Shown: piece after piece, positions 1 through 64,000 of the stretch | Layout of the letters: the number at the start of each line of letters is the position of its first letter | Position numbering within the stretch: the stretch's first letter is position 1 | From: Bacteroidetes bacterium 2013_40CM_41_45 | GTDB taxonomy: Bacteria; Bacteroidota; Bacteroidia; AKYH767-A; 2013-40CM-41-45 | Assembly (NCBI GenBank): GCA_002215675.1 | Contig: NGFH01000002.1 | Span: 657,887 to 721,886 of the forward strand | DNA length: 64,000 bases | Reading direction: 5' to 3' | Notes under the pieces: model-generated | Database searches by the model: none | Seen by the model: only the letters and a program-made list of their open reading frames with translations | Told to the model about the DNA's origin: nothing | Program-made: the position numbers and the translations under genes

Positions 1-474
1 TTTGCAGCGCTGCAGGTTATAGTGTTCAATAATTTGCAGTTGAATACATACATAAATATTTTCATCTATACAGGATTTATTTTATTGCTGCCTTTCGAGA
101 TCCAGGGCGGGTTGCTGCTGGTAGTGAGTTTTTTAATGGGCTTGCTTATGGATGTATTTGCGAATACGGGTGGGCTTCATGCAGCAGCATGCACGTTCAT
201 GGCTTTCTGCAGGCCCGGTGTGCTTAGGTTTATCTCTCCACGCGACGGATATGATTCTGCCGGTTCACCAACCATTTCCTCCATGGGAATAGGCTGGTTT
301 GTGACCTATGCGTTTCTGCTTGTTTTTCTTCACAATTTAGTTTGTTTCTTTCTTGAAGCGTTTCGCCTGAGCGAGTTTTTCTTCACGATGGCAAAAATTA
401 TTCTTACCACCTTTGTTACAGTGCTGCTGCTCATTGCTGCGCAGCTCTTGACAGGAAAGCCGATGAAGTCATGA
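1..474 (+). CDS. mreD: Rod shape-determining protein MreD, 5' end cut by window edge
   Basis: Integral membrane component of the rod-shape (elongasome) complex that works with MreB, MreC, PBP2 and RodA. The reading frame is open to base 1: codons before the GTG at 22 read FAALQVIVFNNLQL, the usual first membrane segment of Bacteroidota MreD, so the true start lies upstream of the window and the GTG is internal. The following FIYTGFILLLPFEIQ and a GLLMDVFANTGGLHAAA stretch match the family, and about four further hydrophobic segments follow. The stop overlaps the start of mrdA by four bases (ATGA), indicating translational coupling. mreB and mreC are expected just upstream, outside the window. 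Confidence 0.9.
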   Translation, partial: FAALQVIVFNNLQLNTYINIFIYTGFILLLPFEIQGGLLLVVSFLMGLLMDVFANTGGLHAAACTFMAFCRPGVLRFISPRDGYDSAGSPTISSMGIGWFVTYAFLLVFLHNLVCFFLEAFRLSEFFFTMAKIILTTFVTVLLLIAAQLLTGKPMKS

Positions 475-2363
475 ACCTGATTACCGAAAGGCGTTTTGTT
501 GTCTCAGTTATTTTTCTTGCGGTGGGAGTTATCTTTCTCCTCCGGCTTTTTTATATCCAGGTAATCGACAGGAGCTACAAGCTCTCGGCAAATAATAATG
601 TGTTGCGTTCTATCACCGAGTATCCCGCGCGCGGTGTGCTATACGACCGCAACGGAAAATTATTGGTGTACAACCAGCCTGTGTATGACCTGATGATTAT
701 TCCCAAACAAGTCCACATGCAAGACACTGCTGAATTCTGCGCCCTGCTTGGAATTACTTCATACGACTACATCAATAAATTTATCAAGGCAAAAAATTAT
801 TCGCGTGTAAAGCCTTCCATTTTCGAAAAGCAATTGTCTCCTGAAACATATGCAACGCTGCAGGAAAAATTATATAAGTATCCCGGTTTTTATGTTGAGT
901 CGCGCACGCTGCGGAAATATCTTTCGCCGGTATCAGCCCAGCTTTTTGGGTATGTGGGCGAAGTGGACAGCTCGGTGATTGCTAAGAATTCGTACTACCG
1001 TGAGGGCGATTACATTGGCAAAAGCGGAATAGAGCAATCGTATGAAAATGTTTTGCGTGGAAAGCGCGGAGTACGGATTGTGATGATGGACGCTTTAAAC
1101 AGGGAGAAAGGAAGTTTCGAGAATGGCAGGTATGATTCTGCTGCCGTATCCGGCGACAACCTTACGCTTACTCTTGATGCTGAACTCCAGGAATACGGAG
1201 AACTCCTGATGCAAAACAAAACAGGTGGTATTGTAGCCATCGACCCGCAGTCAGGAGAAATTCTTGCATGCATAAGCACGCCAACGTATGACCCGAACCT
1301 GCTTGTAGGAAGAGAGCGCACAAAAAATTATGCGAAGCTGTTGGTAGACAGAAGCAAGCCCCTCTTTAACCGGGCGCTCATGGCATACTACCCGCCGGGT
1401 TCAACTTTTAAACTGATTAATGATTTAATCGGTTTGCAGGAAGGAGTGCTTCATCCTTCCACTACGTATTATTGCGATGGAGGTTATCACATGGGCAACC
1501 ACACCGTAAAATGCGATGAGCGTCATAATTGGTTATCCCTGAGTGATGCTATTATGCACTCGTGCAATACCTATCACTGTTATGTTTTCCGTTCCATTAT
1601 TGACCAGAACAAATTTGCTACGACCGAAGAAGGATTCACCGACTGGCGGAATCATGTGCTCACATTCGGCATCGGCAAGCGTTTGTTCAGCGATTTGCCG
1701 CAAGAGCTGAAAGGCAATGTTCCCTCCGTAGAATATTATGATAAATATTTCGGGAAGGGGAAATGGAAATCCTCCACGGTAGTTTCGCTTTCCATTGGCC
1801 AGGGTGAACTTGGAATAACACCACTGCAAATGGCAAACACTATGTGCATTATTTCTAACAAAGGATTCTTTTATGTGCCGCACATTGTGAAAAAAATCAG
1901 CGACAAGCAAAACCCCGACACTAATTTCTACGGAAAAAATTTTACGGATATCAATACTGCGTATTACGATATGATTATTGAAGGAATGGAACGAGTTGTG
2001 GAATCGGGAACGGCTGCAGCTTCCAAGATAGAAGGGATAACCGTTTGCGGGAAAACAGGAACGGCACAAAACCCGCATGGTAAAGATCACTCCCTGTTTG
2101 TTGGTTTTGCCCCGAAAGAAAATCCAAAAATTGCAATAGGTATTATGGTAGAAAACGGGGGATGGGGAGCAAGCTGGGCGGCTCCTATAGCATCGCTGAT
2201 GATTGAAAAATACCTGAACCGGATTGTTCTCCGCACCGAGCTTGAGAAGCGGATGAAAGAAGGAGTCATCATTATGCCTTTCAAACCTGAAAAAGAAAAA
2301 CCCGCAGAGAAAAAAGATACGGTGAAAGTTGTCGCTTCAACAACGCTGGACACTAACCCCTAA
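471..2363 (+). CDS. mrdA: Penicillin-binding protein 2 (elongasome transpeptidase)
   Basis: Class B PBP that cross-links peptidoglycan during cell elongation, paired with the glycosyltransferase RodA. One N-terminal membrane anchor (about residues 8-28) is followed by the PBP dimerisation domain beginning near RSITEYPARGVLYDRNG and a C-terminal transpeptidase domain. The three active-site motifs are visible: STFK with the nucleophile Ser311, SCN at 364-366, and KTGT at 528-531. At 630 residues the length is normal. A Lys/Glu-rich tail (about 595-620) is probably disordered. The start overlaps mreD (ATGA) and rodA begins 15 bases downstream, so this is one operon. Confidence 0.97.
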   Translation: MNLITERRFVVSVIFLAVGVIFLLRLFYIQVIDRSYKLSANNNVLRSITEYPARGVLYDRNGKLLVYNQPVYDLMIIPKQVHMQDTAEFCALLGITSYDYINKFIKAKNYSRVKPSIFEKQLSPETYATLQEKLYKYPGFYVESRTLRKYLSPVSAQLFGYVGEVDSSVIAKNSYYREGDYIGKSGIEQSYENVLRGKRGVRIVMMDALNREKGSFENGRYDSAAVSGDNLTLTLDAELQEYGELLMQNKTGGIVAIDPQSGEILACISTPTYDPNLLVGRERTKNYAKLLVDRSKPLFNRALMAYYPPGSTFKLINDLIGLQEGVLHPSTTYYCDGGYHMGNHTVKCDERHNWLSLSDAIMHSCNTYHCYVFRSIIDQNKFATTEEGFTDWRNHVLTFGIGKRLFSDLPQELKGNVPSVEYYDKYFGKGKWKSSTVVSLSIGQGELGITPLQMANTMCIISNKGFFYVPHIVKKISDKQNPDTNFYGKNFTDINTAYYDMIIEGMERVVESGTAAASKIEGITVCGKTGTAQNPHGKDHSLFVGFAPKENPKIAIGIMVENGGWGASWAAPIASLMIEKYLNRIVLRTELEKRMKEGVIIMPFKPEKEKPAEKKDTVKVVASTTLDTNP

Positions 2364-2378
2364 ACCGCTACCCGCCAG

Positions 2379-3641
2379 ATGCGCGAACAAAAATCAGCTC
2401 TTCAAAACACAGACAAGGTGATGATTAGTCTTTACCTTGTCCTGGTTTTTATCGGGTGGATTAGTATTTATGCTGCGGTTTACAACGAGGACCACGCCAG
2501 CATTTTCGACCTTAGCCAAAGCTATGGCAGGCAATTGTTATGGATAGGCGCTTCATTTTTTGTGGCATATATGGTTCTTATTATAGATGGAAAGTTTTAT
2601 GCGCAGTTTTCGTATGTCATTTATACTGCGGTAATTCTTTTACTTATTTTTTCCCTGCTGTTTGCGCGTAAAGTAAAAGGCGCCGAGGCTTGGATTGATA
2701 TCGGTTTCTTTAAGCTGCAGCCATCGGAGTTCGCCAAGTTTGCCACGTGCATGGCGCTTGCAAAATATCTTAGCTCCATCAACATCCGCATTCAGGATTT
2801 TAAGACAAAAATTATTTCGACCATTATTATAGCCATTCCTCTTGGGCTGATACTGCTGCAAAATGATACCGGTTCGGCACTGGTGTTTATCTCATTCGTA
2901 TTTCTTCTTTACAGAGAAGGGCTCTCCGGCAATTTTCTGCTCTTCGGTTTTTTTACTACTGTTCTGTTTGTTCTTGCATTGCTTGTTCCCAAGTTTGAAC
3001 TGGTAGGAATCCTGGGTGGAATTACTTTTTTGTTTTTTCTTTTTTCACGAAAATCAAAAAAGAATATTGCAGTTGCCGCAGGAGTATTTATTGTTACAGC
3101 AGGCATTGTTATGAGCGTGGATTATGTGTACAACAAAGTTTTGCAGGAACACCAGCGCACCCGCATTAATGTATTGCTGGGAAAAGATACCGACCTGAAA
3201 GGAGCCGGTTACAATGTAAATCAAAGCATGATTGCCATTGGCTCCGGTGGATTTTTGGGCAAAGGATTCCTTCAGGGAACGCAAACCAAATTTGATTTTG
3301 TTCCCGAGCAAAGCACCGATTTTATTTTCTGCACGGTAGGGGAGGACTGGGGCTTCATAGGTACATTTACCGTAATAGCCCTGTATATGGCGTTGCTTAT
3401 CCGCATCCTTTTTGCTGCCGAACGGCAGCGTTCAGTATACACGCGTATTTACGGGTATGGAATAGCTTCCATCATTTTCTTTCATGTCATGATTAACATC
3501 GGTATGACCATTGGACTTGCGCCTGTTATCGGTATCCCTTTGCCTTTTCTAAGCTATGGCGGCTCTTCCATGCTTTCGTTCACTATCCTGCTTTTCGTGT
3601 TTATCAGGCTGGATGCATACCGCATGATGGTACTCAGATAA
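2379..3641 (+). CDS. rodA: Peptidoglycan glycosyltransferase RodA
   Basis: SEDS-family polytopic membrane enzyme that polymerises lipid II into glycan strands for elongation, with PBP2 as partner. The 420-residue product has around ten hydrophobic segments and the family signatures LQPSEFAK, NDTGSALVF and LPFLSYGGSSML. Asp314 in STDFIF corresponds to the catalytic Asp known in this family. There is a long extracellular loop containing GSGGFLGKGFLQGTQTKFDFVPE, as expected. It follows mrdA by 15 bases, in the usual mreD-mrdA-rodA order. Confidence 0.97.
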   Translation: MREQKSALQNTDKVMISLYLVLVFIGWISIYAAVYNEDHASIFDLSQSYGRQLLWIGASFFVAYMVLIIDGKFYAQFSYVIYTAVILLLIFSLLFARKVKGAEAWIDIGFFKLQPSEFAKFATCMALAKYLSSINIRIQDFKTKIISTIIIAIPLGLILLQNDTGSALVFISFVFLLYREGLSGNFLLFGFFTTVLFVLALLVPKFELVGILGGITFLFFLFSRKSKKNIAVAAGVFIVTAGIVMSVDYVYNKVLQEHQRTRINVLLGKDTDLKGAGYNVNQSMIAIGSGGFLGKGFLQGTQTKFDFVPEQSTDFIFCTVGEDWGFIGTFTVIALYMALLIRILFAAERQRSVYTRIYGYGIASIIFFHVMINIGMTIGLAPVIGIPLPFLSYGGSSMLSFTILLFVFIRLDAYRMMVLR

Positions 3642-3698
3642 CGTTAACGGACAATTTTATTTTACTGTTTTATCTTCGTGCCTTTCAGCGACCAAAAA

Positions 3699-4904
3699 AT
3701 GAAAACACTTGCCTTTCTCTCCTCTCTTGCAATTGCAGCCACGACTCATGCGCAAGTGCTTTCTCATTCAGTCACGCAGGGCTCAGATTCAAAAAAAATA
3801 ATCACAGGAGCAGAGCAGACCAAAGAATATCTCCCTCTGCTTGAAGGGAAAAATATTGCTCTCGTTGCCAACCAGACATCACTCATTGGCAACACCCATC
3901 TTGTAGACAGCTTGCTTTCTCTGAAAGTGAAAGTTAAAGTGGTGTTTGCTCCCGAGCATGGCTTTCGCGGTGAAGCCGAAGCAGGAGAAACAATTTCAGG
4001 AAACACCGACCGGAAAACAGGAATAAAAATCATTTCTCTCTATGGTGAAAAGAAAAAGCCGCCACCCAATGACCTCGAAGGAATTGATGCAGTGGTTTTT
4101 GATATACAGGACGTAGGCGTACGCTTTTACACCTATATCAGCACCATGCAATACGTGATGGAAGCATGCGCTGAACAAAACAAAATTTTTATTGTGCTGG
4201 ACCGCCCCAATCCTAACGGATATTATATTGACGGCCCGGTTATGGAAGATAAATACAAATCTTTTGTCGGCAGAACTCCTATTCCTCTTGTGCATGGCTT
4301 AACGGTTGGAGAGTATGCGGGCATGCTTAACGGAGAGCAATGGCTCGATGGAAAAGTGAAATGCAACCTGGTTGTGGTGCGCCTCAAAAATTATACGCAC
4401 TCCGTTTTTTATACGCTTCCCGTTCCGCCTTCACCCAACCTGCCCGATATGCCGGCGGTATATCTGTATCCTTCTCTCGGCTTATTCGAAGGTACAGCAG
4501 TTAGCATCGGGCGTGGTACTGATTTGCCTTTCCAGGTTATTGGTTTCCCCGGCTTTGATAGCGGCTCGTATTCATTCACTCCCAAAAGTATTCCCGGTAA
4601 AGCTGCACATCCCATGTACGAAGGCATGGAATGTAAAGGTTATATGCTGAAGGATTTTGGTGAAATGTTTATCCGCAATTCAAAAAGTATTTATCTCTTC
4701 TGGCTCATGGCCATGTATGATAAATATCCTGACCACACAAAATTCTTCACTTCGTATTTCGACAAGCTTGCCGGAACCGCCCGGTTGCGCGAGCAAATTA
4801 CAAACAGAGTTAGCGAAGAAGAAATCCGCAAATCATGGAAGCCCGCGTTAGATGCTTACAAACTTATCAGGCAGAAATATTTGCTCTACCCTGACTTCGA
4901 ATAA
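3699..4904 (+). CDS. DUF1343 protein, NamZ-like exo-beta-N-acetylmuramidase
   Basis: Secreted protein of the DUF1343 family, whose characterised members (NamZ, GH171) release MurNAc from the ends of peptidoglycan fragments. The start at 3699 is preferred over an upstream in-frame codon because it gives a clean signal peptide (MKTLAFLSSLAIAATTHAQ). Family signatures include LVANQTSLIG, FAPEHGFRGEAEAGE and DAVVFDIQDVGVRFYTYIS, then DRPNPNG and SIGRGTDLPFQ. Near-complete length of about 400 residues. It follows rodA by 57 bases, so a role in wall turnover or MurNAc salvage fits. The function is family knowledge; only the fold assignment is seen here. Confidence 0.88.
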   Translation: MKTLAFLSSLAIAATTHAQVLSHSVTQGSDSKKIITGAEQTKEYLPLLEGKNIALVANQTSLIGNTHLVDSLLSLKVKVKVVFAPEHGFRGEAEAGETISGNTDRKTGIKIISLYGEKKKPPPNDLEGIDAVVFDIQDVGVRFYTYISTMQYVMEACAEQNKIFIVLDRPNPNGYYIDGPVMEDKYKSFVGRTPIPLVHGLTVGEYAGMLNGEQWLDGKVKCNLVVVRLKNYTHSVFYTLPVPPSPNLPDMPAVYLYPSLGLFEGTAVSIGRGTDLPFQVIGFPGFDSGSYSFTPKSIPGKAAHPMYEGMECKGYMLKDFGEMFIRNSKSIYLFWLMAMYDKYPDHTKFFTSYFDKLAGTARLREQITNRVSEEEIRKSWKPALDAYKLIRQKYLLYPDFE

Positions 4905-4952
4905 AAATTTTAGGATTTGTGGCTTAGCTGTCAGCCGCTGAAATTCTCCCTT

Positions 4953-5378
4953 CTAATAATTATAAACATGCACTGCGTTGGTGCCGTCATAGGTTGCATT
5001 GTAGCGTTTCAGCGGGCGCGTAGCGGGGCCGTTCTCAACAGAACCCCCATTAACCATATTAAATTTTGAGCCGCACACGGCATCCCGGAGGAACGTAGTA
5101 TTAGTGGTATCAACAGACACACGGTCTCCATGGGATGGTTGATATGAACAATTGCGCTCTATGGCAAAAAATTCATCAAGCGTGTGCCTGTAAATAATAA
5201 TGCCTTGCACTCCACCGCTCACATATACCCAGCGGTTTACAGAATTAAGAGCCGAAAACTGTGGATCGGTAATGTAAATAGTAAAGTCAACCATAACATT
5301 GGGAATATCACTCGAGTCTTCCTTCTTGCAGGAAAAAGAAAAGATGGTCAACAGTATAACACAAAAAAAATTCTTCAT
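4953..5378 (-). CDS. Small lipoprotein with a Rieske-like fold that lacks most cluster ligands
   Basis: The start at 5378 gives a lipoprotein signal (MKNFFCVILLTIFSFSC, lipobox FSFSC). The upstream in-frame extension is encoded by an intergenic TACGAAT repeat and is rejected. The C-terminal half reads CGSKFNMVNGGSVENGPA, then TRPLKRY, which is the Rieske pattern CPCHGSxFd..GxvxxGPAtrPLxxY. Where Rieske proteins have CxH and CxxH, this protein has CSY and DAVC, so only two of four ligand positions hold Cys and no ligand His remains. It probably binds no 2Fe-2S cluster, or binds something else. Outer-membrane or periplasmic location is inferred from the lipobox. Function unknown. Confidence 0.75.
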   Translation of the reverse strand: MKNFFCVILLTIFSFSCKKEDSSDIPNVMVDFTIYITDPQFSALNSVNRWVYVSGGVQGIIIYRHTLDEFFAIERNCSYQPSHGDRVSVDTTNTTFLRDAVCGSKFNMVNGGSVENGPATRPLKRYNATYDGTNAVHVYNY

Positions 5379-5397
5379 GGTACTACGAATTGCGATA

Positions 5398-5418
5398 AGT
5401 ACGAATATACGAATCGCG
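5398..5418. repeat. TACGAAT tandem repeat, 8-base period
   Basis: Two copies of TACGAAT eight bases apart, with a third copy at about 5384. The whole 21-base stretch recurs exactly at 48411-48431. It lies between the divergent lipoprotein and lolD genes. Confidence 0.8.
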
Positions 5419-5494
5419 GGTTTCATAGGATGAGTTTTCTATGACAATCGTATTATCCGAACAAGATTTTACTTTTACAACCTTTATTTTCAAA

Positions 5495-6148
5495 ATGGTA
5501 AAGGCAGTCAACATAGAAAAATCATACGGTGCCTTGCGCGTGCTGCGCGGAATCAACCTGCAGGTGCAGCAAGGTGAAATTGTCTCTATCGTTGGCGCAT
5601 CGGGAGCGGGCAAGAGCACGCTGCTTCATATTCTGGGCACGCTTGATGTTCCTGATGCGGGCGAGGTTATCATTAATGAAACGTCAGCTTCTGCGATTCG
5701 CGGAAAAAAGCTTAGCGCTTTCCGCAATGCCCATATCGGTTTTATCTTCCAGTTCCATCACTTACTTCCGGAGTTCACCGCAACAGAAAATGTATGCCTG
5801 CAGGCATACATAGGAGGAAAGAAAAAAACAGAAGCCGAGGCAAAAGCAAAAGAACTTTTCGAAGTTCTGAACCTTTCAGAACGCGCGCAACACCTGCCAT
5901 CGGAGCTTTCAGGAGGAGAGCAGCAGCGCGTTGCCGTTGCGCGTGCGCTGATAAATAACCCAACGGTTGTCCTTGCCGATGAACCTTCAGGCAATCTTGA
6001 TTCACAAAATGCTGAGACACTCCATGAATTATTTTTCACATTGCGCAAGCGATACAATCAAACCTTTGTAATTGCGACACACAATGAGAAATTAGCCGCC
6101 ATGGCAGATCGCAAGCTGGTTATGCAGGACGGTGTCTTTTTGAAATAA
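5495..6148 (+). CDS. lolD: ABC transporter ATP-binding protein, LolD family
   Basis: ATPase of the LolCDE-type transporter that releases lipoproteins from the inner membrane for transfer to the outer membrane. Walker [11 protein letters not shown]-loop [11 protein letters not shown], signature LSGGEQQR, Walker [13 protein letters not shown] and the switch His in IATHNE are all present. The [15 protein letters not shown] string is typical of LolD rather than MacB or FtsE. The start at 5495 ([12 protein letters not shown]) is preferred because the upstream in-frame extension is AT-rich and non-homologous. No membrane permease gene is adjacent. The stop codon abuts a heptanucleotide repeat array. 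Confidence 0.9.
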
Positions 6149-6182
6149 TTGCGGGTTGCGGATTGGAAATTTCGAATTGGTT
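6148..6182. repeat. Heptanucleotide array, word ATTGCGG
   Basis: Five consecutive seven-base units: ATTGCGG, GTTGCGG, ATTGGAA, ATTTCGA, ATTGGTT. They start on the last base of the lolD stop codon. An inverted array of the same words lies at 6245-6279, so the two could pair across the 125-base convergent gap. Confidence 0.8.
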
Positions 6183-6244
6183 CAGCGAATGTACCTGATA
6201 AAAGAATTTCGGGTTACAGAATTGACTAGCTCTCTTTTAATAAT

Positions 6245-6279
6245 CCGCAATTTAAAATTCGCAATTCGCAATTAGAATT
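6245..6279. repeat. Heptanucleotide array, inverted partner of 6148-6182
   Basis: Seven-base units CCGCAAT, TTAAAAT, TCGCAAT, TCGCAAT, TAGAATT, the reverse complement of the ATTGCGA-type words at 6148. The array contains the stop codon of the LRR gene on the minus strand. Between the two convergent genes it could act as a bidirectional transcription barrier. Confidence 0.8.
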
Positions 6280-6853
6280 CGCACTGGCAGGAAGGCGAGA
6301 GATTTACTTTTGCGTGAGGTAAAAGTTTTTTAAGCCGCTCATGCTCTGCCTCGCTGAACAATATGCCGCGCAGCTCCAGTTCCTTAAGATTGGTAAGGTT
6401 CCCCAGTTCGTCAGGCAGCGATTGTAAATCGCAATCCCATAAGTTAAGGAACTCAAGGTTTTGCAGGTCGCCTATCTCTGGCGGCAGCGTTTGAATATTA
6501 TTTCGCGCTGCGTACAATGTCTTTAGGTTTTTAAGCTTTCCTATGGAAGACGGAAGAGCCGTAAGCTTATTATTGGAAAGATTCAGAAAAACAAGATTCT
6601 CAAGCATACCGATGCTATCGGTAATTTCTTCAATCTTATTCCGGCTAAGGTCAAGTTCTTTCAGGTTAGGGAAAAGAAAAACCTCTTTTGGCACTGCCTT
6701 CAATTTTTCTCTCGAAAGTCTAAGGCGGGTAACATTTTCCGGCTGGGCCAGCGCTGTCTTCAGGTTGGTGTAAAGTGTTTCCTGTTCAAGCTGCGCGGCG
6801 CATAACAGCGGTAATAAATTCAGAAGAAAAAAAATATTTTTCATTTTATTCAT
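6272..6853 (-). CDS. Secreted leucine-rich repeat protein
   Basis: A signal peptide (MKNIFFLLNLLPLLCAAQ after the first residues) precedes about six leucine-rich repeats of the bacterial 23-residue type, with units such as NLKELDLSRNKIEEITDSIG, NLVFLNLSNNKLTALPSSIG and NLEFLNLWDCDLQSLPDELG. These form a curved protein-binding scaffold; the ligand cannot be told. The last residues (SPSCQCEF) contain a CxC pair. The start overlaps the ribF stop (ATGA), so the gene is probably translated with ribF although no functional link is obvious. A short C-terminal T9SS domain is not present, so it is probably periplasmic. Confidence 0.85.
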   Translation of the reverse strand: MNKMKNIFFLLNLLPLLCAAQLEQETLYTNLKTALAQPENVTRLRLSREKLKAVPKEVFLFPNLKELDLSRNKIEEITDSIGMLENLVFLNLSNNKLTALPSSIGKLKNLKTLYAARNNIQTLPPEIGDLQNLEFLNLWDCDLQSLPDELGNLTNLKELELRGILFSEAEHERLKKLLPHAKVNLSPSCQCEF

Positions 6854-7776
6854 CCCAGAATTTTCAATGCTTCAACTTTATCATTCCCCAGTTGCCGGCT
6901 CAGTTCTTCCGTTGATGAAAATCTTATGTCATCTCTTATACGTTTACGGAAGGTAACCGTTATATTTTTGTCGTAAATATCTTTATCGAAATTAAAAATG
7001 TTTACCTCTATATTCCTCTCCGACTTATTAAGGGTAGGCCGGTTTCCTATATACAACATGCCGCTGTAAATTTCATTTTCAACTTTCACACGCACGGCAT
7101 AAATCCCGTCTGCAGGAACCAGTTTGTAATCTGCCGTAGGACGGATGTTAGCCGTAGGATAGCCAAGCGCCTTACCGATCCCGTCTCCTTTCACCACTAT
7201 GCCAGACAACATAAATTCGTAGCCAAGCAATTCATTGGCAAGCTCAACATCTCCTTTGTCAATCGCCACCCGTATTTTGGTAGAGCTGACTGTGATTTCA
7301 TGAATAATTTCTTCATCAATTTTTTCAAGCTTAAAATCATAGACTGGAGCAAGCTCACTTAGTTCTTTGTACGTTCCTTCCCTGTTTCTTCCGAAGTGAT
7401 GGTCATAACCGATAACCAGGGTTTTGGTTCCAATAATATTAACGAGAATATTCCTGACAAATTGTAAAAAAGTTGTCCTCGAGAATTCTTTAGTAAAGGT
7501 ATGAACAATCAGGTGGTCTAAATTCAGCTGCATAAGAAGTTCAATTCTTTCATCAAGCGTATTCAGCAGTTTGAGCCCATGGTCATCAGGATGTAAAACC
7601 ATGCGGGGATGAGGAAAAAAAGTAAGCACTACCGTTTCGCCCTTTTGCTTTTCGGCAAGCTCAGTGAGGCGCGAAATAATTTTCCGGTGCCCGGTATGAA
7701 CTCCGTCAAACGTGCCGATAGTTACAACTGCGTTTTCTTTTTTCTGAAAATCGTTTATGGAATGATAAATTTTCAC
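6850..7776 (-). CDS. ribF: Bifunctional riboflavin kinase / FAD synthetase
   Basis: Makes FMN from riboflavin and FAD from FMN. The N-terminal nucleotidyltransferase domain has GTFDGVHTGHR and a conserved GYDHHFGRNREG; the C-terminal flavokinase domain has GKALGYPTANI and a DKNITVTFRKRIRDD segment. The start is taken at GTG 7776 (MKIYHSINDFQ), which matches the family start better than an in-frame TTG six codons upstream. Normal length of about 308 residues. I see no FMN riboswitch upstream. Confidence 0.95.
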   Translation of the reverse strand: MKIYHSINDFQKKENAVVTIGTFDGVHTGHRKIISRLTELAEKQKGETVVLTFFPHPRMVLHPDDHGLKLLNTLDERIELLMQLNLDHLIVHTFTKEFSRTTFLQFVRNILVNIIGTKTLVIGYDHHFGRNREGTYKELSELAPVYDFKLEKIDEEIIHEITVSSTKIRVAIDKGDVELANELLGYEFMLSGIVVKGDGIGKALGYPTANIRPTADYKLVPADGIYAVRVKVENEIYSGMLYIGNRPTLNKSERNIEVNIFNFDKDIYDKNITVTFRKRIRDDIRFSSTEELSRQLGNDKVEALKILG

Positions 7777-7916
7777 GCGCAAATATTTCTGCAAAGAAAC
7801 GGAAATTAATCCGCTGTTCTTTTACGATGGAGCAGTTGAAGCCGGTAAATAATCCTGATAAATTCATATTTATTGAATTTTTTGCACTCATAGCGCAATT
7901 CAATTCACATTAAAAT

Positions 7917-7924
7917 TATCTTTG
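7917..7924 (+). promoter_or_regulatory. Promoter -7 box TATCTTTG
   Basis: An exact match to the Bacteroidota -7 consensus TAnnTTTG, 20 bases before the ATG of the small secreted protein at 7945. A convincing -33 TTTG is not placed at ideal spacing. Confidence 0.5.
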
Positions 7925-7944
7925 TAAAACATAAAACACGTAAA

Positions 7945-8388
7945 ATGAAGATACAGACTCTGAAAGTATTTATTGCAATTCTTTTCATGGCAGGATTAGC
8001 TGCAACCGCTAATGCCCAGTTATCTATGGAGAACTGGACCGAATTAAAGAACTTCCACAAAGTAATGGCGCAAACTTTTCATCCTACTGAAGAAGGCAAC
8101 TTTAAGCCAATCCGGGAACGCTCGGGAGAATTGGCTGAGAACGCACGCCTGCTTGCCGACTCAAAAGTTCCGGCAGAGTTTAACAAACCCGAAATGGTTA
8201 AGGCAATTCAGGAGCTTAATGCCGGCAGCCGCAACCTTGATGTTATGATTAAAAACAAAGCAACGGATGAAGAGGTTGGTAAATCACTCAGCACATTGCA
8301 CGATACGTTTCACAAAATTGTAGGGCTCTGCCAAGCGGGTGACAGCCATGAAAAGCACGACCACAACGACCCGAATCACAAACACTAA
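7945..8388 (+). CDS. Small secreted helical protein with His-rich tail
   Basis: A signal peptide (MKIQTLKVFIAILFMAGLAA, cleavage near ANAQ) precedes about 100 residues predicted to be helical, then the His/Asp-rich tail SHEKHDHNDPNHKH. The mature size, helix pattern and a late LHDTFHKIVG segment recall the four-helix cytochrome b562/c' fold, but there is no CxxCH haem motif. The tail suggests divalent metal binding in the periplasm. It lies in the same direction as the DUF5606 gene 24 bases downstream. No family is recognised with confidence, so the function is unknown. Confidence 0.75.
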   Translation: MKIQTLKVFIAILFMAGLAATANAQLSMENWTELKNFHKVMAQTFHPTEEGNFKPIRERSGELAENARLLADSKVPAEFNKPEMVKAIQELNAGSRNLDVMIKNKATDEEVGKSLSTLHDTFHKIVGLCQAGDSHEKHDHNDPNHKH

Positions 8389-8412
8389 ATTAATTTCAGA
8401 TTAAAAATATTT

Positions 8413-8946
8413 ATGGAACTTAAAGATATCATTGCCATTTCAGGAATGAGCGGACTTTATAAAGTGTCTGCCCAAACCCGCAGCGGTGTTATTGTTGAAT
8501 CACTCGCTGACGGAAAAAAAACACCCATTGGTACCAATCACCGTATCAGCTCGCTCGCTGATATAAGTGTATTTACAAAGACTGAAGATTTACCGCTTGC
8601 ACAGGTTCTCAAAGCCATTCACGCCAAAACAGGTGGAACGGTTTCTGTTGATTTGAAGGCTGAACCGGAAGTGCTAAAAAAATATTTCAAAGGCATCATT
8701 GAAAACTTTGATGACGAGAAAGTATATGCTTCAGATATAAAAAAAATGCTCTCGTGGTATCTCCAGTTGAAAGACAAATTGGATTTTGAAAAACTGGGCA
8801 AAGAAGAAGAGACAGATGAATCCGCTGTAGCGCCTATAACCGGTGCAGAGCAGGAGAAGCCCGTTCACAAAGCGCATGAGACACATAGCCCCAAAGCCGA
8901 CCAGCATGCCAAAGTCACTCCCGTAAAAATGAGGAAGAAGGTTTAA
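8413..8946 (+). CDS. DUF5606 domain protein
   Basis: Conserved Bacteroidota cytoplasmic protein of unknown function. The N-terminal part (MELKDIIAISGMSGLYKVSA, then QTRSGVIVESL) and TPIGTNHRISSLADISVFT match the DUF5606 pattern. The region around residues 60-130 is helical (YASDIKKMLSWYLQL). The last 45 residues are low-complexity and rich in Glu, Lys and His, probably disordered. The small beta-barrel-like N-terminus suggests a binding protein, but no activity is known. The M3 peptidase gene starts six bases after its stop, suggesting co-transcription. Confidence 0.82.
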   Translation: MELKDIIAISGMSGLYKVSAQTRSGVIVESLADGKKTPIGTNHRISSLADISVFTKTEDLPLAQVLKAIHAKTGGTVSVDLKAEPEVLKKYFKGIIENFDDEKVYASDIKKMLSWYLQLKDKLDFEKLGKEEETDESAVAPITGAEQEKPVHKAHETHSPKADQHAKVTPVKMRKKV

Positions 8947-8951
8947 TAACG

Positions 8952-10694
8952 GTGGATACTGGTGCTATAACTCAGGCGGAAATTACGTTTGAAAAACCCG
9001 TCAAAGCAAAACGAAAATTTATTGATGAAAATTTAATCATCGTAAGTTACGATGATGTTCGCCCTTATTTTGAAAAACTGGAACAGCAATCTCTTACTAA
9101 TGAGAATGAGATTTTAGCCTGGCTCGATAAGAGAAGCGAACTGGAAACGGTTCTGCAGGAACATCTCGGCTGGCTTTATATCCGCATGAGCTGCAATACG
9201 CGCGATGAGAAGCTGCGCGAGGCGTACAATTTTTTTATCAATGAAATTCAGCCGCATATTTCCGTTGCATCTAACCGTTTAAATGAAAAACTTCTTGCGA
9301 CAGGTTTCACCGAAAAAGTTTCGGATAAGCGCTACACGAATTATTTCAGGCAGGTAAAAAATCACAGCAGGATTTTCCGCGAGAAAAATGTTCCGCTTAT
9401 TGCAAAAATGCAAACCCTGGAACAGCAGTATGCTGCTATATCGGGCGAGATGAGCATTCAATACAAGGGTAAGGAATATACCATGCCGGCCGCTGCAAAT
9501 TTTCTCCGCGACCCTGACCGGACAACCCGTGAAGAAGTTTATTCCCTCATAGCAAAACGAAGATTACAAGATGTTGACAAGCTTAATAATTTATTTTCTG
9601 AACTCATCAAATTGAGACACACTGTTGCAGTCAATGCCGGCTTTGACAACTACAGGGATTACCGCTTCGTGGAACTCGACAGGCAATATTCTGTAAACGA
9701 CTGCGAGCAATTTCATGATGCAATAGAAAAAAATATTGTTCCGCTTTGCAGGAAGATTGACGAGGAAAGAAAACGAAAACTTTCTTATGATTCACTTAAG
9801 CCATGGGACATGGATGTGGACCCATCACTGAAACCGGATTTAAAACCGTTCAGCGATGCGGATGAATTGATTCAAAAAACGATGCAATGTTTTGAGGACG
9901 TGAATCCGAAACTCAAAGCAGGATTTACTTTTTTGTCCGACCTCCATCGCCTCGATTTAAATTCCCGAATGGGAAAAGCGCCGGGCGGGTATAATTATCC
10001 TCTCTATGAAACAGGCGTGCCGTTTATTTTTATGAATGCTTCCGGCTCTCTTCGCGATGTGGTAACGCTTGTGCACGAGGGCGGGCATGCATTTCACTCC
10101 ATGCTTACTCATTCTCTTGGCTTTGCCGGCTTCAAAGAATTTCCCTCTGAAATTGCCGAGCTCGCTTCCATGAGCATGGAGCTTATCACCATGTCGCAGT
10201 GGAATGTTTATTTTGATAATGATGAAGAACTGAAAAGAGCAAAGCGGGTTCACCTCGAAGATATTTTAAAAATTCTTCCCTGGATTGCGCTCATTGATAA
10301 ATTCCAGCATTGGATTTACACGCATCCGGAACACACAGCAGAGGAGAGAGCTGCCGTATGGAGTGATCTGCAAAAACGTTTCTCTTCGGGCATGGTTGAC
10401 TGGAACAGTTTTGAAAATTACCGTGCTACGTTGTGGCAAAAGCAGCTGCACATTTTTGAAGTTCCGTTTTATTATATCGAATATGGAATTGCACAATTGG
10501 GAGCACTCGGTGTCTGGAAAAATTTCCAAAGCAATTCCTCAGACGCGCTCGAAAAATATCTCACAGCGCTGTCTCTTGGCTATACGGCCTCAATGCCTAG
10601 TATATACGAGGCAGCCGGTGTTCGATTTGATTTTTCTGAGAAATACATTAAAGAACTCGCTTCCTTCCTCACCAAGGAAATTTCAAAGGTGTAA
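8952..10694 (+). CDS. M3 family oligoendopeptidase
   Basis: Zinc metallopeptidase of the thimet oligopeptidase/PepF type that degrades short peptides in the cytoplasm. The zinc motif LVHEGGHAFHSM (HExxH with the extended HExGHxxH form) lies near residues 375-385, followed by the downstream Glu in FPSEIAELASMSMEL. No signal peptide is seen. The start is GTG at 8952, six bases after the DUF5606 gene; the conserved family N-terminus (RKFIDENLIIVSYDDVRPYF) begins about 20 residues in, so a short extension is plausible. Length of 580 residues is normal. Confidence 0.93.
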   Translation: MDTGAITQAEITFEKPVKAKRKFIDENLIIVSYDDVRPYFEKLEQQSLTNENEILAWLDKRSELETVLQEHLGWLYIRMSCNTRDEKLREAYNFFINEIQPHISVASNRLNEKLLATGFTEKVSDKRYTNYFRQVKNHSRIFREKNVPLIAKMQTLEQQYAAISGEMSIQYKGKEYTMPAAANFLRDPDRTTREEVYSLIAKRRLQDVDKLNNLFSELIKLRHTVAVNAGFDNYRDYRFVELDRQYSVNDCEQFHDAIEKNIVPLCRKIDEERKRKLSYDSLKPWDMDVDPSLKPDLKPFSDADELIQKTMQCFEDVNPKLKAGFTFLSDLHRLDLNSRMGKAPGGYNYPLYETGVPFIFMNASGSLRDVVTLVHEGGHAFHSMLTHSLGFAGFKEFPSEIAELASMSMELITMSQWNVYFDNDEELKRAKRVHLEDILKILPWIALIDKFQHWIYTHPEHTAEERAAVWSDLQKRFSSGMVDWNSFENYRATLWQKQLHIFEVPFYYIEYGIAQLGALGVWKNFQSNSSDALEKYLTALSLGYTASMPSIYEAAGVRFDFSEKYIKELASFLTKEISKV

Positions 10695-10800
10695 GAAGCC
10701 GCTGCTTTTTGCAATGCCCTAATAAGGCAGCAGGAATTTTCACCTGAATTCCTTAATTATCCTGTTAAATTTACCAAGAATCAATGCTTCCTGCACGTGC

Positions 10801-10808
10801 TAATTTTG
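10801..10808 (+). promoter_or_regulatory. Promoter -7 box TAATTTTG
   Basis: Exact TAnnTTTG match about 150 bases upstream of the hybrid kinase. The 265-base gap 10695-10959 holds this box and a weak hairpin after the M3 gene, and nothing else that I recognise. Confidence 0.4.
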
Positions 10809-10959
10809 TGTATTCTTGTTTGGCTGAAATGCGGAATAAACGGTCATTAACCACACTAATTTTACTGTAATAAATTCAACGATTTTGAAGGAAAAATCAA
10901 TACTTTTTTCTGAACTAAAAGCCTTGTTCAGGATATAAAAGTAACATCAAAATAAGTCT

Positions 10960-13900
10960 GTGGAACCTGAGAGTAATTTAATGAAGAGCGAGTTATTCAT
11001 ATTGAGGATGCAACTTTTTGCAGCTGCTGCCTGCTATGGATTTGCCCAGTGGTTGTCGCTCCGGTTTTTTTCCTTTACTGATTTCGTACTGCCGTTTTCG
11101 ATAGTATCATTTTTTATTCTTGTTGTTTTTTCGGCAACATTTTTCCTGGCGAAAGAATCAAGAGCATTTTCAGAAATAATACTTAGCTCACTGTATTTTT
11201 TGGTAACGGTTCATCTTACCGGGCTGTCTGCTGTCAATCATTTTCCTGTAGAGACTCTTGTTGTATTGCTTTTGCTCATTGTCTTTTCAAATCTAAGAAT
11301 GAAGGAGCGAAAGTTTCTGATAGGATTTAATGCTGTGTTGTCAATAATTGTTTCAGCAATAATTTCCAATACGGTTTCCTCGGGCAACTCTGAAGCAGTC
11401 TTTATTAAGCCGCTTTATTTTTATGCAGATGTAATGGCGGCAATTGTGCTGTCGGTTTTATACGGGTTGTACCGGATTTATCCGAAGAAGGTGTCTCAAA
11501 TTCAAGACAAGGAAGAACCTGTTTTTCCTTCGATGCTTAACGATATTCCGGATGCTTATTTCCTGATTGACGGAACAACAGGAACAACCATTGACCTTAA
11601 TGATGCAGCCGTAAAAATATTTGAAGCAAAAGATAAAGCAGCTCTCATTGGCTTGGATATTTCTTCGTTGCTGAAAGACAATTGGACTCTTGAGCAGAAG
11701 AAAAAAATCCGCGAATCGCTCAATGCCAGGAATGAATTCGAGGAGGTATTTGATTTTGTTACCGGAGCCGGGAAAATATTTTCCGCAGATTTCTATTCTA
11801 AAAAAATAGCCAGGAGAGGGGATAAATATATCCTTGTAAGGATAACTCCTGCAGTTCCCGCAACGGTGGTTAAAACACTTCCTGAACCCGCAGAGAGCCC
11901 TTACAAAAAAATTATGGAAGAGGGGCACTTTTGCTTTGCGACTATCAATGGTGAAGGAAAATTAATTTCATTCAATAATTCATTCAGTAAAATAACCGGG
12001 TATGCCGATGAAGAACTCCTTTCGCTCAGCTACTACGACCTCATTCATCCTGACGACCTGGAACGTGAGCAAAAAAACCTCGCGACATTATTCAGCAGCG
12101 AAATCCCTTTTCTGAGAAAAGAAAAACGGTTGCTCAATAAGCTGGGCCAATCGGTATGGGTGCATTCCATCACAACGCTTTTCAAAAGCGCATCGGGTGC
12201 ATTTCCTTATGCTGTAACGCTGATAGAAAACATTACTCAGCGCAAGAGAACAGAGAAAGCATTGTATGAAAATAAAGATAATCTTTCGTTGGTAATTGAA
12301 AGCTCAGATGCCGCTGTTTTTTCTCTCGATAGAAATTACAATATTATCATTGCCAATAATATTTTCAGCAATCATGTTTTTGCGCAAACGGGAATCAGCA
12401 TTGCAGCCGGATATAACCTTAAAAATATTCTGCCCGAAAAATATCGCCTCATGCTTGAAGACCTTCAGCAGCGGGCGCTTTCAGGAGAATACGTGCGCAC
12501 AGATTATCATGTAACAGAAGGAAAAGACGATACTGTTTATCTTGAGATTTCTTCTTCACCTGTTAAAACAGAATCAGAAACAGTTCGTGGCGTTGTATAT
12601 TTTATTTCAGATATCAGCAAGAGAAAAGCGGCGGAGCGCGATTTAATCATTGCTAAAGAAGCTGCGGAAACCGCTGCCAGCGCAAAGACCAGCTTTCTTG
12701 CTATGATGAGCCACGAAATCAGGAACCCGCTTAATGGGGTCATTGGTATGGCTGAATTGCTAAACAATACAACGCTGTCGAAAAAGCAACGCGAGTATCT
12801 CGATTCTATTTTGCTTAGCGGTGAAACACTTCTCTCTGTCATTAACGACATATTGGACTTTTCAAAAATTGAATCGGCAAAGATGGAACTGGAATTCAAA
12901 CCGGTTGAATTGAAGAGGAGTATTGAGGAAACTTTTGATTTGCTTTCACCCAAGGCATCAGAAAAAAATCTGCGCCTTGAATATTTTATTTCTCCCGAAG
13001 TTCCTTACTATATTATGGGAGACAGTACCCGGCTTAGGCAGATTCTCCTTAACCTTGTTTCCAATGCTGTGAAGTTTACACCGCGAGGTAAAATTTCTGT
13101 TTCTGTAGTAAAGACTTCTCACATTGCTGATAAAATAGAGTTGCAGTTTGCTGTTAAGGATACCGGCATCGGAATTGCTTCGGACAAAATTGATAAACTC
13201 TTTCAATCTTTTTACCAGGCAGGCTCTGAAACAACCCGTCAATATGGAGGTACAGGGCTTGGTCTTGCCATCTGTAAAAACCTCGTCACCATGATGGGCG
13301 GAAGAATCCGTGCAGAAAGTTTGCAGGGTTCCGGTTCCACATTTTATTTCACCATTCAAACCGCTAAAGCCAAAGCACCGGAGACGACAGCGAATCAAAA
13401 GCAGGGAGCAAGTATGCTTATCAATTCGCGTGTGCTTGTCATCAGTGACAATGCTGCTGAAGCGGGAAACTTCTCCAGCTATTTTCACAAGTGGGGAATG
13501 CATCCACAGATAACCGATTCATTTTCTGAAGCGCTTAACTGGCTGCGTAATAACGAGCATTTTGATTTGATTTCTATAGATGCAAAAATCACTCAAATCA
13601 ATTTCATGGAATTAGTAACAAAAATTCGCACCTTGTTCTCCCCGGCACAATTGCCTTTAATAATTTTTAATGCTTCGGGTGACGATATTTATTTTAACTA
13701 CTCTGATAAAACAATTTCTGCTATTATCCCTCAGCATATTGACCGCTCTCGTCTCCTCGATATTCTTATCAGCGTCTTCACCATTGAAGAGCATCATAAA
13801 ACCAGACATCAGTATGATTTAAAGCAATCGGACAAGGAGCTTGCCAATAAAATTCCTCTCAATATTCTTATAGCCGAAGACAATAAAATCAATCAGAAGC

Positions 13901-14616
13901 TGGCGGTTAACATTATAGAGAGCTTAGGATACCATCCCGATACGGTTGAAAATGGATTGGAGGTCATCAGCAATGTGAAGAAGAAAAAGTATGACATGAT
14001 TTTTATGGACATACAGATGCCTGAATTGGATGGTTACGAAACTACGCGTCACCTGCACCGCACATTCGATAGCAGCCAGCGCCCTGTAATTATTGCTATG
14101 ACTGCCTTTGCAATGGAAGGGGATAAGGAAAAATGTATTGCGGCCGGAATGGACGATTATATAAGTAAACCTATTATCATTGACGAGATTATTAACGTGA
14201 TTACGAGATACGGGGGTAACAGAAAGTCAGTGCAAATAGAAAAGCCGGTTCAGGTTCAGGAAGAAAGCGATGACTTTGTTAACAGGGGAGTGATACAACG
14301 ATTGAAAGAGCTGAACGAAAAAGTTGACCCTGATTTTTTCAAAGTTGTAATCAATATGTTCCTTAACCAGTCACCGAATCTTATTGATGAGATTAAACAT
14401 TACATGGAAAGCGGACAGTATGATAAGATGGGACAGGCAGCACACAAGCTGAAAGGCTCGAGTATGAATCTGGGTGCATCTTCTCTTGCTGAGCTTTGTA
14501 AGAAGATTGAAATTAAAGCACGCACCAATGAGCTTTCTGATATAGACAGGCTCATAGAATCGTTGCAGCCGGTTTACGAAAAAACAGAAACAGAGTTGAA
14601 AAAACTTTACGCATGA
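10960..14616 (+). CDS. Hybrid sensor histidine kinase with PAS, two REC and HPt domains
   Basis: A complete phosphorelay on one chain. About six membrane segments span residues 15-170. Three PAS-type modules follow (about 190-290, 310-430, 440-560). The HisKA box MSHEIRNPLNGVIGMAELL contains His585, and the HATPase domain has NLVSNAVKFTPRGK, DTGIGIA and GGTGLGLAIC. A first receiver (about 825-945) is degenerate: the phospho-Asp region ISIDAKI remains but the conserved Lys-Pro is absent (IIPQHI). The second receiver (about 960-1085) is intact with Asp1017 in FMDIQMPELDGYE and Lys1070. The C-terminal HPt domain has His1162 in QAAHKLKGSSMNLG. The start is GTG at 10960 or ATG at 10981. No response regulator gene is adjacent, so the output is unknown. 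Confidence 0.93.
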   Translation: MEPESNLMKSELFILRMQLFAAAACYGFAQWLSLRFFSFTDFVLPFSIVSFFILVVFSATFFLAKESRAFSEIILSSLYFLVTVHLTGLSAVNHFPVETLVVLLLLIVFSNLRMKERKFLIGFNAVLSIIVSAIISNTVSSGNSEAVFIKPLYFYADVMAAIVLSVLYGLYRIYPKKVSQIQDKEEPVFPSMLNDIPDAYFLIDGTTGTTIDLNDAAVKIFEAKDKAALIGLDISSLLKDNWTLEQKKKIRESLNARNEFEEVFDFVTGAGKIFSADFYSKKIARRGDKYILVRITPAVPATVVKTLPEPAESPYKKIMEEGHFCFATINGEGKLISFNNSFSKITGYADEELLSLSYYDLIHPDDLEREQKNLATLFSSEIPFLRKEKRLLNKLGQSVWVHSITTLFKSASGAFPYAVTLIENITQRKRTEKALYENKDNLSLVIESSDAAVFSLDRNYNIIIANNIFSNHVFAQTGISIAAGYNLKNILPEKYRLMLEDLQQRALSGEYVRTDYHVTEGKDDTVYLEISSSPVKTESETVRGVVYFISDISKRKAAERDLIIAKEAAETAASAKTSFLAMMSHEIRNPLNGVIGMAELLNNTTLSKKQREYLDSILLSGETLLSVINDILDFSKIESAKMELEFKPVELKRSIEETFDLLSPKASEKNLRLEYFISPEVPYYIMGDSTRLRQILLNLVSNAVKFTPRGKISVSVVKTSHIADKIELQFAVKDTGIGIASDKIDKLFQSFYQAGSETTRQYGGTGLGLAICKNLVTMMGGRIRAESLQGSGSTFYFTIQTAKAKAPETTANQKQGASMLINSRVLVISDNAAEAGNFSSYFHKWGMHPQITDSFSEALNWLRNNEHFDLISIDAKITQINFMELVTKIRTLFSPAQLPLIIFNASGDDIYFNYSDKTISAIIPQHIDRSRLLDILISVFTIEEHHKTRHQYDLKQSDKELANKIPLNILIAEDNKINQKLAVNIIESLGYHPDTVENGLEVISNVKKKKYDMIFMDIQMPELDGYETTRHLHRTFDSSQRPVIIAMTAFAMEGDKEKCIAAGMDDYISKPIIIDEIINVITRYGGNRKSVQIEKPVQVQEESDDFVNRGVIQRLKELNEKVDPDFFKVVINMFLNQSPNLIDEIKHYMESGQYDKMGQAAHKLKGSSMNLGASSLAELCKKIEIKARTNELSDIDRLIESLQPVYEKTETELKKLYA

Positions 14617-14622
14617 TTTTTT

Positions 14623-15642
14623 TCAGAGCACGTTTACTTCAGCTTCCATTATAATTCCAAAACTTTCTTTCACGCTTTTTTGAACCTCGGCAGCATGCTG
14701 CAATAATTCTCTTCCGGTTGCGCCGCCATAATTCACCAGCACCAGCGCCTGGTCTTTGTGCATTCCCACATTGCCGTTTCGTTTTCCTTTCCATCCGCAT
14801 TTCTCAATCATCCAGCCTGCAGAAAGTTTCATCGCATTGCCCTGGGCAGGATACGCAACCAAGTCAGGAAAAACGTGCTGCAGCCGGTCGTACTTTTCAA
14901 TCGGTATTGTGGGGTTCTTGAAAAAGCTGCCGCAGTTGCCAATAACTTTCGGGTCGGGCAATTTGCTCGAGCGGATTTTAATAACTGCATTGCTCACATC
15001 GCCGATGGTGGGGGATGTAACATTCATATGCTCCAGCTCTTTTTCAATAGCTCCATAGGTTGTATTGATCACCGGCTTTTTATTCAGCCGCAGCGTAACA
15101 TCAGTTATAATATATTTATTTTTTGCTTCACGTTTAAAAATGCTGTCGCGATATCCAAAGCGGCACTCATCAGCTGAAAAAACCTTTGGTTCTCCTGTTG
15201 AAAGGTCAATGGCCGTGAGAGAATGAAAAACATTTTTCAGTTCCTCACCGTACGCCCCTATATTCTGAATGGGTGCCGCCCCCACAAAGCCGGGAATAAG
15301 GGAAAGGTTTTCAACTCCACCGAAATTTTTCCCTAAACAGTACAAAACCAATTCGTGCCACGCTTCTCCCGCTCCTGCTTTTACAAAGGCATAATCCTCA
15401 TCCACGCTCACCACACCGATTCCTTCAAAGCGGTCGTGCAGAACGATGCCATCAAAGTTTTTTGTAAAAAGGATATTGCTTCCGCCTCCCAGAACAAATT
15501 TCTGCTGGCGATTGTATTTATCATCTGCAATTAAATTCTGAATGTCTTGTTCAGAACCTATTTCTGCAAAGTACCTGCACGAAACGTCCACACCAAAGGT
15601 GTTGAATTTTTTGAGCGAAAAATTTTCTTTGATAGCCGTCAT
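14623..15642 (-). CDS. murB: UDP-N-acetylenolpyruvoylglucosamine reductase
   Basis: FAD enzyme that reduces UDP-GlcNAc-enolpyruvate to UDP-MurNAc in peptidoglycan precursor synthesis. FAD-binding motifs LGGGSNIL and SLIPGFVGAAPIQNIGAYG are present; the catalytic Ser lies in CGSFFKNP, and the late Glu in MEAEVNVL. Length (339 residues) and the inserted region after residue 200 mark the type I (E. coli-like) form. The start overlaps the stop of yggS by four bases. Confidence 0.96.
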   Translation of the reverse strand: MTAIKENFSLKKFNTFGVDVSCRYFAEIGSEQDIQNLIADDKYNRQQKFVLGGGSNILFTKNFDGIVLHDRFEGIGVVSVDEDYAFVKAGAGEAWHELVLYCLGKNFGGVENLSLIPGFVGAAPIQNIGAYGEELKNVFHSLTAIDLSTGEPKVFSADECRFGYRDSIFKREAKNKYIITDVTLRLNKKPVINTTYGAIEKELEHMNVTSPTIGDVSNAVIKIRSSKLPDPKVIGNCGSFFKNPTIPIEKYDRLQHVFPDLVAYPAQGNAMKLSAGWMIEKCGWKGKRNGNVGMHKDQALVLVNYGGATGRELLQHAAEVQKSVKESFGIIMEAEVNVL

Positions 15643-16316
15643 ATTCGCTCGCCAAATATAGCTGAACCGATACGTACCATGTTGCTGCCTTCTTCAAGAG
15701 CAATTTTATAGTCGCTGGTCATGCCCATGGACAAAATTTCGAATTTCGAATTTCGAATTTCAAATTTCAGAGTATCGTAAAATAATTTAAGGGATTTAAA
15801 TTCTTTTTTAATTTTTAATTTATCTTCAGTCATTGATGCCATGCCCATAAGGCCGGTAATTGAAATGTTTTTCATTTGGTTCAACTCCTGAGAACGCAAT
15901 ACTATTTCTGCTTCTTCAAAAGACAAACCGAATTTAGTTTCCTCTTGTGCAATGTGGATTTGCAAAAGGCAATTTATAACACGGTTATTTTTTTCTCCTT
16001 CTTTATTTATTTCTTTCAGCAGTTTCAAGCTGTCTACACTTTGAATGAGTGAAACAAACGGAGCAATTATTTTTACCTTATTCGTCTGTAGATGCCCTAT
16101 GAAATGCCATTGAATATCCTTCGGCAATGCCTCATATTTTTCTTTTAGTTCTTGAACATAATTTTCCCCGAAAATAGTATGTCCTGCATCATAAACCTGT
16201 TTTATTTCTTCGGAAGATTTTTTCTTAGAAACTGCAACCAATACCGCATTGTATTTTTTTAATTCGGAAAGAATTATTTTAAGTTGGTTCAAGTCAACAC
16301 TCATTTCGTATGACAA
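15639..16316 (-). CDS. YggS/PLPBP family pyridoxal phosphate homeostasis protein
   Basis: Single-domain PLP-binding TIM-barrel protein that buffers PLP and affects amino-acid homeostasis. The PLP Lys is in LVAVSKKKS, and the family strings FGENYVQEL, WHFIGHLQTNKVK, GLMGMAS and LSMGMTSDY, then MVRIGSAIFG are present. Between KLFYDTL and LSMGM, a length-variable site in the family, it carries the sequence KFEIRNSKFEI, which is encoded by a five-unit heptanucleotide array (15734-15768). Translationally coupled to murB. Confidence 0.93.
   Translation of the reverse strand: MSYEMSVDLNQLKIILSELKKYNAVLVAVSKKKSSEEIKQVYDAGHTIFGENYVQELKEKYEALPKDIQWHFIGHLQTNKVKIIAPFVSLIQSVDSLKLLKEINKEGEKNNRVINCLLQIHIAQEETKFGLSFEEAEIVLRSQELNQMKNISITGLMGMASMTEDKLKIKKEFKSLKLFYDTLKFEIRNSKFEILSMGMTSDYKIALEEGSNMVRIGSAIFGERI
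15734..15768. repeat. Heptanucleotide array, word GAATTTC, inside yggS
   Basis: Exactly phased units: AAATTTC, then GAATTTC three times, then AAATTTC. Three units make 21 bases or seven codons, so the array is translated as a seven-residue repeat (KFEIRNS). Confidence 0.9.
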
Positions 16317-16338
16317 ATAATTTTATGACCAATAACGC

Positions 16339-17583
16339 TTAAATGAGTGAATGGAGAATGATACCGCTCCGAAGCTTGGGCTCGAACCATGTGGTTTTGG
16401 GCGGCATTATTTTTCCGCTGTCGGCAATATCAATGAGTTGTTTCATGCTTACCGGAAAAAGAGCAAAAGCAATTTTCCATTCGCCGGAATTTACGCGCTG
16501 CTCAAGTTCGCCAAGCCCTCTTAGGCCGCCAACAAAATCAATTCGCTTGTCGGTGCGCAAGTCTTTTATATTCAGAATAGGAGAAAGAATTTTTTCTGAT
16601 AGAATGGTTACATCTAAAACGCCAATAGGGTCACTGTCAGCATAAGTTCCGGGTTTTGCAGTGAGTGAATACCATTTTTTCCCGAGGTACATTCCGAAGT
16701 TGTGGAGTTTACCCGGCTTGTAAATCGTATTGCCTTTTTCTTCCACAATAAAATTTTCAGAAACGTTTTTCAGAAAATCTTCTGACGACAATCCGTTTAA
16801 ATCCTTCACCACCCGGTTGTAATCCATAATTTGCAGTTGCGAAGCCGGGAAATGTACCGCAAGAAAATAATTGTACTCTTCTTTTCCCGTATGATTCGGG
16901 TTTGCCTCGCGCATTTCTTTTCCTACCAGTGCAGCAGCAGCGGTGCGATGATGCCCATCGGCCACATATGTATGTTTTATTTTGGAGAAATGAGAAACAA
17001 TTTTTTCCATGAGCGCTTTATCTTTTATTACCCAAAACGTATGCCCAATGCCGTCATCTGCAGTAAAATCATATTCCGGTTTTTCTTTAATGATGTTCTT
17101 CACAAGCGCCTCCAGTTCCTTCTCATCGGGATAAGCAAAAAATACCGCCTCATAATGAAGCTTGCTGAAACGGATGTGATTTTTGCGATCTTCTTCTTTA
17201 TCAGGCCTTGTCAACTCATGTTTTTTAATTACATCGTTAAAGTAATCATCAACAGCCGCGCAACCTACAATTCCATATTGTATCTTACCATTCATCGTTT
17301 GTGCATAGATGTAAAGACTATCTTTTTGGTCCTGGAAAAATATTCCTTCGGCAAAAAGAATGTCAAAGTTCTCTTTCCCTTTTTTGTACACGGCCGTATC
17401 ATACACATTAAATCCCTCGGGGAAATTTATTTCCGGTTTTATAATATGATAGAAAGAATAAGGATTTCCTTTTGCTTCCGCACGCGCTTCTTTCTCGTTC
17501 AGAACATCATACGGGCGCGAGGCGACCTGTTTCACAAATGCTTTTTTCGGGCGAATGCCGCGGAAGGGTTTAAGTATTGCCAT
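16339..17583 (-). CDS. DUF1015 family protein
   Basis: Conserved protein family of unknown biochemical role found in Bacteroidota, Firmicutes and others. The start at 17583 gives MAILKPFRGIRPKKAFVKQV and SRPYDVLNEKEARAEAKGNP, the family N-terminus; a longer in-frame extension upstream (to 17715) is AT-rich, non-homologous and overlaps the NUDIX promoter region, so it is rejected. A conserved VADGHHRTAAA motif near residue 230 is the strongest family signature and suggests a metal or phosphate site. No signal peptide, so cytoplasmic. Confidence 0.88.
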   Translation of the reverse strand: MAILKPFRGIRPKKAFVKQVASRPYDVLNEKEARAEAKGNPYSFYHIIKPEINFPEGFNVYDTAVYKKGKENFDILFAEGIFFQDQKDSLYIYAQTMNGKIQYGIVGCAAVDDYFNDVIKKHELTRPDKEEDRKNHIRFSKLHYEAVFFAYPDEKELEALVKNIIKEKPEYDFTADDGIGHTFWVIKDKALMEKIVSHFSKIKHTYVADGHHRTAAAALVGKEMREANPNHTGKEEYNYFLAVHFPASQLQIMDYNRVVKDLNGLSSEDFLKNVSENFIVEEKGNTIYKPGKLHNFGMYLGKKWYSLTAKPGTYADSDPIGVLDVTILSEKILSPILNIKDLRTDKRIDFVGGLRGLGELEQRVNSGEWKIAFALFPVSMKQLIDIADSGKIMPPKTTWFEPKLRSGIILHSLI

Positions 17584-17668
17584 AAAAATTATCTGGGGAC
17601 AAAAATAATTTTTCCTGAAGATGGTGGTAAATAAAGCAGAGTTATTTATTTTGTCATGAAATTGGACT

Positions 17669-18133
17669 ATGGCGAAAAATATTTTTAATGTCCGTGTATA
17701 CGGAATCTTAATCAACGGCCAAAATCAGGTTTTGATAACGGACGAATTCCGTTTTGGGTACCGGATAACAAAATTTCCCGGGGGCGGCTTGCAGTTTGGC
17801 GAGGGAATTATTGACTGCCTCAAAAGAGAGTGCCGTGAAGAACTGGGGCATGAAGTGGAAGTAAGCGAGCATTTCTACACTACCGATTTTTTTCAACGTT
17901 CTGCTTTCAATGAGAAGCAGCAGGTTATCAGCATTTATTATTTTATATCTATGAAGGAACCGCGGGACATTCCTGTAAGGCAAAAACCATTTGATTTTGA
18001 CCGGGAGCAGGAGGGAGCGCAGATTTTCCGCTGGATTGATTTACGCTCACTGCGTGAAAATGATTTTACTTTTCCGATTGAAAAAAAAGTGGCAAACCTG
18101 CTGAGGAAAAAGACGCAGGAAATTAAAGAGTAA
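17669..18133 (+). CDS. NUDIX hydrolase
   Basis: The NUDIX box is canonical: GGLQFGEGIIDCLKRECREE followed by LGH fits Gx5Ex7REUxEExGU around residues 46-68. Such enzymes hydrolyse nucleoside diphosphates linked to another moiety; the substrate cannot be told from the sequence. The 154-residue protein is a single domain. It converges on and overlaps the RlpA-like gene by 11 bases at the 3' ends. Confidence 0.9.
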   Translation: MAKNIFNVRVYGILINGQNQVLITDEFRFGYRITKFPGGGLQFGEGIIDCLKRECREELGHEVEVSEHFYTTDFFQRSAFNEKQQVISIYYFISMKEPRDIPVRQKPFDFDREQEGAQIFRWIDLRSLRENDFTFPIEKKVANLLRKKTQEIKE

Positions 18134-18812
18134 AAAGAGGTTTCGCATAAATAAACCCTTCGCTTCTGAGTTCATTGAAAAGTTTTACAGCGTCCTTCTT
18201 TTTCCGGACTGCAGAAACCAGCAATTGATATTTCCGGTTTCTGCCTTTGCCAGCCGCTTTTATATACACGGAATCAATTCCGTCATCCAAGACAATGGTG
18301 CTTGCAAGGTAAAACGCATGGCGGATATTTTCTGCCTGGCACAAGCGGATGCTGTGACCGGATAATTTTTTTTCATTTCCAAAACAGTCGCGAATATCAC
18401 CATCTTTCATCAATGAATCGTCAAGGGTGGTTTCCTCAAGAATGTGCATCGGTAAAATCTTTACCAGGGCGATGCCTCCTTCATACATTCCTATTTTCAT
18501 TGCGGCTGCAACGGATAAATCAATGATACGTTTTTTACGGTACGGCCCCCTGTCGTTTATACTCACAACAACCTGCTTTTTATTTTTTTCATTCACCACC
18601 AGCACCGAGGTGCCAAACGGAAGTGTGCGGTGTGCAGCAGTAAATTCATTCTGGTCATAGATATCTCCACTGGCTGTTGTGTCGCCATGAAATTCATCGC
18701 CATAATAAGATGCCTTACCCGATTGCTGCGCAAGAGCATTTCTTTTTCGCTCCGTGCAACCTACAAAAGAAATTAAAAGAGAAAAAAAAAGTATATGGAA
18801 ATAAAATTTCAT
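18123..18812 (-). CDS. rlpA: RlpA-like lipoprotein with double-psi beta-barrel and SPOR-like C-terminus
   Basis: Lipoprotein signal (FHILFFSLLISFVGC). The DPBB domain reads GKASYYGDEFHGDTTASG, TAAHRTLPFGTSVLV and INDRGPYRKKRIIDLS, the septal lytic transglycosylase RlpA signature; the catalytic Asp equivalent lies in NDRGP. The last 45 residues (KYQLLVSAVRKKKDAVKLF, then NELRSEGF) look like a SPOR domain that binds denuded glycan. Length of 229 is slightly short for the family, with a divergent middle section. It follows a 189-residue unknown gene with an ATGA overlap, so they form one unit. Confidence 0.88.
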   Translation of the reverse strand: MKFYFHILFFSLLISFVGCTERKRNALAQQSGKASYYGDEFHGDTTASGDIYDQNEFTAAHRTLPFGTSVLVVNEKNKKQVVVSINDRGPYRKKRIIDLSVAAAMKIGMYEGGIALVKILPMHILEETTLDDSLMKDGDIRDCFGNEKKLSGHSIRLCQAENIRHAFYLASTIVLDDGIDSVYIKAAGKGRNRKYQLLVSAVRKKKDAVKLFNELRSEGFIYAKPLFTL

Positions 18813-19378
18813 GCCGTCAATCTCCGGCTCATAATAAGCTCTATACGTTCAAGCAGCTGATATGGATTATAACCGCGCCAGTTCATGTTGTTAAGCTCTC
18901 CACCCACAGCTATAAAGGAATCAATATTGGTTTTGTCGAACTCTTTAAGAATATGTTCGCGGAAATTCAGCGCAGTTATCCAGCCATCTTCTACATCCTG
19001 GAACCACTCTTCATAGTAACAGTCATCCGAGGGGTGAAAGTTAAGTACGTTTTCACCTATGAGAATAAATTTATTGATGCCTTGCCCAATCATTATTTCA
19101 GCAATGTCACGTTTCAGAAACATGATATCATTGTTCAGGCAATCGTTCCATTCACCTATAAATTCCATCACGGCAAAACCGCGTTCGTAATCGGCAAAAA
19201 GAATTTTCATGTAAAGGGTGTTGGAGCCAAAATCATCCCATTGCGGGTGTATATAAAAATTGTAAATGGTATTAGAGTACACAAACTCGCTGTACTCCCT
19301 CTCGTAAAAAGGAGAGCGCTCGTCTTCCGAGGCCACATAAAGCTCGCGCCAGTTATAGAAAGGTTCTATGTCCTGCAT
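18809..19378 (-). CDS. Conserved cytoplasmic protein of unknown function, coupled to rlpA
   Basis: 189 residues, acidic, rich in Tyr, Phe and Trp, no signal peptide or membrane segment. The N-terminus MQDIEPFYNWRELYVASEDE and the later GENVLNFHPSDDCYYEEW and NWRGYNPYQLLERIE are distinctive but belong to no family I can name. Normal codon use and the four-base overlap with the rlpA start support a real gene. Function unknown; the operon hints at a link to the cell envelope. Confidence 0.75.
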   Translation of the reverse strand: MQDIEPFYNWRELYVASEDERSPFYEREYSEFVYSNTIYNFYIHPQWDDFGSNTLYMKILFADYERGFAVMEFIGEWNDCLNNDIMFLKRDIAEIMIGQGINKFILIGENVLNFHPSDDCYYEEWFQDVEDGWITALNFREHILKEFDKTNIDSFIAVGGELNNMNWRGYNPYQLLERIELIMSRRLTA

Positions 19379-19968
19379 AATGCCTGCAAAGATACAACAG
19401 GCAAAAGCCGTGTCAAGTGAAAAAAAAATTATTCAGCAATTGTTTTTCCGGAAGCAAATTTTTTTGTATTGCTTAGGCGAGACAGACCAAAGCTTCGCCT
19501 TCGACCAGGATATAAGAGGTAAAATCAGATTTATAATTCCCTCGGCCGGGAGCACAACCTCTGTACTAATTGCTGCTTACGAGAGAAAAGAGACACCTGC
19601 ATCAGGAGATTAATGACTCGCAATATGGAGAATGTACTATCAGTTTGGCGCTCTCCACAAAGACACTTTTTCTACAAAATATTTCCCCGATGAGACGGTA
19701 AAACCTATGAACATGGCATTTTTACGAGGGAAAACACGATAAAGACCATGGCGAAGCAGCCAGGTATTGATAGAAATTTTTTGCGGTTCCATGCACAGGT
19801 TTGGCTGCCTGCGAGGATAGAATGAATGTGGCTGCCGTATACGTCAGGAATGGCGGGTAAGACAAAGCATTTCTCCTCTGAAAATATTTTTGAACAACCG
19901 TATTTCGTATTGGTATTTTAGTTTGATTTGTACTCGTAATAATTAATTAAACCAAAAACCAAAAACAA
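19379..19968. other. 590-base stretch without a recognised gene
   Basis: Lies between the minus-strand rlpA unit and the SWIB gene, so it must hold two divergent promoters. A six-base stem (AGGCGA with TCGCCT) spans about 19475-19500. I see no tRNA, no convincing coding frame, no heptanucleotide array and no known riboswitch. It is the longest gene-free stretch in the window, and an unrecognised small RNA is possible. Confidence 0.6.
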
Positions 19969-20247
19969 ATGGCTACCAAAAAATCAAAAAGCAAGCGCAA
20001 ACCCAGCGCAGCATTCATGAAGCCGATGACAATCGGTTCAGCACTACAACCGGTTGTAGGAACAAAAGCAATTCCTCGCACGGAAGTTGTAAAGAAACTC
20101 TGGGCTTACATTAAGAAGAACAATCTGCAGGATAAGAAAGAAAGACGCAACATCAATGCAGACGAGAATCTCAAGAAAGTGTTTGGCGGAAAGAAAACCG
20201 TAAGCATGTTTGAGATGACCAAACTTGTAAGCAAGCATTTGTCGTAA
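19969..20247 (+). CDS. SWIB/MDM2 domain protein
   Basis: 92 residues: a Lys/Ser-rich basic N-terminus (ATKKSKSKRKPSAAF) followed by a single SWIB fold (PMTIGSALQPVVGTKAIPRT, then VVKKLWAYIKKNNLQDKKER, ending with FEMTKLVSKHL). SWIB domains are best known from eukaryotic SWI/SNF and MDM2 proteins, and occur alone in chlamydiae and a range of environmental bacteria. The basic tail and small size suggest a nucleic-acid-associated protein. Highly expressed design is hinted at by strong terminators just downstream. Monocistronic. Confidence 0.92.
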   Translation: MATKKSKSKRKPSAAFMKPMTIGSALQPVVGTKAIPRTEVVKKLWAYIKKNNLQDKKERRNINADENLKKVFGGKKTVSMFEMTKLVSKHLS

Positions 20248-20252
20248 AAATT

Positions 20253-20280
20253 TGTCTGCCCTTGTGCAGGCATTTTTTTT
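20253..20280 (+). terminator. Rho-independent terminator of the SWIB gene
   Basis: Seven-base stem TGTCTGC/GCAGGCA (one T-G pair), loop CCTTGT, then eight T. It starts six bases after the SWIB stop codon. Confidence 0.85.
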
Positions 20281-20286
20281 AGAAGT

Positions 20287-20319
20287 AAAAGCGTTCCTGA
20301 CCGGAGCGCTTTTCTTTTT
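20287..20319. terminator. Strong bidirectional terminator between SWIB and M1 peptidase genes
   Basis: Eleven-base stem AAAAGCGTTCC with GGAGCGCTTTT (one T-G pair), loop TGACC, then TTTT-rich DNA on the plus side and AAAA on the other. It abuts the stop codon of the convergent M1 peptidase gene, so it serves both. Confidence 0.85.
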
Positions 20320-22683
20320 TCACTTCTTGCTAATAAGAATTATTTGTACCGAGGACTTGCTGCCTTTTACATTGAGCATTGCAGTGTATGTTCCCGCAGC
20401 GTAAGCGTAAGTATCCCAGTTGATAAACTGCTGGTGAGAGAAGACAGCGGTACGGTAAACCGTTTTTCCCGAAGAATCAAAAACAGAAATAGTGCCCGTC
20501 TCGCCGGGTGGTAATGAAAACTCAAGCCGGCAAATGCTGCTTGCAGGATTCGGGTATGCCTTGAGCGCAAGCTGATTTCCCGGAGGTGATAACGGACGAA
20601 CAGACGTAACTGTATAATCACGGTAGCCGAGCACATATTCTCCTTTGCGTAAAGTGTCTACACGAATGTTACCGGATTTATCAACGTGAGAACTGACAAA
20701 ATTAGTTGTGGTGTTAGGAACAACACTCCAGTTCTCACCGGCTTTCGTGCGGTAGAGAAGAACGAGGCTGTCTTCTGTTGCGGTGATTAACGTATTGTCG
20801 ATATATCCTGAATTCAGGGAAGAGGAAACAGCAGGAGTGCGTCCGTCATAAATAAAATTGGCAGCTGAAATAAAAGTGCTGTCAAACCTTCCGTCAACTT
20901 TCCAGTAATGATAATCGGACAAGCGGATGCCGGGATTGGGCAGGATGAAATCATCGGGCTTTACCCAGTTGTGCTCCATGCGCACAAACGGAGAAGACGT
21001 TCCTACCGACTGCACAATGAGCGTAACATTAGTTTCAGGAAATAAAACACTTCCTGTAGAGGTGATAGCCCGTTCGTAATCACTGATGGCATCGCTTATT
21101 TTTTCATTGCGGTCGAGGGCGATGAAATCAAATGCACCGACCAAAGCAATATGAAAGACGTTGGTTGCAGAATCAATCACAACAGAAACAGTAGTATCAT
21201 TAACTACTCCATTAGAAAAGGTAATGTCGACCGGCATGCTGTACAGGTGAGAAGCATTGCCTTTTGTTTTCTGACGTGTATAAATCCAATAATGGTCCTG
21301 CGCAGCGGAAACGTGAACAACAGAGTCAATAGAGAAATGCGGAAACCCGGGAGTAAAAATCCAGTCGTCAAAAAAGCGGGTCATATTGATGCCCGATGCA
21401 AGTGTGAGCTCATCGCGGAACTGCGCACTGGTCGCGTTACTGTATGCACGGTTGCTCATGTAGCCGTGGCATCCTATAAAAAATAAACTGTCGCCCATGT
21501 AGTTTCTAAGGGCATGTGCAAAGTCAGCGCCCTTATGATATACGGTATTGCCGTAGGTATATGCATGGGGAACATTATTCAGAGCAAAATAATTCCCATC
21601 TATGATATGAGCGAACTGAAGCACCTTCCTGTGATTGGTACGGATTGCATTCTTATAAGCAATAAGCCCATAAACTTTCTGCGTGAAAAAATATTCGTTA
21701 AACACCGCCATACCTTCGTTGAGCCACATCTCCTGTTCGCTTTCGCAGGTAACATTATCGCCCCACCACATGTGAGAAAGCTCGTGCGCCCACAGCGTTT
21801 CATAATTAAGTGTGCCATCAATAAATGCTTTGGAGATATGGATGCTTGTAGCATGTTCCATGCCTCCATAAACAACCGGAGTTGCCACATATCCTATTTT
21901 ATCCCAGCGGTAAGGCCCGTAAGCCGTGATGAACGATGAAACGGCTGTGTCAATATTTGCAAAGGTGTTAAGAGTAGCGGCAGTGTCTGAAGCAAGTACC
22001 GCCCACTGCACCGGTATTCCATTTGAAGTTCTTTGAAGTGTATAGAAAGGAGCAACAGCCATTGCAGCAAGGTAGCTGGGAATGGTTTGATTTAATTTCC
22101 AATGCCAGGTAATGGTTCCGTTTGCGTTTGCAGTGCTGCCCATGAGAATTCCGTTGCAAAATGCTTTGTAGCCGGAAGCAGTCGTAATATAAAAATCATA
22201 GAACGAGCGGTCGGTGAATTCATCAATGCAGGGAAACCAGACACGCCCGAAAGTGTGAGGGTCTTGCGAAAAAGAAACACCGAGGTTAAAAGCGTATTGT
22301 CCGCTGAAATAAAATCCGCCCCATGATGCGTCCTGCTGGGGATGCCCGTTGTAATAAACAGTCAATACAATGCTGTCATTCAGGTTGAGCAGTGCAGGTG
22401 GAGTAATACGAATAAGTGTGTCGTTGTAAGAGTAGGTGAGGGGCTGGCCATTGGAAACGATAGAATCAATATTCAGTTCAAGAAGATTAAGTATAATATT
22501 ATTTACGTTGTTCATCTTGGATGCAACCGTAAGCACGGCACTTCCCCTTATAGTTTGTGCAGCATAGTTAATGGTATCTATAGAAATACTGTAATTACGA
22601 ACTGTGATGGTATCACTAACCAAAGCATAGCAAGGCAAAGAAATTGCAGCAATAAAAATTGAAAATAGAAAACGCTTCATCAC
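20320..22683 (-). CDS. Secreted M1 family aminopeptidase with T9SS sorting domain
   Basis: Zinc aminopeptidase of the gluzincin M1 family. Signal peptide (FLFSIFIAAISLPCYA), N-terminal beta saddle, catalytic domain with HELSH and the zinc Glu 18 residues on (WLNEGMAVF), and the exopeptidase motif in the form GGMEH rather than the usual GAMEN. The C-terminal 75 residues (LKAYPNPASSICRLEFSL to the end, ending ISKK) are a type-A T9SS sorting domain, so the enzyme is exported to the surface or medium. Likely digests external protein for nutrition. 787 residues; the region between the peptidase and the sorting domain has no recognised motif. Confidence 0.93.
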   Translation of the reverse strand: MMKRFLFSIFIAAISLPCYALVSDTITVRNYSISIDTINYAAQTIRGSAVLTVASKMNNVNNIILNLLELNIDSIVSNGQPLTYSYNDTLIRITPPALLNLNDSIVLTVYYNGHPQQDASWGGFYFSGQYAFNLGVSFSQDPHTFGRVWFPCIDEFTDRSFYDFYITTASGYKAFCNGILMGSTANANGTITWHWKLNQTIPSYLAAMAVAPFYTLQRTSNGIPVQWAVLASDTAATLNTFANIDTAVSSFITAYGPYRWDKIGYVATPVVYGGMEHATSIHISKAFIDGTLNYETLWAHELSHMWWGDNVTCESEQEMWLNEGMAVFNEYFFTQKVYGLIAYKNAIRTNHRKVLQFAHIIDGNYFALNNVPHAYTYGNTVYHKGADFAHALRNYMGDSLFFIGCHGYMSNRAYSNATSAQFRDELTLASGINMTRFFDDWIFTPGFPHFSIDSVVHVSAAQDHYWIYTRQKTKGNASHLYSMPVDITFSNGVVNDTTVSVVIDSATNVFHIALVGAFDFIALDRNEKISDAISDYERAITSTGSVLFPETNVTLIVQSVGTSSPFVRMEHNWVKPDDFILPNPGIRLSDYHYWKVDGRFDSTFISAANFIYDGRTPAVSSSLNSGYIDNTLITATEDSLVLLYRTKAGENWSVVPNTTTNFVSSHVDKSGNIRVDTLRKGEYVLGYRDYTVTSVRPLSPPGNQLALKAYPNPASSICRLEFSLPPGETGTISVFDSSGKTVYRTAVFSHQQFINWDTYAYAAGTYTAMLNVKGSKSSVQIILISKK

Positions 22684-22770
22684 TAATTATTTTTTACGAA
22701 TATCCGAAATTTATAGGCAAGATCGATATTGGTTCATAAAATGAAAAATTCAAACGGCTTGGTTATTTTT

Positions 22771-22778
22771 TACTTTTG
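22771..22778 (+). promoter_or_regulatory. Promoter -7 box TACTTTTG
   Basis: Exact TAnnTTTG match, 20 bases before the ATG at 22799, the same spacing as at 7917. Confidence 0.5.
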
Positions 22779-22798
22779 CTCCCCTAAGCAATTCAATC

Positions 22799-23608
22799 AT
22801 GAAAATAAAAACTACTCTGATACTGTTTGTAATTGTATCCATTACAATCCTCTGCCAAAGCAATACCGCGTCTGCCCAATACTGTTCGCCTTCATTTTCT
22901 AATGGTTGTTTTTCATGGCGAAACCAGGCAATAACTCTTGATGCTATTAATTGGACCATCGGTGCCAACTGTTCGGATTTTGATTTTACAACTGACACCG
23001 CTTACCTGGATGCAGGTATACCTTATCCAATGACCGTTATGAATGGTGACTGGTGTGGTTGCGGTGTATGGATTGATCTCAACAATGATTTGGCTTTCGA
23101 TACAATTGAAAATTTATTCCACATGTACACGGCCAGTGCAACCAATAACTATAATTTTAACATCACTGTACCGGGCAATGTTCCCACAGGCTTTTACCGT
23201 ATGCGGGTGATTGCCGCCTGGGGCAGTGATACTTATACAAACAGCGCCAATGGTTACGGACCATGTGGCTCTTTTCAGTACGGTAACTTCAGTGACTTTA
23301 CCGTAAACGTTACTAATCTTTCGACAGAAATTGAAAAAAATAATCCCGGCACTTTGGATGTAATCAGCGTTAGTCCCAACCCTATTATAGATGAGATAAG
23401 AATCAGGATTCCGTTTCCGTATTTATCAGGAGCAGGCAATACCGAAATAAAAATCTTTAATTCATTGGGAGAAAAAGTAATTGAAAAAGCATTTTTCGCT
23501 TACGAGGAAATAATGCTTGATGCAAGAACCCTTTCAGGAGGAATTTATTTTCTTGCAGTAACTGACAAGGCGGGTAATAAAGCTACCGCAAAATTTGTAA
23601 AGGAGTAA
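22799..23608 (+). CDS. Secreted GEVED-like domain protein with T9SS sorting domain
   Basis: Signal peptide (LFVIVSITILCQSNTASAQ). The central part, with YPMTVMNGDWCGCGVWIDLN, the acidic NDLAFDTIEN and GFYRMRVIAAWG then FSDFTVNV, matches the GEVED-type beta-sandwich common in Bacteroidota surface proteins and likely calcium-dependent. Six Cys in the mature domain may form disulfides. The final 80 residues (VISVSPNPIIDEIRIRI to KFVKE) are a type-A T9SS domain. Probably a surface adhesin or carbohydrate-associated protein; no enzyme motif is visible. Confidence 0.85.
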   Translation: MKIKTTLILFVIVSITILCQSNTASAQYCSPSFSNGCFSWRNQAITLDAINWTIGANCSDFDFTTDTAYLDAGIPYPMTVMNGDWCGCGVWIDLNNDLAFDTIENLFHMYTASATNNYNFNITVPGNVPTGFYRMRVIAAWGSDTYTNSANGYGPCGSFQYGNFSDFTVNVTNLSTEIEKNNPGTLDVISVSPNPIIDEIRIRIPFPYLSGAGNTEIKIFNSLGEKVIEKAFFAYEEIMLDARTLSGGIYFLAVTDKAGNKATAKFVKE

Positions 23609-23610
23609 CC

Positions 23611-24492
23611 CTACGCAACAACTTTATTCATCACCCGCGCCATTGTGCTGCCGATTTCTGCCGGTGATTCAACCACGTTGATTCCGCATTCGCGCATGAT
23701 TTTCATTTTAGCTGCTGCTGTGTCTTCTGCGCCTCCTACAATAGCTCCGGCATGTCCCATGCGCCTTCCGGCAGGTGCGGTCTGACCTGCAATAAAACCA
23801 ACAACAGGTTTTCTGCTGTTTGCTTTTATCCAGCGCGCTGCTTCAGCTTCCAGCGTTCCACCTATTTCTCCAATCATTACGATGCCTTCCGTTTCGGAAT
23901 CATTCATAAAAAGTTCAACAGCTTCTTTTGTTGTTGTGCCTATAATCGGGTCGCCACCGATACCAATTGCTGTAGAAATTCCAAGCCCTGCTTTCACTAC
24001 CTGGTCAGCTGCTTCATAGGTAAGCGTCCCCGATTTTGAAACGATGCCTATAGTTCCCGGCTGAAAAACAAATCCCGGCATAATGCCAACTTTACATTCG
24101 CCTGCTGTAATCACCCCGGGGCAATTGGGCCCGATGAGGCGTGTTTTTTTCCCTCTAAGAAATTCTCTCACCATAATCATATCACGTATGGGAATTCCCT
24201 CGGTGATGGCGACCACCAACGCAACGCCCGTATCGGCTGCTTCCATAATGGCATCAGCAGCAAAAGCAGGAGGAACAAATACAATGGAAACATCAGCGCC
24301 TGTTTCTTTAACCGCCTGTTCAACGGTATTAAACACGGGACGGTCAAGATGTTTGGTGCCGCCTTTGCCGGGTGTAATGCCGCCTACAACACTGGTTCCA
24401 TATTCAATCATCTGCTGCGAATGAAAAGTTCCTTCGCTTCCGGTGAATCCCTGCACAATGATTTTTGAATTTTTATTTACCAAAACGCCCAT
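23611..24492 (-). CDS. sucD: Succinyl-CoA synthetase alpha subunit
   Basis: TCA-cycle enzyme subunit that carries the phosphohistidine intermediate. CoA-binding Rossmann part begins [37 protein letters not shown] and SKSGTLTYE are family strings, and the active His is in GHAGAIVGG. 293 residues is normal. The beta subunit gene (sucC) is not next to it, which is common in this phylum. Converges with the T9SS gene at 22799 with two bases between stops. Confidence 0.97.
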
Positions 24493-24498
24493 AAATCA

Positions 24499-24533
24499 GT
24501 TATATGTTATATGTTATAAGTTATACGTTTAGC
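24499..24533. repeat. Heptanucleotide array, word GTTATAT
   Basis: Units GTTATAT, GTTATAT, GTTATAA, GTTATAC, GTTTAGC in exact phase, in the divergent gap between sucD and mnmE. Its reverse complement closely matches the arms flanking efp and the array at 58407, so these form one subfamily. Confidence 0.9.
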
Positions 24534-24571
24534 AGTGCGAAAATAACATTCTTCAGCTAGTGCATAATGGG

Positions 24572-24579
24572 TAACTTTG
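24572..24579 (+). promoter_or_regulatory. Promoter -7 box TAACTTTG, decides mnmE start
   Basis: Exact TAnnTTTG match. It lies downstream of an in-frame ATG at 24567, so transcription would begin near 24586 and only the ATG codons at 24585 or 24591 can be used. The mRNA would be almost leaderless. Confidence 0.55.
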
Positions 24580-24590
24580 CCTTCATGCCG

Positions 24591-25985
24591 ATGCGCTTCA
24601 ATAAAGACGATACCATCGTTGCCCTTGCAACTCCTGCAGGGGCTGGCGCTATTGCCGTTATCCGCCTTTCAGGAAATAAAACATTAGAAATAGCTGATAA
24701 GATTTTCAGGCTGAAAAAAAATGAAAAAAAAGTGTCTTCCCTGAAATCTCATACGGTTCATTTTGGAATAATTTATGATGGCGAACATGTAATTGATGAA
24801 GTGCTGCTTTCGGTCTTCCGTGCTCCTAATTCATATACAGGTGAAGATGTGGTTGAGATTTCCTGCCACGGCTCCACATTTATTCAGCAGAAAATTATTC
24901 AGCTTGCCTTTAAACAGGGTGCAAGAATGGCGCGGCAAGGGGAATTTACACTGCGTGCCTTTATCAACGGCAAAATGGATTTGTCGCAGGCAGAAGCGGT
25001 TGCAGACATAGTGTCGGGTAATTCAGAGGGAGCGCATCGCCTGGCAATGCAGCAAATGCGCGGAGGATATTCTGCAGATATTTCTAAAATGAGAAATGAG
25101 CTCATTCATCTTGCATCACTTGTGGAACTTGAGCTTGATTTTTCTGAAGAAGATGTGGAGTTTGCAAACAGAGAACAACTAAAGTCATTTGTCTCACATC
25201 TCATATCACACATCTCAAATCTTATTTCCTCCTTCGAATACGGCAATGCAATAAAGCAGGGAATTCCTGTGGTGATTGCAGGCAAACCGAACACCGGCAA
25301 GTCAACACTTCTGAACACATTGCTTAATGAAGAGCGTGCCATCGTAAGCCCCATTGCGGGAACAACCCGCGATACCGTGGAAGAGGAAATTACATTATCA
25401 GGAATCAAATTTCGTTTTATTGACACTGCCGGAATCCGTAACACGACGGATGCTATTGAATCCATCGGGGTAAGCCGCACTATGGAAAAAATAAACAGCA
25501 GCCCCGTGATGATTTATTTATTTGATGTGAACGAAACGACTTCTGCAACGTTAAGTGAAGAATTGAATGAACTTAAAAAGAATTCTGCAGAAAATAATTT
25601 TAAAATTTTGTTGGCAGGAAATAAGGCAGACCTTTCAACGGAAGAAAACCTGAAGAATGAGTTTAATGGAGCTGATGTTGTTTTTATTTCGGCAAAGCAC
25701 AAAACAAATATCAATACGCTGAAAGAAAAACTGTTGAGCAAAACCGGCAGGGGAGAGGGGCTGCAAAATAATTTCATCGTGACCAATGCGCGCCACGTTG
25801 CCGCTTTTGAAAATGCAAACCGTTCGTTGCAAAATGTTTTAGAAGGATTGGATAAAAAACTCTCGGGCGATTTGCTTGCGCCTCACCTCAGGAATGCATT
25901 GCAGCAGCTTGGAGAAGTAACAGGTGAAGTCACAACAGATGATTTACTTGAAAATATTTTTTCGAAGTTTTGTATCGGAAAGTGA
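24591..25985 (+). CDS. mnmE: tRNA modification GTPase MnmE
   Basis: With MnmG installs the carboxymethylaminomethyl group on wobble uridine 34 of certain tRNAs. N-terminal folate-binding domain (DDTIVALATPAGAGAIAVIR), helical domain, inserted G domain with P-loop GKPNTGKST, GTTRDT, DTAG and NKAD, and the C-terminal conserved CIGK with its Cys. The start at 24591 (MRFNKDD) or 24585 is supported by the promoter box at 24572. The helix before the G domain (SHLISHISNLISSFEYGNAI) has normal length but is encoded by a heptanucleotide array at 25190-25224. Confidence 0.96.
   Translation: MRFNKDDTIVALATPAGAGAIAVIRLSGNKTLEIADKIFRLKKNEKKVSSLKSHTVHFGIIYDGEHVIDEVLLSVFRAPNSYTGEDVVEISCHGSTFIQQKIIQLAFKQGARMARQGEFTLRAFINGKMDLSQAEAVADIVSGNSEGAHRLAMQQMRGGYSADISKMRNELIHLASLVELELDFSEEDVEFANREQLKSFVSHLISHISNLISSFEYGNAIKQGIPVVIAGKPNTGKSTLLNTLLNEERAIVSPIAGTTRDTVEEEITLSGIKFRFIDTAGIRNTTDAIESIGVSRTMEKINSSPVMIYLFDVNETTSATLSEELNELKKNSAENNFKILLAGNKADLSTEENLKNEFNGADVVFISAKHKTNINTLKEKLLSKTGRGEGLQNNFIVTNARHVAAFENANRSLQNVLEGLDKKLSGDLLAPHLRNALQQLGEVTGEVTTDDLLENIFSKFCIGK
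25190..25224. repeat. Heptanucleotide array, word CATCTCA, inside mnmE
   Basis: Units TGTCTCA, CATCTCA, TATCACA, CATCTCA, AATCTTA in exact phase, translated as Ser/His/Ile-rich helix. The protein length at this place matches the family, so if it is a repeat it replaced sequence without changing length; coincidence with an amphipathic helix cannot be excluded. Confidence 0.6.
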
Positions 25986-26011
25986 AGTGTTCAATCAAGG
26001 TCCTATAGTAG

Positions 26012-26449
26012 TCACAATGGTATTGCTTCAGGATGTGGAGTTCCTTTTCCTGTTTCGACATACGATTTTAAGCTTAGCATAAAATAAGCCCAGCGACAAT
26101 TGCAGTGCATGTAGAAATCGGTTTCATCTTTCCATCCCCGTTGTGCAAAACGAAGAATCGTTTTACTGCCCGATGGCTCCAATGCAAAGGAGAAACGAGT
26201 GCCCACCCATTGAGGATCGCCTTGTACACATTCCCATTCAAGCAACTTATTCTTCTCCAGCGAAGTTACTTTCATGTCGGGCCCTTCTTCATCACCGAAA
26301 CGGAATTTAATTATTGTTCCCGGTTTTATGCTGTCTTTAGCAATCGTATCTTCTGTCCACCACTTTCTCAAACCCTCTTCTGTAGAAAATGCCGCATAAA
26401 TTTTTTCCGGGGCTGCATAAATTTCAATACGGTGTAAAATATTTGCCAT
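26012..26449 (-). CDS. SRPBCC / AHSA1 family protein
   Basis: 145 residues with the START-like fold of the Aha1 C-terminal family: IEIYAAPEKIYAAFSTEEGL, LRKWWTED, RFGDEEGPDMKV and ETDFYMHCNCRWAYFMLSLK near the end. These small cytoplasmic proteins bind hydrophobic ligands or act in stress responses; no ligand can be named. It lies 31 bases after the methyltransferase gene stop in the same direction, so they are probably co-transcribed. Confidence 0.88.
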   Translation of the reverse strand: MANILHRIEIYAAPEKIYAAFSTEEGLRKWWTEDTIAKDSIKPGTIIKFRFGDEEGPDMKVTSLEKNKLLEWECVQGDPQWVGTRFSFALEPSGSKTILRFAQRGWKDETDFYMHCNCRWAYFMLSLKSYVETGKGTPHPEAIPL

Positions 26450-26480
26450 GAAACAAGCTTATTTTAATTCAAAACATTTT

Positions 26481-27215
26481 TTATTTTTTCCCTACACGTA
26501 GCATTATCGGGAAAATAATAACCTTCTTTGAATTGGGCCGCCAGCATTTTCGTAAATCATCTGCAACTAAATCTACAGGGTTAGAATTATTTTTATCGAT
26601 GTAATGCTGAACAGCTGACCACGTATTTAAAAAACCAATGAACTGTTCTGCCTCCCAGAAATATTGCGCAATAAAAATGGGCGCTTTTAGTTCGTGAAAC
26701 GGAAACGGAATGGTCAGGTACATTTCATCTATGTATTTCCGTTCCTTGTCCCAATAACCATCCAGGATATTTTCATAAAAATTATTGAGGATTTCATCAA
26801 CCTCATCATCAATTTTAGGAAGGGTGTAACCGATGACTGCAATAATGCCTTCCGGCTTCAGTGTGCGTTTTACTTCGCTGTAAAATTTTTCAAAGTCGAA
26901 CCAATGAATAGCTTGGGCGACTGTAACTAAATCGAACATGCTGTCATCAAAAGAAGTTTTTTCTGCCGCCTCAATTTTGTACTCAAGGTTTGGCTTTTGA
27001 ATGGCTTTGCTTAATTGCCCCTCGCTGATATCTGTTGCATAAACTTTTTCAAAACGCTCTGCAAGCGATGAAGCCACCTGCCCGTTGCCTGTAGCACAGT
27101 CCCATGCAGTATTTCTCTCCCTGACCTGTGTCAGGAGGAAATCAAAAATTTCCTTCGGGTAAGACGGACGGAATTTAGCATATAATTCTGACTGCTTTGA
27201 AAAAAGGTCCTTCAT
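26481..27215 (-). CDS. Class I SAM-dependent methyltransferase
   Basis: Rossmann methyltransferase with motif I AWDCATGNGQVASSLAERF, motif II YATDISEGQL and the IHWFDFEKF string seen in the trans-aconitate methyltransferase-like (Methyltransf_11) group. 244 residues, no signal peptide. Substrate unknown; the closest recognisable relatives by motif are small-molecule carboxyl or C-methyltransferases. Followed by the AHSA1 gene in the same unit. Confidence 0.88.
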   Translation of the reverse strand: MKDLFSKQSELYAKFRPSYPKEIFDFLLTQVRERNTAWDCATGNGQVASSLAERFEKVYATDISEGQLSKAIQKPNLEYKIEAAEKTSFDDSMFDLVTVAQAIHWFDFEKFYSEVKRTLKPEGIIAVIGYTLPKIDDEVDEILNNFYENILDGYWDKERKYIDEMYLTIPFPFHELKAPIFIAQYFWEAEQFIGFLNTWSAVQHYIDKNNSNPVDLVADDLRKCWRPNSKKVIIFPIMLRVGKK

Positions 27216-27298
27216 GAAAAATGTTTTTGCCTGCCGAAAGTAGTAAAAACAGGCTATGTCAGAGTATAATTCTATATTAGCGGTTCAATTTTCAGACC

Positions 27299-28360
27299 AT
27301 GAAAAAATTTATTTCATTTCTTCTTGCATTGCTAGCGCAGTGCAGTTTTTTATTTTCGCAAATAACAATTACCAGTGGCGACATGCCATCTGTTAATAAT
27401 GTGTTTGTTGTGAATACGGCAACGCCATCAGCAAGCACGGACCCTGCGCCAACGGGAACAAATTTCACCTGGGATTTTTCTTCACTCACCAGCGCTTCGC
27501 AGCACAGTGATACCTGCATTTCTATTCTTAGCATTCCTTCCCTTTACGCTCTTGCTTTTCTTGGTTCGTCTTTTGGAGTAAGAGGTTTTCAGGATATAAA
27601 TCTTGGTGCGCTGTCCTTCTCTGACATTTACAACATTTACAAAAAGGGTTCAACCAAGTATGAATACAGCGGGCAGGGCGCGAATATAAATTCCATTCCA
27701 ACGCCCATGGTTTATAGCCCGAAAGATTTGATTTACAAATTTCCTTTAAATTATAGTAACACCGATTCTTCTGAATCCGGTTTCAGCATCAGCATTCCCA
27801 CACTGGCGGATTATGCGAAAGCCAGAAAGCGTGTCAATGTGGTTGATGGTTGGGGAACATTGATTCTCCCCTCGGGCAGTTTTAATGTGCTCCGCGTAAA
27901 GTCTACTATTTATGATAGGGACAGTATTGCTTTGGCAGCCATACCTTTTCCGCTAGTGATTCCATCTACTACTACTGAATACAAATGGCTCGGGTTACAG
28001 CAGGGAGAACCTCTTCTGCAAATAAATGCAAACCAGTTTGCGGTAACACAAATACTTTATCTCGAAAATCCTGTGCTTGGAACGAATGACATCAGCGGTT
28101 CGGATTTTATTTTTGGAGTAATGCCCAACCCAGCATCAACTGAAATTTCTGTTTTCTATAGCAAAAATAAAACCGGTGAAACTGCAATTGACATCCTGGA
28201 TATCCAGGGCAAAGAAGTAAAGAGCATTTTTTTGGAAGCGGAAGCTGCGGGTGATGCGCATCATTCATTCAGGGTGAGTGATTTGGCGGAAGGAATGTAT
28301 GTGATGCGCATTAAGGCCGGCTCTGACATTTCATACCGGAAATTTGCCGTGATGAAATAG
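27299..28360 (+). CDS. Secreted protein of unknown function with T9SS sorting domain
   Basis: Signal peptide (FISFLLALLAQCSFLFSQ). The mature N-terminal part (ITSGDMPSVNNVFVVNTATP, then NFTWDFSSLT) is a beta-rich region found in many Bacteroidota secreted proteins of unknown function. The last 75 residues (FGVMPNPASTEISVFYSK to RKFAVMK) are a type-A T9SS domain. No enzyme motif seen. 353 residues, monocistronic, convergent with the M23 peptidase. Confidence 0.82.
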   Translation: MKKFISFLLALLAQCSFLFSQITITSGDMPSVNNVFVVNTATPSASTDPAPTGTNFTWDFSSLTSASQHSDTCISILSIPSLYALAFLGSSFGVRGFQDINLGALSFSDIYNIYKKGSTKYEYSGQGANINSIPTPMVYSPKDLIYKFPLNYSNTDSSESGFSISIPTLADYAKARKRVNVVDGWGTLILPSGSFNVLRVKSTIYDRDSIALAAIPFPLVIPSTTTEYKWLGLQQGEPLLQINANQFAVTQILYLENPVLGTNDISGSDFIFGVMPNPASTEISVFYSKNKTGETAIDILDIQGKEVKSIFLEAEAAGDAHHSFRVSDLAEGMYVMRIKAGSDISYRKFAVMK

Positions 28361-28363
28361 AAT

Positions 28364-30100
28364 TTAATAACTCATCACTGCCGTGTGCTTCGACTTATTC
28401 CCTTTCTTATCGGTGACGGTAAGCTCGAAAAGATATTTCCCTTTCTTTTCAATCGCCTTCTGACCGGTTAACGTTCCGGTTTTAGCATCATACTCCATAA
28501 GGAACCATTTCTTGTTGAGCGTGGCACGGTAAGAACCTATTCCTGATAATGCGTCTGAAATTTTTATTTTGAAAAATATTTTCTCTTTCTCGCCACGCGT
28601 AGAAAGATTATGGGCTTTGATAACCGGGGGAACCGTATCCACGGCTATCGCATAATTGCCGAAAGAAGAAACGGAAGCGTTCACAAAACCATCTTTGAAA
28701 TCTCCGCCTGCAGAAGTCATGTTTCCATTGCCGTCAATTTTTACGAGCAATGCTTTTGGAAAAAGCCATTCGGGTAATTTTTCCGGTTTGATGTTTAAGT
28801 TAAATGAGTTGTGAACCGGAATAGCCGGGTCTCCGATTTTATAAATTTTAGAAAACAGTTTTTTATTCTTTTCCCTTGTTGAAATCACAAGGTAAATATC
28901 ATTATACACACAGGGCAATTTGGCGATGCTGAATTTGAAATCTTTTGTTTCCCGGGTGAAAGATTTTTTGCACGAGACAAAAAATGTTGTGTCGTTTTCT
29001 GCGGGAACTGCGCACGGAATATTTTGTTTCGAGCTCTTAAAATTCAAATTCGCTTCAGACGTGTTGTTGTGAAAGTCTTCAACTTTAAAGACAGCTTTGT
29101 GCCTGGCACCATCAGCGGGGAAGTGTACCGAACCGCTTGCATTATCTCTTATCAATCCGCTGAAATTATCCGCCGGAAGGTGGTTGCATGTAACAATTGT
29201 TCTTCCTTTTAAAACCTTTTCTGCATAGTCAATATTAGCATTCACAAACTTGCTTTCATCAAAACGAAAACGGCTTATGGAGTAATCATAAATCTTTTTT
29301 CCATCCAGCCATAATTCTATTGATTTTATACCCAATTCATTTCCGCCCGGTATTTGAGTGTCGAATGTTTCTATTCCAAAAGCGATGTCTCCGTTTACCT
29401 CTGTTAAAGAACTATCGGCAGGCACATAGCTTTTTCCAATTTTTGTCAGCGCAAGAAATTTTTTAGTGCAAGTGCCGTTTACATTTCCCTTGTTGTTGAT
29501 TGGATAAACAACCAGGGAATTTATTTGTGGAGGTATAGTATCCCGGAAAGTAAAACCAAAATCCAAAACGTTCAGTGGCTCTTCTGTTTTTTCATCCCTG
29601 ATTTCAAAATGGAGGTGTGGGCCCGCGCTTCCTCCCGTATTTCCGCTGTATGCAATTATTTCACCTTGCTTAACCGGTAGTATATTTTCTCCCGGAAAAA
29701 TCTCTACAGCAAATGATTCGCGCTTGTATTGTTCTGCAAGAACCATTTTCTCTATTTCATCATTATATCGTTGAAGATGCCCGTAAACCGTTACATAGCC
29801 GTTGCGATGATTAATATAAAGCGCCTTTCCAAACCCGTCAGGCGCAACTTTAATTCGTGAAACATAACCATCGGCCGCTGCCAAAACATCTTTTCCCTCT
29901 GCTTCGCCTGTGCTGATGTCGAGGCCGGAGTGAAAATGGTTGGCGCGGATTTCGCCAAAAGTTCCTGCTATGACCAGTGCAGTATCCAGCGGAAATCTGA
30001 AAATTTTTTCTTTAGGTGCAGTTTGACCAAAGGAAGAAAAACAGGAAATCAACGCCCATATCAACTCTAAAATCAGACAAATTTTCGGGCGCAGCTGCAT
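28364..30100 (-). CDS. Secreted M23 family metallopeptidase
   Basis: LytM/M23 zinc endopeptidase that cuts peptide bridges of peptidoglycan. A signal peptide (ICLILELIWALISCFSSFGQ) precedes the catalytic domain, which here is N-terminal: HFHSGLDI holds the first His and Asp zinc ligands, HLHFEIRD the final ones, with YGHLQRY and SGNTGGSAGPH between. About 380 residues of beta-rich unknown domains follow, with no T9SS sorting domain. Typical Bacteroidota architecture. Role in cell separation or wall turnover is inferred. Confidence 0.92.
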   Translation of the reverse strand: MQLRPKICLILELIWALISCFSSFGQTAPKEKIFRFPLDTALVIAGTFGEIRANHFHSGLDISTGEAEGKDVLAAADGYVSRIKVAPDGFGKALYINHRNGYVTVYGHLQRYNDEIEKMVLAEQYKRESFAVEIFPGENILPVKQGEIIAYSGNTGGSAGPHLHFEIRDEKTEEPLNVLDFGFTFRDTIPPQINSLVVYPINNKGNVNGTCTKKFLALTKIGKSYVPADSSLTEVNGDIAFGIETFDTQIPGGNELGIKSIELWLDGKKIYDYSISRFRFDESKFVNANIDYAEKVLKGRTIVTCNHLPADNFSGLIRDNASGSVHFPADGARHKAVFKVEDFHNNTSEANLNFKSSKQNIPCAVPAENDTTFFVSCKKSFTRETKDFKFSIAKLPCVYNDIYLVISTREKNKKLFSKIYKIGDPAIPVHNSFNLNIKPEKLPEWLFPKALLVKIDGNGNMTSAGGDFKDGFVNASVSSFGNYAIAVDTVPPVIKAHNLSTRGEKEKIFFKIKISDALSGIGSYRATLNKKWFLMEYDAKTGTLTGQKAIEKKGKYLFELTVTDKKGNKSKHTAVMSY

Positions 30101-30151
30101 TGCACAAATATAATTGTCTATGTTATGTTGAAACTTTATTTTTGCAAAGCA

Positions 30152-30772
30152 ATGGCGAAGAATTTTATTTCAAATAAAGATGAAACCGTGCGTATGTTCG
30201 GGAATAATTTCCTGGAAGCGCTTACCCGCATTCACTTTCTTGTTCCTGTTTATATTTTTCTGCCGGTAATTTTTTTCATGGCTTATCTTTCAATCTTTGA
30301 ATACGGCCTTTCCGCGCTTATGATGCTTGCAATGATTGTCTGTGGCCTTGCCGTATGGACGCTCACCGAATATGTGTTGCACCGCTTTATTTTTCACTGG
30401 GAACTTCCCGGAAAATTAGGGCATCAGATTCATTTTGTTTTTCACGGTGTGCATCACGATTACCCAAGTGATTCCAAACGCCTGGTAATGGTTCCAACGG
30501 TGAGCATTCCATTGGCAGCATTGTTTTATTTTTTGTTCCGCTTGATTTTGGGCCAGGTCCTGGTTAGCCCATTTTTTATAGGATTTATTGTGGGCTATCT
30601 TATTTACGATATGACGCATTATGCCGTGCATCATTTTAATTTGAAAAGCCCTTTTTGGCTTGAACTTAAAAACCATCACATGCGGCATCATTACATGGAT
30701 TGGGAGCATGGGTATGGGGTGAGTTCCAAAATCTGGGATTACGTTTTCCGCACTACTTTCCGTTTAAAATAA
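30152..30772 (+). CDS. Fatty acid hydroxylase superfamily protein (FA2H/Scs7-like)
   Basis: Integral membrane di-iron enzyme. The His clusters are HRFIFH, HFVFHGVHHDYP, HYAVHHF and HHMRHHY, spaced among about four hydrophobic segments as in fatty acid 2-hydroxylases and sterol desaturases. Likely 2-hydroxylates acyl chains of sphingolipids or related Bacteroidota lipids such as sulfonolipids; the exact substrate is inferred. The start at 30152 (MAKNFIS) follows a TATTTTTG box at 30137 very closely; an in-frame ATG at 30125 would lie upstream of that promoter. 206 residues from this start. Confidence 0.88.
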   Translation: MAKNFISNKDETVRMFGNNFLEALTRIHFLVPVYIFLPVIFFMAYLSIFEYGLSALMMLAMIVCGLAVWTLTEYVLHRFIFHWELPGKLGHQIHFVFHGVHHDYPSDSKRLVMVPTVSIPLAALFYFLFRLILGQVLVSPFFIGFIVGYLIYDMTHYAVHHFNLKSPFWLELKNHHMRHHYMDWEHGYGVSSKIWDYVFRTTFRLK

Positions 30773-30939
30773 CCCTCCTTTTTACTTTTTCTTACTTTTA
30801 AAATTAAGCAATAAGTGAAGGAATTTTTAAGAATCCTGAATTCCTTATTGATACCAGAGTTTTAGCAGCGCAGTTTGGTTAAAATCTTGCATCTGTAGTG
30901 TATGCGAGGTTTTGCAGAAAGCTACCTATATGTTGACCC

Positions 30940-30947
30940 TAAATTTG
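30940..30947 (+). promoter_or_regulatory. Promoter -7 box TAAATTTG
   Basis: Exact TAnnTTTG match 31 bases before the ATG of the T9SS protein at 30979, with a TTTG at 30911 that could be the -33 element. Confidence 0.5.
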
Positions 30948-30978
30948 GTATCGTAAAAAATCAATTATACTTGAAATC

Positions 30979-32886
30979 ATGAAAACAATCCTGACAAAAA
31001 GAGTAGGGCTGGCCATTCTTGGGCTGACGCTGATTTTTGCTACAGGAACCTTTGCTGAGGGAACAAAGCAATTTATGCCTGCTTCAACCAATTTTGGTTG
31101 TATACAGGTGAATGACGTAGGACGTCCGTTTGCACTTATGACCAACACAGACCCGCTTCAAAGGCTTTATTTCCACGTATCAAGCACGACAGAAAAAGTA
31201 TATTTCGGTTTTTCAAGACATAGCACTTCCGTAGCAAGCAGCGGGCAGTATCAAATCAAAAATCCGTCCGGAACCATTGTTCAGGGACCGACTAACATTC
31301 CCAATGGCGGAGCCGGTGCAATAGGTTCTTATGCAGCCGCAGTTGCCGGACCAAAAATTGGCGGTGTACCCGCTGCCGGTTATAGTCCGCTCTCATATAC
31401 TCCTGTTACCACGGGTGATTTCTATATGGAATTCTCATCTAATAATAATGATAACTACCGTTTCGAATTTTTTGACTTAACAGTTGTCAACGCTTCTAAT
31501 GTACCTATTGACGGTCGGGTATGGTCTTATGCGTGGGACTTAAATACATGGGATGCCGCCAATGGGTTTTCAGGTTCGTTTTATGTTTATACTTCTGAAG
31601 GATATGTTTCCAAGGTGAACATGAATGACATTCATGCCTATGGATTCGTAACCTCTTGTAATGGAACAGGACCTCAGAATACAGGCAGTCTGGCTTCAGA
31701 CCGCATGTCACTGGCCGGAAATTCTACACGCCCTGATTTTAAAGTATTTCTGAATAACCCTGATATCACCGCTTATCCTTCTGCAAGCGCACCGACCATT
31801 ACAGACTCTATTAAGATTGTGGGCGGTAATATTTATTACGGACAGCCGGCACAATTTACCATTGGTGTTTCGGCACCGGGTACTATGCAGTTTATCATAA
31901 GTATAAACGGAGTGACTGGCTACCAGGCTGGAACCAGTGATATACTCGTTGTTTCCAATGTTGTTGCAGGTATGAATACGATTAATTGGGATGGAAAGGA
32001 TGCATTTGGAAATTATCCTGCAGCCGGATCAACATTAGAAATAAGCACCGGTTTTTCTGCAGGTATAACTCACCTGCCGATTTATGACCCTGAAACACAT
32101 GCAAACGGTTTTATAGTTGACCGTGTTCGCCCCGGTAGCGGTTCTGCACCCATACGATGGGATGACAGTAATTTTAGCGGAGGAACAGTTAACATTGCAG
32201 GCGGTTCAGGTTCGGGGCACTCTTGGGGCACCAACTTTGGTGACGTAAGAACCATGAACACTTGGTGGAATGGTTATGAGGTGGAAAACCAGAATAAGTT
32301 TACTGTTATTGTGCAACCCCCGTTGCCTATTGCATTGACTTCTTTCCATATTGATGTTACGACTGAACAAAAACCGGTGCTTAGCTGGAATACAGCTTCT
32401 GAAACCAATATTGACTATTTTAATATACAACGAAGCGGTAACCTGCCCAATCATTTTGAAACCATAGGCGAGGTAAAAGCATTCGGTAATTCAAACACCG
32501 AACGCCAGTATTCTTTTACCGATATAAACTACACGGCACTTAGCAATTACTATCGCGTAAGCGCAGTTGACTATGACGGAAGTGTAGTTTATAAAAGTAG
32601 CGTCCTGTCGGCAGATTTGAATGGTGTGGAAAACTTGTTTGATGTGTATCCTAATCCTATAAATGGCGGCGGGCTTACGCTTAATTTCCATAATACTTCT
32701 ATTAAAACACTGAGGGTTGAAGTTGTAAACGCGCTGCTGCAAAAAGTTTTTGTAAAAGAATATTCGTTCGAAAGATTAAGCACACGCAATATTGAAGTGG
32801 CTTTACCGGAGCTTAAAAAAGGCTCTTACTTCATTCGCCTGACGGCTGACGACAAAGTCTACATCAAACGCTTTGACGCGTTGTAA
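30979..32886 (+). CDS. Large secreted beta-rich protein with T9SS sorting domain
   Basis: Signal peptide (GLAILGLTLIFATGTFA). Residues 30-200 form a region rich in Gly, Ser and Asn; residues 270-400 contain a FlgD-like stretch (GMNTINWDGKDAFGNYPAAG); residues 440-560 hold a domain common in T9SS cargo (LPIALTSFHIDVTTEQKPVL, then SWNTASETNIDYFNIQRS). The last 75 residues (FDVYPNPINGGGLTLNFH to IKRFDAL) are the type-A sorting domain. Probably a structural or adhesive surface protein. 635 residues; no catalytic motif recognised. Confidence 0.85.
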   Translation: MKTILTKRVGLAILGLTLIFATGTFAEGTKQFMPASTNFGCIQVNDVGRPFALMTNTDPLQRLYFHVSSTTEKVYFGFSRHSTSVASSGQYQIKNPSGTIVQGPTNIPNGGAGAIGSYAAAVAGPKIGGVPAAGYSPLSYTPVTTGDFYMEFSSNNNDNYRFEFFDLTVVNASNVPIDGRVWSYAWDLNTWDAANGFSGSFYVYTSEGYVSKVNMNDIHAYGFVTSCNGTGPQNTGSLASDRMSLAGNSTRPDFKVFLNNPDITAYPSASAPTITDSIKIVGGNIYYGQPAQFTIGVSAPGTMQFIISINGVTGYQAGTSDILVVSNVVAGMNTINWDGKDAFGNYPAAGSTLEISTGFSAGITHLPIYDPETHANGFIVDRVRPGSGSAPIRWDDSNFSGGTVNIAGGSGSGHSWGTNFGDVRTMNTWWNGYEVENQNKFTVIVQPPLPIALTSFHIDVTTEQKPVLSWNTASETNIDYFNIQRSGNLPNHFETIGEVKAFGNSNTERQYSFTDINYTALSNYYRVSAVDYDGSVVYKSSVLSADLNGVENLFDVYPNPINGGGLTLNFHNTSIKTLRVEVVNALLQKVFVKEYSFERLSTRNIEVALPELKKGSYFIRLTADDKVYIKRFDAL

Positions 32887-33047
32887 CGATACAACTTTCA
32901 TCACTTCGAGGCAGGACATCAGGGCAGAATTTTTTTCTGCCCTGTTTGTTTTTCTATTAGATACACCTTTCATTTTTGTGTTGCCTGCCGGCAGAGAAAG
33001 AAATCTTTTTTATATAATATCTTTACGTACTCATAGACTTGACGGCA

Positions 33048-33911
33048 GTGAGAAGTACAATCTTTCTTTTCCTATTTCTATTTAATGGTATTGTTTGCTT
33101 CGGCCAGGAAAAAATAAGTCTAACCATCTATTTCAAGTTCGATAAATATAATGTGGATTCTATTTATAAGAACAGAATAGACAGCACCATGCGCAACCAT
33201 AACATTGTAGAAGTGCACATTAAAGCTCATTGTGATTCTATAGGCAGTCATAAATATAATGACGCGCTTTCCCTTAACCGTGCTAATACGGTAAAGCAAT
33301 ATTTGGTATCGAAAAAACTGAATGAAAGAATTATAAATATAAAGGCGTTAGGAAAAAGATTTCCATTGAACAAAAATGAAAACCCAAAAGCAAGAGCATT
33401 AAACAGGCGTGCAGAAATACTTTTCATTGCGAGGGATACTCTTTCTGCAAGTAAACCGGATATGTTACCTGAAAAGATTGAAGCCCGAAATGATTCCGAT
33501 GCGTTATGGAAGGATACAGCAACATTGGCGATTAGCAATATTGAAGTCGGTAAATCATTTGTATTGGAAAACATGAACTTCTATGGAGGCAGGCATGTGT
33601 TGCTTCCGAAATCAAATAAGACGCTTAAACTTTTGCTGAATACTCTTAAAGCAAATCCTGCACTTGAAATAGAGATACAAGGACATATTTGCTGCGAACG
33701 AACAGGCGATGGAATGGATATAGACACTCATACTCTTGACCTGTCTGTAAACCGCGCCAAAGCTATTTATGATTACCTGGTTAAAAGCGGAATAGACCCG
33801 TCACGTCTTTCTTACAGAGGCTTTGGCTCAAGCCGTAAGCTCGTGCTTGAATTTACTGAAGCAGACAGAACAACGAACCGCAGGGTGGAGGTAAAGGTTC
33901 TGAAAAAATAA
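33048..33911 (+). CDS. Secreted protein with two OmpA-like domains
   Basis: Start at GTG 33048 gives a signal peptide (RSTIFLFLFLFNGIVCFG); an in-frame TTG lies three codons upstream. Two OmpA C-terminal-like domains in tandem: residues about 22-130 (YFKFDKYNVDS, then LSLNRANTVKQYLV and NRRAEI) and about 175-288 (GHICCERTGDG, LSVNRAKAIYDYLV, RLSYRGFGSS and NRRVEVKVL). OmpA-like domains bind peptidoglycan; both repeats keep NRRxE. No beta-barrel is present, so this is a soluble periplasmic wall-binding protein rather than a porin. Confidence 0.88.
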   Translation: MRSTIFLFLFLFNGIVCFGQEKISLTIYFKFDKYNVDSIYKNRIDSTMRNHNIVEVHIKAHCDSIGSHKYNDALSLNRANTVKQYLVSKKLNERIINIKALGKRFPLNKNENPKARALNRRAEILFIARDTLSASKPDMLPEKIEARNDSDALWKDTATLAISNIEVGKSFVLENMNFYGGRHVLLPKSNKTLKLLLNTLKANPALEIEIQGHICCERTGDGMDIDTHTLDLSVNRAKAIYDYLVKSGIDPSRLSYRGFGSSRKLVLEFTEADRTTNRRVEVKVLKK

Positions 33912-33918
33912 AATGTGT

Positions 33919-34641
33919 CTATTGCTTCACAAACTTTGCCGTGAGAATTCCTTCTTCAGTTTTTATTTTAACAAAATAAATTCCGGAAGGAAGAGAGGAA
34001 ATATTTATGACCTCACCCCTTTCATCCCCTCTCCTCAAGGAGAGGGGAACGAGGGGTGAGGGAAAAACCCTCTGCTCCGACACATTATAAATTTCAATAC
34101 CCTCAACTCTGAATTCTGCATTCTGAATTCTTAATTCATTCGAAACAGGGTTCGGGAAAAGCGTAATGGAATTGTATCCATCCTGCTCGCTTGCTATTCC
34201 CGTTGCCTGTGAAACAGCATGCAGATTAAAAGTTGCCCCGTAAACCGAAGGCGCAGCGCTGTCATCAAACCGCACGCTGGTAATGCCGGTGCCTATGGTA
34301 GTATCAGTGTGAAAATCAAACCGGGCGGTAACAAAGCCGCTTGCAGGAACTAAGAACGTATCAATGAGAACGCCGGGGCCCCAGCATGCATTGGGGTTGC
34401 ACATATTAAAAGACCAGCCCGATGGCAGGTTGGTTGAGTTTATAATTTGCCTCACATTAATATCTGCAGTTCCTGTGTTGGTAATAGTAAAGTAGATGTA
34501 ATTGGTAGAAATGGGAGGGCAGTAAATGAGTGTATCCGTTGCATCGATGGTGAAGGTGCCGCATTCCCAATGGTAGGGCGTTTGTGCAGCGCGGCTGCCC
34601 GAAAAAGTAAGCAGGAGGAAAACCGTAATTAATTTCCTCAT
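33919..34641 (-). CDS. Secreted T9SS protein whose sorting domain contains translated repeats
   Basis: A signal peptide (LITVFLLLTFSGSRA) is followed by a beta-sandwich of about 140 residues with few Cys, of unknown function. The C-terminal sorting domain begins SITLFPNPVSNELRIQ and ends SGIYFVKIKTEEG, then LTAKFVKQ. Two unusual stretches lie inside it: LRIQNAEFRV, encoded by a heptanucleotide array (34106-34140), and PSPLVPLSLRRGDERGEV, encoded by a perfect double palindrome (34011-34061). Both keep the frame. Otherwise an ordinary exported protein. Confidence 0.85.
   Translation of the reverse strand: MRKLITVFLLLTFSGSRAAQTPYHWECGTFTIDATDTLIYCPPISTNYIYFTITNTGTADINVRQIINSTNLPSGWSFNMCNPNACWGPGVLIDTFLVPASGFVTARFDFHTDTTIGTGITSVRFDDSAAPSVYGATFNLHAVSQATGIASEQDGYNSITLFPNPVSNELRIQNAEFRVEGIEIYNVSEQRVFPSPLVPLSLRRGDERGEVINISSLPSGIYFVKIKTEEGILTAKFVKQ
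34011..34061. repeat. Double palindrome read in frame inside a T9SS gene
   Basis: Outer arms CCTCACCCCT (34011-34020) and AGGGGTGAGG (34052-34061); inner arms CCCCTCTCCT (34026-34035) and AGGAGAGGGG (34038-34047), loop of two bases. All four arms are perfect. GC-rich against AT-rich surroundings, so a recent insertion is likely. Confidence 0.9.
34106..34140. repeat. Heptanucleotide array, word ATTCTGA, inside a T9SS gene
   Basis: Units ACTCTGA, ATTCTGC, ATTCTGA, ATTCTTA, ATTCATT in exact phase. Translated on the minus strand as part of NELRIQNAEFRVEG. Confidence 0.85.
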
Positions 34642-34650
34642 TAATTTTTT

Positions 34651-35436
34651 TTACTGACCTATTTTTGCCTTTTGCTCTTTAATGGCAGCGTCCTCCGGAA
34701 GGAGCTTTTCAGCAAGCGCCATAAATTTCATGGCCTTCTCCTTATTCTCTTTTGGTTTATCTTTCAGGTCAACAAGGAAATCGGTATAAAGAACAAAACA
34801 GTTGCTAAGGGCTTTCGTTTCCTGTTCGCTCGACTTCAACCCTCCCCCGGTGGCTGCAGAGTCAAGCATCTTGAATGCGGCATCGTTATTTTTAAGTCCG
34901 TCACCGGTATTGCCGCTTACAACCAGGTACGTTCCGCTTAACATCATCATCACCCCGTCATCGGGAAATGCTTTTGCAATTTCTCTTGAATAGGAGCCGA
35001 GCTTTGATTTGTCATTTTTTTCCTGCAAATCCGCCATCATCAAAAATGTTTCGTTCTTCAGTTCCTCAGCAAAACTTTTGTTTTCCGAAAACTTCTCTCC
35101 TGTTTTATCGCGCTTGCGGAACTTGCCAAAGTGGCTGAGTGCCTTACGCAGCGGGTCTTTATAATCGGGATATTTTTTCAGAGTGTATTTGTCAGGATGG
35201 CGGTATACACCCAGGTATCCCATAGAGGCATAGAGGTAGGGTTCCGTATCTTTGGAATACTTATCATTCTGCTGCATGCTCTCGGCTTCATCCACACAGT
35301 CAGCATATTTTTCCAATACATAATAGTTATCGAGTTTGCGGTATTTATCTTTCTGCGCCAGCCCCGAAGTTGCCGAAAGCAGGGTAAATAAAGCCACGCA
35401 CGAAACAATTTTACTTTTTATCATGGTAATTTTCAT
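34651..35436 (-). CDS. Secreted helical protein of unknown function
   Basis: 261 residues. Signal peptide (IVSCVALFTLLSATSGLAQ), then an all-helical, Lys- and Asp-rich protein with TPR-like features (LYASMGYLGVYR; NCFVLYTDFLVDLKDKPKEN, then KAMKFMALAEKLLPEDAAIK). No family recognised. Periplasmic location inferred. It sits ten bases upstream of the T9SS gene in the same direction, so they may be co-transcribed. Confidence 0.75.
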   Translation of the reverse strand: MKITMIKSKIVSCVALFTLLSATSGLAQKDKYRKLDNYYVLEKYADCVDEAESMQQNDKYSKDTEPYLYASMGYLGVYRHPDKYTLKKYPDYKDPLRKALSHFGKFRKRDKTGEKFSENKSFAEELKNETFLMMADLQEKNDKSKLGSYSREIAKAFPDDGVMMMLSGTYLVVSGNTGDGLKNNDAAFKMLDSAATGGGLKSSEQETKALSNCFVLYTDFLVDLKDKPKENKEKAMKFMALAEKLLPEDAAIKEQKAKIGQ

Positions 35437-35514
35437 TTAACGTTCCAAACAAACATACGGCAAATTTTTAAATGAAAGCGAAATCGCTGTCCTTAAATCT
35501 TAACAGTATTATTG

Positions 35515-35522
35515 TAGCTTTG
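35515..35522 (+). promoter_or_regulatory. Promoter -7 box TAGCTTTG
   Basis: Exact TAnnTTTG match 18 bases before the ATG at 35541. Confidence 0.55.
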
Positions 35523-35540
35523 CGCCTCACTTTTTAGATT

Positions 35541-36545
35541 ATGTTCAGAATAACATTCCGTAAATTATTTTTTGTATCCGCTGTAGCGGCATCGTCATTG
35601 TTCTATTCATGCTCCACCGATATTGATTTGCTGGAGAGCTACAAACCCATTACTGTTGTTTACGGCCTGCTCAATGTACACGACACCATCCAGTACATTA
35701 AAATAAATAAGGCGTTTTTGGGAGAAGGAAATGCGTTGCTCATGGCGCAGCAGAATGATTCCATCAACTACAAGCCGGGTGAACTAAGCGTTCAGCTTCA
35801 GAAAATCAGCCCTTCTACCGGAGAGGTTTTGCAAACCATTGTTTGCGATACAACTACTCAGATTTTGAAAGACGATGGACTATTTTACAACCCATATCAG
35901 ATTCTGTTCAAAACCACAGCTTCCATTGATGAAAACAGCAACTACAAGCTGCTTATAAACCGCTCTGTTGACGGGGCTTTGATATCGGCTGTTACTCCCA
36001 TAGTTAACACTGTAACGGTTGTGTTTCCGCAGCCCAATTCCCTGGTATCATTTTATAATGGCAGTAGTCAAACGTTTCGCACAGTCACTTTAAAATGGAA
36101 ACATGCCGCTAATGCAAACATCTATTCCGCTTCGCTGCGGTTCACGTATTACGATTCGCTTGTGGTTTCACCTTTCACAAAAGACACCGTAAAGCTTGAA
36201 ATGAATTTGCCTGATGTTTTGGCTGAAAATATCACCGTAGGTGATGAAGAGCTCATTGCCATAAATGGAGAAAGTTTTTTCAGCTTTATTCAATCGAGCG
36301 TTCACCCTAATGCTAACGTATATCGTTTTGCAGACAGCAAGCTCGAAATATTTCTTTCTGCCGGCGCCCAGGACCTTAATACTTATATTGACGTGAATAA
36401 ACCCTCTATAGGCCTCATCCAGGAAAAACCGGTCTTCAGCAATGTCACCAACGGAACAGGAATTTTTTCAAGCCGTTGGACTACTAAATTGACGAACGCC
36501 ATGGATGCGGCAACCGTTACCAAGGCAAACCAGATCCTCAATTAA
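35541..36545 (+). CDS. Lipoprotein, DUF4249-like
   Basis: Lipoprotein signal with lipobox SLFYSC. The mature start (TDIDLLESYKPITVVYGLLN, then VHDTIQYIKINKAFLGEG) matches the pattern of DUF4249-type outer-membrane lipoproteins, which often accompany TonB-dependent receptors; none is adjacent here. Beta-rich, 334 residues. The C-terminal GLIQEKPVFSNVTNGTGIFS also occurs in that family. Family assignment is moderate; function unknown. Confidence 0.72.
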   Translation: MFRITFRKLFFVSAVAASSLFYSCSTDIDLLESYKPITVVYGLLNVHDTIQYIKINKAFLGEGNALLMAQQNDSINYKPGELSVQLQKISPSTGEVLQTIVCDTTTQILKDDGLFYNPYQILFKTTASIDENSNYKLLINRSVDGALISAVTPIVNTVTVVFPQPNSLVSFYNGSSQTFRTVTLKWKHAANANIYSASLRFTYYDSLVVSPFTKDTVKLEMNLPDVLAENITVGDEELIAINGESFFSFIQSSVHPNANVYRFADSKLEIFLSAGAQDLNTYIDVNKPSIGLIQEKPVFSNVTNGTGIFSSRWTTKLTNAMDAATVTKANQILN

Positions 36546-36682
36546 AACTTTGTTTTTTGGGTATGTCGTTTTGTCCACCCTTCTAAAATTCCCTCTTTAT
36601 TGCTGTCATTATTTCCAGAATCTTTTAATGGCATAATCATTGAAAAACAGGGTTTATACTTATAAAATTAAAACTGACACAA

Positions 36683-38602
36683 ATGAAAAAAGTAATAGGA
36701 ATTGACCTTGGAACTACCAACTCCTGCGTTGCAGTGATGGAAGGTAACGAACCCGTTGTTATTCCAAACAGCGAAGGGCGCAGAACTACTCCGAGTGTTG
36801 TTGCGTTTCTGGAAAACGGTGAACGCAAAGTGGGTGACCCGGCAAAACGCCAGGCAATAACCAACGCAAAGCATACCGTGTTTTCCATAAAAAGATTTAT
36901 GGGCGAAACATTCGACAGAGTTACTAAAGAAATTGGGCGCGTTCCCTATAAAGTAGAGCGTGGCGAAAACAATACTCCGCGTGTGAAGATTGCCGACCGC
37001 CTTTATACTCCGCAGGAAGTTTCTGCGATGATTCTTCAGAAAATGAAAAAGACCGCTGAAGATTATTTGGGTTCCACCGTAACAGAAGCGGTGATTACTG
37101 TTCCCGCATATTTTAATGACTCGCAGCGCCAGGCAACAAAGGAAGCCGGTGAAATTGCAGGACTCAAAGTTCTGCGTATTATCAACGAGCCCACTGCGGC
37201 AGCGCTTGCTTACGGCCTCGATAAAAAACATAAAGACGAAAAAATTGCCGTCTACGATTTAGGCGGCGGAACATTTGATATCTCCATTCTTGAATTGGGT
37301 GATGGCGTGTTTGAAGTGAAGTCGACCAATGGCGATACGCACCTTGGCGGTGATGATTTCGACCATGAAGTTATCAATTGGCTTGCCGATGAATTCAAGA
37401 AAGAAGAAAATGTTGACCTGCGTAAAGACGTGATGGCATTGCAGCGTTTGAAAGAGGCGGCCGAAAAAGCTAAGATAGAATTGTCGAGCTCGATGGAAAC
37501 GGAAATTAATCTGCCGTACATCACAGCGATTGACGGAGTGCCTAAGCACCTGGTCAAGAAACTTTCACGCGCTAAGTTTGAACAGCTTTGCGATAAGCTT
37601 ATTAAGCAAACCGTAGGCCCGTGTGAGAAAGCCTTAAGCGATGCCGGTCTCAAAGCATCGGACATTGACGAAGTGATTCTCGTTGGCGGTTCAACACGTA
37701 TTCCCGCTATTCAGCAATTGGTTGAAAAGTTTTTTGGTAAAACCCCGCACAAAGGAGTGAATCCCGATGAAGTGGTTGCCATTGGCGCTGCCATACAGGG
37801 CGCTGTGCTCACAGGCGAAGTGAAAGACGTTCTCCTGCTTGACGTTACTCCGCTCTCTCTCGGAATCGAGACACTTGGCGGAGTAGCAACCAAGCTTATT
37901 GAATCCAACACAACCATTCCCACAAAGAAGAGTGAAGTATTTTCCACTGCGTCCGACCAGCAGCCGTCAGTAGAAATACATGTGCTGCAGGGCGAAAGAC
38001 CGATGGCTAAAGACAACCGTACCATAGGGCGTTTCCACTTGGATGGAATTCCGCCCGCACCGCGCGGTATGCCGCAGATTGAAGTTACGTTTGATATTGA
38101 CGCGAACGGAATTCTGCACGTAACGGCAAAAGATAAAGGCACAGGCAAATCGCAAAACATACGCATTGAAGCTTCGTCCGGTTTAAGTGATGATGAAATC
38201 AAACGCATGAAGCACGAAGCCGAAGCCAATGCCGAAACGGACCGCAAAGCCAAGGAAGAAATTGATAAGCTCAACCATGCCGACTCATTAATCTTCCAAA
38301 CCGAAAAGCAACTTACCGAATACGGAGATAAAATTTCTGCCGGCAATAAGGAAAATATCCAGCATGCTTTGAGCGCACTCAAAGATGCTCACAAGAACAA
38401 AGACCTTGCAGGCATAGACAGCGCAACGCAACAGCTTAACACGGCGTGGAGCGCTGCTTCAGAGGAAATGTACAAGGCATCGCAGGCAACGGGCGCACAA
38501 TCGGGAGCAGAGCAGCAACCGCCTTCAGGCGAATCTCAGCCCTCGGGTGATGGCAACGTAACGGACGTGCCTTACGAAGAAGTGAAAGACGAAAAGAAAT
38601 AA
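36683..38602 (+). CDS. dnaK: Chaperone DnaK (Hsp70)
   Basis: ATP-dependent chaperone. [20 protein letters not shown], the [18 protein letters not shown] phosphate loop and [16 protein letters not shown] mark the nucleotide-binding domain; the linker [19 protein letters not shown] leads to the substrate-binding domain, a helical lid, and a disordered tail ending EEVKDEKK. 639 residues, full length. Neither dnaJ, grpE nor hrcA is adjacent, and no CIRCE element is seen upstream. A clear terminator follows. Confidence 0.98.
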
Positions 38603-38628
38603 AGTAAATTTGTTTTCATGTTACAGAG

Positions 38629-38656
38629 GCGGAAAGTCGAAAGATTTTCCGCTTTT
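38629..38656 (+). terminator. Rho-independent terminator after dnaK
   Basis: Seven-base stem GCGGAAA/TTTCCGC with a ten-base loop, then TTTT. Starts 26 bases after the dnaK stop. Confidence 0.8.
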
Positions 38657-38711
38657 GCTTTGAGATTGACTCGTAGAGGGGGATTTCTTATCTTCGCCCT
38701 CCCTGAAAAAA

Positions 38712-38789
38712 GTTATAAGTTGTACGTTATAAGTTATACGAATTAGTTTCGTCTAGCAAGCGTATAACATATAACATGTAACATATAAC
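38712..38789. repeat. Inverted heptanucleotide arrays forming a hairpin upstream of efp
   Basis: Left arm 38712-38739: GTTATAA, GTTGTAC, GTTATAA, GTTATAC. Right arm 38762-38789: GTATAAC, ATATAAC, ATGTAAC, ATATAAC. The arms are near-complementary over 28 bases with a 22-base loop. The right arm differs at only one base in 28 from the right arm of the element after efp. Confidence 0.92.
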
Positions 38790-38800
38790 GATTTAGAAAA

Positions 38801-39364
38801 ATGGCAACAACGCAGGATTTAAGAAACGGCGCATTTATCCGCTTTAACGGAGAACTCTGCCAGGTGACGGAATTTATTCACCGCACTCCCGGCAACCTCC
38901 GCGCATTTGTGCAAGTGAAAATGAAAAATATGAGGAGCGGGAAAATGCTTGACCACCGCTTTCGCGCAGGCGAAGCAATTGACTTTGTACGTATAGAATT
39001 TAGGGAACTTCAGTACCTGTATGATGACGGAACATTTCTGGTCTGCATGGATAATGAAACCTTTGAACAGCTCCACATCCAGAAGGATTTGTTTGGTGAA
39101 GCCACTTCATTTCTCAAAGAAGGGATGACCGTAAAAATCGCTTTTGAAAATGACCAGGCCATTGCTGCTGAGCCGCCTACCTTTGTAGAGCTTGAAGTCA
39201 CCTACACGGAGCCCGGTCTTCGCGGAGATACTGCCACCAACACATTGAAGCCTGCTAAAGTAGAAACCGGTGCTACTGTTCACGTTCCGCTTTTTGTCAA
39301 TACAGGCGAGGTCATCAAGATTGATACCCGCGACTGGAGCTATGTTGGCAAGGTGAAGCAGTAG
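38801..39364 (+). CDS. efp: Translation elongation factor P
   Basis: Relieves ribosome stalling at polyproline. Three OB/KOW-type domains; 187 residues; C-terminal GEVIKIDTRDWSYVGKVK is characteristic. The domain I loop that normally presents a modified Lys (PGKGQAF in E. coli) or Arg reads HRTPGNLRAF, so the tip residue is Asn with Arg two residues later. Thus neither the EpmA lysylation nor the rhamnosylation target is at the classic position. Flanked on both sides by near-identical heptanucleotide hairpins. Confidence 0.95.
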   Translation: MATTQDLRNGAFIRFNGELCQVTEFIHRTPGNLRAFVQVKMKNMRSGKMLDHRFRAGEAIDFVRIEFRELQYLYDDGTFLVCMDNETFEQLHIQKDLFGEATSFLKEGMTVKIAFENDQAIAAEPPTFVELEVTYTEPGLRGDTATNTLKPAKVETGATVHVPLFVNTGEVIKIDTRDWSYVGKVKQ

Positions 39365-39440
39365 GTTATACGTTATAAGTTATTAGTTATCCGGAAGGAA
39401 GTTTTTTATTGCGTATAACATATAACGTGTAACATATAAC
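39365..39440. repeat. Inverted heptanucleotide arrays forming a hairpin between efp and pabB
   Basis: Left arm 39365-39392: GTTATAC, GTTATAA, GTTATTA, GTTATCC. Right arm 39413-39440: GTATAAC, ATATAAC, GTGTAAC, ATATAAC. Starts directly at the efp stop. The last unit runs into the -7 box of pabB. Confidence 0.92.
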
Positions 39441-39444
39441 TTTG
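39437..39444 (+). promoter_or_regulatory. Promoter -7 box TAACTTTG made from repeat sequence
   Basis: Exact TAnnTTTG match whose TAAC comes from the last heptanucleotide unit. Only five bases separate it from the pabB ATG, so the transcript would be leaderless or nearly so. Confidence 0.5.
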
Positions 39445-39449
39445 TCTGC

Positions 39450-40799
39450 ATGATTCGCCAGGTAAAGAAATATCCGGTTCCTGATGTAAAATCTTTTTTC
39501 CGTAAGCTTTTATTTTACGGCATCAACGCAGAAAAATTCTGCCTGCTCAACAGCAACCGCTCAAAAAATCTTCCTGCGGATAAATATTCATCCTATGATG
39601 TACTTGCAGGCGTTGGCAGCATTGAGGAACTCAATACCGGAAATGATTCTTTTGTTTCATTGCAAAAGTTTCACGAAGAAAAGTGCGATTGGCTTTTCGG
39701 GTTTTTTAGCTATGATTTGAAGAATGAAGCCAATAAGCTGACATCGTCAAATTATGACGGACTGGATTTTCCCGGCATTCATTTTTTCCGTCCCCAATAT
39801 GTAATTGCTCTGCGCGGCAACGAATGTGAAATTCTTTTTGACCCGCAACTTGATAATGAAAAAAGTGCAGACAAGTTGTTTGATGAAATTATTTCAGAAA
39901 AAAACAAGGTAGAAGAAAAATATTTTTTCGAGGGAAATATTGAAATTAAACAGAGAGTAAGCCGGGATTCTTATCTCGAAGTTGTAAAAAATATCCTGGC
40001 TCACATACAGCGGGGCGATGTTTACGAGCTTAACTACTGCCAGGAATTTTATAGCAATGATGCGGTTATCAATCCTGCCGAAACATATTTGCTGCTGAAT
40101 GATTTTTCACCCATGCCTTTTTCCTGTTTCTATCGCCTCGGAAAAAAATATTTAATGTGCGCCAGCCCCGAAAGATTTTTGAAAAAATCGGGAGGCAAAA
40201 TTATCGCACAGCCCATTAAGGGGACCATTGCCCGTGGAAAAAATGAAACAGAAGATTTTCTGCAGAAAGAAAAACTATTGAACGATGAAAAAGAGCGTGC
40301 AGAAAATGTAATGATTGTCGACCTGGTGCGGAATGATTTATCGCGGACTGCAAAAAAGAATTCAGTTCATGTTGAGGAATTATTCGGAATTTATTCTTTC
40401 CCTAACCTGCACCAGATGATTTCAACGGTTGTTTCAGAAATACGAAGCGACATTCAGTGGACGGATGTGATCCGCTATGCTTTCCCCATGGGTTCAATGA
40501 CAGGCGCTCCTAAAATCCGCGCCATGCAGCTGATTGAGCAATATGAAAAAACAAAACGCGGGCTTTTTTCCGGCTCGGTTGGCTATATTACGCCCAATGA
40601 AGATTTTGATTTTAATGTTGTTATCCGGTCCGCGTTGTACGATGCGGAGCGAAAATATCTTTCTTTCATCGCAGGCAGCGCCATCACTGCAAAAAGCAAT
40701 CCTGAAAAAGAATATGAAGAATGTCTTTTGAAAGCGTCTGCTTTTTTTAAAATCTTTTCCGGTGACAGAGAGAAGGCAAAATCGTTTGTCAATGCTTAA
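39450..40799 (+). CDS. pabB: Aminodeoxychorismate synthase component I
   Basis: Chorismate-utilising enzyme for p-aminobenzoate and folate synthesis. The C-terminal chorismate-binding domain has PIKGTIARG, with the Lys that marks PabB (anthranilate synthase has Ala there), then DLVRNDLSR and FPMGSMTGAPKIRAM. A divergent 170-residue N-terminal part is usual in this phylum. No glutaminase (pabA) gene is adjacent. Overlaps tilS by eight bases. Confidence 0.92.
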   Translation: MIRQVKKYPVPDVKSFFRKLLFYGINAEKFCLLNSNRSKNLPADKYSSYDVLAGVGSIEELNTGNDSFVSLQKFHEEKCDWLFGFFSYDLKNEANKLTSSNYDGLDFPGIHFFRPQYVIALRGNECEILFDPQLDNEKSADKLFDEIISEKNKVEEKYFFEGNIEIKQRVSRDSYLEVVKNILAHIQRGDVYELNYCQEFYSNDAVINPAETYLLLNDFSPMPFSCFYRLGKKYLMCASPERFLKKSGGKIIAQPIKGTIARGKNETEDFLQKEKLLNDEKERAENVMIVDLVRNDLSRTAKKNSVHVEELFGIYSFPNLHQMISTVVSEIRSDIQWTDVIRYAFPMGSMTGAPKIRAMQLIEQYEKTKRGLFSGSVGYITPNEDFDFNVVIRSALYDAERKYLSFIAGSAITAKSNPEKEYEECLLKASAFFKIFSGDREKAKSFVNA

Positions 40800-42117
40800 A
40801 GAATTTTTGGAGTTTATCAAAAAGGAGAAACTGTTTTTTCCCTCGGAAAAAATTCTTCTTGCCGTAAGCGGTGGAATGGATTCTGTGGTGATGTGTGAAT
40901 TGTTTTACAAAGCCGGATTTAAGTTTGGAATTGTGCATTGTAATTTTAACCTGAGAGGAAATGAATCAAAAGGGGATGAGGGGTTTGTAAACAAGTTGGC
41001 AACCCGATACGATGTGCCATTTTACCTGGAACAATTTAAAACAAAAAGTTTTGCACGGAGAAAAAATATTTCCATCCAGATGGCCGCACGGGAGTTGCGT
41101 TATACTTTTTTTGAATCGGTAAGAAAAAAGTTCGGGTATGATTATATCGCAACGGCCCATCATAAAAGCGATGTCATTGAAACCATGCTGCTGAATCTTA
41201 CGAGAGGAACAGGCATCAGCGGCTTGCATGGAATTTTGCCAAAACGGAAATATATTATTCGCCCCATACTATTTGCTTCAAGGAAGGAGATTGCAAAATT
41301 TGTTTCCGAAAATAAAATTACGTTCCGTGAAGACTCTTCCAATCAATCCGAAAAATATCAAAGGAACCTGGTGCGAAAGAAAATTATTCCTGTTCTAAAA
41401 AAAATTAACCCCGATTCAGAAAATTCCTTTTACCGGTCAGCACTCAGGATTCGCGATGCCGAGAAATTATTGCTGAATTTTGTAAATCAATTTAAAACGA
41501 AAAATGTCTCTGTCAAAAAGGGCACAACATCTATTTCTATACATGCAGTCACTTCAGTTGCCGGCGGAGAGACGGTTCTTTTCGAATTACTCAGACCGTT
41601 TGGGTTTACTCCGGATGAAGTAGTTCAGGTTTTTGAATCTGCAAAAAGTATTCCCGGAAAGCAATTCTTTTCATCCACGCATCGTTTAATTCGTGATAGA
41701 AAAAAATTTATCGTTACTCCGGTCAAGGAGAGTCATCCCGCTGCGCAAAAAATCACAAAGGCTCCCGCTGAAATAAATTTTAACGAAGAAGTAATTTCGT
41801 TTATCGTTAAAGACACTAAGAAATTCCCTGTTCCTAAAACTTCTGCTGTTTGCTGTATTGATTATGATAAATTGAAGTTTCCATTGGTAATCCGTTCATG
41901 GCGTGAAGGCGATTCATTTGTTCCTCTTGGAATGAAGCACAAAAGAAAAGTAAGCGATTTCCTGATTGACAAAAAAATTCCACTTCACGAAAAAGAAAAA
42001 GTAAAAGTGGTGGAGAGCAATGGAGAAATTATATGTCTTGCAGGTCTTAGGATTAATGACCGTTTCAGAGTAACGGAAAAGACAAAAAAAATTCTTGTTG
42101 TTCAGGGAATGAAATAA
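40792..42117 (+). CDS. tilS: tRNA(Ile)-lysidine synthase
   Basis: Converts C34 of the AUA-reading tRNA-Ile to lysidine; essential for decoding. The PP-loop ILLAVSGGMDSVVM, the GIVHCNFNLRG and ATAHHKSDVIETMLLNLTRG segments mark the N-terminal domain; the C-terminal domain has IRSWREGDSFVPLGMKHKRK and VSDFLIDKKIP. The start ATG at 40792 overlaps the pabB stop; an in-frame upstream codon would extend into pabB and is rejected. 441 residues. Confidence 0.95.
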   Translation: MLKEFLEFIKKEKLFFPSEKILLAVSGGMDSVVMCELFYKAGFKFGIVHCNFNLRGNESKGDEGFVNKLATRYDVPFYLEQFKTKSFARRKNISIQMAARELRYTFFESVRKKFGYDYIATAHHKSDVIETMLLNLTRGTGISGLHGILPKRKYIIRPILFASRKEIAKFVSENKITFREDSSNQSEKYQRNLVRKKIIPVLKKINPDSENSFYRSALRIRDAEKLLLNFVNQFKTKNVSVKKGTTSISIHAVTSVAGGETVLFELLRPFGFTPDEVVQVFESAKSIPGKQFFSSTHRLIRDRKKFIVTPVKESHPAAQKITKAPAEINFNEEVISFIVKDTKKFPVPKTSAVCCIDYDKLKFPLVIRSWREGDSFVPLGMKHKRKVSDFLIDKKIPLHEKEKVKVVESNGEIICLAGLRINDRFRVTEKTKKILVVQGMK

Positions 42118-42128
42118 ACCTAAAGGAT

Positions 42129-42278
42129 GTTTAAATTTATATAAAGGAAATTAGAGGCGGGCTAAAGCCCCAGGTCGTGCCCTTTTCATTGCCGTCAACT
42201 TAAGCTGACGGCAATGAAAGAACTTATTAGTGGCTTTAGCCAAAATTCTATAAGAATTTTTTTAAACAAAATTTAAAC
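42129..42278. repeat. Nested palindromic element, MITE-like, 150 bases
   Basis: Three nested perfect inverted pairs: GTTTAAATTT (42129-42138) with AAATTTAAAC (42269-42278); GGCTAAAGCC (42160-42169) with GGCTTTAGCC (42232-42241); and TTTCATTGCCGTCA (42184-42197) with its complement (42206-42219) around CTTAAG. It fills the gap between convergent tilS and subtilase genes, so it may also terminate transcription. No coding capacity. Confidence 0.85.
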
Positions 42279-42284
42279 AGCTTC

Positions 42285-45104
42285 TCAATATATGACTAGC
42301 TTTTTCACTATCCTGTTTTCAGCCGCTTTCAGCTCGCATAAATAAATCCCGCTGCCCAACCGCGAAGCATCAAAGTTATATTGCCTGCTGCCGGCATTTT
42401 GGTAGCCGTTGAAAATTTCTATTACTTTTTCTCCAAGCACAGAGTAAAGATTTAATTCTACGTTGCTATAAGAAGATAGTGTAACCTGTACAGTACAAAA
42501 ATCTGTTGCGGGATTAGGGAAGCAGATAAAATTATCCGCTAAAACAGGATGTTCAGGGATTCCGGAGCCAATGGAATTAAACTGCTGCTGTGCGCTGTCT
42601 GCCGATGCCTGTAGCTGCAGAAGCGAATCAGCAGCCAGCAATGCAAACGCAATATGAACTGAGTCTCCTCCTGTTACAGCAAAAGGTCCGCTTGAAATCA
42701 TCATAGACACATCTGTAGTATCAGAAGCAAGGCGGGTAAGTGAAGACATAGTCTGATATTTTTCCTGCTTGGTAAAACCGTCATAGATTCCTACGCTTCC
42801 ATTGCTTCCGTCATTATTGAATGCGTAATAATTTACTCCTCCCGGAGTAAGAACTTTAATCCCGCAGAACAAACCACCCGCCTGTGTATCGTGCGCCCAG
42901 CCGAGTTTGCGTGGTGCATCAAACCCCTCTACGTTGGTTGCATAATTAGGAGGAGGTATATCCCAATCGGCATACAAGCCTATATGCAAAGAATTATAAT
43001 TGGTTGCGCTGTTGTTGTAGATTATGTAATCATAAATAATATACTTGGTATGTCCGGAAGCGAGCCATGCGCGCGCGCGGTGTGTTACAGAAATTCCGAG
43101 AGGATAGGTTGCAGAATCATCTTCAAAGATGGTGATGGCATCAAAGTCAGAGACAACAGAAGGAATTTCCTGTCTCACTCTGAGTGTCGGAATAAAATCA
43201 TTCAACACAGAAGTTGCAGGGCTGCCAACGGTGATGTCAGAAACCATAGAATCATTTACTCCAATCACTGTTCCTCCTGAATAAAGCAATGACGGTCCTT
43301 GATGATAAATGAAACCGATTCCCTGTGCCTGCCCGCCATCGTTAAAGCCCAGCCGTCCTTTACTGGTCATAGACGTGCCGACTTCGTTAATCGTGATATT
43401 TATATAATCAACATTGATAAGGAGCTTCATGCATTGCCAGTCAGTATAGGTGCCGTCTGAATAATTAAAAGTGAAATACACGGGCGTATTTACAGGCGGA
43501 CTTCCTGTAATAACAGCTCTGAACGGATTGCTTCGGTTGCTGTCTGCTTCTAACGTATTCATAGCACCGGGATTAAAGACGCTGTCGAGAAAACTGATAT
43601 ATGGTGATGAAGATGAAAGCATGATGGTGAGATTGGATAAGGGGCTTAGATAATTTGTAAACAGAGCGCTGATGCGCAACGTATCACCCACAACAAACGC
43701 ATTATCGTTATTGTCTGTAATGCTGATGCCGGTTGCTCTTGCAGAAGATACCGAATCTGTAAGAGCACGGAATATATTCAAGCGTCCTTTGCCGAGCAGA
43801 TGAAAATAAGGAGCATTACCGCTTACCGTATCCAGGTTATCGCTTGTAATGCGGAGACGTTCGCCAATCTGTAAAGCGTTTAATGAGGGAAATTGTTTTT
43901 TCACCAGTGCCGCCGCCGCTGTTGCCTGCGGTGCGGCTTCAGAAGTTCCGCCAGATACAATCATAATAGTGCTGGCAGGGGCGATAGACCAAATTAAATC
44001 TCCGGGACAACTTATATCGCACGTGCAGCCAAAGCTGGAACCTGTCCAGCGATTATCAGCGGTATCGGAACCGGCAATGGAGAGTACGTTTTCGTAAGAT
44101 GCAGGATAGAAAGGAGATTCGTCCTGGTTGTTTCCGGCTGCGCCTACTACGAGACAATTTTTATTGAACGTTGCATAGTTAACTGCATCCTGCCCGAATT
44201 GTGAGCCACCAAATCCGCCCCATGAGCAATTCACCGCAATGCAATTATGGTCGGCTGCATAAATAATTCCGGCTTCTCCGTTCACAATAGAATTTGCGTT
44301 TGAAGCGCACCTGATAGGAAGAAATTTTGTATTGAATCCGACACCGGCTCCATCGGTAATGTTATCAACCTGCGCACAAGCTACTCCGGCAACAAAAGTT
44401 CCGTGCAGCGGAACAGGTCCGTAAACATCATTGTCGTTCGTGGCGACATTCCATCCATAATAATTATCCGTATATCCGTCACCGTCATCATCTACGCCAT
44501 TGATGGGGTCAGCCGTATTGTATTTAATTCTTGGTTGAAGGTCGGGATGAGAAGTATCGAAGCCTGTATCGGTAATGCCGATGACAATGGTTGAATCGCC
44601 CTGGTTAATGTCCCACGCCTGTATGGCATGGATTTTTGCAAGGTGATATTGAATTACAAATCCCGTATCGTTCGGAATGTAGAGAGGCTTGTAAATATAG
44701 CTGGGTTCAGCATAAATTAATTTGCCGCTTGCCATGAGCACATTGATTGCTTTTTCTATCGGCACACCTGAATCATAATTAAGCTGCCAGATTAATGACA
44801 GGTCAACGAGAAGCTGTCCGTCTGCATTTCTTTTTGTTACAGGCGGCTGATGGTTTGGAAAAAGTTTTTTTACGCTTTTTGTTTTAAGAGAAGAAAAAGT
44901 TTTTTCGAGTGATGCATCATGAATAGATGACGAACGAAATTCCGGCTTTAGCTTGAAAATAATTTTTCCTTTTTCGTAATCGTTTGCCGTTACCTTTTCG
45001 GGCAGCTTAAAAGTATTTGCAGGTGAAAATTTTTGTTGTGCTGATGTGTGAAATGAAAATAATGCTGCTGCAACTAAAGCGATAAAAGTATTTTTTATCT
45101 GCAT
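42285..45104 (-). CDS. Secreted S8 family subtilisin-like protease with T9SS sorting domain
   Basis: Serine protease. A signal peptide (TFIALVAAALFSFHTSAQ) and a propeptide-like region of about 140 residues precede the catalytic domain, which has Asp in IGITDTGFDTSHPD, His in LHGTFVAGVACA and Ser in GGTSEAAPQATAAAA. About 380 residues of beta-rich domains follow, then a type-A sorting domain (NFICFPNPATDFCTVQV to IVKKLVIY). 939 residues. Exported digestion of external protein is the likely role. Confidence 0.94.
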   Translation of the reverse strand: MQIKNTFIALVAAALFSFHTSAQQKFSPANTFKLPEKVTANDYEKGKIIFKLKPEFRSSSIHDASLEKTFSSLKTKSVKKLFPNHQPPVTKRNADGQLLVDLSLIWQLNYDSGVPIEKAINVLMASGKLIYAEPSYIYKPLYIPNDTGFVIQYHLAKIHAIQAWDINQGDSTIVIGITDTGFDTSHPDLQPRIKYNTADPINGVDDDGDGYTDNYYGWNVATNDNDVYGPVPLHGTFVAGVACAQVDNITDGAGVGFNTKFLPIRCASNANSIVNGEAGIIYAADHNCIAVNCSWGGFGGSQFGQDAVNYATFNKNCLVVGAAGNNQDESPFYPASYENVLSIAGSDTADNRWTGSSFGCTCDISCPGDLIWSIAPASTIMIVSGGTSEAAPQATAAAALVKKQFPSLNALQIGERLRITSDNLDTVSGNAPYFHLLGKGRLNIFRALTDSVSSARATGISITDNNDNAFVVGDTLRISALFTNYLSPLSNLTIMLSSSSPYISFLDSVFNPGAMNTLEADSNRSNPFRAVITGSPPVNTPVYFTFNYSDGTYTDWQCMKLLINVDYINITINEVGTSMTSKGRLGFNDGGQAQGIGFIYHQGPSLLYSGGTVIGVNDSMVSDITVGSPATSVLNDFIPTLRVRQEIPSVVSDFDAITIFEDDSATYPLGISVTHRARAWLASGHTKYIIYDYIIYNNSATNYNSLHIGLYADWDIPPPNYATNVEGFDAPRKLGWAHDTQAGGLFCGIKVLTPGGVNYYAFNNDGSNGSVGIYDGFTKQEKYQTMSSLTRLASDTTDVSMMISSGPFAVTGGDSVHIAFALLAADSLLQLQASADSAQQQFNSIGSGIPEHPVLADNFICFPNPATDFCTVQVTLSSYSNVELNLYSVLGEKVIEIFNGYQNAGSRQYNFDASRLGSGIYLCELKAAENRIVKKLVIY

Positions 45105-45173
45105 AAATTTTCTTTAGGATAAAGGTAGCGAATATTCGCCCAACGGGGTTTTTGATATATCTGTCAGGATGAA

Positions 45174-45189
45174 TCCGTCAGCTGACGGA
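45174..45189. repeat. Perfect 16-base palindrome TCCGTCAGCTGACGGA
   Basis: Lies between the subtilase start and the DHFR-like gene stop. The adjoining GTCAGGAT resembles the hairpin at 46592. May be a repeat remnant, terminator or operator; the DHFR gene stop lies about 20 bases away. Confidence 0.6.
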
Positions 45190-45207
45190 CTGATATTTTA
45201 TTTCTCC

Positions 45208-45801
45208 CTAAGCTCCGACAGTACCTGTCTTGACTTTTCCGGCTCGCTTGTAATTGGCAATAATCACTCCGGTTGATGTAACCGAACTCTCTGTTAATGT
45301 AAAGGCTGCCGGAATCGGGCCATTGTCAAACAACTTTTTTCCTTTACCAAGAGTCAGCGGGTAAATTTTGAGCCAGAGTTCGTCCACTAAATCATTCTTA
45401 AGTAGCAGCTGAATAAGCTTGCTACTGCCCCAAACTTTAATGTCAGAACCTTTTGAGTTTTTGAGCTTTTTGATATCCGCCAGGCTGTTCAGGAATACTG
45501 AATTTTTCCATTCAGATTTTTTCATGGTCTTTGACAGGACGTATTTTGTGACATCATTGATACCTGGCCAAAAGTCTGCATGTTCAGGCCAGTAAGAGGC
45601 AAAAATCTCAAATGTTTTTCTGCCCAAAAGAAGGTCTGCAGGTTTCATCTGTTTTTGCATGACCTTACCAGAAACTTCGTCAGAATACGGTGCAGTCCAG
45701 CCGCCATATTTGAAACCGCCCGATGTATCTTCCTTAGGTCCACCGGGTGCTTGCATCACTCCATCTAATGTAATAAATGTTGTAACGATTATTTTTCTCA
45801 T
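45208..45801 (-). CDS. Dihydrofolate reductase-like protein (RibD C-terminal family)
   Basis: DHFR-fold protein of the RibD_C family. Start at 45801 gives RKIIVTTFITLDGVMQAPGG; the LLLGRKTFEIFASYWPEH and VWGSSKLIQLLLKNDLVDEL, then WLKIYPLTLGKGKKLF strings are typical of the YyaP-like group. NADPH-dependent reductase activity is assumed from the fold, with the substrate unknown. A 15-residue upstream extension has no family support. Confidence 0.9.
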   Translation of the reverse strand: MRKIIVTTFITLDGVMQAPGGPKEDTSGGFKYGGWTAPYSDEVSGKVMQKQMKPADLLLGRKTFEIFASYWPEHADFWPGINDVTKYVLSKTMKKSEWKNSVFLNSLADIKKLKNSKGSDIKVWGSSKLIQLLLKNDLVDELWLKIYPLTLGKGKKLFDNGPIPAAFTLTESSVTSTGVIIANYKRAGKVKTGTVGA

Positions 45802-45877
45802 GTTAAAATTGGTTTTGTACAATACAAAGTTCGTCAAAAATGCCATGTCACTTGTAGTATATGCGACAATTTTTTAG

Positions 45878-45972
45878 TAGCCCAACATTTTTGTTCTCAC
45901 AATCTTCTTGCCCGCTTTCACCTGCGCTGCGCTCTGGTTCAATCGGGTCTATGCCCGAAGGGTTGGAATTCT
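45878..45972. repeat. Intergenic repeat, left copy bounding the 45.9-48.4 kb segment
   Basis: The first 16 bases (TAGCCCAACATTTTTG) are exactly inverted at 48364-48379, and similarity continues through CTCACAA, CCCGCTTTC, TCAATCGGG and GGAATTCT. The last 34 bases (45939-45972) recur in direct orientation at 46536-46569 with one mismatch. Confidence 0.85.
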
Positions 45973-45988
45973 ACCTGTTATAAATTTT

Positions 45989-46486
45989 TCAATTTGCAAT
46001 AAGTATATTTCTTGTTCTTCCCTTGGCATTTTTATTATCAATACTCTCTATGATAAAATAGTTATCCGTTACTTTTATTATTCTATCACAATACCAAATC
46101 CGCTTTGAACTCGGGGGATATGCCTTATGCCGCTTTATCTCTCTCCAATTTTCTCGACTAAATTTGAAACAATAGCTTGAATCCGTGATCTTATATTTAT
46201 TATAAAATAGACTAACATCGTCTTTAATTCCTTCATGAACGTCTTGCACTACTCCGTTTGTCCTAAATTTGGTAATCGTTTGCTCAGAGTCAGGATATAT
46301 CCCCAATGAATCATTTTTAAAAAAATATTTTGCATACCATTTCCAGCCGTTTGGTCTTTGAATAATTGATCGAAAATTAGGATCAATCGAAATGCTGTCG
46401 CTTTTTATATCATCAATTGAAACTTTTACCTGTGCTTTGCAAAAGAAATTAAACGAGAAAAAAATCAATATCAGAATTACCTTCAT
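45989..46486 (-). CDS. Small secreted protein of unknown function between two direct repeat copies
   Basis: Start at 46486 gives a signal peptide (MKVILILIFFSFNFFCKAQ). The mature protein of about 145 residues is rich in Lys, Asp, Tyr and Trp (RPNGWKWYAKYFFKNDSLGI; WREIKRHKAYPPSSKRIWYC) with no recognised domain. AT-richer than most neighbours. It lies exactly between the direct copies 45939-45972 and 46536-46569, which suggests movement or duplication of repeat with gene. Confidence 0.65.
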   Translation of the reverse strand: MKVILILIFFSFNFFCKAQVKVSIDDIKSDSISIDPNFRSIIQRPNGWKWYAKYFFKNDSLGIYPDSEQTITKFRTNGVVQDVHEGIKDDVSLFYNKYKITDSSYCFKFSRENWREIKRHKAYPPSSKRIWYCDRIIKVTDNYFIIESIDNKNAKGRTRNILIAN

Positions 46487-46535
46487 TGCGTCAAATATAT
46501 TAAAGCTTACCAACATCCCGTTTCAGCACACCCCT

Positions 46536-46569
46536 CAATCGGGGCTATGCCCGAAGGGTTGGAATTCTT
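46536..46569. repeat. Intergenic repeat, internal partial copy
   Basis: 34 bases matching 45939-45972 at 33 positions, direct orientation, beginning TCAATCGGGGCTATGCCC. The reverse complement of its start also matches 48307-48323. Confidence 0.9.
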
Positions 46570-46585
46570 GCAAATTTTAAATGAT

Positions 46586-46613
46586 ACATTTGTCAGGACG
46601 AAAGTCCTAACAG
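46586..46613 (+). promoter_or_regulatory. TACATTTG box overlapping a GAAA-loop hairpin
   Basis: TACATTTG (46586-46593) is an exact TAnnTTTG match with TTG at 46560 as possible -33. Directly after it TGTCAGGAC, loop GAAA, GTCCTAACA form a stem (one mismatch) that would be at or near the 5' end of the transcript of the coiled-coil gene. Confidence 0.45.
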
Positions 46614-46631
46614 CTTATAAAATAAACTACG

Positions 46632-47744
46632 ATGGAAGAGAATGAAATAAATGATTTGAAACAAAAAATTCAAGACGTCTTATCTGAGGGACAAGTAAAG
46701 CTTACTGAAGTTTCCGCAATTGCTGAAGGTGCAAAACAAAAAGAAGCTGAACTTAACACCTACCATTCAAGAATTATAGAATTAAAAGCGGCAGCGGAAG
46801 GAAATGCTGGTACCCTGACAGCAACTCTCGATAGTGCTACTTCTGTAAAGCAACAAATTGATGAAGTCCATCGATTGGCAACTGAAGTAAAAGCAACGAT
46901 CGATTCAATTCATCAAGACAGTAATAGTAAGAGTGCTGAAATAAATAATTATTTTGGTGCGTTTCAGGAACTACGACAAAAAGTAGATAGTACCGAAACA
47001 GGAATTGCCGCAACTTTTGCAAAGGCAACTGAATTTTTTGGACAAATTTCAAAAACAAACACTGATGCCAACACTACAAAAGAAGAAATAATAGCTAATA
47101 AAGTTAAAGCAGATGGATTGCTGACTGAAACTACGCAAATCAAAAATACTGCAGCCGCTAATTTAACCGAGAGCCAACGATTAAAAAGTGAGATTGGTAA
47201 GATTCTTGATTTGGTAAGAGATACAGGTCTTGCCAACTCGTTCGACCGAAGAAGGAAACGATCACAGTGGAGCAGTTTAATGGCATTGGGAATAATGATT
47301 CTAGGAGTAGGTTTAAGTGCATTCTTAATTAACAAAGTTTTTCTTACAACTGAAGGACAAGGATTGTTCAACACCATTCAAAGTGATTACATCAAGTTCT
47401 TATTGCGTGTTACACTTACTTCACCAGGGGTTTTTATGGCTTTGTTTGGCGCATCTCAGTTTTCCAAAGAAAGATATTTTCTGGAACAATATGAATTTAA
47501 GACTGCAGCTGCTTTGGCTTTGGAAAATTACACCAAACTTCTTAAAGATAACTATGCAGGAAAAGAAAAGGAGATTTTTGACTTGAACGTGGAATTAATT
47601 CGTTCAGTTTATAAAGAGCCTATATACATAAAGCCCAAAGCCTCTCGTGAAATAAAAGTTCGCGAGAAGGAAGCGCCCACTTTTAAAGTTGGCAATGCGC
47701 CCGTTATGAAGGACACAAAACCAGCTGGCGTCAATGATCACTAA
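46632..47744 (+). CDS. Coiled-coil protein with two-TM hairpin, possible effector or membrane scaffold
   Basis: 370 residues. Residues 1-200 are a long, almost unbroken Ala/Glu/Lys/Thr-rich coiled coil. DTGLANSFDRRRKRSQWSSL leads into a first membrane helix (about 216-238), then a loop and a second (about 255-278, ending VFMALFGASQF). A cytoplasmic helical part follows (YFLEQYEFKTAAALALENYT, then KLLKDNY), and a charged tail. Two-TM modules with the pattern LAxxFxxR...W before and YxFKxAxALxLExY after accompany nucleotide-signalling and other defence genes in bacteria; that resemblance is from memory and unproven. No enzyme motif. It lies in the repeat-bounded segment. Confidence 0.75.
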   Translation: MEENEINDLKQKIQDVLSEGQVKLTEVSAIAEGAKQKEAELNTYHSRIIELKAAAEGNAGTLTATLDSATSVKQQIDEVHRLATEVKATIDSIHQDSNSKSAEINNYFGAFQELRQKVDSTETGIAATFAKATEFFGQISKTNTDANTTKEEIIANKVKADGLLTETTQIKNTAAANLTESQRLKSEIGKILDLVRDTGLANSFDRRRKRSQWSSLMALGIMILGVGLSAFLINKVFLTTEGQGLFNTIQSDYIKFLLRVTLTSPGVFMALFGASQFSKERYFLEQYEFKTAAALALENYTKLLKDNYAGKEKEIFDLNVELIRSVYKEPIYIKPKASREIKVREKEAPTFKVGNAPVMKDTKPAGVNDH

Positions 47745-47764
47745 TAAAATACTTGAGGTTTCCT

Positions 47765-47858
47765 GTGCTGCCCCGCTCCGCAGGATTTGTAACTCCGCTG
47801 CGCGGGATTTGTAATCCGGCGCTTGAAAAAGATAAGTGAAGGGTTGTAAATCCTTCAC
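47765..47858. repeat. GGATTTGTAA repeats and a seven-base hairpin
   Basis: Two tandem units of about 24 bases sharing CCGC(T/A)..CG and GGATTTGTAA (about 47772-47818), then GTGAAGG (47836-47842), nine-base loop, CCTTCAC (47852-47858). GC-rich against AT-rich flanks. Could terminate the coiled-coil gene. Confidence 0.65.
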
Positions 47859-47937
47859 AATGGAGTAAATTTAAGAACACGAACTATTAAATTCAGAGAT
47901 GAACTTTTTAAACTTAGTAAACTAAAATAAATTTATT

Positions 47938-48243
47938 ATGGAAACAGTAGTTACAAATCTTCCGCATTATGATTTATCTGATTATCGCTATCAGAGAGCT
48001 CAAATCACGCTTGCAAATAACAAAACTTTGAATGGACAGTTTGTTCAGTTCTCAGTCGTTCAGGGTATTGTTGAAACCTTTCCTGCAGTTTCTCAACTCT
48101 GCTTCTTACCAGCAGCTAATGAGAAAGAATTTTGGGATTTCTACAATGCAAATAATGGTGTATTCCCTGAACTCCCGAAGTATATCTTAATGTTTAAACC
48201 TTCGGATATTTTAAGAATAGTTATTGAACCTGTTGGAAGTTAA
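47938..48243 (+). CDS. Small conserved-looking protein, possibly beta-barrel (LSm-like)
   Basis: 101 residues, no signal peptide. RYQRAQITLANNKTLNGQFV and the late YILMFKPSDILRIVIEPVGS alternate polar and hydrophobic residues as in a small beta-barrel, with an insertion FLPAANEKEFWDFYNANNG between. I do not recognise a family. Codon use looks normal and the ATG follows an A/T-rich leader. It is co-directional with the coiled-coil gene 194 bases upstream and could be its partner, but the repeats between them argue against one tight operon. Confidence 0.65.
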   Translation: METVVTNLPHYDLSDYRYQRAQITLANNKTLNGQFVQFSVVQGIVETFPAVSQLCFLPAANEKEFWDFYNANNGVFPELPKYILMFKPSDILRIVIEPVGS

Positions 48244-48289
48244 TAGCTTGCAATAGAGAGTGCAGCCCTGCTGCAATGGCAGGCAGAAT

Positions 48290-48379
48290 TCCAGCTGCTG
48301 CTAAACTAGCCCCGATTGAGGGGAGCTCCTGCGACCCGAAAGCGGGACGGAAATTTGTGAGAGCAAAAATGTTGGGCTA
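48290..48379. repeat. Intergenic repeat, right inverted copy
   Basis: Reverse complement resembles 45878-45980: TAGCCCAACATTTTTG exact, then CTCACAA, CCCGCTTTC, TCAATCGGG and GGAATTCT in the same order. With the left copy it bounds a 2.5 kb segment with three genes. Confidence 0.82.
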
Positions 48380-48410
48380 TAAAAAAAAATTTGGTTACCA
48401 ATAGCTAATT

Positions 48411-48477
48411 AGTACGAATATACGAATCGCGCTTACGGTTTTTTCATTCGTATATTAGTAATGATTCGTTATTCGTC
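48411..48477. repeat. Inverted TACGAAT / ATTCGTA arrays
   Basis: TACGAAT at 48413 and 48421, then ATTCGTA at 48446 and ATTCGTT, ATTCGTC at 48464-48477. The first 21 bases equal 5398-5418 exactly. It lies directly after the spoT stop codon region. Confidence 0.85.
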
Positions 48478-48483
48478 AACCAT

Positions 48484-50700
48484 TTAGTTGGTGTCGATGC
48501 GGTTGACGGTAGTGATGCCGCTGATGTTTTTGAGTTTGGACATGAGCTTGGTGAGGTGCGTGGTGTCGTTGACGAAAAGCATAATGGTGCCTTCGAACAT
48601 GCCGTCTTTGCTGTCGAAGTTGACCGAGCGCATGTTTACTTTGAGGTCGCTGGAGATGACTTTGGTGATTTTGTTGATGACGCCTACGTTATCGATGCCG
48701 ATGATTTTGATGCCGGCAAGGAAGGCGAGCTCCGCTTTGCTTGTCCACTTTGCTTTTACGATGCGGTAGGCGTAGTTGCTCATGAGGTGGATGGCGTTGG
48801 GACAATTGACGCGGTGAATTTTTATTCCTTCGTTGATGGTGATGAAACCGAATACGTCATCGCCCGGGATGGGATTGCAGCATGGTGACAGCTTGTAGTC
48901 GAAGCGTTCCATGGTGTCACCAATCACGAGCATGTCGCTTTTGCCGCGCACGCTGCGTACAAGCTCCTCGAGGGATTGTTCGGGTTTTTCGGGTTGCGGC
49001 TGTGCTGTTGCTTTAATATGTCCTTTATTATTTGCAAACTCTTTGAGGTCGCCCACATCGATGATTTCTTTTGCGATACGGAAAAAAAGTTCCTGGCTGC
49101 TGGGAAGCCTGTAGTAGAGGAGAAGCTCGTTGATGTTGGTCTGGTTGAACTCAATTTTTAAGTGGCGGAACTTACGCTCGAGAATTTCTTTGCCGTCTTC
49201 TGCAATTCTCCGCTTGTCTTCTTTGAGCGCTGCTTTGATTTTTGCTTTTGCACGTGCTGTAACCACATACGTGAGCCAATCTTCTTTTGGTTTTTGTTTT
49301 GACGAAGTGAGAATTTCGACTTGGTCTCCGCTTTTTAATTTATGACTAAGCGGCACGAGCCGGTGATTGACTTTTGCGCCAATGCAATGCGCGCCAATGT
49401 CGGTGTGGATGTCGAAAGCAAAATCAAGAGCGGTGGAACCTGTAGGAAGTTTTTTCAAATCGCCTGTCGGGGTAAACACAAAAATTTCGTCAGAGAAAAG
49501 ATTCAGCTTGAACTCATCAATAAAGTCAAGCGCGTTGGAGTCGGGATTCTGAAGCAACTCGCGGATTTTATTCACCCATTCATCGAGTGCGGTTTCTGCT
49601 GCCGTTGCAGAATCCTTATATTTCCAATGCGCTGCATAACCTTTTTCGGCAACCTCGTCCATTCTTCGCGAGCGGATTTGCACTTCAACCCATTTGCCGC
49701 TTGGTCCCATCACCGTGGTGTGCAGCGATTCGTAGCCGTTTGCCTTAGGGGTGGAAATCCAATCGCGCAGGCGGTCGGGATTGGGATGATAAAAATCCGT
49801 AACAACGGAATATGCTTGCCAGCATGCTGCTTTTTCTTCTGCGACATCTGCATCAATAATAATACGTACGGCAAACAAATCGTAAATCTCTTCGAATGAA
49901 ACGCCTTGCTTGCGCATCTTATTCCAGATGGAATGAATGCTCTTTGGTCTGCCGCGGATTTCAAATTTCAATTCCTGTTCTTTGAGTTCGTCTACGAGCG
50001 GGTCAGAAAATTCTTTGATGAAACGCGCGCGCTCCTTACTGGTCTCCTGCAGTTTGCTGTCTATCATTTTATAAACTTCAGGCTCGGTGTATTTAAGAGC
50101 GAGGTCTTCCAGTTCGGTTTTGAAAGCATAGAGCCCAAGACGATGGGCGAGGGGTGCGTATAGATAAAGAGTTTCCGAGGCAATCTTCAATTGTTTCTCG
50201 CGTTCCATAAAATCCAGGGTGCGCATGTTGTTGAGCCGGTCAGAAAGTTTTATGAGTATCACTCTCACATCGTCCGACAGGGTGAGCAGCATCTTTCTGA
50301 AATTCTCGGCCTGCTGCGAACTTCCCTGCTCAAAGACGCCAGAAATTTTTGTAAGCCCGTCAACAATGGAAGCGACTTTTTTTCCGAAAATTTTTTCTAT
50401 GTCTTCGAGTGTTACATGTGTGTCTTCGACAACATCATGTAACAATGCCGCAACTACAGCGGTAGAGCCGAGCCCGATATCCTCAGCAACAATCTGTGCT
50501 ACAGCCAGCGGATGAAAAATGTATGGCTCACCCGATTTCCTCCGCATATCCTTGTGCGCATCCAATGCCATGTTAAAGGCAGTACGAATTTGCTTTCGGT
50601 CATCATCCGGCGAGCCCGGTTTGACTGCACGCAGCAATGCACGGTACCTTTTCAGGATTTCCTTCTTTTCGGATTCTATGTCGACCATCTGTTCCTGCAT
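48484..50700 (-). CDS. spoT: Bifunctional (p)ppGpp synthetase/hydrolase
   Basis: Master enzyme of the stringent response (Rel/SpoT type). Domains in order: HD hydrolase with LLHDVVEDT (HDxxED), synthetase with RGRPKSIHSIWNKM and ANGYESLHTTV, TGS (VFTPTGDLKKLPTGSTALDF), a Cys-containing SPCCNPIPGDDVFGFI segment and a C-terminal ACT domain (IIGIDNVGVINKITKVIS). Both catalytic halves look intact. 738 residues. The gene ends beside one repeat array and begins beside another. Confidence 0.96.
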   Translation of the reverse strand: MQEQMVDIESEKKEILKRYRALLRAVKPGSPDDDRKQIRTAFNMALDAHKDMRRKSGEPYIFHPLAVAQIVAEDIGLGSTAVVAALLHDVVEDTHVTLEDIEKIFGKKVASIVDGLTKISGVFEQGSSQQAENFRKMLLTLSDDVRVILIKLSDRLNNMRTLDFMEREKQLKIASETLYLYAPLAHRLGLYAFKTELEDLALKYTEPEVYKMIDSKLQETSKERARFIKEFSDPLVDELKEQELKFEIRGRPKSIHSIWNKMRKQGVSFEEIYDLFAVRIIIDADVAEEKAACWQAYSVVTDFYHPNPDRLRDWISTPKANGYESLHTTVMGPSGKWVEVQIRSRRMDEVAEKGYAAHWKYKDSATAAETALDEWVNKIRELLQNPDSNALDFIDEFKLNLFSDEIFVFTPTGDLKKLPTGSTALDFAFDIHTDIGAHCIGAKVNHRLVPLSHKLKSGDQVEILTSSKQKPKEDWLTYVVTARAKAKIKAALKEDKRRIAEDGKEILERKFRHLKIEFNQTNINELLLYYRLPSSQELFFRIAKEIIDVGDLKEFANNKGHIKATAQPQPEKPEQSLEELVRSVRGKSDMLVIGDTMERFDYKLSPCCNPIPGDDVFGFITINEGIKIHRVNCPNAIHLMSNYAYRIVKAKWTSKAELAFLAGIKIIGIDNVGVINKITKVISSDLKVNMRSVNFDSKDGMFEGTIMLFVNDTTHLTKLMSKLKNISGITTVNRIDTN

Positions 50701-50709
50701 ATTACATCT

Positions 50710-50740
50710 ACGAAATACGAATGTATACGAATATACGAAT
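50710..50740. repeat. ATACGAAT tandem repeat upstream of spoT
   Basis: ACGAAAT, ACGAATGT, ATACGAAT, ATACGAAT; eight-base period. Same word as at 5398 and 48411, so spoT is flanked by members of this subfamily. Confidence 0.8.
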
Positions 50741-50796
50741 GGTGCTATTTAATCTTTATGAGTTACTCGGAAGGTTGTTGATTTTCTTTCAGTATG

Positions 50797-50868
50797 GACC
50801 CCTGACCCCTAAAGGGGGACCATGCACAATGTGCGGGAAGGGGTTCTCCCTTTAGGGAGTTAGAGGGT
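50797..50868. repeat. 72-base imperfect palindrome centred on GCACAATGTGC
   Basis: GCACA and TGTGC (50824-50834) form the centre. CCCCTAAAGGGG on the left and CTCCCTTTAGGGAG on the right are each small palindromes and pair with each other, as do the outer CCCCTGA and TTAGAGGG arms. GC-rich, between the FAH-family gene stop and spoT. Could terminate the former. Confidence 0.8.
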
Positions 50869-50877
50869 AGCATTGGG

Positions 50878-51891
50878 TTATTTCTTCAACGCAAGGATTG
50901 AATAATCGGTTTCTACTCTGCGGATGGTATTTTTCAGCAAACCCAAACCATCAATTTCTAATTCAACAATATCTCCTTCCTGCAGCCATTGAGCAGGATA
51001 AGAAGGGTCTTTCAGGAGAGCAGTGCCATTCAACTCCAGGAAACAACCGGTGCCCACCGTTCCCGAGCCAATTACATCGCCCGGATGTAAATCAACTCCA
51101 TATGAGGCGCGCTCAATGATTTCGGCAAACGTCCAGTCCATATCACCCATGTTCCCTTCGCTTACCTGTTGTCCGTTAACGCGGCAAACCATTTTAAGCT
51201 TATGATTGGTGCCAGTATGATTTGGCTTTGGCGGAATAATAAATGGTTCAAGCTCATCGGGCGTAACCAGCCATGGTCCGATGGTGGTTGCAAAATCTTT
51301 TCCTTTGGCAGGGCCAAGATTCAAAAGCATTTCTTCCATCTGCAGCGTACGCGCACTAAGGTCATTCATAATCATATAACCGGCAATGTACTGGTCGGCT
51401 TCTTTTGCGGGGATATTTCTTCCTTGCTTACTGATGACTATTGCTGCTTCCAGTTCAAAGTCGAGTTTTTGAAAATGGTCAGGCATGCAATGGACTTCAC
51501 CAGGACCTGCGATGGAATTATGATTCGTAAAATAAAACACAGGATATTGGTCGAACTCCTTAATCATTTCAACTTTCCGGTTTCTCCTTGCTGCTTCCAC
51601 GTGCTGGCGAAATGCATATCCATCGCGGCATGAAGTAGGATGAGGGACTGGTGCAAGGAGATTTTCCATGGTCGCCTGTGAAGCTGTTATTTTTGAATTA
51701 CCTGAAATGATTTCACCGTTCAGCTTCAGCGCATCGCTCATGCTTTCTTCTCCATAAAATAAAAACATTGCCATCGTGTCGGGTATAGTCAGGGCAAAGC
51801 GTGAAGCATTTCTGGCGAGGTTATAGATTTTACCTTCGTGCCAGATGCCAAGTTGTTCCATGTCCTGTTCAAAATAAGATACAAGTTTCAT
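50878..51891 (-). CDS. Fumarylacetoacetate hydrolase family protein
   Basis: FAH-fold enzyme acting on C-C bonds of beta-diketo acids. N-terminal domain MKLVSYFEQDMEQLGIWHEG; catalytic region FELEAAIVISKQGRNIPAKE with the metal-binding acids, then MIMNDLSARTLQMEEM, KGKDFATTIGPWLVTPDEL and GSGTVGTGCFLELNG. 337 residues with the full N-terminal part suggests a fumarylacetoacetase-like role in tyrosine degradation, but no hmgA or hppD is adjacent, so the substrate is uncertain. Confidence 0.9.
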   Translation of the reverse strand: MKLVSYFEQDMEQLGIWHEGKIYNLARNASRFALTIPDTMAMFLFYGEESMSDALKLNGEIISGNSKITASQATMENLLAPVPHPTSCRDGYAFRQHVEAARRNRKVEMIKEFDQYPVFYFTNHNSIAGPGEVHCMPDHFQKLDFELEAAIVISKQGRNIPAKEADQYIAGYMIMNDLSARTLQMEEMLLNLGPAKGKDFATTIGPWLVTPDELEPFIIPPKPNHTGTNHKLKMVCRVNGQQVSEGNMGDMDWTFAEIIERASYGVDLHPGDVIGSGTVGTGCFLELNGTALLKDPSYPAQWLQEGDIVELEIDGLGLLKNTIRRVETDYSILALKK

Positions 51892-51990
51892 AATGTTTTT
51901 TTAGCCGGCTGCAAAGTTAGGAAATAGAAAGTGAGGAATTTGGACTTGAATTTCTTCACTAAACAACCATGATATAAATTCCTGTTTGGC

Positions 51991-51998
51991 TAATTTTG
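51991..51998 (+). promoter_or_regulatory. Promoter -7 box TAATTTTG
   Basis: Exact TAnnTTTG match 42 bases before the cupredoxin gene at 52041. Confidence 0.5.
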
Positions 51999-52040
51999 GA
52001 CGTAATAAAAACTTATGTTTAACCATTAAATCCTAACACT

Positions 52041-52640
52041 ATGAAAAAAATCTACGCTTACATTATTTTATCAGCTTCATTTTTTCTTTTTTCGGTTAAT
52101 ACCGGTGCCACAACATGGACTGTAACGGTGGGCTCTCCAACTTTCTCTCCCGGTGCGATTCCCAATGTTGTCTGTGGTGATATCATACATTGGGTATTAG
52201 GTGCCGGAACACATAACACCGTCTCAACTACTATCCCTGCAGGGGCTACTCCCTGGAGTGCGCCTATCAGCAGTTCAAGCACTACATTTGATTATACCGT
52301 TCCTAACTTTGCAGGTGTATATAATTATGAGTGCACTATTCATGGTTTCTTCGGTTCGTTCACTGTAACCTGCTCGGTAGGGATTGATAAAGTCGACCCC
52401 GCTATTGCTTCTGCTGTATATCCCAACCCGTTCACGTCATCGGTTACAATTGTAAACCATAATGCTGATGCAGTAAGAATTACAAATATTAGCGGACAGG
52501 TGGTCAAAGCAATTGCTCTGAATACTGCGGGCGACAAATCAGAAATCAATCTAGATGCGCTTGCACCGGGAATGTATTTCCTTACAACATTGAGCGAAGG
52601 AGTTATACGTGAGACAAAGAAAATTATTAAGACTAAATAA
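52041..52640 (+). CDS. Secreted plastocyanin-like cupredoxin with T9SS sorting domain
   Basis: Signal peptide (YIILSASFFLFSVNTGA) followed by a cupredoxin domain: WTVTVGSPTFSP, GDIIHWVLGAGTHNTVST and YNYECTIHGFFGSFTV. The His, Cys and second His of a type 1 copper site are present, but the axial Met position is Phe (GFFGSF where plastocyanin has GMxG) and the loop is shorter. The last 70 residues (ASAVYPNPFTSSVTIVNH to KIIKTK) are a T9SS domain. Surface or external electron-transfer or copper protein; activity inferred. A terminator follows. Confidence 0.88.
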   Translation: MKKIYAYIILSASFFLFSVNTGATTWTVTVGSPTFSPGAIPNVVCGDIIHWVLGAGTHNTVSTTIPAGATPWSAPISSSSTTFDYTVPNFAGVYNYECTIHGFFGSFTVTCSVGIDKVDPAIASAVYPNPFTSSVTIVNHNADAVRITNISGQVVKAIALNTAGDKSEINLDALAPGMYFLTTLSEGVIRETKKIIKTK

Positions 52641-52661
52641 CTGAATAAAAATTTTTAGCTT

Positions 52662-52698
52662 TATCCAGTTCTCCTAAGGGCGGGCTGGATATTTTTAT
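52662..52698 (+). terminator. Rho-independent terminator after the cupredoxin gene
   Basis: Perfect seven-base stem TATCCAG/CTGGATA, 16-base loop, then TTTTTAT, ending two bases before the next start codon. Confidence 0.8.
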
Positions 52699-52699
52699 C

Positions 52700-53362
52700 G
52701 TGAAAATAAAAGTAATAGTAACGGGCGCTACCGGAATGGTAGGCGAGGGAGTTATGCACGAATGTTTGTTGCATGATGATGTGGAAGAGGTATTAGTTAT
52801 CGGAAGAAAACCCTGCGGAGTTTCACATCCGAAGCTGAAAGAAATTATTCATGATAATTTTTTTGACATCACCCCCATTGAAAACCGCCTAACCGGGTAT
52901 GATGCCTGTTTCTTTTGCCTGGGCGTAACCTCTATAGGAAAGAGCGAAGAGGAATATTATAAGCTGACATATACTCTAACGATGCATGTGGCAGAAATCT
53001 TTTCCAAGTTGAATCCAGGAAAAACCTTCTGTTATGTTTCTGGCGCAGGTACAGACAGTTCTGAAAAGGGCAGGACTATGTGGGCGAGAGTGAAAGGCAA
53101 AACGGAAAACGATTTGATGAAGCTTCCTTTTAAGCGGGCTTATAATTTTCGGCCCGGATTTATCCGCCCTACAGAGGGATTGAAAAATGCGCACGGCTTT
53201 TATAAGTATGTAAACTGGCTTTATCCTTTCTTTCGTTCGGTTGCGCCAAAATATTTTTGCTCGCTGAAGGAAATAGGTATTGCCATGATTATCGCAGTAA
53301 CCAAGGGGTATGAAAAACAGATCCTGGAAGTGAAAGATATTGTTATACTCGCAAAAAGATAA
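52700..53362 (+). CDS. NAD(P)-binding Rossmann-fold protein, atypical SDR type
   Basis: 220 residues, GTG start. VTGATGMVGEGVMHECL is the nucleotide-binding GxxGxxG loop, then FFCLGVTSIGKSEEEYYKLT and KGKTENDLMK (the position of the active-site Tyr is not obvious) resemble the YbjT/HTATIP2-like atypical SDR group. Substrate unknown. First gene of a four-gene co-directional unit with paiB-like, NADP oxidoreductase-like and a small membrane protein. Confidence 0.85.
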   Translation: MKIKVIVTGATGMVGEGVMHECLLHDDVEEVLVIGRKPCGVSHPKLKEIIHDNFFDITPIENRLTGYDACFFCLGVTSIGKSEEEYYKLTYTLTMHVAEIFSKLNPGKTFCYVSGAGTDSSEKGRTMWARVKGKTENDLMKLPFKRAYNFRPGFIRPTEGLKNAHGFYKYVNWLYPFFRSVAPKYFCSLKEIGIAMIIAVTKGYEKQILEVKDIVILAKR

Positions 53363-53367
53363 AGCAT

Positions 53368-53985
53368 ATGTATGTTCCCGGGTATTCACGCAACCAGGAT
53401 ATGGATGAAGTAAAAAGCTTCATTAAAGAAAACGGTTTCGGAATTTTGGTAAGCAATGCCGGCAACAAACTGCAGGCAACACATATTCCGCTTGAGCTGA
53501 GTACCAATAAAAACGGAAAAAATATCCTGACGGGACATATCTCAAAAGCAAACCCGCAGTGGAAAAATTTCAAAGATGACAATCATGTATTGGTAATTTT
53601 CAATGGCCCCAATTCATATATTTCATCCTCGTGGTACGACCACGAAAATGTTCCGACATGGAATTATATTGCTGTTCACGTTTATGGTACGGTTAAAATT
53701 ATTGAGAGAGAAAAATTAGTACAGGCGCTGAAACATTTAGTAGACCGTTATGAAAGCGAATCTGTAAACCCTGTCTCGGTTGAAAAAATGTCGGAGAAAT
53801 TTTTCAGCAGAGAACTCAAAGGCATTATTGGTTTTGAAATTGAAATTGAAGAGATTCATCCTGCTTACAAGCTTTCTCAAAACCGTGACGAAAAAAATCA
53901 CACCAATATTGTAAGCGAATTGGAAAAGCGTGGCGACTATAATTCGCTTGCCGTTGCCGGAAAAATGAAAAAATATAAACAATAA
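53368..53985 (+). CDS. paiB: FMN-binding PaiB-type protein
   Basis: Split-barrel FMN-binding protein of the PaiB (Bacillus transcriptional regulator) family: MYVPGYSRNQDMDEVKSFIK, QATHIPLELSTN, HISKANPQWK and SSWYDHENVPTWNYIAVHVY, then GTVKII. 205 residues. Known relatives regulate protease and sporulation genes or act as flavin-binding redox proteins; the role here is not shown. Starts six bases after the SDR gene. Confidence 0.88.
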   Translation: MYVPGYSRNQDMDEVKSFIKENGFGILVSNAGNKLQATHIPLELSTNKNGKNILTGHISKANPQWKNFKDDNHVLVIFNGPNSYISSSWYDHENVPTWNYIAVHVYGTVKIIEREKLVQALKHLVDRYESESVNPVSVEKMSEKFFSRELKGIIGFEIEIEEIHPAYKLSQNRDEKNHTNIVSELEKRGDYNSLAVAGKMKKYKQ

Positions 53986-54016
53986 TTTCTTATTATTGAC
54001 TGATAAATTAAATCAC

Positions 54017-54668
54017 ATGAAAATAGGGATTCTCGGAACCGGCATAGTTGGAAATACTATCGGTTCAAAGCTGGTTCAGCTCGGCCACGAGGTAAAAATA
54101 GGTTCCCGCACCGCTGATAATGAAAAGGGAAAAGAATTCGTCAAGGTTAACGGCAGTAAAGCATCACACGGAACTTTTGCAGATGCAGCCCGGTTTGGTG
54201 AAATTGTTTTCAACTGTACCAGTGGAAGCGTTTCACTAAATGTTTTGCAAATGTCAGGAGCAGAAAACCTGGAAGGAAAAATTCTTATTGACGTTTCCAA
54301 CCCGTTGGATTTTTCCAAAGGCATGCCGCCCACTTTGGTTCCTTCCTTGTCAAATACTACTTCGGTGGGCGAAGCGATTCAGAAAGCATATCCTGATGTG
54401 AAAGTTGTAAAAGCATTCAATACAATGAACGCCACCCTGATGGTAAATCCTTCGCTTGTTAAGGGTAAGCATGATGTATTTCTCTGTGGCAACGATGCTT
54501 GCCGCCAAAACAAAGTTTATAGAAATGCTCGGTTGGTTTGGGTGGAAATCTTTTGTTGACCTGGGCGATATTGTCGGTTCGCGTGGAATGGAAATGATAC
54601 TTCCATTGTGGATACGGTTATATGGAGTGTACCAGTCGCCCAATTTTAATTTCAATATTGTGAAATAG
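54017..54668 (+). pseudogene. NADP-dependent oxidoreductase (F420-reductase-like), frameshifted
   Basis: The N-terminal part (MKIGILGTGIVGNTIGSKLV to GKHDVFLCGNDA) is a normal NADP-binding domain of the coenzyme F420-dependent oxidoreductase family, which in non-F420 bacteria uses NADPH. After GNDA near 54501 the frame continues only 18 non-homologous residues to a stop at 54559, while the expected C-terminus (KTKFIEMLGWFGWKSFVDLG, then DIVGSRGMEMILPLW and FNFNIV) is in the next frame to 54668. Removing one T after the GCT of GNDA restores homology. Either a recent mutation or a sequencing error. The start ATG is 54017. Confidence 0.85.
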
Positions 54669-54674
54669 TGAGCA

Positions 54675-55031
54675 ATGAAAATGCTTGATTATTTGCCGCT
54701 CGTATCCCTTTGCGTTGGAGGATGGGCAGTGGTGAATGGAATTTTACACGATGTATTTGTTCTATTATCAGAGCATGGAAAAAAATACGACAGAGACCTG
54801 CTTCGCCTCTTGATGGATGGACATATACTGATTACCTGCGGGGTGATGCAGATGCTTGCATACACAGGTTTGCGGGGCAATGAAAACTGGGGATATTATG
54901 TTTCGGGCGCTGCGTGCATCAGTTTGCTGGTGTACTGTGCCATGATTTTCCCTTTTCTGAAATCTATGTTTACAATACTTCTGAATGCTGCTTTGCTTGT
55001 ATTGCTGATTATAAATTTTTCGAAGCAGTAA
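54675..55031 (+). CDS. Small four-helix membrane protein of unknown function
   Basis: 118 residues with four hydrophobic segments (LPLVSLCVGGWAVVNGIL; LITCGVMQMLAYTGL; YYVSGAACISLLVYCAMIF; TILLNAALLVLLIIN) joined by short charged loops. No family recognised. Six bases after the frameshifted oxidoreductase, so probably in the same unit. Its end overlaps the convergent FKBP gene by 23 bases. Confidence 0.75.
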   Translation: MKMLDYLPLVSLCVGGWAVVNGILHDVFVLLSEHGKKYDRDLLRLLMDGHILITCGVMQMLAYTGLRGNENWGYYVSGAACISLLVYCAMIFPFLKSMFTILLNAALLVLLIINFSKQ

Positions 55032-55905
55032 CCCCAACCACTTCCACTTCATAAACCAGCGGAGTGTAAGGAGGCACAATGTAAATTCCCGACGCAGGAT
55101 TTCTTTTACCCTGTTCTCCATAGCCAAGCTCCGAAGGAATAATTAAAGTCGCCTTCTCACCTTCACGAAGCTCTTTAAATGCTTCTTCAAAACCGGGCAT
55201 TGCCTTTCCGTCACCGAGAATAAACTGATAGGGATGATAAGGAATGCAGGCGTCAAAGACTTCACCATCCGTAAATCGGCCGGTGTATTGTACAGCAATC
55301 CTGTCTCCCTTAGCAGGTATTTTTCCTTTTGTTTTTTTAGTAACGATAACATATAAACCGGTGGAAGACGGTTTCTGCGTAATATTATTTTCTTCAATAT
55401 ATTTATCAATTAACTTTTGCTCCGCAGCAAATTTGAGCGTCAGCTTTTCCCTTATCTCAGCTTCAGCTTCAACTGCGCTCTGCACTTTAAGCAACGTAAT
55501 ATCAAATACCAGCCGGCTTCCTTTTTTCAAAGAAGGCGGCAATGGTTTCTTAAAAACTTTTTCAAACATAGAATCGGCGGAAACAAAAAAAGTTGCGCTG
55601 TCGCCTTCGCTCATCATCATAATTCCTTCTTCTACTGCGCCTTCAAAAGGCGGTTTTATAAGCTGGTAACGCAATGGCATACCGGTTTCTCGCGAATCAT
55701 AAAGCACAGAATCATTTTCAAGCTTATAAACCATGTTCAGCGTAACGTAATAATTTTCCCGGGGAGATTTGCCTTTATGCTCCGAGTGAAAAATATACCG
55801 GAGTCCCGTATCTGTGGTTTTATATTTTGCTTTTTCCGTGCAGTACGTTAGGAATAAAACCAGCAAAGCAAAAACAAGGAAAAATATTTTTAGTCTCATT
55901 GTCAT
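55009..55905 (-). CDS. Lipoprotein with two FKBP-type prolyl isomerase domains
   Basis: Lipobox LTYC after a hydrophobic segment (FFLVFALLVLFLTYC). The first FKBP-like domain (about 45-155) is divergent; the second (about 185-290) has VAVQYTGRFTDGEVFDACI-like strands, GDGKAMPGFEEAFKELREGE, LIIPSELGYGEQG and VPPYTPLVYEVEVVGV, with the usual aromatic pocket residues mostly kept. Periplasmic or outer-membrane folding helper for exported proteins. 298 residues. Confidence 0.9.
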   Translation of the reverse strand: MTMRLKIFFLVFALLVLFLTYCTEKAKYKTTDTGLRYIFHSEHKGKSPRENYYVTLNMVYKLENDSVLYDSRETGMPLRYQLIKPPFEGAVEEGIMMMSEGDSATFFVSADSMFEKVFKKPLPPSLKKGSRLVFDITLLKVQSAVEAEAEIREKLTLKFAAEQKLIDKYIEENNITQKPSSTGLYVIVTKKTKGKIPAKGDRIAVQYTGRFTDGEVFDACIPYHPYQFILGDGKAMPGFEEAFKELREGEKATLIIPSELGYGEQGKRNPASGIYIVPPYTPLVYEVEVVGVTASKNL

Positions 55906-55958
55906 TTCTTATGTCGCACAATTTTCATTTCTCATAGCAATTTTGCATGAAGTTGTGT

Positions 55959-56480
55959 CTACAAAACTTCCAGCAGTTCCATTTCTATGTATAAAGAAGA
56001 GCTACCGGGAATCTTGTCTTTATCGCCCAGTAGTCCGTAACCAAGATGTGAAGGAACTATAATTCTCGCTTTGTCTCCTGCATGCATCAGCATTACCGCT
56101 TCTTCGATTCCCCTGGGCACATCTTTTTTGCCAACGGTAAACTCCAGGGGTTTTTCCTTTTTGTATTCATAACAAAGAGTGGCATCGAGCAAAAATATTT
56201 TACATGCTACGCGCACTTCATCGTTTACAGCCGGCCTTTTTCCTTTTCCTTGTTCATAAATCATAAAGCGCAATCCTGTTCCGCTGGAATCCATGCTCCA
56301 GCCATGGCGCGAAATAAATTCTTCTATCTGTTGCTCTTCCGTTTTTACAAGGATTTTGTTTACCTCAACCAGCTTATCTTTCAACTTGTTTTCATCAATG
56401 TTTTCATTCTTATTGTTCCTGCAATGAAGAGAACAGAAGCTTAGCAGAATAATACATAAAAAGAAAAACCACGATTTCAT
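55959..56480 (-). CDS. FKBP-type prolyl isomerase lipoprotein
   Basis: Lipobox LSFCSLHC, then a linker of charged residues and one FKBP domain: DEVRVACKIFLLDATLCYEY, VPRGIEEAVMLMHAGDKARI and VPSHLGYGLLGDKDKIPGSS. The start overlaps nothing but lies one base after the DHH gene stop, so it is transcribed with it. 173 residues. Isomerase role in the periplasm is family knowledge; the aromatic pocket is less complete than in the neighbour. Confidence 0.88.
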   Translation of the reverse strand: MKSWFFFLCIILLSFCSLHCRNNKNENIDENKLKDKLVEVNKILVKTEEQQIEEFISRHGWSMDSSGTGLRFMIYEQGKGKRPAVNDEVRVACKIFLLDATLCYEYKKEKPLEFTVGKKDVPRGIEEAVMLMHAGDKARIIVPSHLGYGLLGDKDKIPGSSSLYIEMELLEVL

Positions 56481-56481
56481 A

Positions 56482-57498
56482 TTACTTCAGTTCACTGCTG
56501 TATTCCTTAAGCGCTGAAAGAAATTTTTCCACCGTTGCATCCATTGAGTCGCGGGATTTACCTCCCGCTGCATTCATATGCCCTCCGCCTTCAAAATATT
56601 TTTCAGCAAGTTTCTTCACCGAAAAATTTCCCTTTGAACGCAACGACATCTTAATGATTCCATCGCGCTCTAAAAAAAATGCAGCAACACGAATTCCATT
56701 TATGGCAAGCGCATAGTTGACAAATCCTTCACTGTCGCCCGAAACAAAGTGAAACCGCTCCAACTCTTGCTTTGTAAGCGTTATGATAGCGGTACTATAT
56801 TCAGGATAAATTTTCAGCTTGTTATTAATACAGTAACCCAGCAGCCGCAGGCGGTTCTCAGAAAAATTATCGTATACATTTTCGTGGATGATGTGATTTT
56901 CTACACCGGCTTCAATAAGCGTTGCAATAATGCGGTGTGTGTCAGCAGTCATTGTCGAGAAACGGAATGACTGCGTATCCGTCATAATGCCGGTATAAAG
57001 ACATTCAGCAATAGGAGTAGAGAGTTTTCCGTTGAGCCCGGTAATAAAATAATAAACAAGCTCGCATGTGGCACAGGACTTTGGAAAAGAAAAACTAAAA
57101 TCGAATGATGTTTCCGGGTCAAGATGATGGTCAATAAGAATTTTTTTTGCAGCGGATTTTGAAACCGGTTCGCCCAGCTTGTCGAGGCGGTCCATGCGGT
57201 TGAAATCGAGGCAAAAAATTATGGAAGCATTTCTTATCCGCTCCTGCGCGTCAGGCATATTTTTTTCATATGAAATGACACTGTTGAATCCCGGCATCCA
57301 TGAAAGAAAAGCAGGTGCTTCATCGGGAGTAATCACAGAAACATGATGACCTTCCTGCGTAAGAAAATGATAGAGGGCGAGAGAAGAACCAATGGCATCT
57401 CCATCAGGCCGGTGATGCGTAGTGATGACAATATTCTCAGGTTTCTGCAGCATGGAATGAATGAGCTTCATTTTATCTGCAGGGAATTCAAACTTCAT
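56482..57498 (-). CDS. nrnA: DHH family phosphoesterase, NrnA-like
   Basis: Degrades nanoRNA and/or 3'-phosphoadenosine 5'-phosphate, or cyclic dinucleotide products. DHH domain: TTHHRPDGDAIGSSLALYHF and CLDFNRMDR, LIDHHLDPE; the C-terminal DHHA1 domain has the GGGHMNAAGG motif. 338 residues, no signal peptide. First gene of a unit with the two FKBP lipoproteins. Confidence 0.92.
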   Translation of the reverse strand: MKFEFPADKMKLIHSMLQKPENIVITTHHRPDGDAIGSSLALYHFLTQEGHHVSVITPDEAPAFLSWMPGFNSVISYEKNMPDAQERIRNASIIFCLDFNRMDRLDKLGEPVSKSAAKKILIDHHLDPETSFDFSFSFPKSCATCELVYYFITGLNGKLSTPIAECLYTGIMTDTQSFRFSTMTADTHRIIATLIEAGVENHIIHENVYDNFSENRLRLLGYCINNKLKIYPEYSTAIITLTKQELERFHFVSGDSEGFVNYALAINGIRVAAFFLERDGIIKMSLRSKGNFSVKKLAEKYFEGGGHMNAAGGKSRDSMDATVEKFLSALKEYSSELK

Positions 57499-57575
57499 TT
57501 TCCGATTTTTTTAATGCGCGCAAAGGTAGAAAGAGTCCTGACGTTTACAGTCCGGATGCTGACATTTATCGTCAG

Positions 57576-57652
57576 CATTCAGAATTTAGCATTTAGCATT
57601 GTTAAAAATGCACCTTCTTCTAACTCTAAGCTCTAAACCTAAACACTAAACT
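57576..57652. repeat. Two heptanucleotide arrays, words CATTTAG and TCTAAAC
   Basis: 57576-57603: CATTCAG, AATTTAG, CATTTAG, CATTGTT. 57618-57652: TTCTAAC, TCTAAGC, TCTAAAC, CTAAACA, CTAAACT, with a one-base phase change. They lie in the divergent gap between the DHH gene and ndk. Confidence 0.8.
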
Positions 57653-57685
57653 TTAATTACATTCGCCCCCGTTTAATTTCAGACT

Positions 57686-58102
57686 ATGTCCAACAAAACG
57701 TTTACGATGATTAAGCCCGATGCTGTTGCCAACGGGTATGCAGGAGGAATTATTTCAAAAATTATTGAAGCAGGTTTCAGAATCTCGGCCATGAAGCTTA
57801 CCGCGCTTTCTCCCGAACGCGCTTCGCAGTTTTATGCCGTTCACAAAGCAAGGCCTTTTTATAATGACCTGGTAAAATATATGTCTTCGGGCCCCATTAT
57901 TGCCGCTATCCTGGAAAAGGAAAATGCCGTAAATGATTTCCGCAAACTCATTGGCGATACCGACCCGTTTAAAGCAGCGCCCGGAACCATCCGCAATCTC
58001 TACGCAAAATCTATTGATGCCAATGCCATCCACGGCAGCGACAGCGATGCGAATGCAGACATAGAAGCAAACTTTTTCTTTTCTGTGACCGAGCGGTTTT
58101 AA
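57686..58102 (+). CDS. ndk: Nucleoside diphosphate kinase
   Basis: Transfers gamma-phosphate between nucleotides through a phosphohistidine. [20 protein letters not shown] is the family start; active His117 lies in NAIHGSDS; the C-terminus FFFSVTERF is complete. 138 residues, full length. Its stop is directly next to the convergent DUF721 stop. Confidence 0.97.
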
Positions 58103-58399
58103 CTACAGCAGCACAATTTCATCTGCCACCGGCTCCTTGAATTCTGCGTTTATGATTTCAAGAATTTTGTTACGGGCATAATGCAGCTCTTCCCTAAGCA
58201 CGGATGAGTTGACTCTTATGTAGAGTTTTCTTTTTTTAAGTTTTACTTCCTGCGTGCGAATGTTGATGGTTTGACCCATAAGCTTTTCCCAATTTGTGGC
58301 AATATGCGTCTGGTTGATTCTCTCTTCCAGCCCATATTCTTTCAACATGGCCTCAATAGCTTCTCGCAGAGTTATTTCATTTCCTGTGAACGCCATCAT
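58103..58399 (-). CDS. DUF721 (DciA-like) protein
   Basis: 98 residues of the DUF721 family: LREAIEAMLKEYGLEERINQ, NWEKLMGQTINIRTQEVKL and LYIRVNSSVLREELHYARNK. Related DciA proteins are replicative helicase operators in bacteria without DnaC, which suits its place next to recF, but helicase loading is not shown for this short form. Downstream of recF in the same direction, separated by a heptanucleotide element. Confidence 0.85.
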   Translation of the reverse strand: MMAFTGNEITLREAIEAMLKEYGLEERINQTHIATNWEKLMGQTINIRTQEVKLKKRKLYIRVNSSVLREELHYARNKILEIINAEFKEPVADEIVLL

Positions 58400-58406
58400 T
58401 AAATAT

Positions 58407-58482
58407 GTTATATGTTATAAGTTATTAGTTATACGGGAGGAGAAATTAATACGGATTTTTTTCTAATAGTATAACTTATAAC
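58407..58482. repeat. Inverted heptanucleotide arrays between recF and DUF721
   Basis: 58407-58434: GTTATAT, GTTATAA, GTTATTA, GTTATAC. 58469-58482: GTATAAC, TTATAAC. Same subfamily as the efp-flanking elements. The right arm contains the recF stop codon (58476-58478). Confidence 0.88.
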
Positions 58483-59582
58483 TTGTTTTCTACGGTTCCG
58501 TTAACGATGCTAAAGATACGAACGGGTTTGTTGATTCTTTTAAAAATATTTTCTACGCGTTCCGGGTGTGTATCGGTGATAAAAATCTGCCCGAAATTAG
58601 CGTGGCTCACCAGCTCCATTAAGCGGTTCATTCGGAAGTCGTCCAGCTTGTCGAAAATATCATCCAATAAAAGCAAGGGAAAAAGCCCTTTTACTTTTTT
58701 TATAAAATCAAACTGCGCCAGCTTAAGCGCAACAAGAAATGATTTCTGCTGACCCTGCGATGAAAAACGTTTTACAGGGTGTCCATCCATGGTAAAAATC
58801 AAATCGTCTTTATGAATGCCGACGGTTGTATATTCAAGTATACGGTCGCGCTGAAGCGCATTGCGGAAATGTTCTTCAAAGTCGGAGAGGTGATGATGCG
58901 ATTCATATACAACTGCAACTTCTTCCCGTTCTCCCGATACAAAACGGTAATGACTGTTAAATAAAGGAGTGAACTCCGTGATGAATGATTGTCTTTTTTC
59001 AAAAAGTTTTTTCCCGATGGTTAAAAGTGTTTCATCCCAGATTTCAAGAGCGGCCTGGTCAAAATAATTTTGCCTTGAAAACTGCCGCAGCAATGCATTG
59101 CGCTGTGTAAGCGCCTTGTTGTAATTGAGCAAGTCGTCAAGATAAATGCGGTCATACTGCGATATAATGCTGTCAATAAGTTTTCTTCTTTCCTCGCTGC
59201 CCCCGGTAATCAATTCAATATCGTAGGGAGAAATCATTACCGAAGGGAAGATGCCGATATGGTCTGCCAGGCGTTCGTATTCATTTTCATTGCGCCTGAA
59301 AATTTTACGCTGGTTGCGCTTAAGCCCGCATGAGATTTTTTCTTCTCTTCCATCCAAAATAAAATCGCCCTGAATCATTGCCAAAGGCGCATCGTAGCGG
59401 ATGTTCTGACTGTCAACCGGGTTAAAATAACTTTTACAAAACGACAGGTAATAAATAGCATCAAGCAGGTTGGTTTTACCTGCGCCATTATCTCCGGCAA
59501 AACAATTGGATTCCTCATCAAAAGAAAGTTCCGCCTGCCCGAAGTTTTTAAAATTTATAATGGATAATTTTTTAAGGAACAT
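58476..59582 (-). CDS. recF: DNA replication and repair protein RecF
   Basis: SMC-like ATPase that loads RecA at gaps. Start ATG at 59582 gives MFLKKLSIINFKNFGQAELS; Walker A is GDNGAGKTN, the signature is FSSQGQQKSFLVALK and Walker B FPLLLLDDIFDKLDD. The C-terminus is truncated by repeat-derived DNA only in its last residues (VENKL). 369 residues, normal. Confidence 0.95.
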   Translation of the reverse strand: MFLKKLSIINFKNFGQAELSFDEESNCFAGDNGAGKTNLLDAIYYLSFCKSYFNPVDSQNIRYDAPLAMIQGDFILDGREEKISCGLKRNQRKIFRRNENEYERLADHIGIFPSVMISPYDIELITGGSEERRKLIDSIISQYDRIYLDDLLNYNKALTQRNALLRQFSRQNYFDQAALEIWDETLLTIGKKLFEKRQSFITEFTPLFNSHYRFVSGEREEVAVVYESHHHLSDFEEHFRNALQRDRILEYTTVGIHKDDLIFTMDGHPVKRFSSQGQQKSFLVALKLAQFDFIKKVKGLFPLLLLDDIFDKLDDFRMNRLMELVSHANFGQIFITDTHPERVENIFKRINKPVRIFSIVNGTVENKL

Positions 59583-59705
59583 GCAACGAAAATACAATAC
59601 AGATTTAAAGAGTGTTAATGCCTTGAGTGCGACTGACTTCTGAAAACTTAATTACATAAACTTTGTACATTCGCATGTAAACCATGAGCACTTAAAATCA
59701 TCTTT

Positions 59706-60641
59706 ATGAAAAAACTACTACTCATTTCATCGCTCTTTTCCGTTGCAATTTGCAACGCGCAATTCTGGACAGAAAACTTTGGCACCGGATGCAGCAGCGC
59801 TAATCCTGCCAGCGGCTATGCAGGAGCAAACGGAACATGGACCGTAACCAACACCGGAACTAATGATTCGTATGCTGATGTTTGGTATGTGAGCGCAAAG
59901 TGCAATAATACCGGAGCCGGAAATTGCGCTACAGGTTGCAGCAATACAAATAGCCGTACGCTGCATATCGGTAATGCCGACCTTGCTGCTTTTGGAGTAG
60001 GACCTGATTCAACCGCCACGTATCTTACCGGCGTATTCTGCAGCAGTTTCAGCGTCTGCTCAACTACACATAAGCGGGTTGATTCACCGGTAATTAATTG
60101 CACCGGGCATTCGGGCATTTCAATATCGTTCATTTATCTCGAAGGAGGTGAAGCATCGGATGATGATGCAACACTTTGGTATAGCGATGGAATTACCTGG
60201 ACTCAGATTGATCCACTTGCAAAGACAACAGTTTGCGCTTCCACTTCCGGAATCTGGACTTCTTTTACGATGAACTTGCCGGCGAGCGCTGATAATAATG
60301 CCAATGTTAAAATAGGATTTCAGTGGACCAACGACAATGATGCGCAAGGCACCGACCCTTCCTTTGCTGTGGATGATATTACCCTGTCAACTCTTGTAAG
60401 CGGTTTTGGCGGTGAGCAAATGCCGGAAGAATGCAGCGCTTATTGTGATGGCGGGAATATTATTATCCGCTCACCCGGAACATTTAAAGTACTTTCGGTA
60501 ATGAATGTGCTTGGAGAAAGCATACCGTTCTCAAGCAATGGTAATGCTGTTAAGCTGAAAGAAAATACAGAGGGAATTTATTTTCTGAAGATCGAAGTTG
60601 GAAAGAAACTTGTTACAAGAAAAGTTCAGATGTTACGCTGA
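59706..60641 (+). CDS. Secreted protein of unknown function with T9SS sorting domain
   Basis: Signal peptide (LLLISSLFSVAICNA), then a Cys-, Gly- and Asn-rich region (ENFGTGCSSANPASGYAGAN; ADVWYVSAKCNNTGAGNCAT) followed by a beta-sandwich with GISISFIYLEGGEASDDDAT and WTQIDPLAKTTVC resembling MAM/jelly-roll domains of T9SS cargo. The sorting domain at the end is short and divergent (LSVMNVLGESIPFSSNGNAV to LVTRKVQML). Surface protein of unknown role. Its stop overlaps the convergent purA by nine bases. Confidence 0.8.
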   Translation: MKKLLLISSLFSVAICNAQFWTENFGTGCSSANPASGYAGANGTWTVTNTGTNDSYADVWYVSAKCNNTGAGNCATGCSNTNSRTLHIGNADLAAFGVGPDSTATYLTGVFCSSFSVCSTTHKRVDSPVINCTGHSGISISFIYLEGGEASDDDATLWYSDGITWTQIDPLAKTTVCASTSGIWTSFTMNLPASADNNANVKIGFQWTNDNDAQGTDPSFAVDDITLSTLVSGFGGEQMPEECSAYCDGGNIIIRSPGTFKVLSVMNVLGESIPFSSNGNAVKLKENTEGIYFLKIEVGKKLVTRKVQMLR

Positions 60642-61910
60642 CATAATTTCTTTCTCAAGAATTTCTTCTCTTCCCGGTCCTGTAGATACAAATGCAATCT
60701 TCAGGTTAAGTTGTTTTTCCAGGTATGAAACATATCCTGAAAATTCATTGGATAGTTTTACATTACCCGTTTGTGTCTCAATCGCTTTCCATCCTGATAC
60801 ATATTCGAAGACGGGCTCTGCAGCATGATGCACAATATCATAAGGCATCACGCTTGTTTTCTTCCCCTGGTATATATAGTCTGTGCAAACGCCAATCTCA
60901 TCAAAACCGCTTAGTACATCGGGCTTAGTCATGGCAAGATGCGTAACTCCGTTAATCATGCAGGCATAACGCAGTGCAGGAAGGTCAATCCATCCGCAGC
61001 GCCTGGGTCTTCCGGTAGTTGAACCAAATTCATTTCCCTGTTTGCGTATCCTGTCTCCGGTTGCATCAGTGAGTTCCGAAGGAAACGGTCCGCTGCCTAC
61101 GCGTGTACAGTACGCTTTAAAAATACCGATTACATTTCTGATGGAAGTAGGAGGGATGCCAAGTCCTGTGCACGCTCCGGCCGTAATGGTGCTTGAAGAA
61201 GTTACATATGGATACGAACCGAAATCAATATCGAGCAATGAGCCCTGCGCTCCTTCGGCAAGGATTTTTTTTCCGTCTTTCAGGTATTCGTTAAGCAGCA
61301 GTTCGCTGTCTACCAGTTTCAGGGAGCGCAGTAATTCTATTCCCTCAAAGAAAGCATCATCTCCTTCGCCTTCTTTGTAATCATATTTCATATTCGAGAG
61401 AAGCTCAGCATGTTTTTCAGTTAGCGCTTTGTAGCGATTCTTAAAATCTTTCGATTCAATATCTCCCGCCCTCAAACCATTACGTCCCGTCTTATCCATG
61501 TAAGCCGGACCAATTCCCCTAAGCGTTGAACCTATTTTTCCTTTTCCTTTTAGCAGCTCCGATGCTTTATCGAGCAGGCAGTGTGTGGGAAGAATCAAAT
61601 GCGCCTTGCGCGAAATAAAAAGATGGGTATTTATATCAACTCCCTGCGATTTAATAAAATCAATTTCTTTTTTCAGCGTCACAGGGTCTATTACCACTCC
61701 GTTACCGACAATATTAATGGCATTGTCCCTGAAAATCCCTGACGGAATGGTATGCAGCACCACACGCTTGCCATTAAATTCCAGCGTATGCCCCGCATTG
61801 GGCCCTCCCTGGAACCGCGCCACCACATTATAGCGCGGAGCAAGCACATCAACAATTTTTCCTTTACCCTCGTCTCCCCACTGGAGACCGAGCAAAACAT
61901 CAACAGGCAT
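60633..61910 (-). CDS. purA: Adenylosuccinate synthetase
   Basis: Joins IMP and aspartate using GTP in AMP synthesis. DVLLGLQWGDEGKGKIVDVL at the N-terminus with the GDEGKGK P-loop, catalytic His in GGPNAGHT, GIGPAYMDKTGRNGLR and EGAQGSLLDIDFGSYPYVTS are all present, as is GSTTGRPRRCGWID. 425 residues, complete. Downstream of the fur-STAS unit with a heptanucleotide array at its start side. Confidence 0.97.
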   Translation of the reverse strand: MPVDVLLGLQWGDEGKGKIVDVLAPRYNVVARFQGGPNAGHTLEFNGKRVVLHTIPSGIFRDNAINIVGNGVVIDPVTLKKEIDFIKSQGVDINTHLFISRKAHLILPTHCLLDKASELLKGKGKIGSTLRGIGPAYMDKTGRNGLRAGDIESKDFKNRYKALTEKHAELLSNMKYDYKEGEGDDAFFEGIELLRSLKLVDSELLLNEYLKDGKKILAEGAQGSLLDIDFGSYPYVTSSSTITAGACTGLGIPPTSIRNVIGIFKAYCTRVGSGPFPSELTDATGDRIRKQGNEFGSTTGRPRRCGWIDLPALRYACMINGVTHLAMTKPDVLSGFDEIGVCTDYIYQGKKTSVMPYDIVHHAAEPVFEYVSGWKAIETQTGNVKLSNEFSGYVSYLEKQLNLKIAFVSTGPGREEILEKEIMSA

Positions 61911-61921
61911 CTTTTTTTAAA

Positions 61922-61956
61922 TTAAGAATTAAGAATGCAGAATTAAAAATTAAAAA
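61922..61956. repeat. Heptanucleotide array, word TTAAGAA
   Basis: Units TTAAGAA, TTAAGAA, TGCAGAA, TTAAAAA, TTAAAAA in exact phase, between the STAS gene stop and purA start. Confidence 0.9.
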
Positions 61957-61971
61957 TCAGGTAAGGAAAAA

Positions 61972-62328
61972 TCAATTTCGTGGGGCTTTAAATAATTGAA
62001 CTGCCTCTTCGACGGAAGGAGATATATTAAAGACTGTGTTCAGCTTGGTAATGTTAAACAGCTCATTGATTTTGTTAGGGACACAGCATACAAACGTATC
62101 ACCTCCGGCTTTGCGCGATTTAGTCAGCACGCTCACCAGCACATTTAAGCCTGTGCTGTTTACAAAGCGCGCATCCTCCATTGAAACTACAAACGACTTG
62201 CAGTCCCTGTCAATCAAGTCTTCTATTTCTTCCAGGAGCGGCACAGCCTGGTTTCTGTCCATCAGGTCGCCATGCATGCTGATAACGGCATAATCGCCTT
62301 TGTTATCGGTTGAATATTTGAATTCCAT
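61972..62328 (-). CDS. STAS domain anti-anti-sigma-like protein
   Basis: 118 residues, single STAS fold: YAVISMHGDLMDRNQAVPLL, then SFVVSMEDARFVNSTGLNVL where the phosphorylatable Ser of anti-anti-sigma factors sits (NSTG), and KAGGDTFVCCVPNKINELF. No RsbW-type kinase or PP2C phosphatase gene is adjacent. Starts ten bases after fur, so co-transcribed. Role in stress or growth control is inferred. Confidence 0.88.
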   Translation of the reverse strand: MEFKYSTDNKGDYAVISMHGDLMDRNQAVPLLEEIEDLIDRDCKSFVVSMEDARFVNSTGLNVLVSVLTKSRKAGGDTFVCCVPNKINELFNITKLNTVFNISPSVEEAVQLFKAPRN

Positions 62329-62338
62329 TTCGGTTCGT

Positions 62339-62815
62339 TTAGTGTTTTATGTATTTGCAAGCACCTGTTTCTTTCAGCTCAATGCAGGAGCCAAAAAGAT
62401 TCAGCGCGTGCTGTCGGACGTCAAAGTTAAGCATCCTTCCCACCATAGTCTGAATTTGCTGGATGCGTGGGTCGCAGAATTCAAAAACATGCTCACAGTT
62501 GCTGCATATTAAATGGTCGTGCTGCCGGTATTCATAACTCTTTTCATACACCGCCATGTTCCTTCCAAACTGGTGCCGCGCAACAAGGTTGCATGCAACC
62601 AGGTGTTCTATCGTGTTGTAAATAGTAGCACGGCTCACACGGTACTTTTTATTTTTCATGCGAAGATGCAGCTTCTCTGCATCAAAATGTTCATTAACAG
62701 AATATACTTCATCCAATATGGCAAACCGCTCAGGTGTTTTGCGGCACCCGCTCTTCTCAAGATACTCTGTAAAAATTTTTTTTACCGCTTCCTTCGTTTT
62801 CTGCTGTTCCATCAT
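62339..62815 (-). CDS. fur: Fur family transcriptional repressor
   Basis: Winged-helix regulator of iron, zinc or peroxide genes. The start is at 62815 or 62812, just downstream of the ribosome-free upstream codon at 62833. DNA-binding part with CRKTPERFAILDEVYSVNEH and RATIYNTIEHLVACNLV; metal site HDHLICSNCEHVFEFC has one CxxC. The C-terminal second Cys pair is spaced differently (CIELKETGAC), so a structural zinc site there is uncertain. Which metal it senses cannot be told. First gene of the fur-STAS unit. Confidence 0.9.
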   Translation of the reverse strand: MMEQQKTKEAVKKIFTEYLEKSGCRKTPERFAILDEVYSVNEHFDAEKLHLRMKNKKYRVSRATIYNTIEHLVACNLVARHQFGRNMAVYEKSYEYRQHDHLICSNCEHVFEFCDPRIQQIQTMVGRMLNFDVRQHALNLFGSCIELKETGACKYIKH

Positions 62816-62877
62816 ACTTCTCTCAAATCCCAAAATAACGAATTTTGAATTGAATGTTCAAATGCAATCAACAGCCT

Positions 62878-63699
62878 CTAAAATAGTTTACTAACTGAAA
62901 TATAAAATGAATCATCAAAAGCGCCTTCAAGATTAACTTTCCTGTCAAAAATACCATAAACAGCGGAGCCGCTGCCGCTCATAAGTGCGAAAACAGCGCC
63001 CGTTTCATAAAGTTTTTTCCTGACGGATTCTATTACTGGATACTTTTTAAATACCGGCTCTTCAAAATCATTGGTGAGTAAGTCCTTCCATTTTTCCAGA
63101 AGTTGTTGTATGACGGAAAGCAGCGCCACTGGGGGCTTCTGCGGCTTCACCATTTTATATGCTTCGGCAGTGGATACGCTTACCTGCGGCTTTACAATGC
63201 AGATGAAATAATCTTTCAGCGAAAGTTTGATGTCTTCCATCTCTTCTCCTCTGCCTGTCGCATACACGGGTTTGCCTTCAACAAAAAAGGGACAATCGCT
63301 TCCGATTTGAAGAGCATATTTTTTCAATACATCGTTGCTTAGCTTCAGTTCAAAAAGCTTGTTCAAAAGCTTCAGCATAAACACAGCATCTGCAGAACCG
63401 CCACCCAGTCCGGCTCCTGTAGGAATTATTTTGTGAAGATGCACCTTTACAGATGGCAACTTAAAATCTTTATTCAAAAGCTCATATGCCTTTACACAGA
63501 GATTGTCATTTGCGCTCAATGACTCATTGCCTGTGACGGTAAGATTGATTTTGCCAGAAGAAGATACATCCTCAATTGCTTCCAGCACATCAGATAATGG
63601 TATAGGATAGAAAACGGTCTCGATGTTATGATAACCGTCATCGCGCCTGCCAGTAACGTGCAGTCCTAAATTTATTTTAGCGTGAGGAAAAACAACCAA
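62878..63699 (-). CDS. ispE: 4-diphosphocytidyl-2-C-methyl-D-erythritol kinase
   Basis: GHMP kinase of the non-mevalonate isoprenoid pathway. VVFPHAKINLGLHVTGRRDD carries the first conserved Lys and Asn; the GHMP phosphate loop is PTGAGLGGGSADAVFMLKLL; LMSGSGSAVYGIF is the third motif. Start is TTG at 63699 or slightly downstream. 273 residues. No cmk or ispD/F neighbour. Confidence 0.95.
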   Translation of the reverse strand: MVVFPHAKINLGLHVTGRRDDGYHNIETVFYPIPLSDVLEAIEDVSSSGKINLTVTGNESLSANDNLCVKAYELLNKDFKLPSVKVHLHKIIPTGAGLGGGSADAVFMLKLLNKLFELKLSNDVLKKYALQIGSDCPFFVEGKPVYATGRGEEMEDIKLSLKDYFICIVKPQVSVSTAEAYKMVKPQKPPVALLSVIQQLLEKWKDLLTNDFEEPVFKKYPVIESVRKKLYETGAVFALMSGSGSAVYGIFDRKVNLEGAFDDSFYISVSKLF

Positions 63700-63708
63700 C
63701 GGGAGAGC

Positions 63709-63744
63709 GTTAGACGTTATAATGTTAGACGTTGGACGTTATGT
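63709..63744. repeat. Heptanucleotide array, word GTTAGAC
   Basis: GTTAGAC, GTTATAA, one extra T, GTTAGAC, GTTGGAC, GTTATGT. Between the partial T9SS gene and ispE on the minus strand. Confidence 0.85.
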
Positions 63745-63760
63745 AAAGCTGTAGATGATA

Positions 63761-64000
63761 TTAGTCCACAATAAATTTTCCGGTTAAAGAATGGCTGTCT
63801 TTGGATAATATTTTATAAAAATAAATCCCACTTTTCAAGTTGCCACGTTGGATTTTAGAATTCCCTGACTGATTTCTTAAATGAATGACATTCTTTCCCG
63901 AAATATCATAGACAAGCAAATCGTAATTCGTAAATCGTATATCGTAAATCACTATTGTGGCTTCTTCGCTGAATGGATTCGGATAAATTGAAACAGAAGA
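63761..64000 (-). CDS. 3' end of a T9SS-sorted secreted protein, cut by window edge
   Basis: The frame is open to base 64000; residues before the first possible start read SSVSIYPNPFSEEATIVIYD, so the gene continues beyond the window and the GTG near 63952 is internal. What is visible is a complete type-A sorting domain ending GIYFYKILSKDSHSLTGKFIVD (in two blocks with LLVYDISGKNVIHLRN before it). The strand IYDIRFTNYDLLVYD is encoded by a heptanucleotide array (63920-63950). Nothing is known about the upstream domains. Confidence 0.88.
   Translation of the reverse strand, partial: SSVSIYPNPFSEEATIVIYDIRFTNYDLLVYDISGKNVIHLRNQSGNSKIQRGNLKSGIYFYKILSKDSHSLTGKFIVD
63920..63950. repeat. Heptanucleotide array, word ATCGTAA, inside a T9SS gene
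   Basis: Units ATCGTAA, TTCGTAA, ATCGTAT, ATCGTAA and ATC in exact phase. Read in frame on the minus strand as YDIRFTNYDLL. Confidence 0.9.

Follow-up and report, generated by a model that had tools for sequence, protein, structure and literature searches.

Rickettsia palindromic elements (RPEs) are palindromic repeats of about 150 bp that lie in frame within the genes of Rickettsia (Ogata et al. 2000, 2002; PMC10969869). They are the nearest published kind to the palindrome described here, which lies in a 64,000-nucleotide stretch of a Bacteroidota genome (the window; the genome that carries it will be called the host genome). In both cases, palindromes are found in frame in unrelated genes, are translated as an added peptide, and have intergenic copies as well. 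The present elements differ, however, in being 34-51 bp long (about 90 bp for composites), in carrying CCTCACCCC tails, in belonging to Bacteroidota rather than Rickettsia, and in being linked to an endonuclease gene. We therefore rejected filing them as RPEs, as length, sequence and host phylum do not fit, though the in-frame placement does. To our knowledge, no mobility enzyme has been assigned to RPEs, and in-frame palindromic insertions have hitherto been a Rickettsia curiosity.

Three other systems should be kept in mind. REP and REPIN sequences and REPtrons comprise small hairpins tagged with GTAG or CGTC (PMC3733652). Like the present elements, they occur singly or as inverted pairs, at times within ORFs, and in the REPtron, as here, hairpins enclose an enzyme gene to make a larger element; here, however, the tail is CCTCACCCC, there is no RAYT linkage, and the enzyme is a DUF559 protein instead of a Y1 transposase. 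The homing endonuclease I-Bth0305I (PDB 3r3p) shares its fold and sequence family with the DUF559 domain, but catalogues list it as the protein of a mobile intron, whereas the DUF559 domain, flanked by hairpins, is translated within its host protein, where neither an intron nor an intein was seen. Finally, intergenic heptanucleotide repeats such as the TAACTGA repeats of Beggiatoaceae (PMC4679880) form high-copy direct arrays between genes, as our heptads do, although the latter are recurrently translated in one protein domain family. Within the open-licence literature, we found no paper connecting DUF559 with palindromes, nor one connecting repeats with type IX secretion system (T9SS) sorting domains.

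Our main reading, to which we assign a probability of roughly 0.7, treats the window palindrome as a copy, lacking the cargo, of a hairpin element linked to DUF559; the protein tolerates it as an added loop, next to a heptad array that was captured. This would place a phenomenon comparable to that of the RPEs in a large phylum, now accompanied by a candidate enzyme whose fold is known.

Two translated repeats in one sorting domain

The features of the locus are collected in Table 1. The sequence-only reading had described a perfect double palindrome and a heptad array, both translated within a single sorting domain, and each part of this description stood up: one ORF reads through both repeats and yields the peptides quoted, Tandem Repeats Finder (TRF) reports the array (34108-34137, period 7, 4.3 copies, consensus TCTGAAT), and the palindrome resolves into nested arms with complementarities of 10/10 (outer) and 11/11 (inner). 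Outer and inner arms are separated by TTCA on one side and by ACG on the other; as these spacers differ in length and do not pair, the element is one perfect palindrome nested in another rather than a single uninterrupted one. Folded as single-stranded DNA, the element reaches -22.1 kcal/mol (z = -6.1), and 0 of 200 shuffles gave an equally low value. The window copy possesses a tail on each side of the hairpin, whereas most copies in the family are one-tailed.

Table 1. Coordinates of the host ORF, its sorting domain and the two repeats within the window
Feature	Position	Strand	Evidence
Host ORF, secreted-type, 240 aa; type A T9SS sorting domain at the C-terminus	33919..34641	minus	ORF call and profile matches
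Sorting domain (Por_Secre_tail / TIGR04183), Ig-like beta-sandwich in the model	33922..34161	minus	Pfam, TIGR04183, AF2 and Foldseek
Complete hairpin element including its two tails, read as PSPLVPLSLRRGDERGEV	34011..34061	unstranded	sequence, ORF, inverted-repeat arms, folding
Left tail / outer arm CCTCACCCCT	34011..34020	plus	inverted-repeat search
Inner hairpin 5' arm TCCCCTCTCCT	34025..34035	plus	inverted-repeat search
Inner hairpin 3' arm AGGAGAGGGGA	34038..34048	plus	inverted-repeat search
Right tail / outer arm AGGGGTGAGG	34052..34061	plus	inverted-repeat search
Heptad array of the TGAATTC family, encoding ELRIQNAEFRV (first beta strand and turn)	34106..34140	unstranded	TRF, model

Residues 161-240 of the host ORF are matched by both Por_Secre_tail (Pfam; E = 1.9e-11, 44.5 bits, cut-off 27) and TIGR04183 (E = 1.9e-11, 43.8 bits, cut-off 23). 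The AF2 model of this domain (pLDDT 78) has the Ig-like fold of known CTDs, and its best PDB match is 8glk_D, the NucA sorting domain (CTD) bound to the T9SS (TM 0.68-0.72, Foldseek E = 3.4e-3). The palindrome-encoded residues, 34-51 of the model, form a coil between strands 31-33 and 50-53, that is, the inter-strand loop directly before the INISSLPSGIYF strand. Sequence and model together say that the beta-sandwich would be kept despite both repeats. A tolerated loop insertion is plausible, since the palindrome residues are modelled as coil and the predicted fold matches the NucA sorting domain, and the window domain probably still works. The host genome encodes the SprA translocon (G000:C1:249613-256524, 2761 bits) with its frame intact.

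For the whole 240-aa protein, no orthologue with an empty site was found among the 40 relatives searched; the matches were to the sorting domain, together with weak full-length ones at 26-29% identity, and nothing else. Homologues that keep the Pro/Arg loop without a palindrome in their DNA, which the sequence-only reading had named as evidence against itself, were not found outright. The closest case is a paralogue, L130, in which a related loop is encoded over a decayed palindrome; the loop is there and so are the remains of the repeat, which reads as ageing of the element.

A dispersed hairpin family and its landing site

Sorting domains were compared between the host genome (130 domains) and a sister genome of the same family, G006 (122 domains). 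When perfect CT-rich hairpins with a stem of at least 8 were counted in the sister genome, 15 of its 122 sorting domains contained one, and the insertions share a common loop directly before the IDISxLPAGMYF strand (sense in five, antisense in nine, and two-tailed in one, L335). Upstream of the domains, 127 kb of coding sequence from these genes contains one hairpin. The host genome has the perfect copy in the window domain and recognisable decayed copies in the paralogues L130 and L182; nothing in its gene bodies or in shuffled domains scores as high as these decayed copies. At the domain level, the presence of both kinds of repeat is recurrent and site-specific, a point that lay beyond the view of the sequence-only reading. 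The sorting-domain family takes up hairpin or heptad DNA far more often than the remainder of its genes does.

One should consider whether a single ancestral insertion was simply copied with its sorting-domain cassette, with no repeated insertion at all. Sorting domains are a multicopy family (at least 150 matches per genome), so some of the insertions shared among domains of the sister genome may indeed come from domain duplication. Its insertions of like orientation have flanking codons in common and their orientations cluster on a tree of the domains, while the window domain and L130 carry both repeats at matching places. The same tree requires 13 changes for 15 insertions, although its resolution (63 usable columns for 122 rows) is too low for a count of independent events. 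Duplication as the sole source is nevertheless unlikely, in that one loop holds hairpins in both orientations, the heptad unit varies between paralogues at one site, and hairpin copies are also present in unrelated housekeeping genes.

The last of these points concerns the wider hairpin family. The host genome contains 35 exact CCCTCTCC-N-GGAGAGGG hairpins, and the reversed control pattern is found 0 times, which excludes chance. Exact hairpins number 71 in the sister genome and 38 in G019 (reversed control 0), and of 395 genomes sampled from the phylum, 26 contain the tailed form (control 0). Aligned copies give the family unit as GCCTCACCCC-TAA-CCCCTCTCC-AAA-GGAGAGGGG, a C-rich tail followed by a hairpin. 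Five copies (L002, L007, L038, L040 and L045) are composites with a second hairpin, CCCTTCTCC...GGAGAAGGG, and a tail facing outward at either end.

Approximately half of the host-genome copies lie within ORFs of at least 180 aa. According to Pfam, copies interrupt or adjoin TsaD, chorismate synthase, phosphoglycerate mutase (iPGM), UbiD, AlaRS and LeuRS, as well as a Mur ligase, an epimerase and an RlmL-like methyltransferase. The peptides that the copies encode typically read LTPNPSPKERG or PLSFGEGLGVR. The genome search for intergenic palindromes that the earlier reading had proposed found relatives in intergenic DNA and in other genes alike. By its distribution, this dispersed family enters genes in frame, and the capture of hairpin DNA by coding sequence is well supported. 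In two places (L043, ~180-270, and L051, ~4040-4090), a second hairpin family, GTAGCCCCGCCCTTTAGGGCGGGGT, adjoins the first and carries a GTAG tag as in published REPs.

The tail of the element is related to its own hairpin. In an exploratory comparison of 70 distinct hairpin ends (L001-L056, L187-L283), the tail corresponds to the hairpin arm read backwards, as its mirror image, often with a single T to A change. Tail and mirrored arm covary across subfamilies (z = 7.3, 0/1000 shuffles, with kinship of the copies ignored), whereas the same 70 ends show no match between tail and arm in direct orientation (z 1.2). In principle, three strands can associate where a pyrimidine mirror repeat adjoins its own hairpin. 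If the element belongs to a new class, as suggested tentatively below, the mirror tails would point to such a structure of DNA or RNA, recognised or made during movement.

Linkage to a DUF559 endonuclease

An enzyme between the hairpins is seen in the LeuRS gene of the host genome (L048:3526-6972, minus). Its ORF, 1148 aa long, contains at least four hairpins inserted in frame, and two of these, palindromes in inverted orientation, enclose a DUF559 domain that also keeps the frame. A Pfam-based search of 40 relatives found more hairpin-flanked DUF559 copies, some in ORFs of 790-1430 aa, and the LeuRS-borne DUF559 used as query against 84,980 species genomes gave 37 loci. CT-rich hairpins number 68 in the 18.4 kb within 250 bp of DUF559 versus 12 in the 86.4 kb further away, a 27-fold difference in density that should be read with the reminder that the set of loci came partly from the LeuRS-borne query and that related loci are not independent. 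Hairpins are found at both ends of 25 of the 37 loci, with the C-rich tails outward in nearly all, and the similarity between both ends of one locus exceeded that in all 2000 re-pairings. Palindrome family and DUF559 endonuclease are tied together, something that could not be seen from the window.

The host proteins scanned are LeuRS, IleRS, MetH and IcmF, in which the DUF559 domain is found in frame across Bacteroidota. The domain occupies a shared position in IleRS (~556-562 of TIGR00392; L256, L258, L273, L277, L278 and L279) and another in MetH (~1040-1060 of NF007024; L252, L254, L261, L266 and L276), and these shared positions recur in different families. In the DUF559 alignment, D44, E55, D57 and H61 are invariant, residues typical of PD-(D/E)XK/Vsr-like sites. 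Solved relatives by sequence are 3hrl (E = 2e-30) and 3r3p, the homing endonuclease I-Bth0305I (E = 1.1e-5; in a second comparison E = 2.1e-4, TM 0.69); PADLOC gave marginal matches only (AbiO, Nhi). MITEs are expected to have terminal inverted repeats in common with an enzyme-coding element, and the DUF559 units are bounded by inverted tailed hairpins.

From these parts a mechanism can be proposed. The unit would be a C-rich tail of the GCCTCACCCC type and then a hairpin, CCCCTCTCC-loop-GGAGAGGGG, and the full-length form would consist of two inverted units around the gene for a DUF559 (Vsr / I-Bth0305I-like) endonuclease; linkage and matched ends support taking the DUF559 units as that form. 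Most frames of the element lack stop codons, and because of this the host ORF would stay open after an insertion. Copies would persist where the extra 11-20 residues land in a tolerant surface loop. For the sorting domain, the predicted model shows such a placement, and copies elsewhere presumably lie in similar loops. DUF559 cutting would drive the copying, either by homing or by copying into the break, as its relationship to homing endonucleases suggests by analogy; the exploratory mirror-tail comparison bears on this step. Short copies would be moved in trans, and the window copy would derive from an element of the DUF559 type.

Several hairpin-bearing genomes (such as G029 with 15 copies and G038 with six) have no DUF559 match and therefore need mobilisation in trans, past loss of the gene, or another enzyme. 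LeuRS L394, from another class of the phylum, possesses hairpin-encoded peptides and no DUF559 in the stretch leading to the IEVFTTR motif, which it has in common with the DUF559-bearing LeuRS; going by its sequence, this insertion looks like a cargo-less derivative. Somewhat tentatively, at a little under even odds, we suggest a new class of mobile element, in which a DUF559 gene between inverted tailed hairpins inserts in frame and is translated, apparently unspliced, as an extra domain in essential proteins, and of which cargo-less hairpins, spreading as short added peptides, have colonised the T9SS sorting-domain loop. The loops of LeuRS, IleRS and MetH are testable targets, and the repeated landing site is the domain that defines T9SS cargo.

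A REP/REPIN-type element moved by a RAYT (a Y1 tyrosine transposase), with its coding copies accidental, would be the more familiar explanation. REPs and BIMEs are resembled in size, in the hairpin with a short asymmetric tail and in the two-hairpin composites, and REPs within ORFs have already been published (PMC3733652). The element tail, however, is neither GTAG nor CGTC, and the CT-rich hairpin is absent from all 24 Y1_Tnp loci taken from six genomes that carry the palindrome. The lone Y1_Tnp match of the host genome has a stop codon inside and adjoins other repeats, not the CCTCACCCC hairpin (L016:1501-1842; an in-frame TAA, with GGCTTTAGCC-type repeats on its flanks). With no hairpin at these loci and an interrupted host-genome copy, a RAYT is unsupported as the mobiliser, and we consider the explanation quite improbable.

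Heptanucleotide arrays

Heptad arrays were scored as stretches with at least 17/21 matches at lag 7, and sorting domains were compared with equal-length upstream chunks of the same genes. In the host genome, 19 of 130 sorting domains contain an array versus 0 of 464 chunks (Fisher 1e-13); the corresponding figures for the sister genome are 7/122 and 0/454. Lags 4, 5, 6 and 8 to 13 gave zero stretches in the sorting domains, lag 14 being the second harmonic. Within the domains, arrays are found either in the first strand that follows PNPxxN or in the loop that accepts the hairpin, and the units found at one site vary among paralogues (TGAATTC, TTTACGA, AATTATC, GTCATTG, AACCTCA and others).

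It is highly improbable that the repeats arose through selection for an amphipathic strand and a flexible loop, with DNA symmetry as a by-product: first-strand arrays do always encode alternating strand-like peptides (ELRIKNSELRI, QFTIYDLQFTI), but a 7-nt period is not divisible by 3, the other lags from 4 to 13 are silent, identical degenerate arrays also lie outside ORFs, and a coil does not demand a perfect 11-bp hairpin.

Capture of repeat DNA fits the arrays as it does the hairpins. Across the window and 20 sampled stretches, array density is 17.5 per 22.5 kb between ORFs versus 6.5 per 199 kb within ORFs. The degenerate array of the window, TTCAGAATGCAGAATT, occurs 16 times (control 0): ten outside ORFs, five in sorting domains and one where another ORF ends. 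Its recurrence looks, from the sequence, more like copying of the array than independent slippage. The suggestion that both repeats are intergenic elements captured by coding DNA proved essentially right, with relatives of the palindrome and of the heptads found between genes. Repeats normally regarded as intergenic, hairpins and heptads alike, supply new peptide sequence to secreted proteins.

Further arrays are present in the window. At its right edge, a second sorting domain (63767-63988, minus) includes an array at 63916-63951 that is translated as VIYDIRFTNYD. Outside the sorting domains, an (AATTTCG)n array at 15731-15774 is read as KFEIRNSKFEI directly before the LSMGM motif of a YggS-like PLP-protein ORF (15642-16316, minus). 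Inverted heptad pairs, (AAGTTAT)n followed by (TATAACA)n, lie between genes at 38710-38791, 39361-39440 and 58398-58484, and each pair could fold as an imperfect hairpin.
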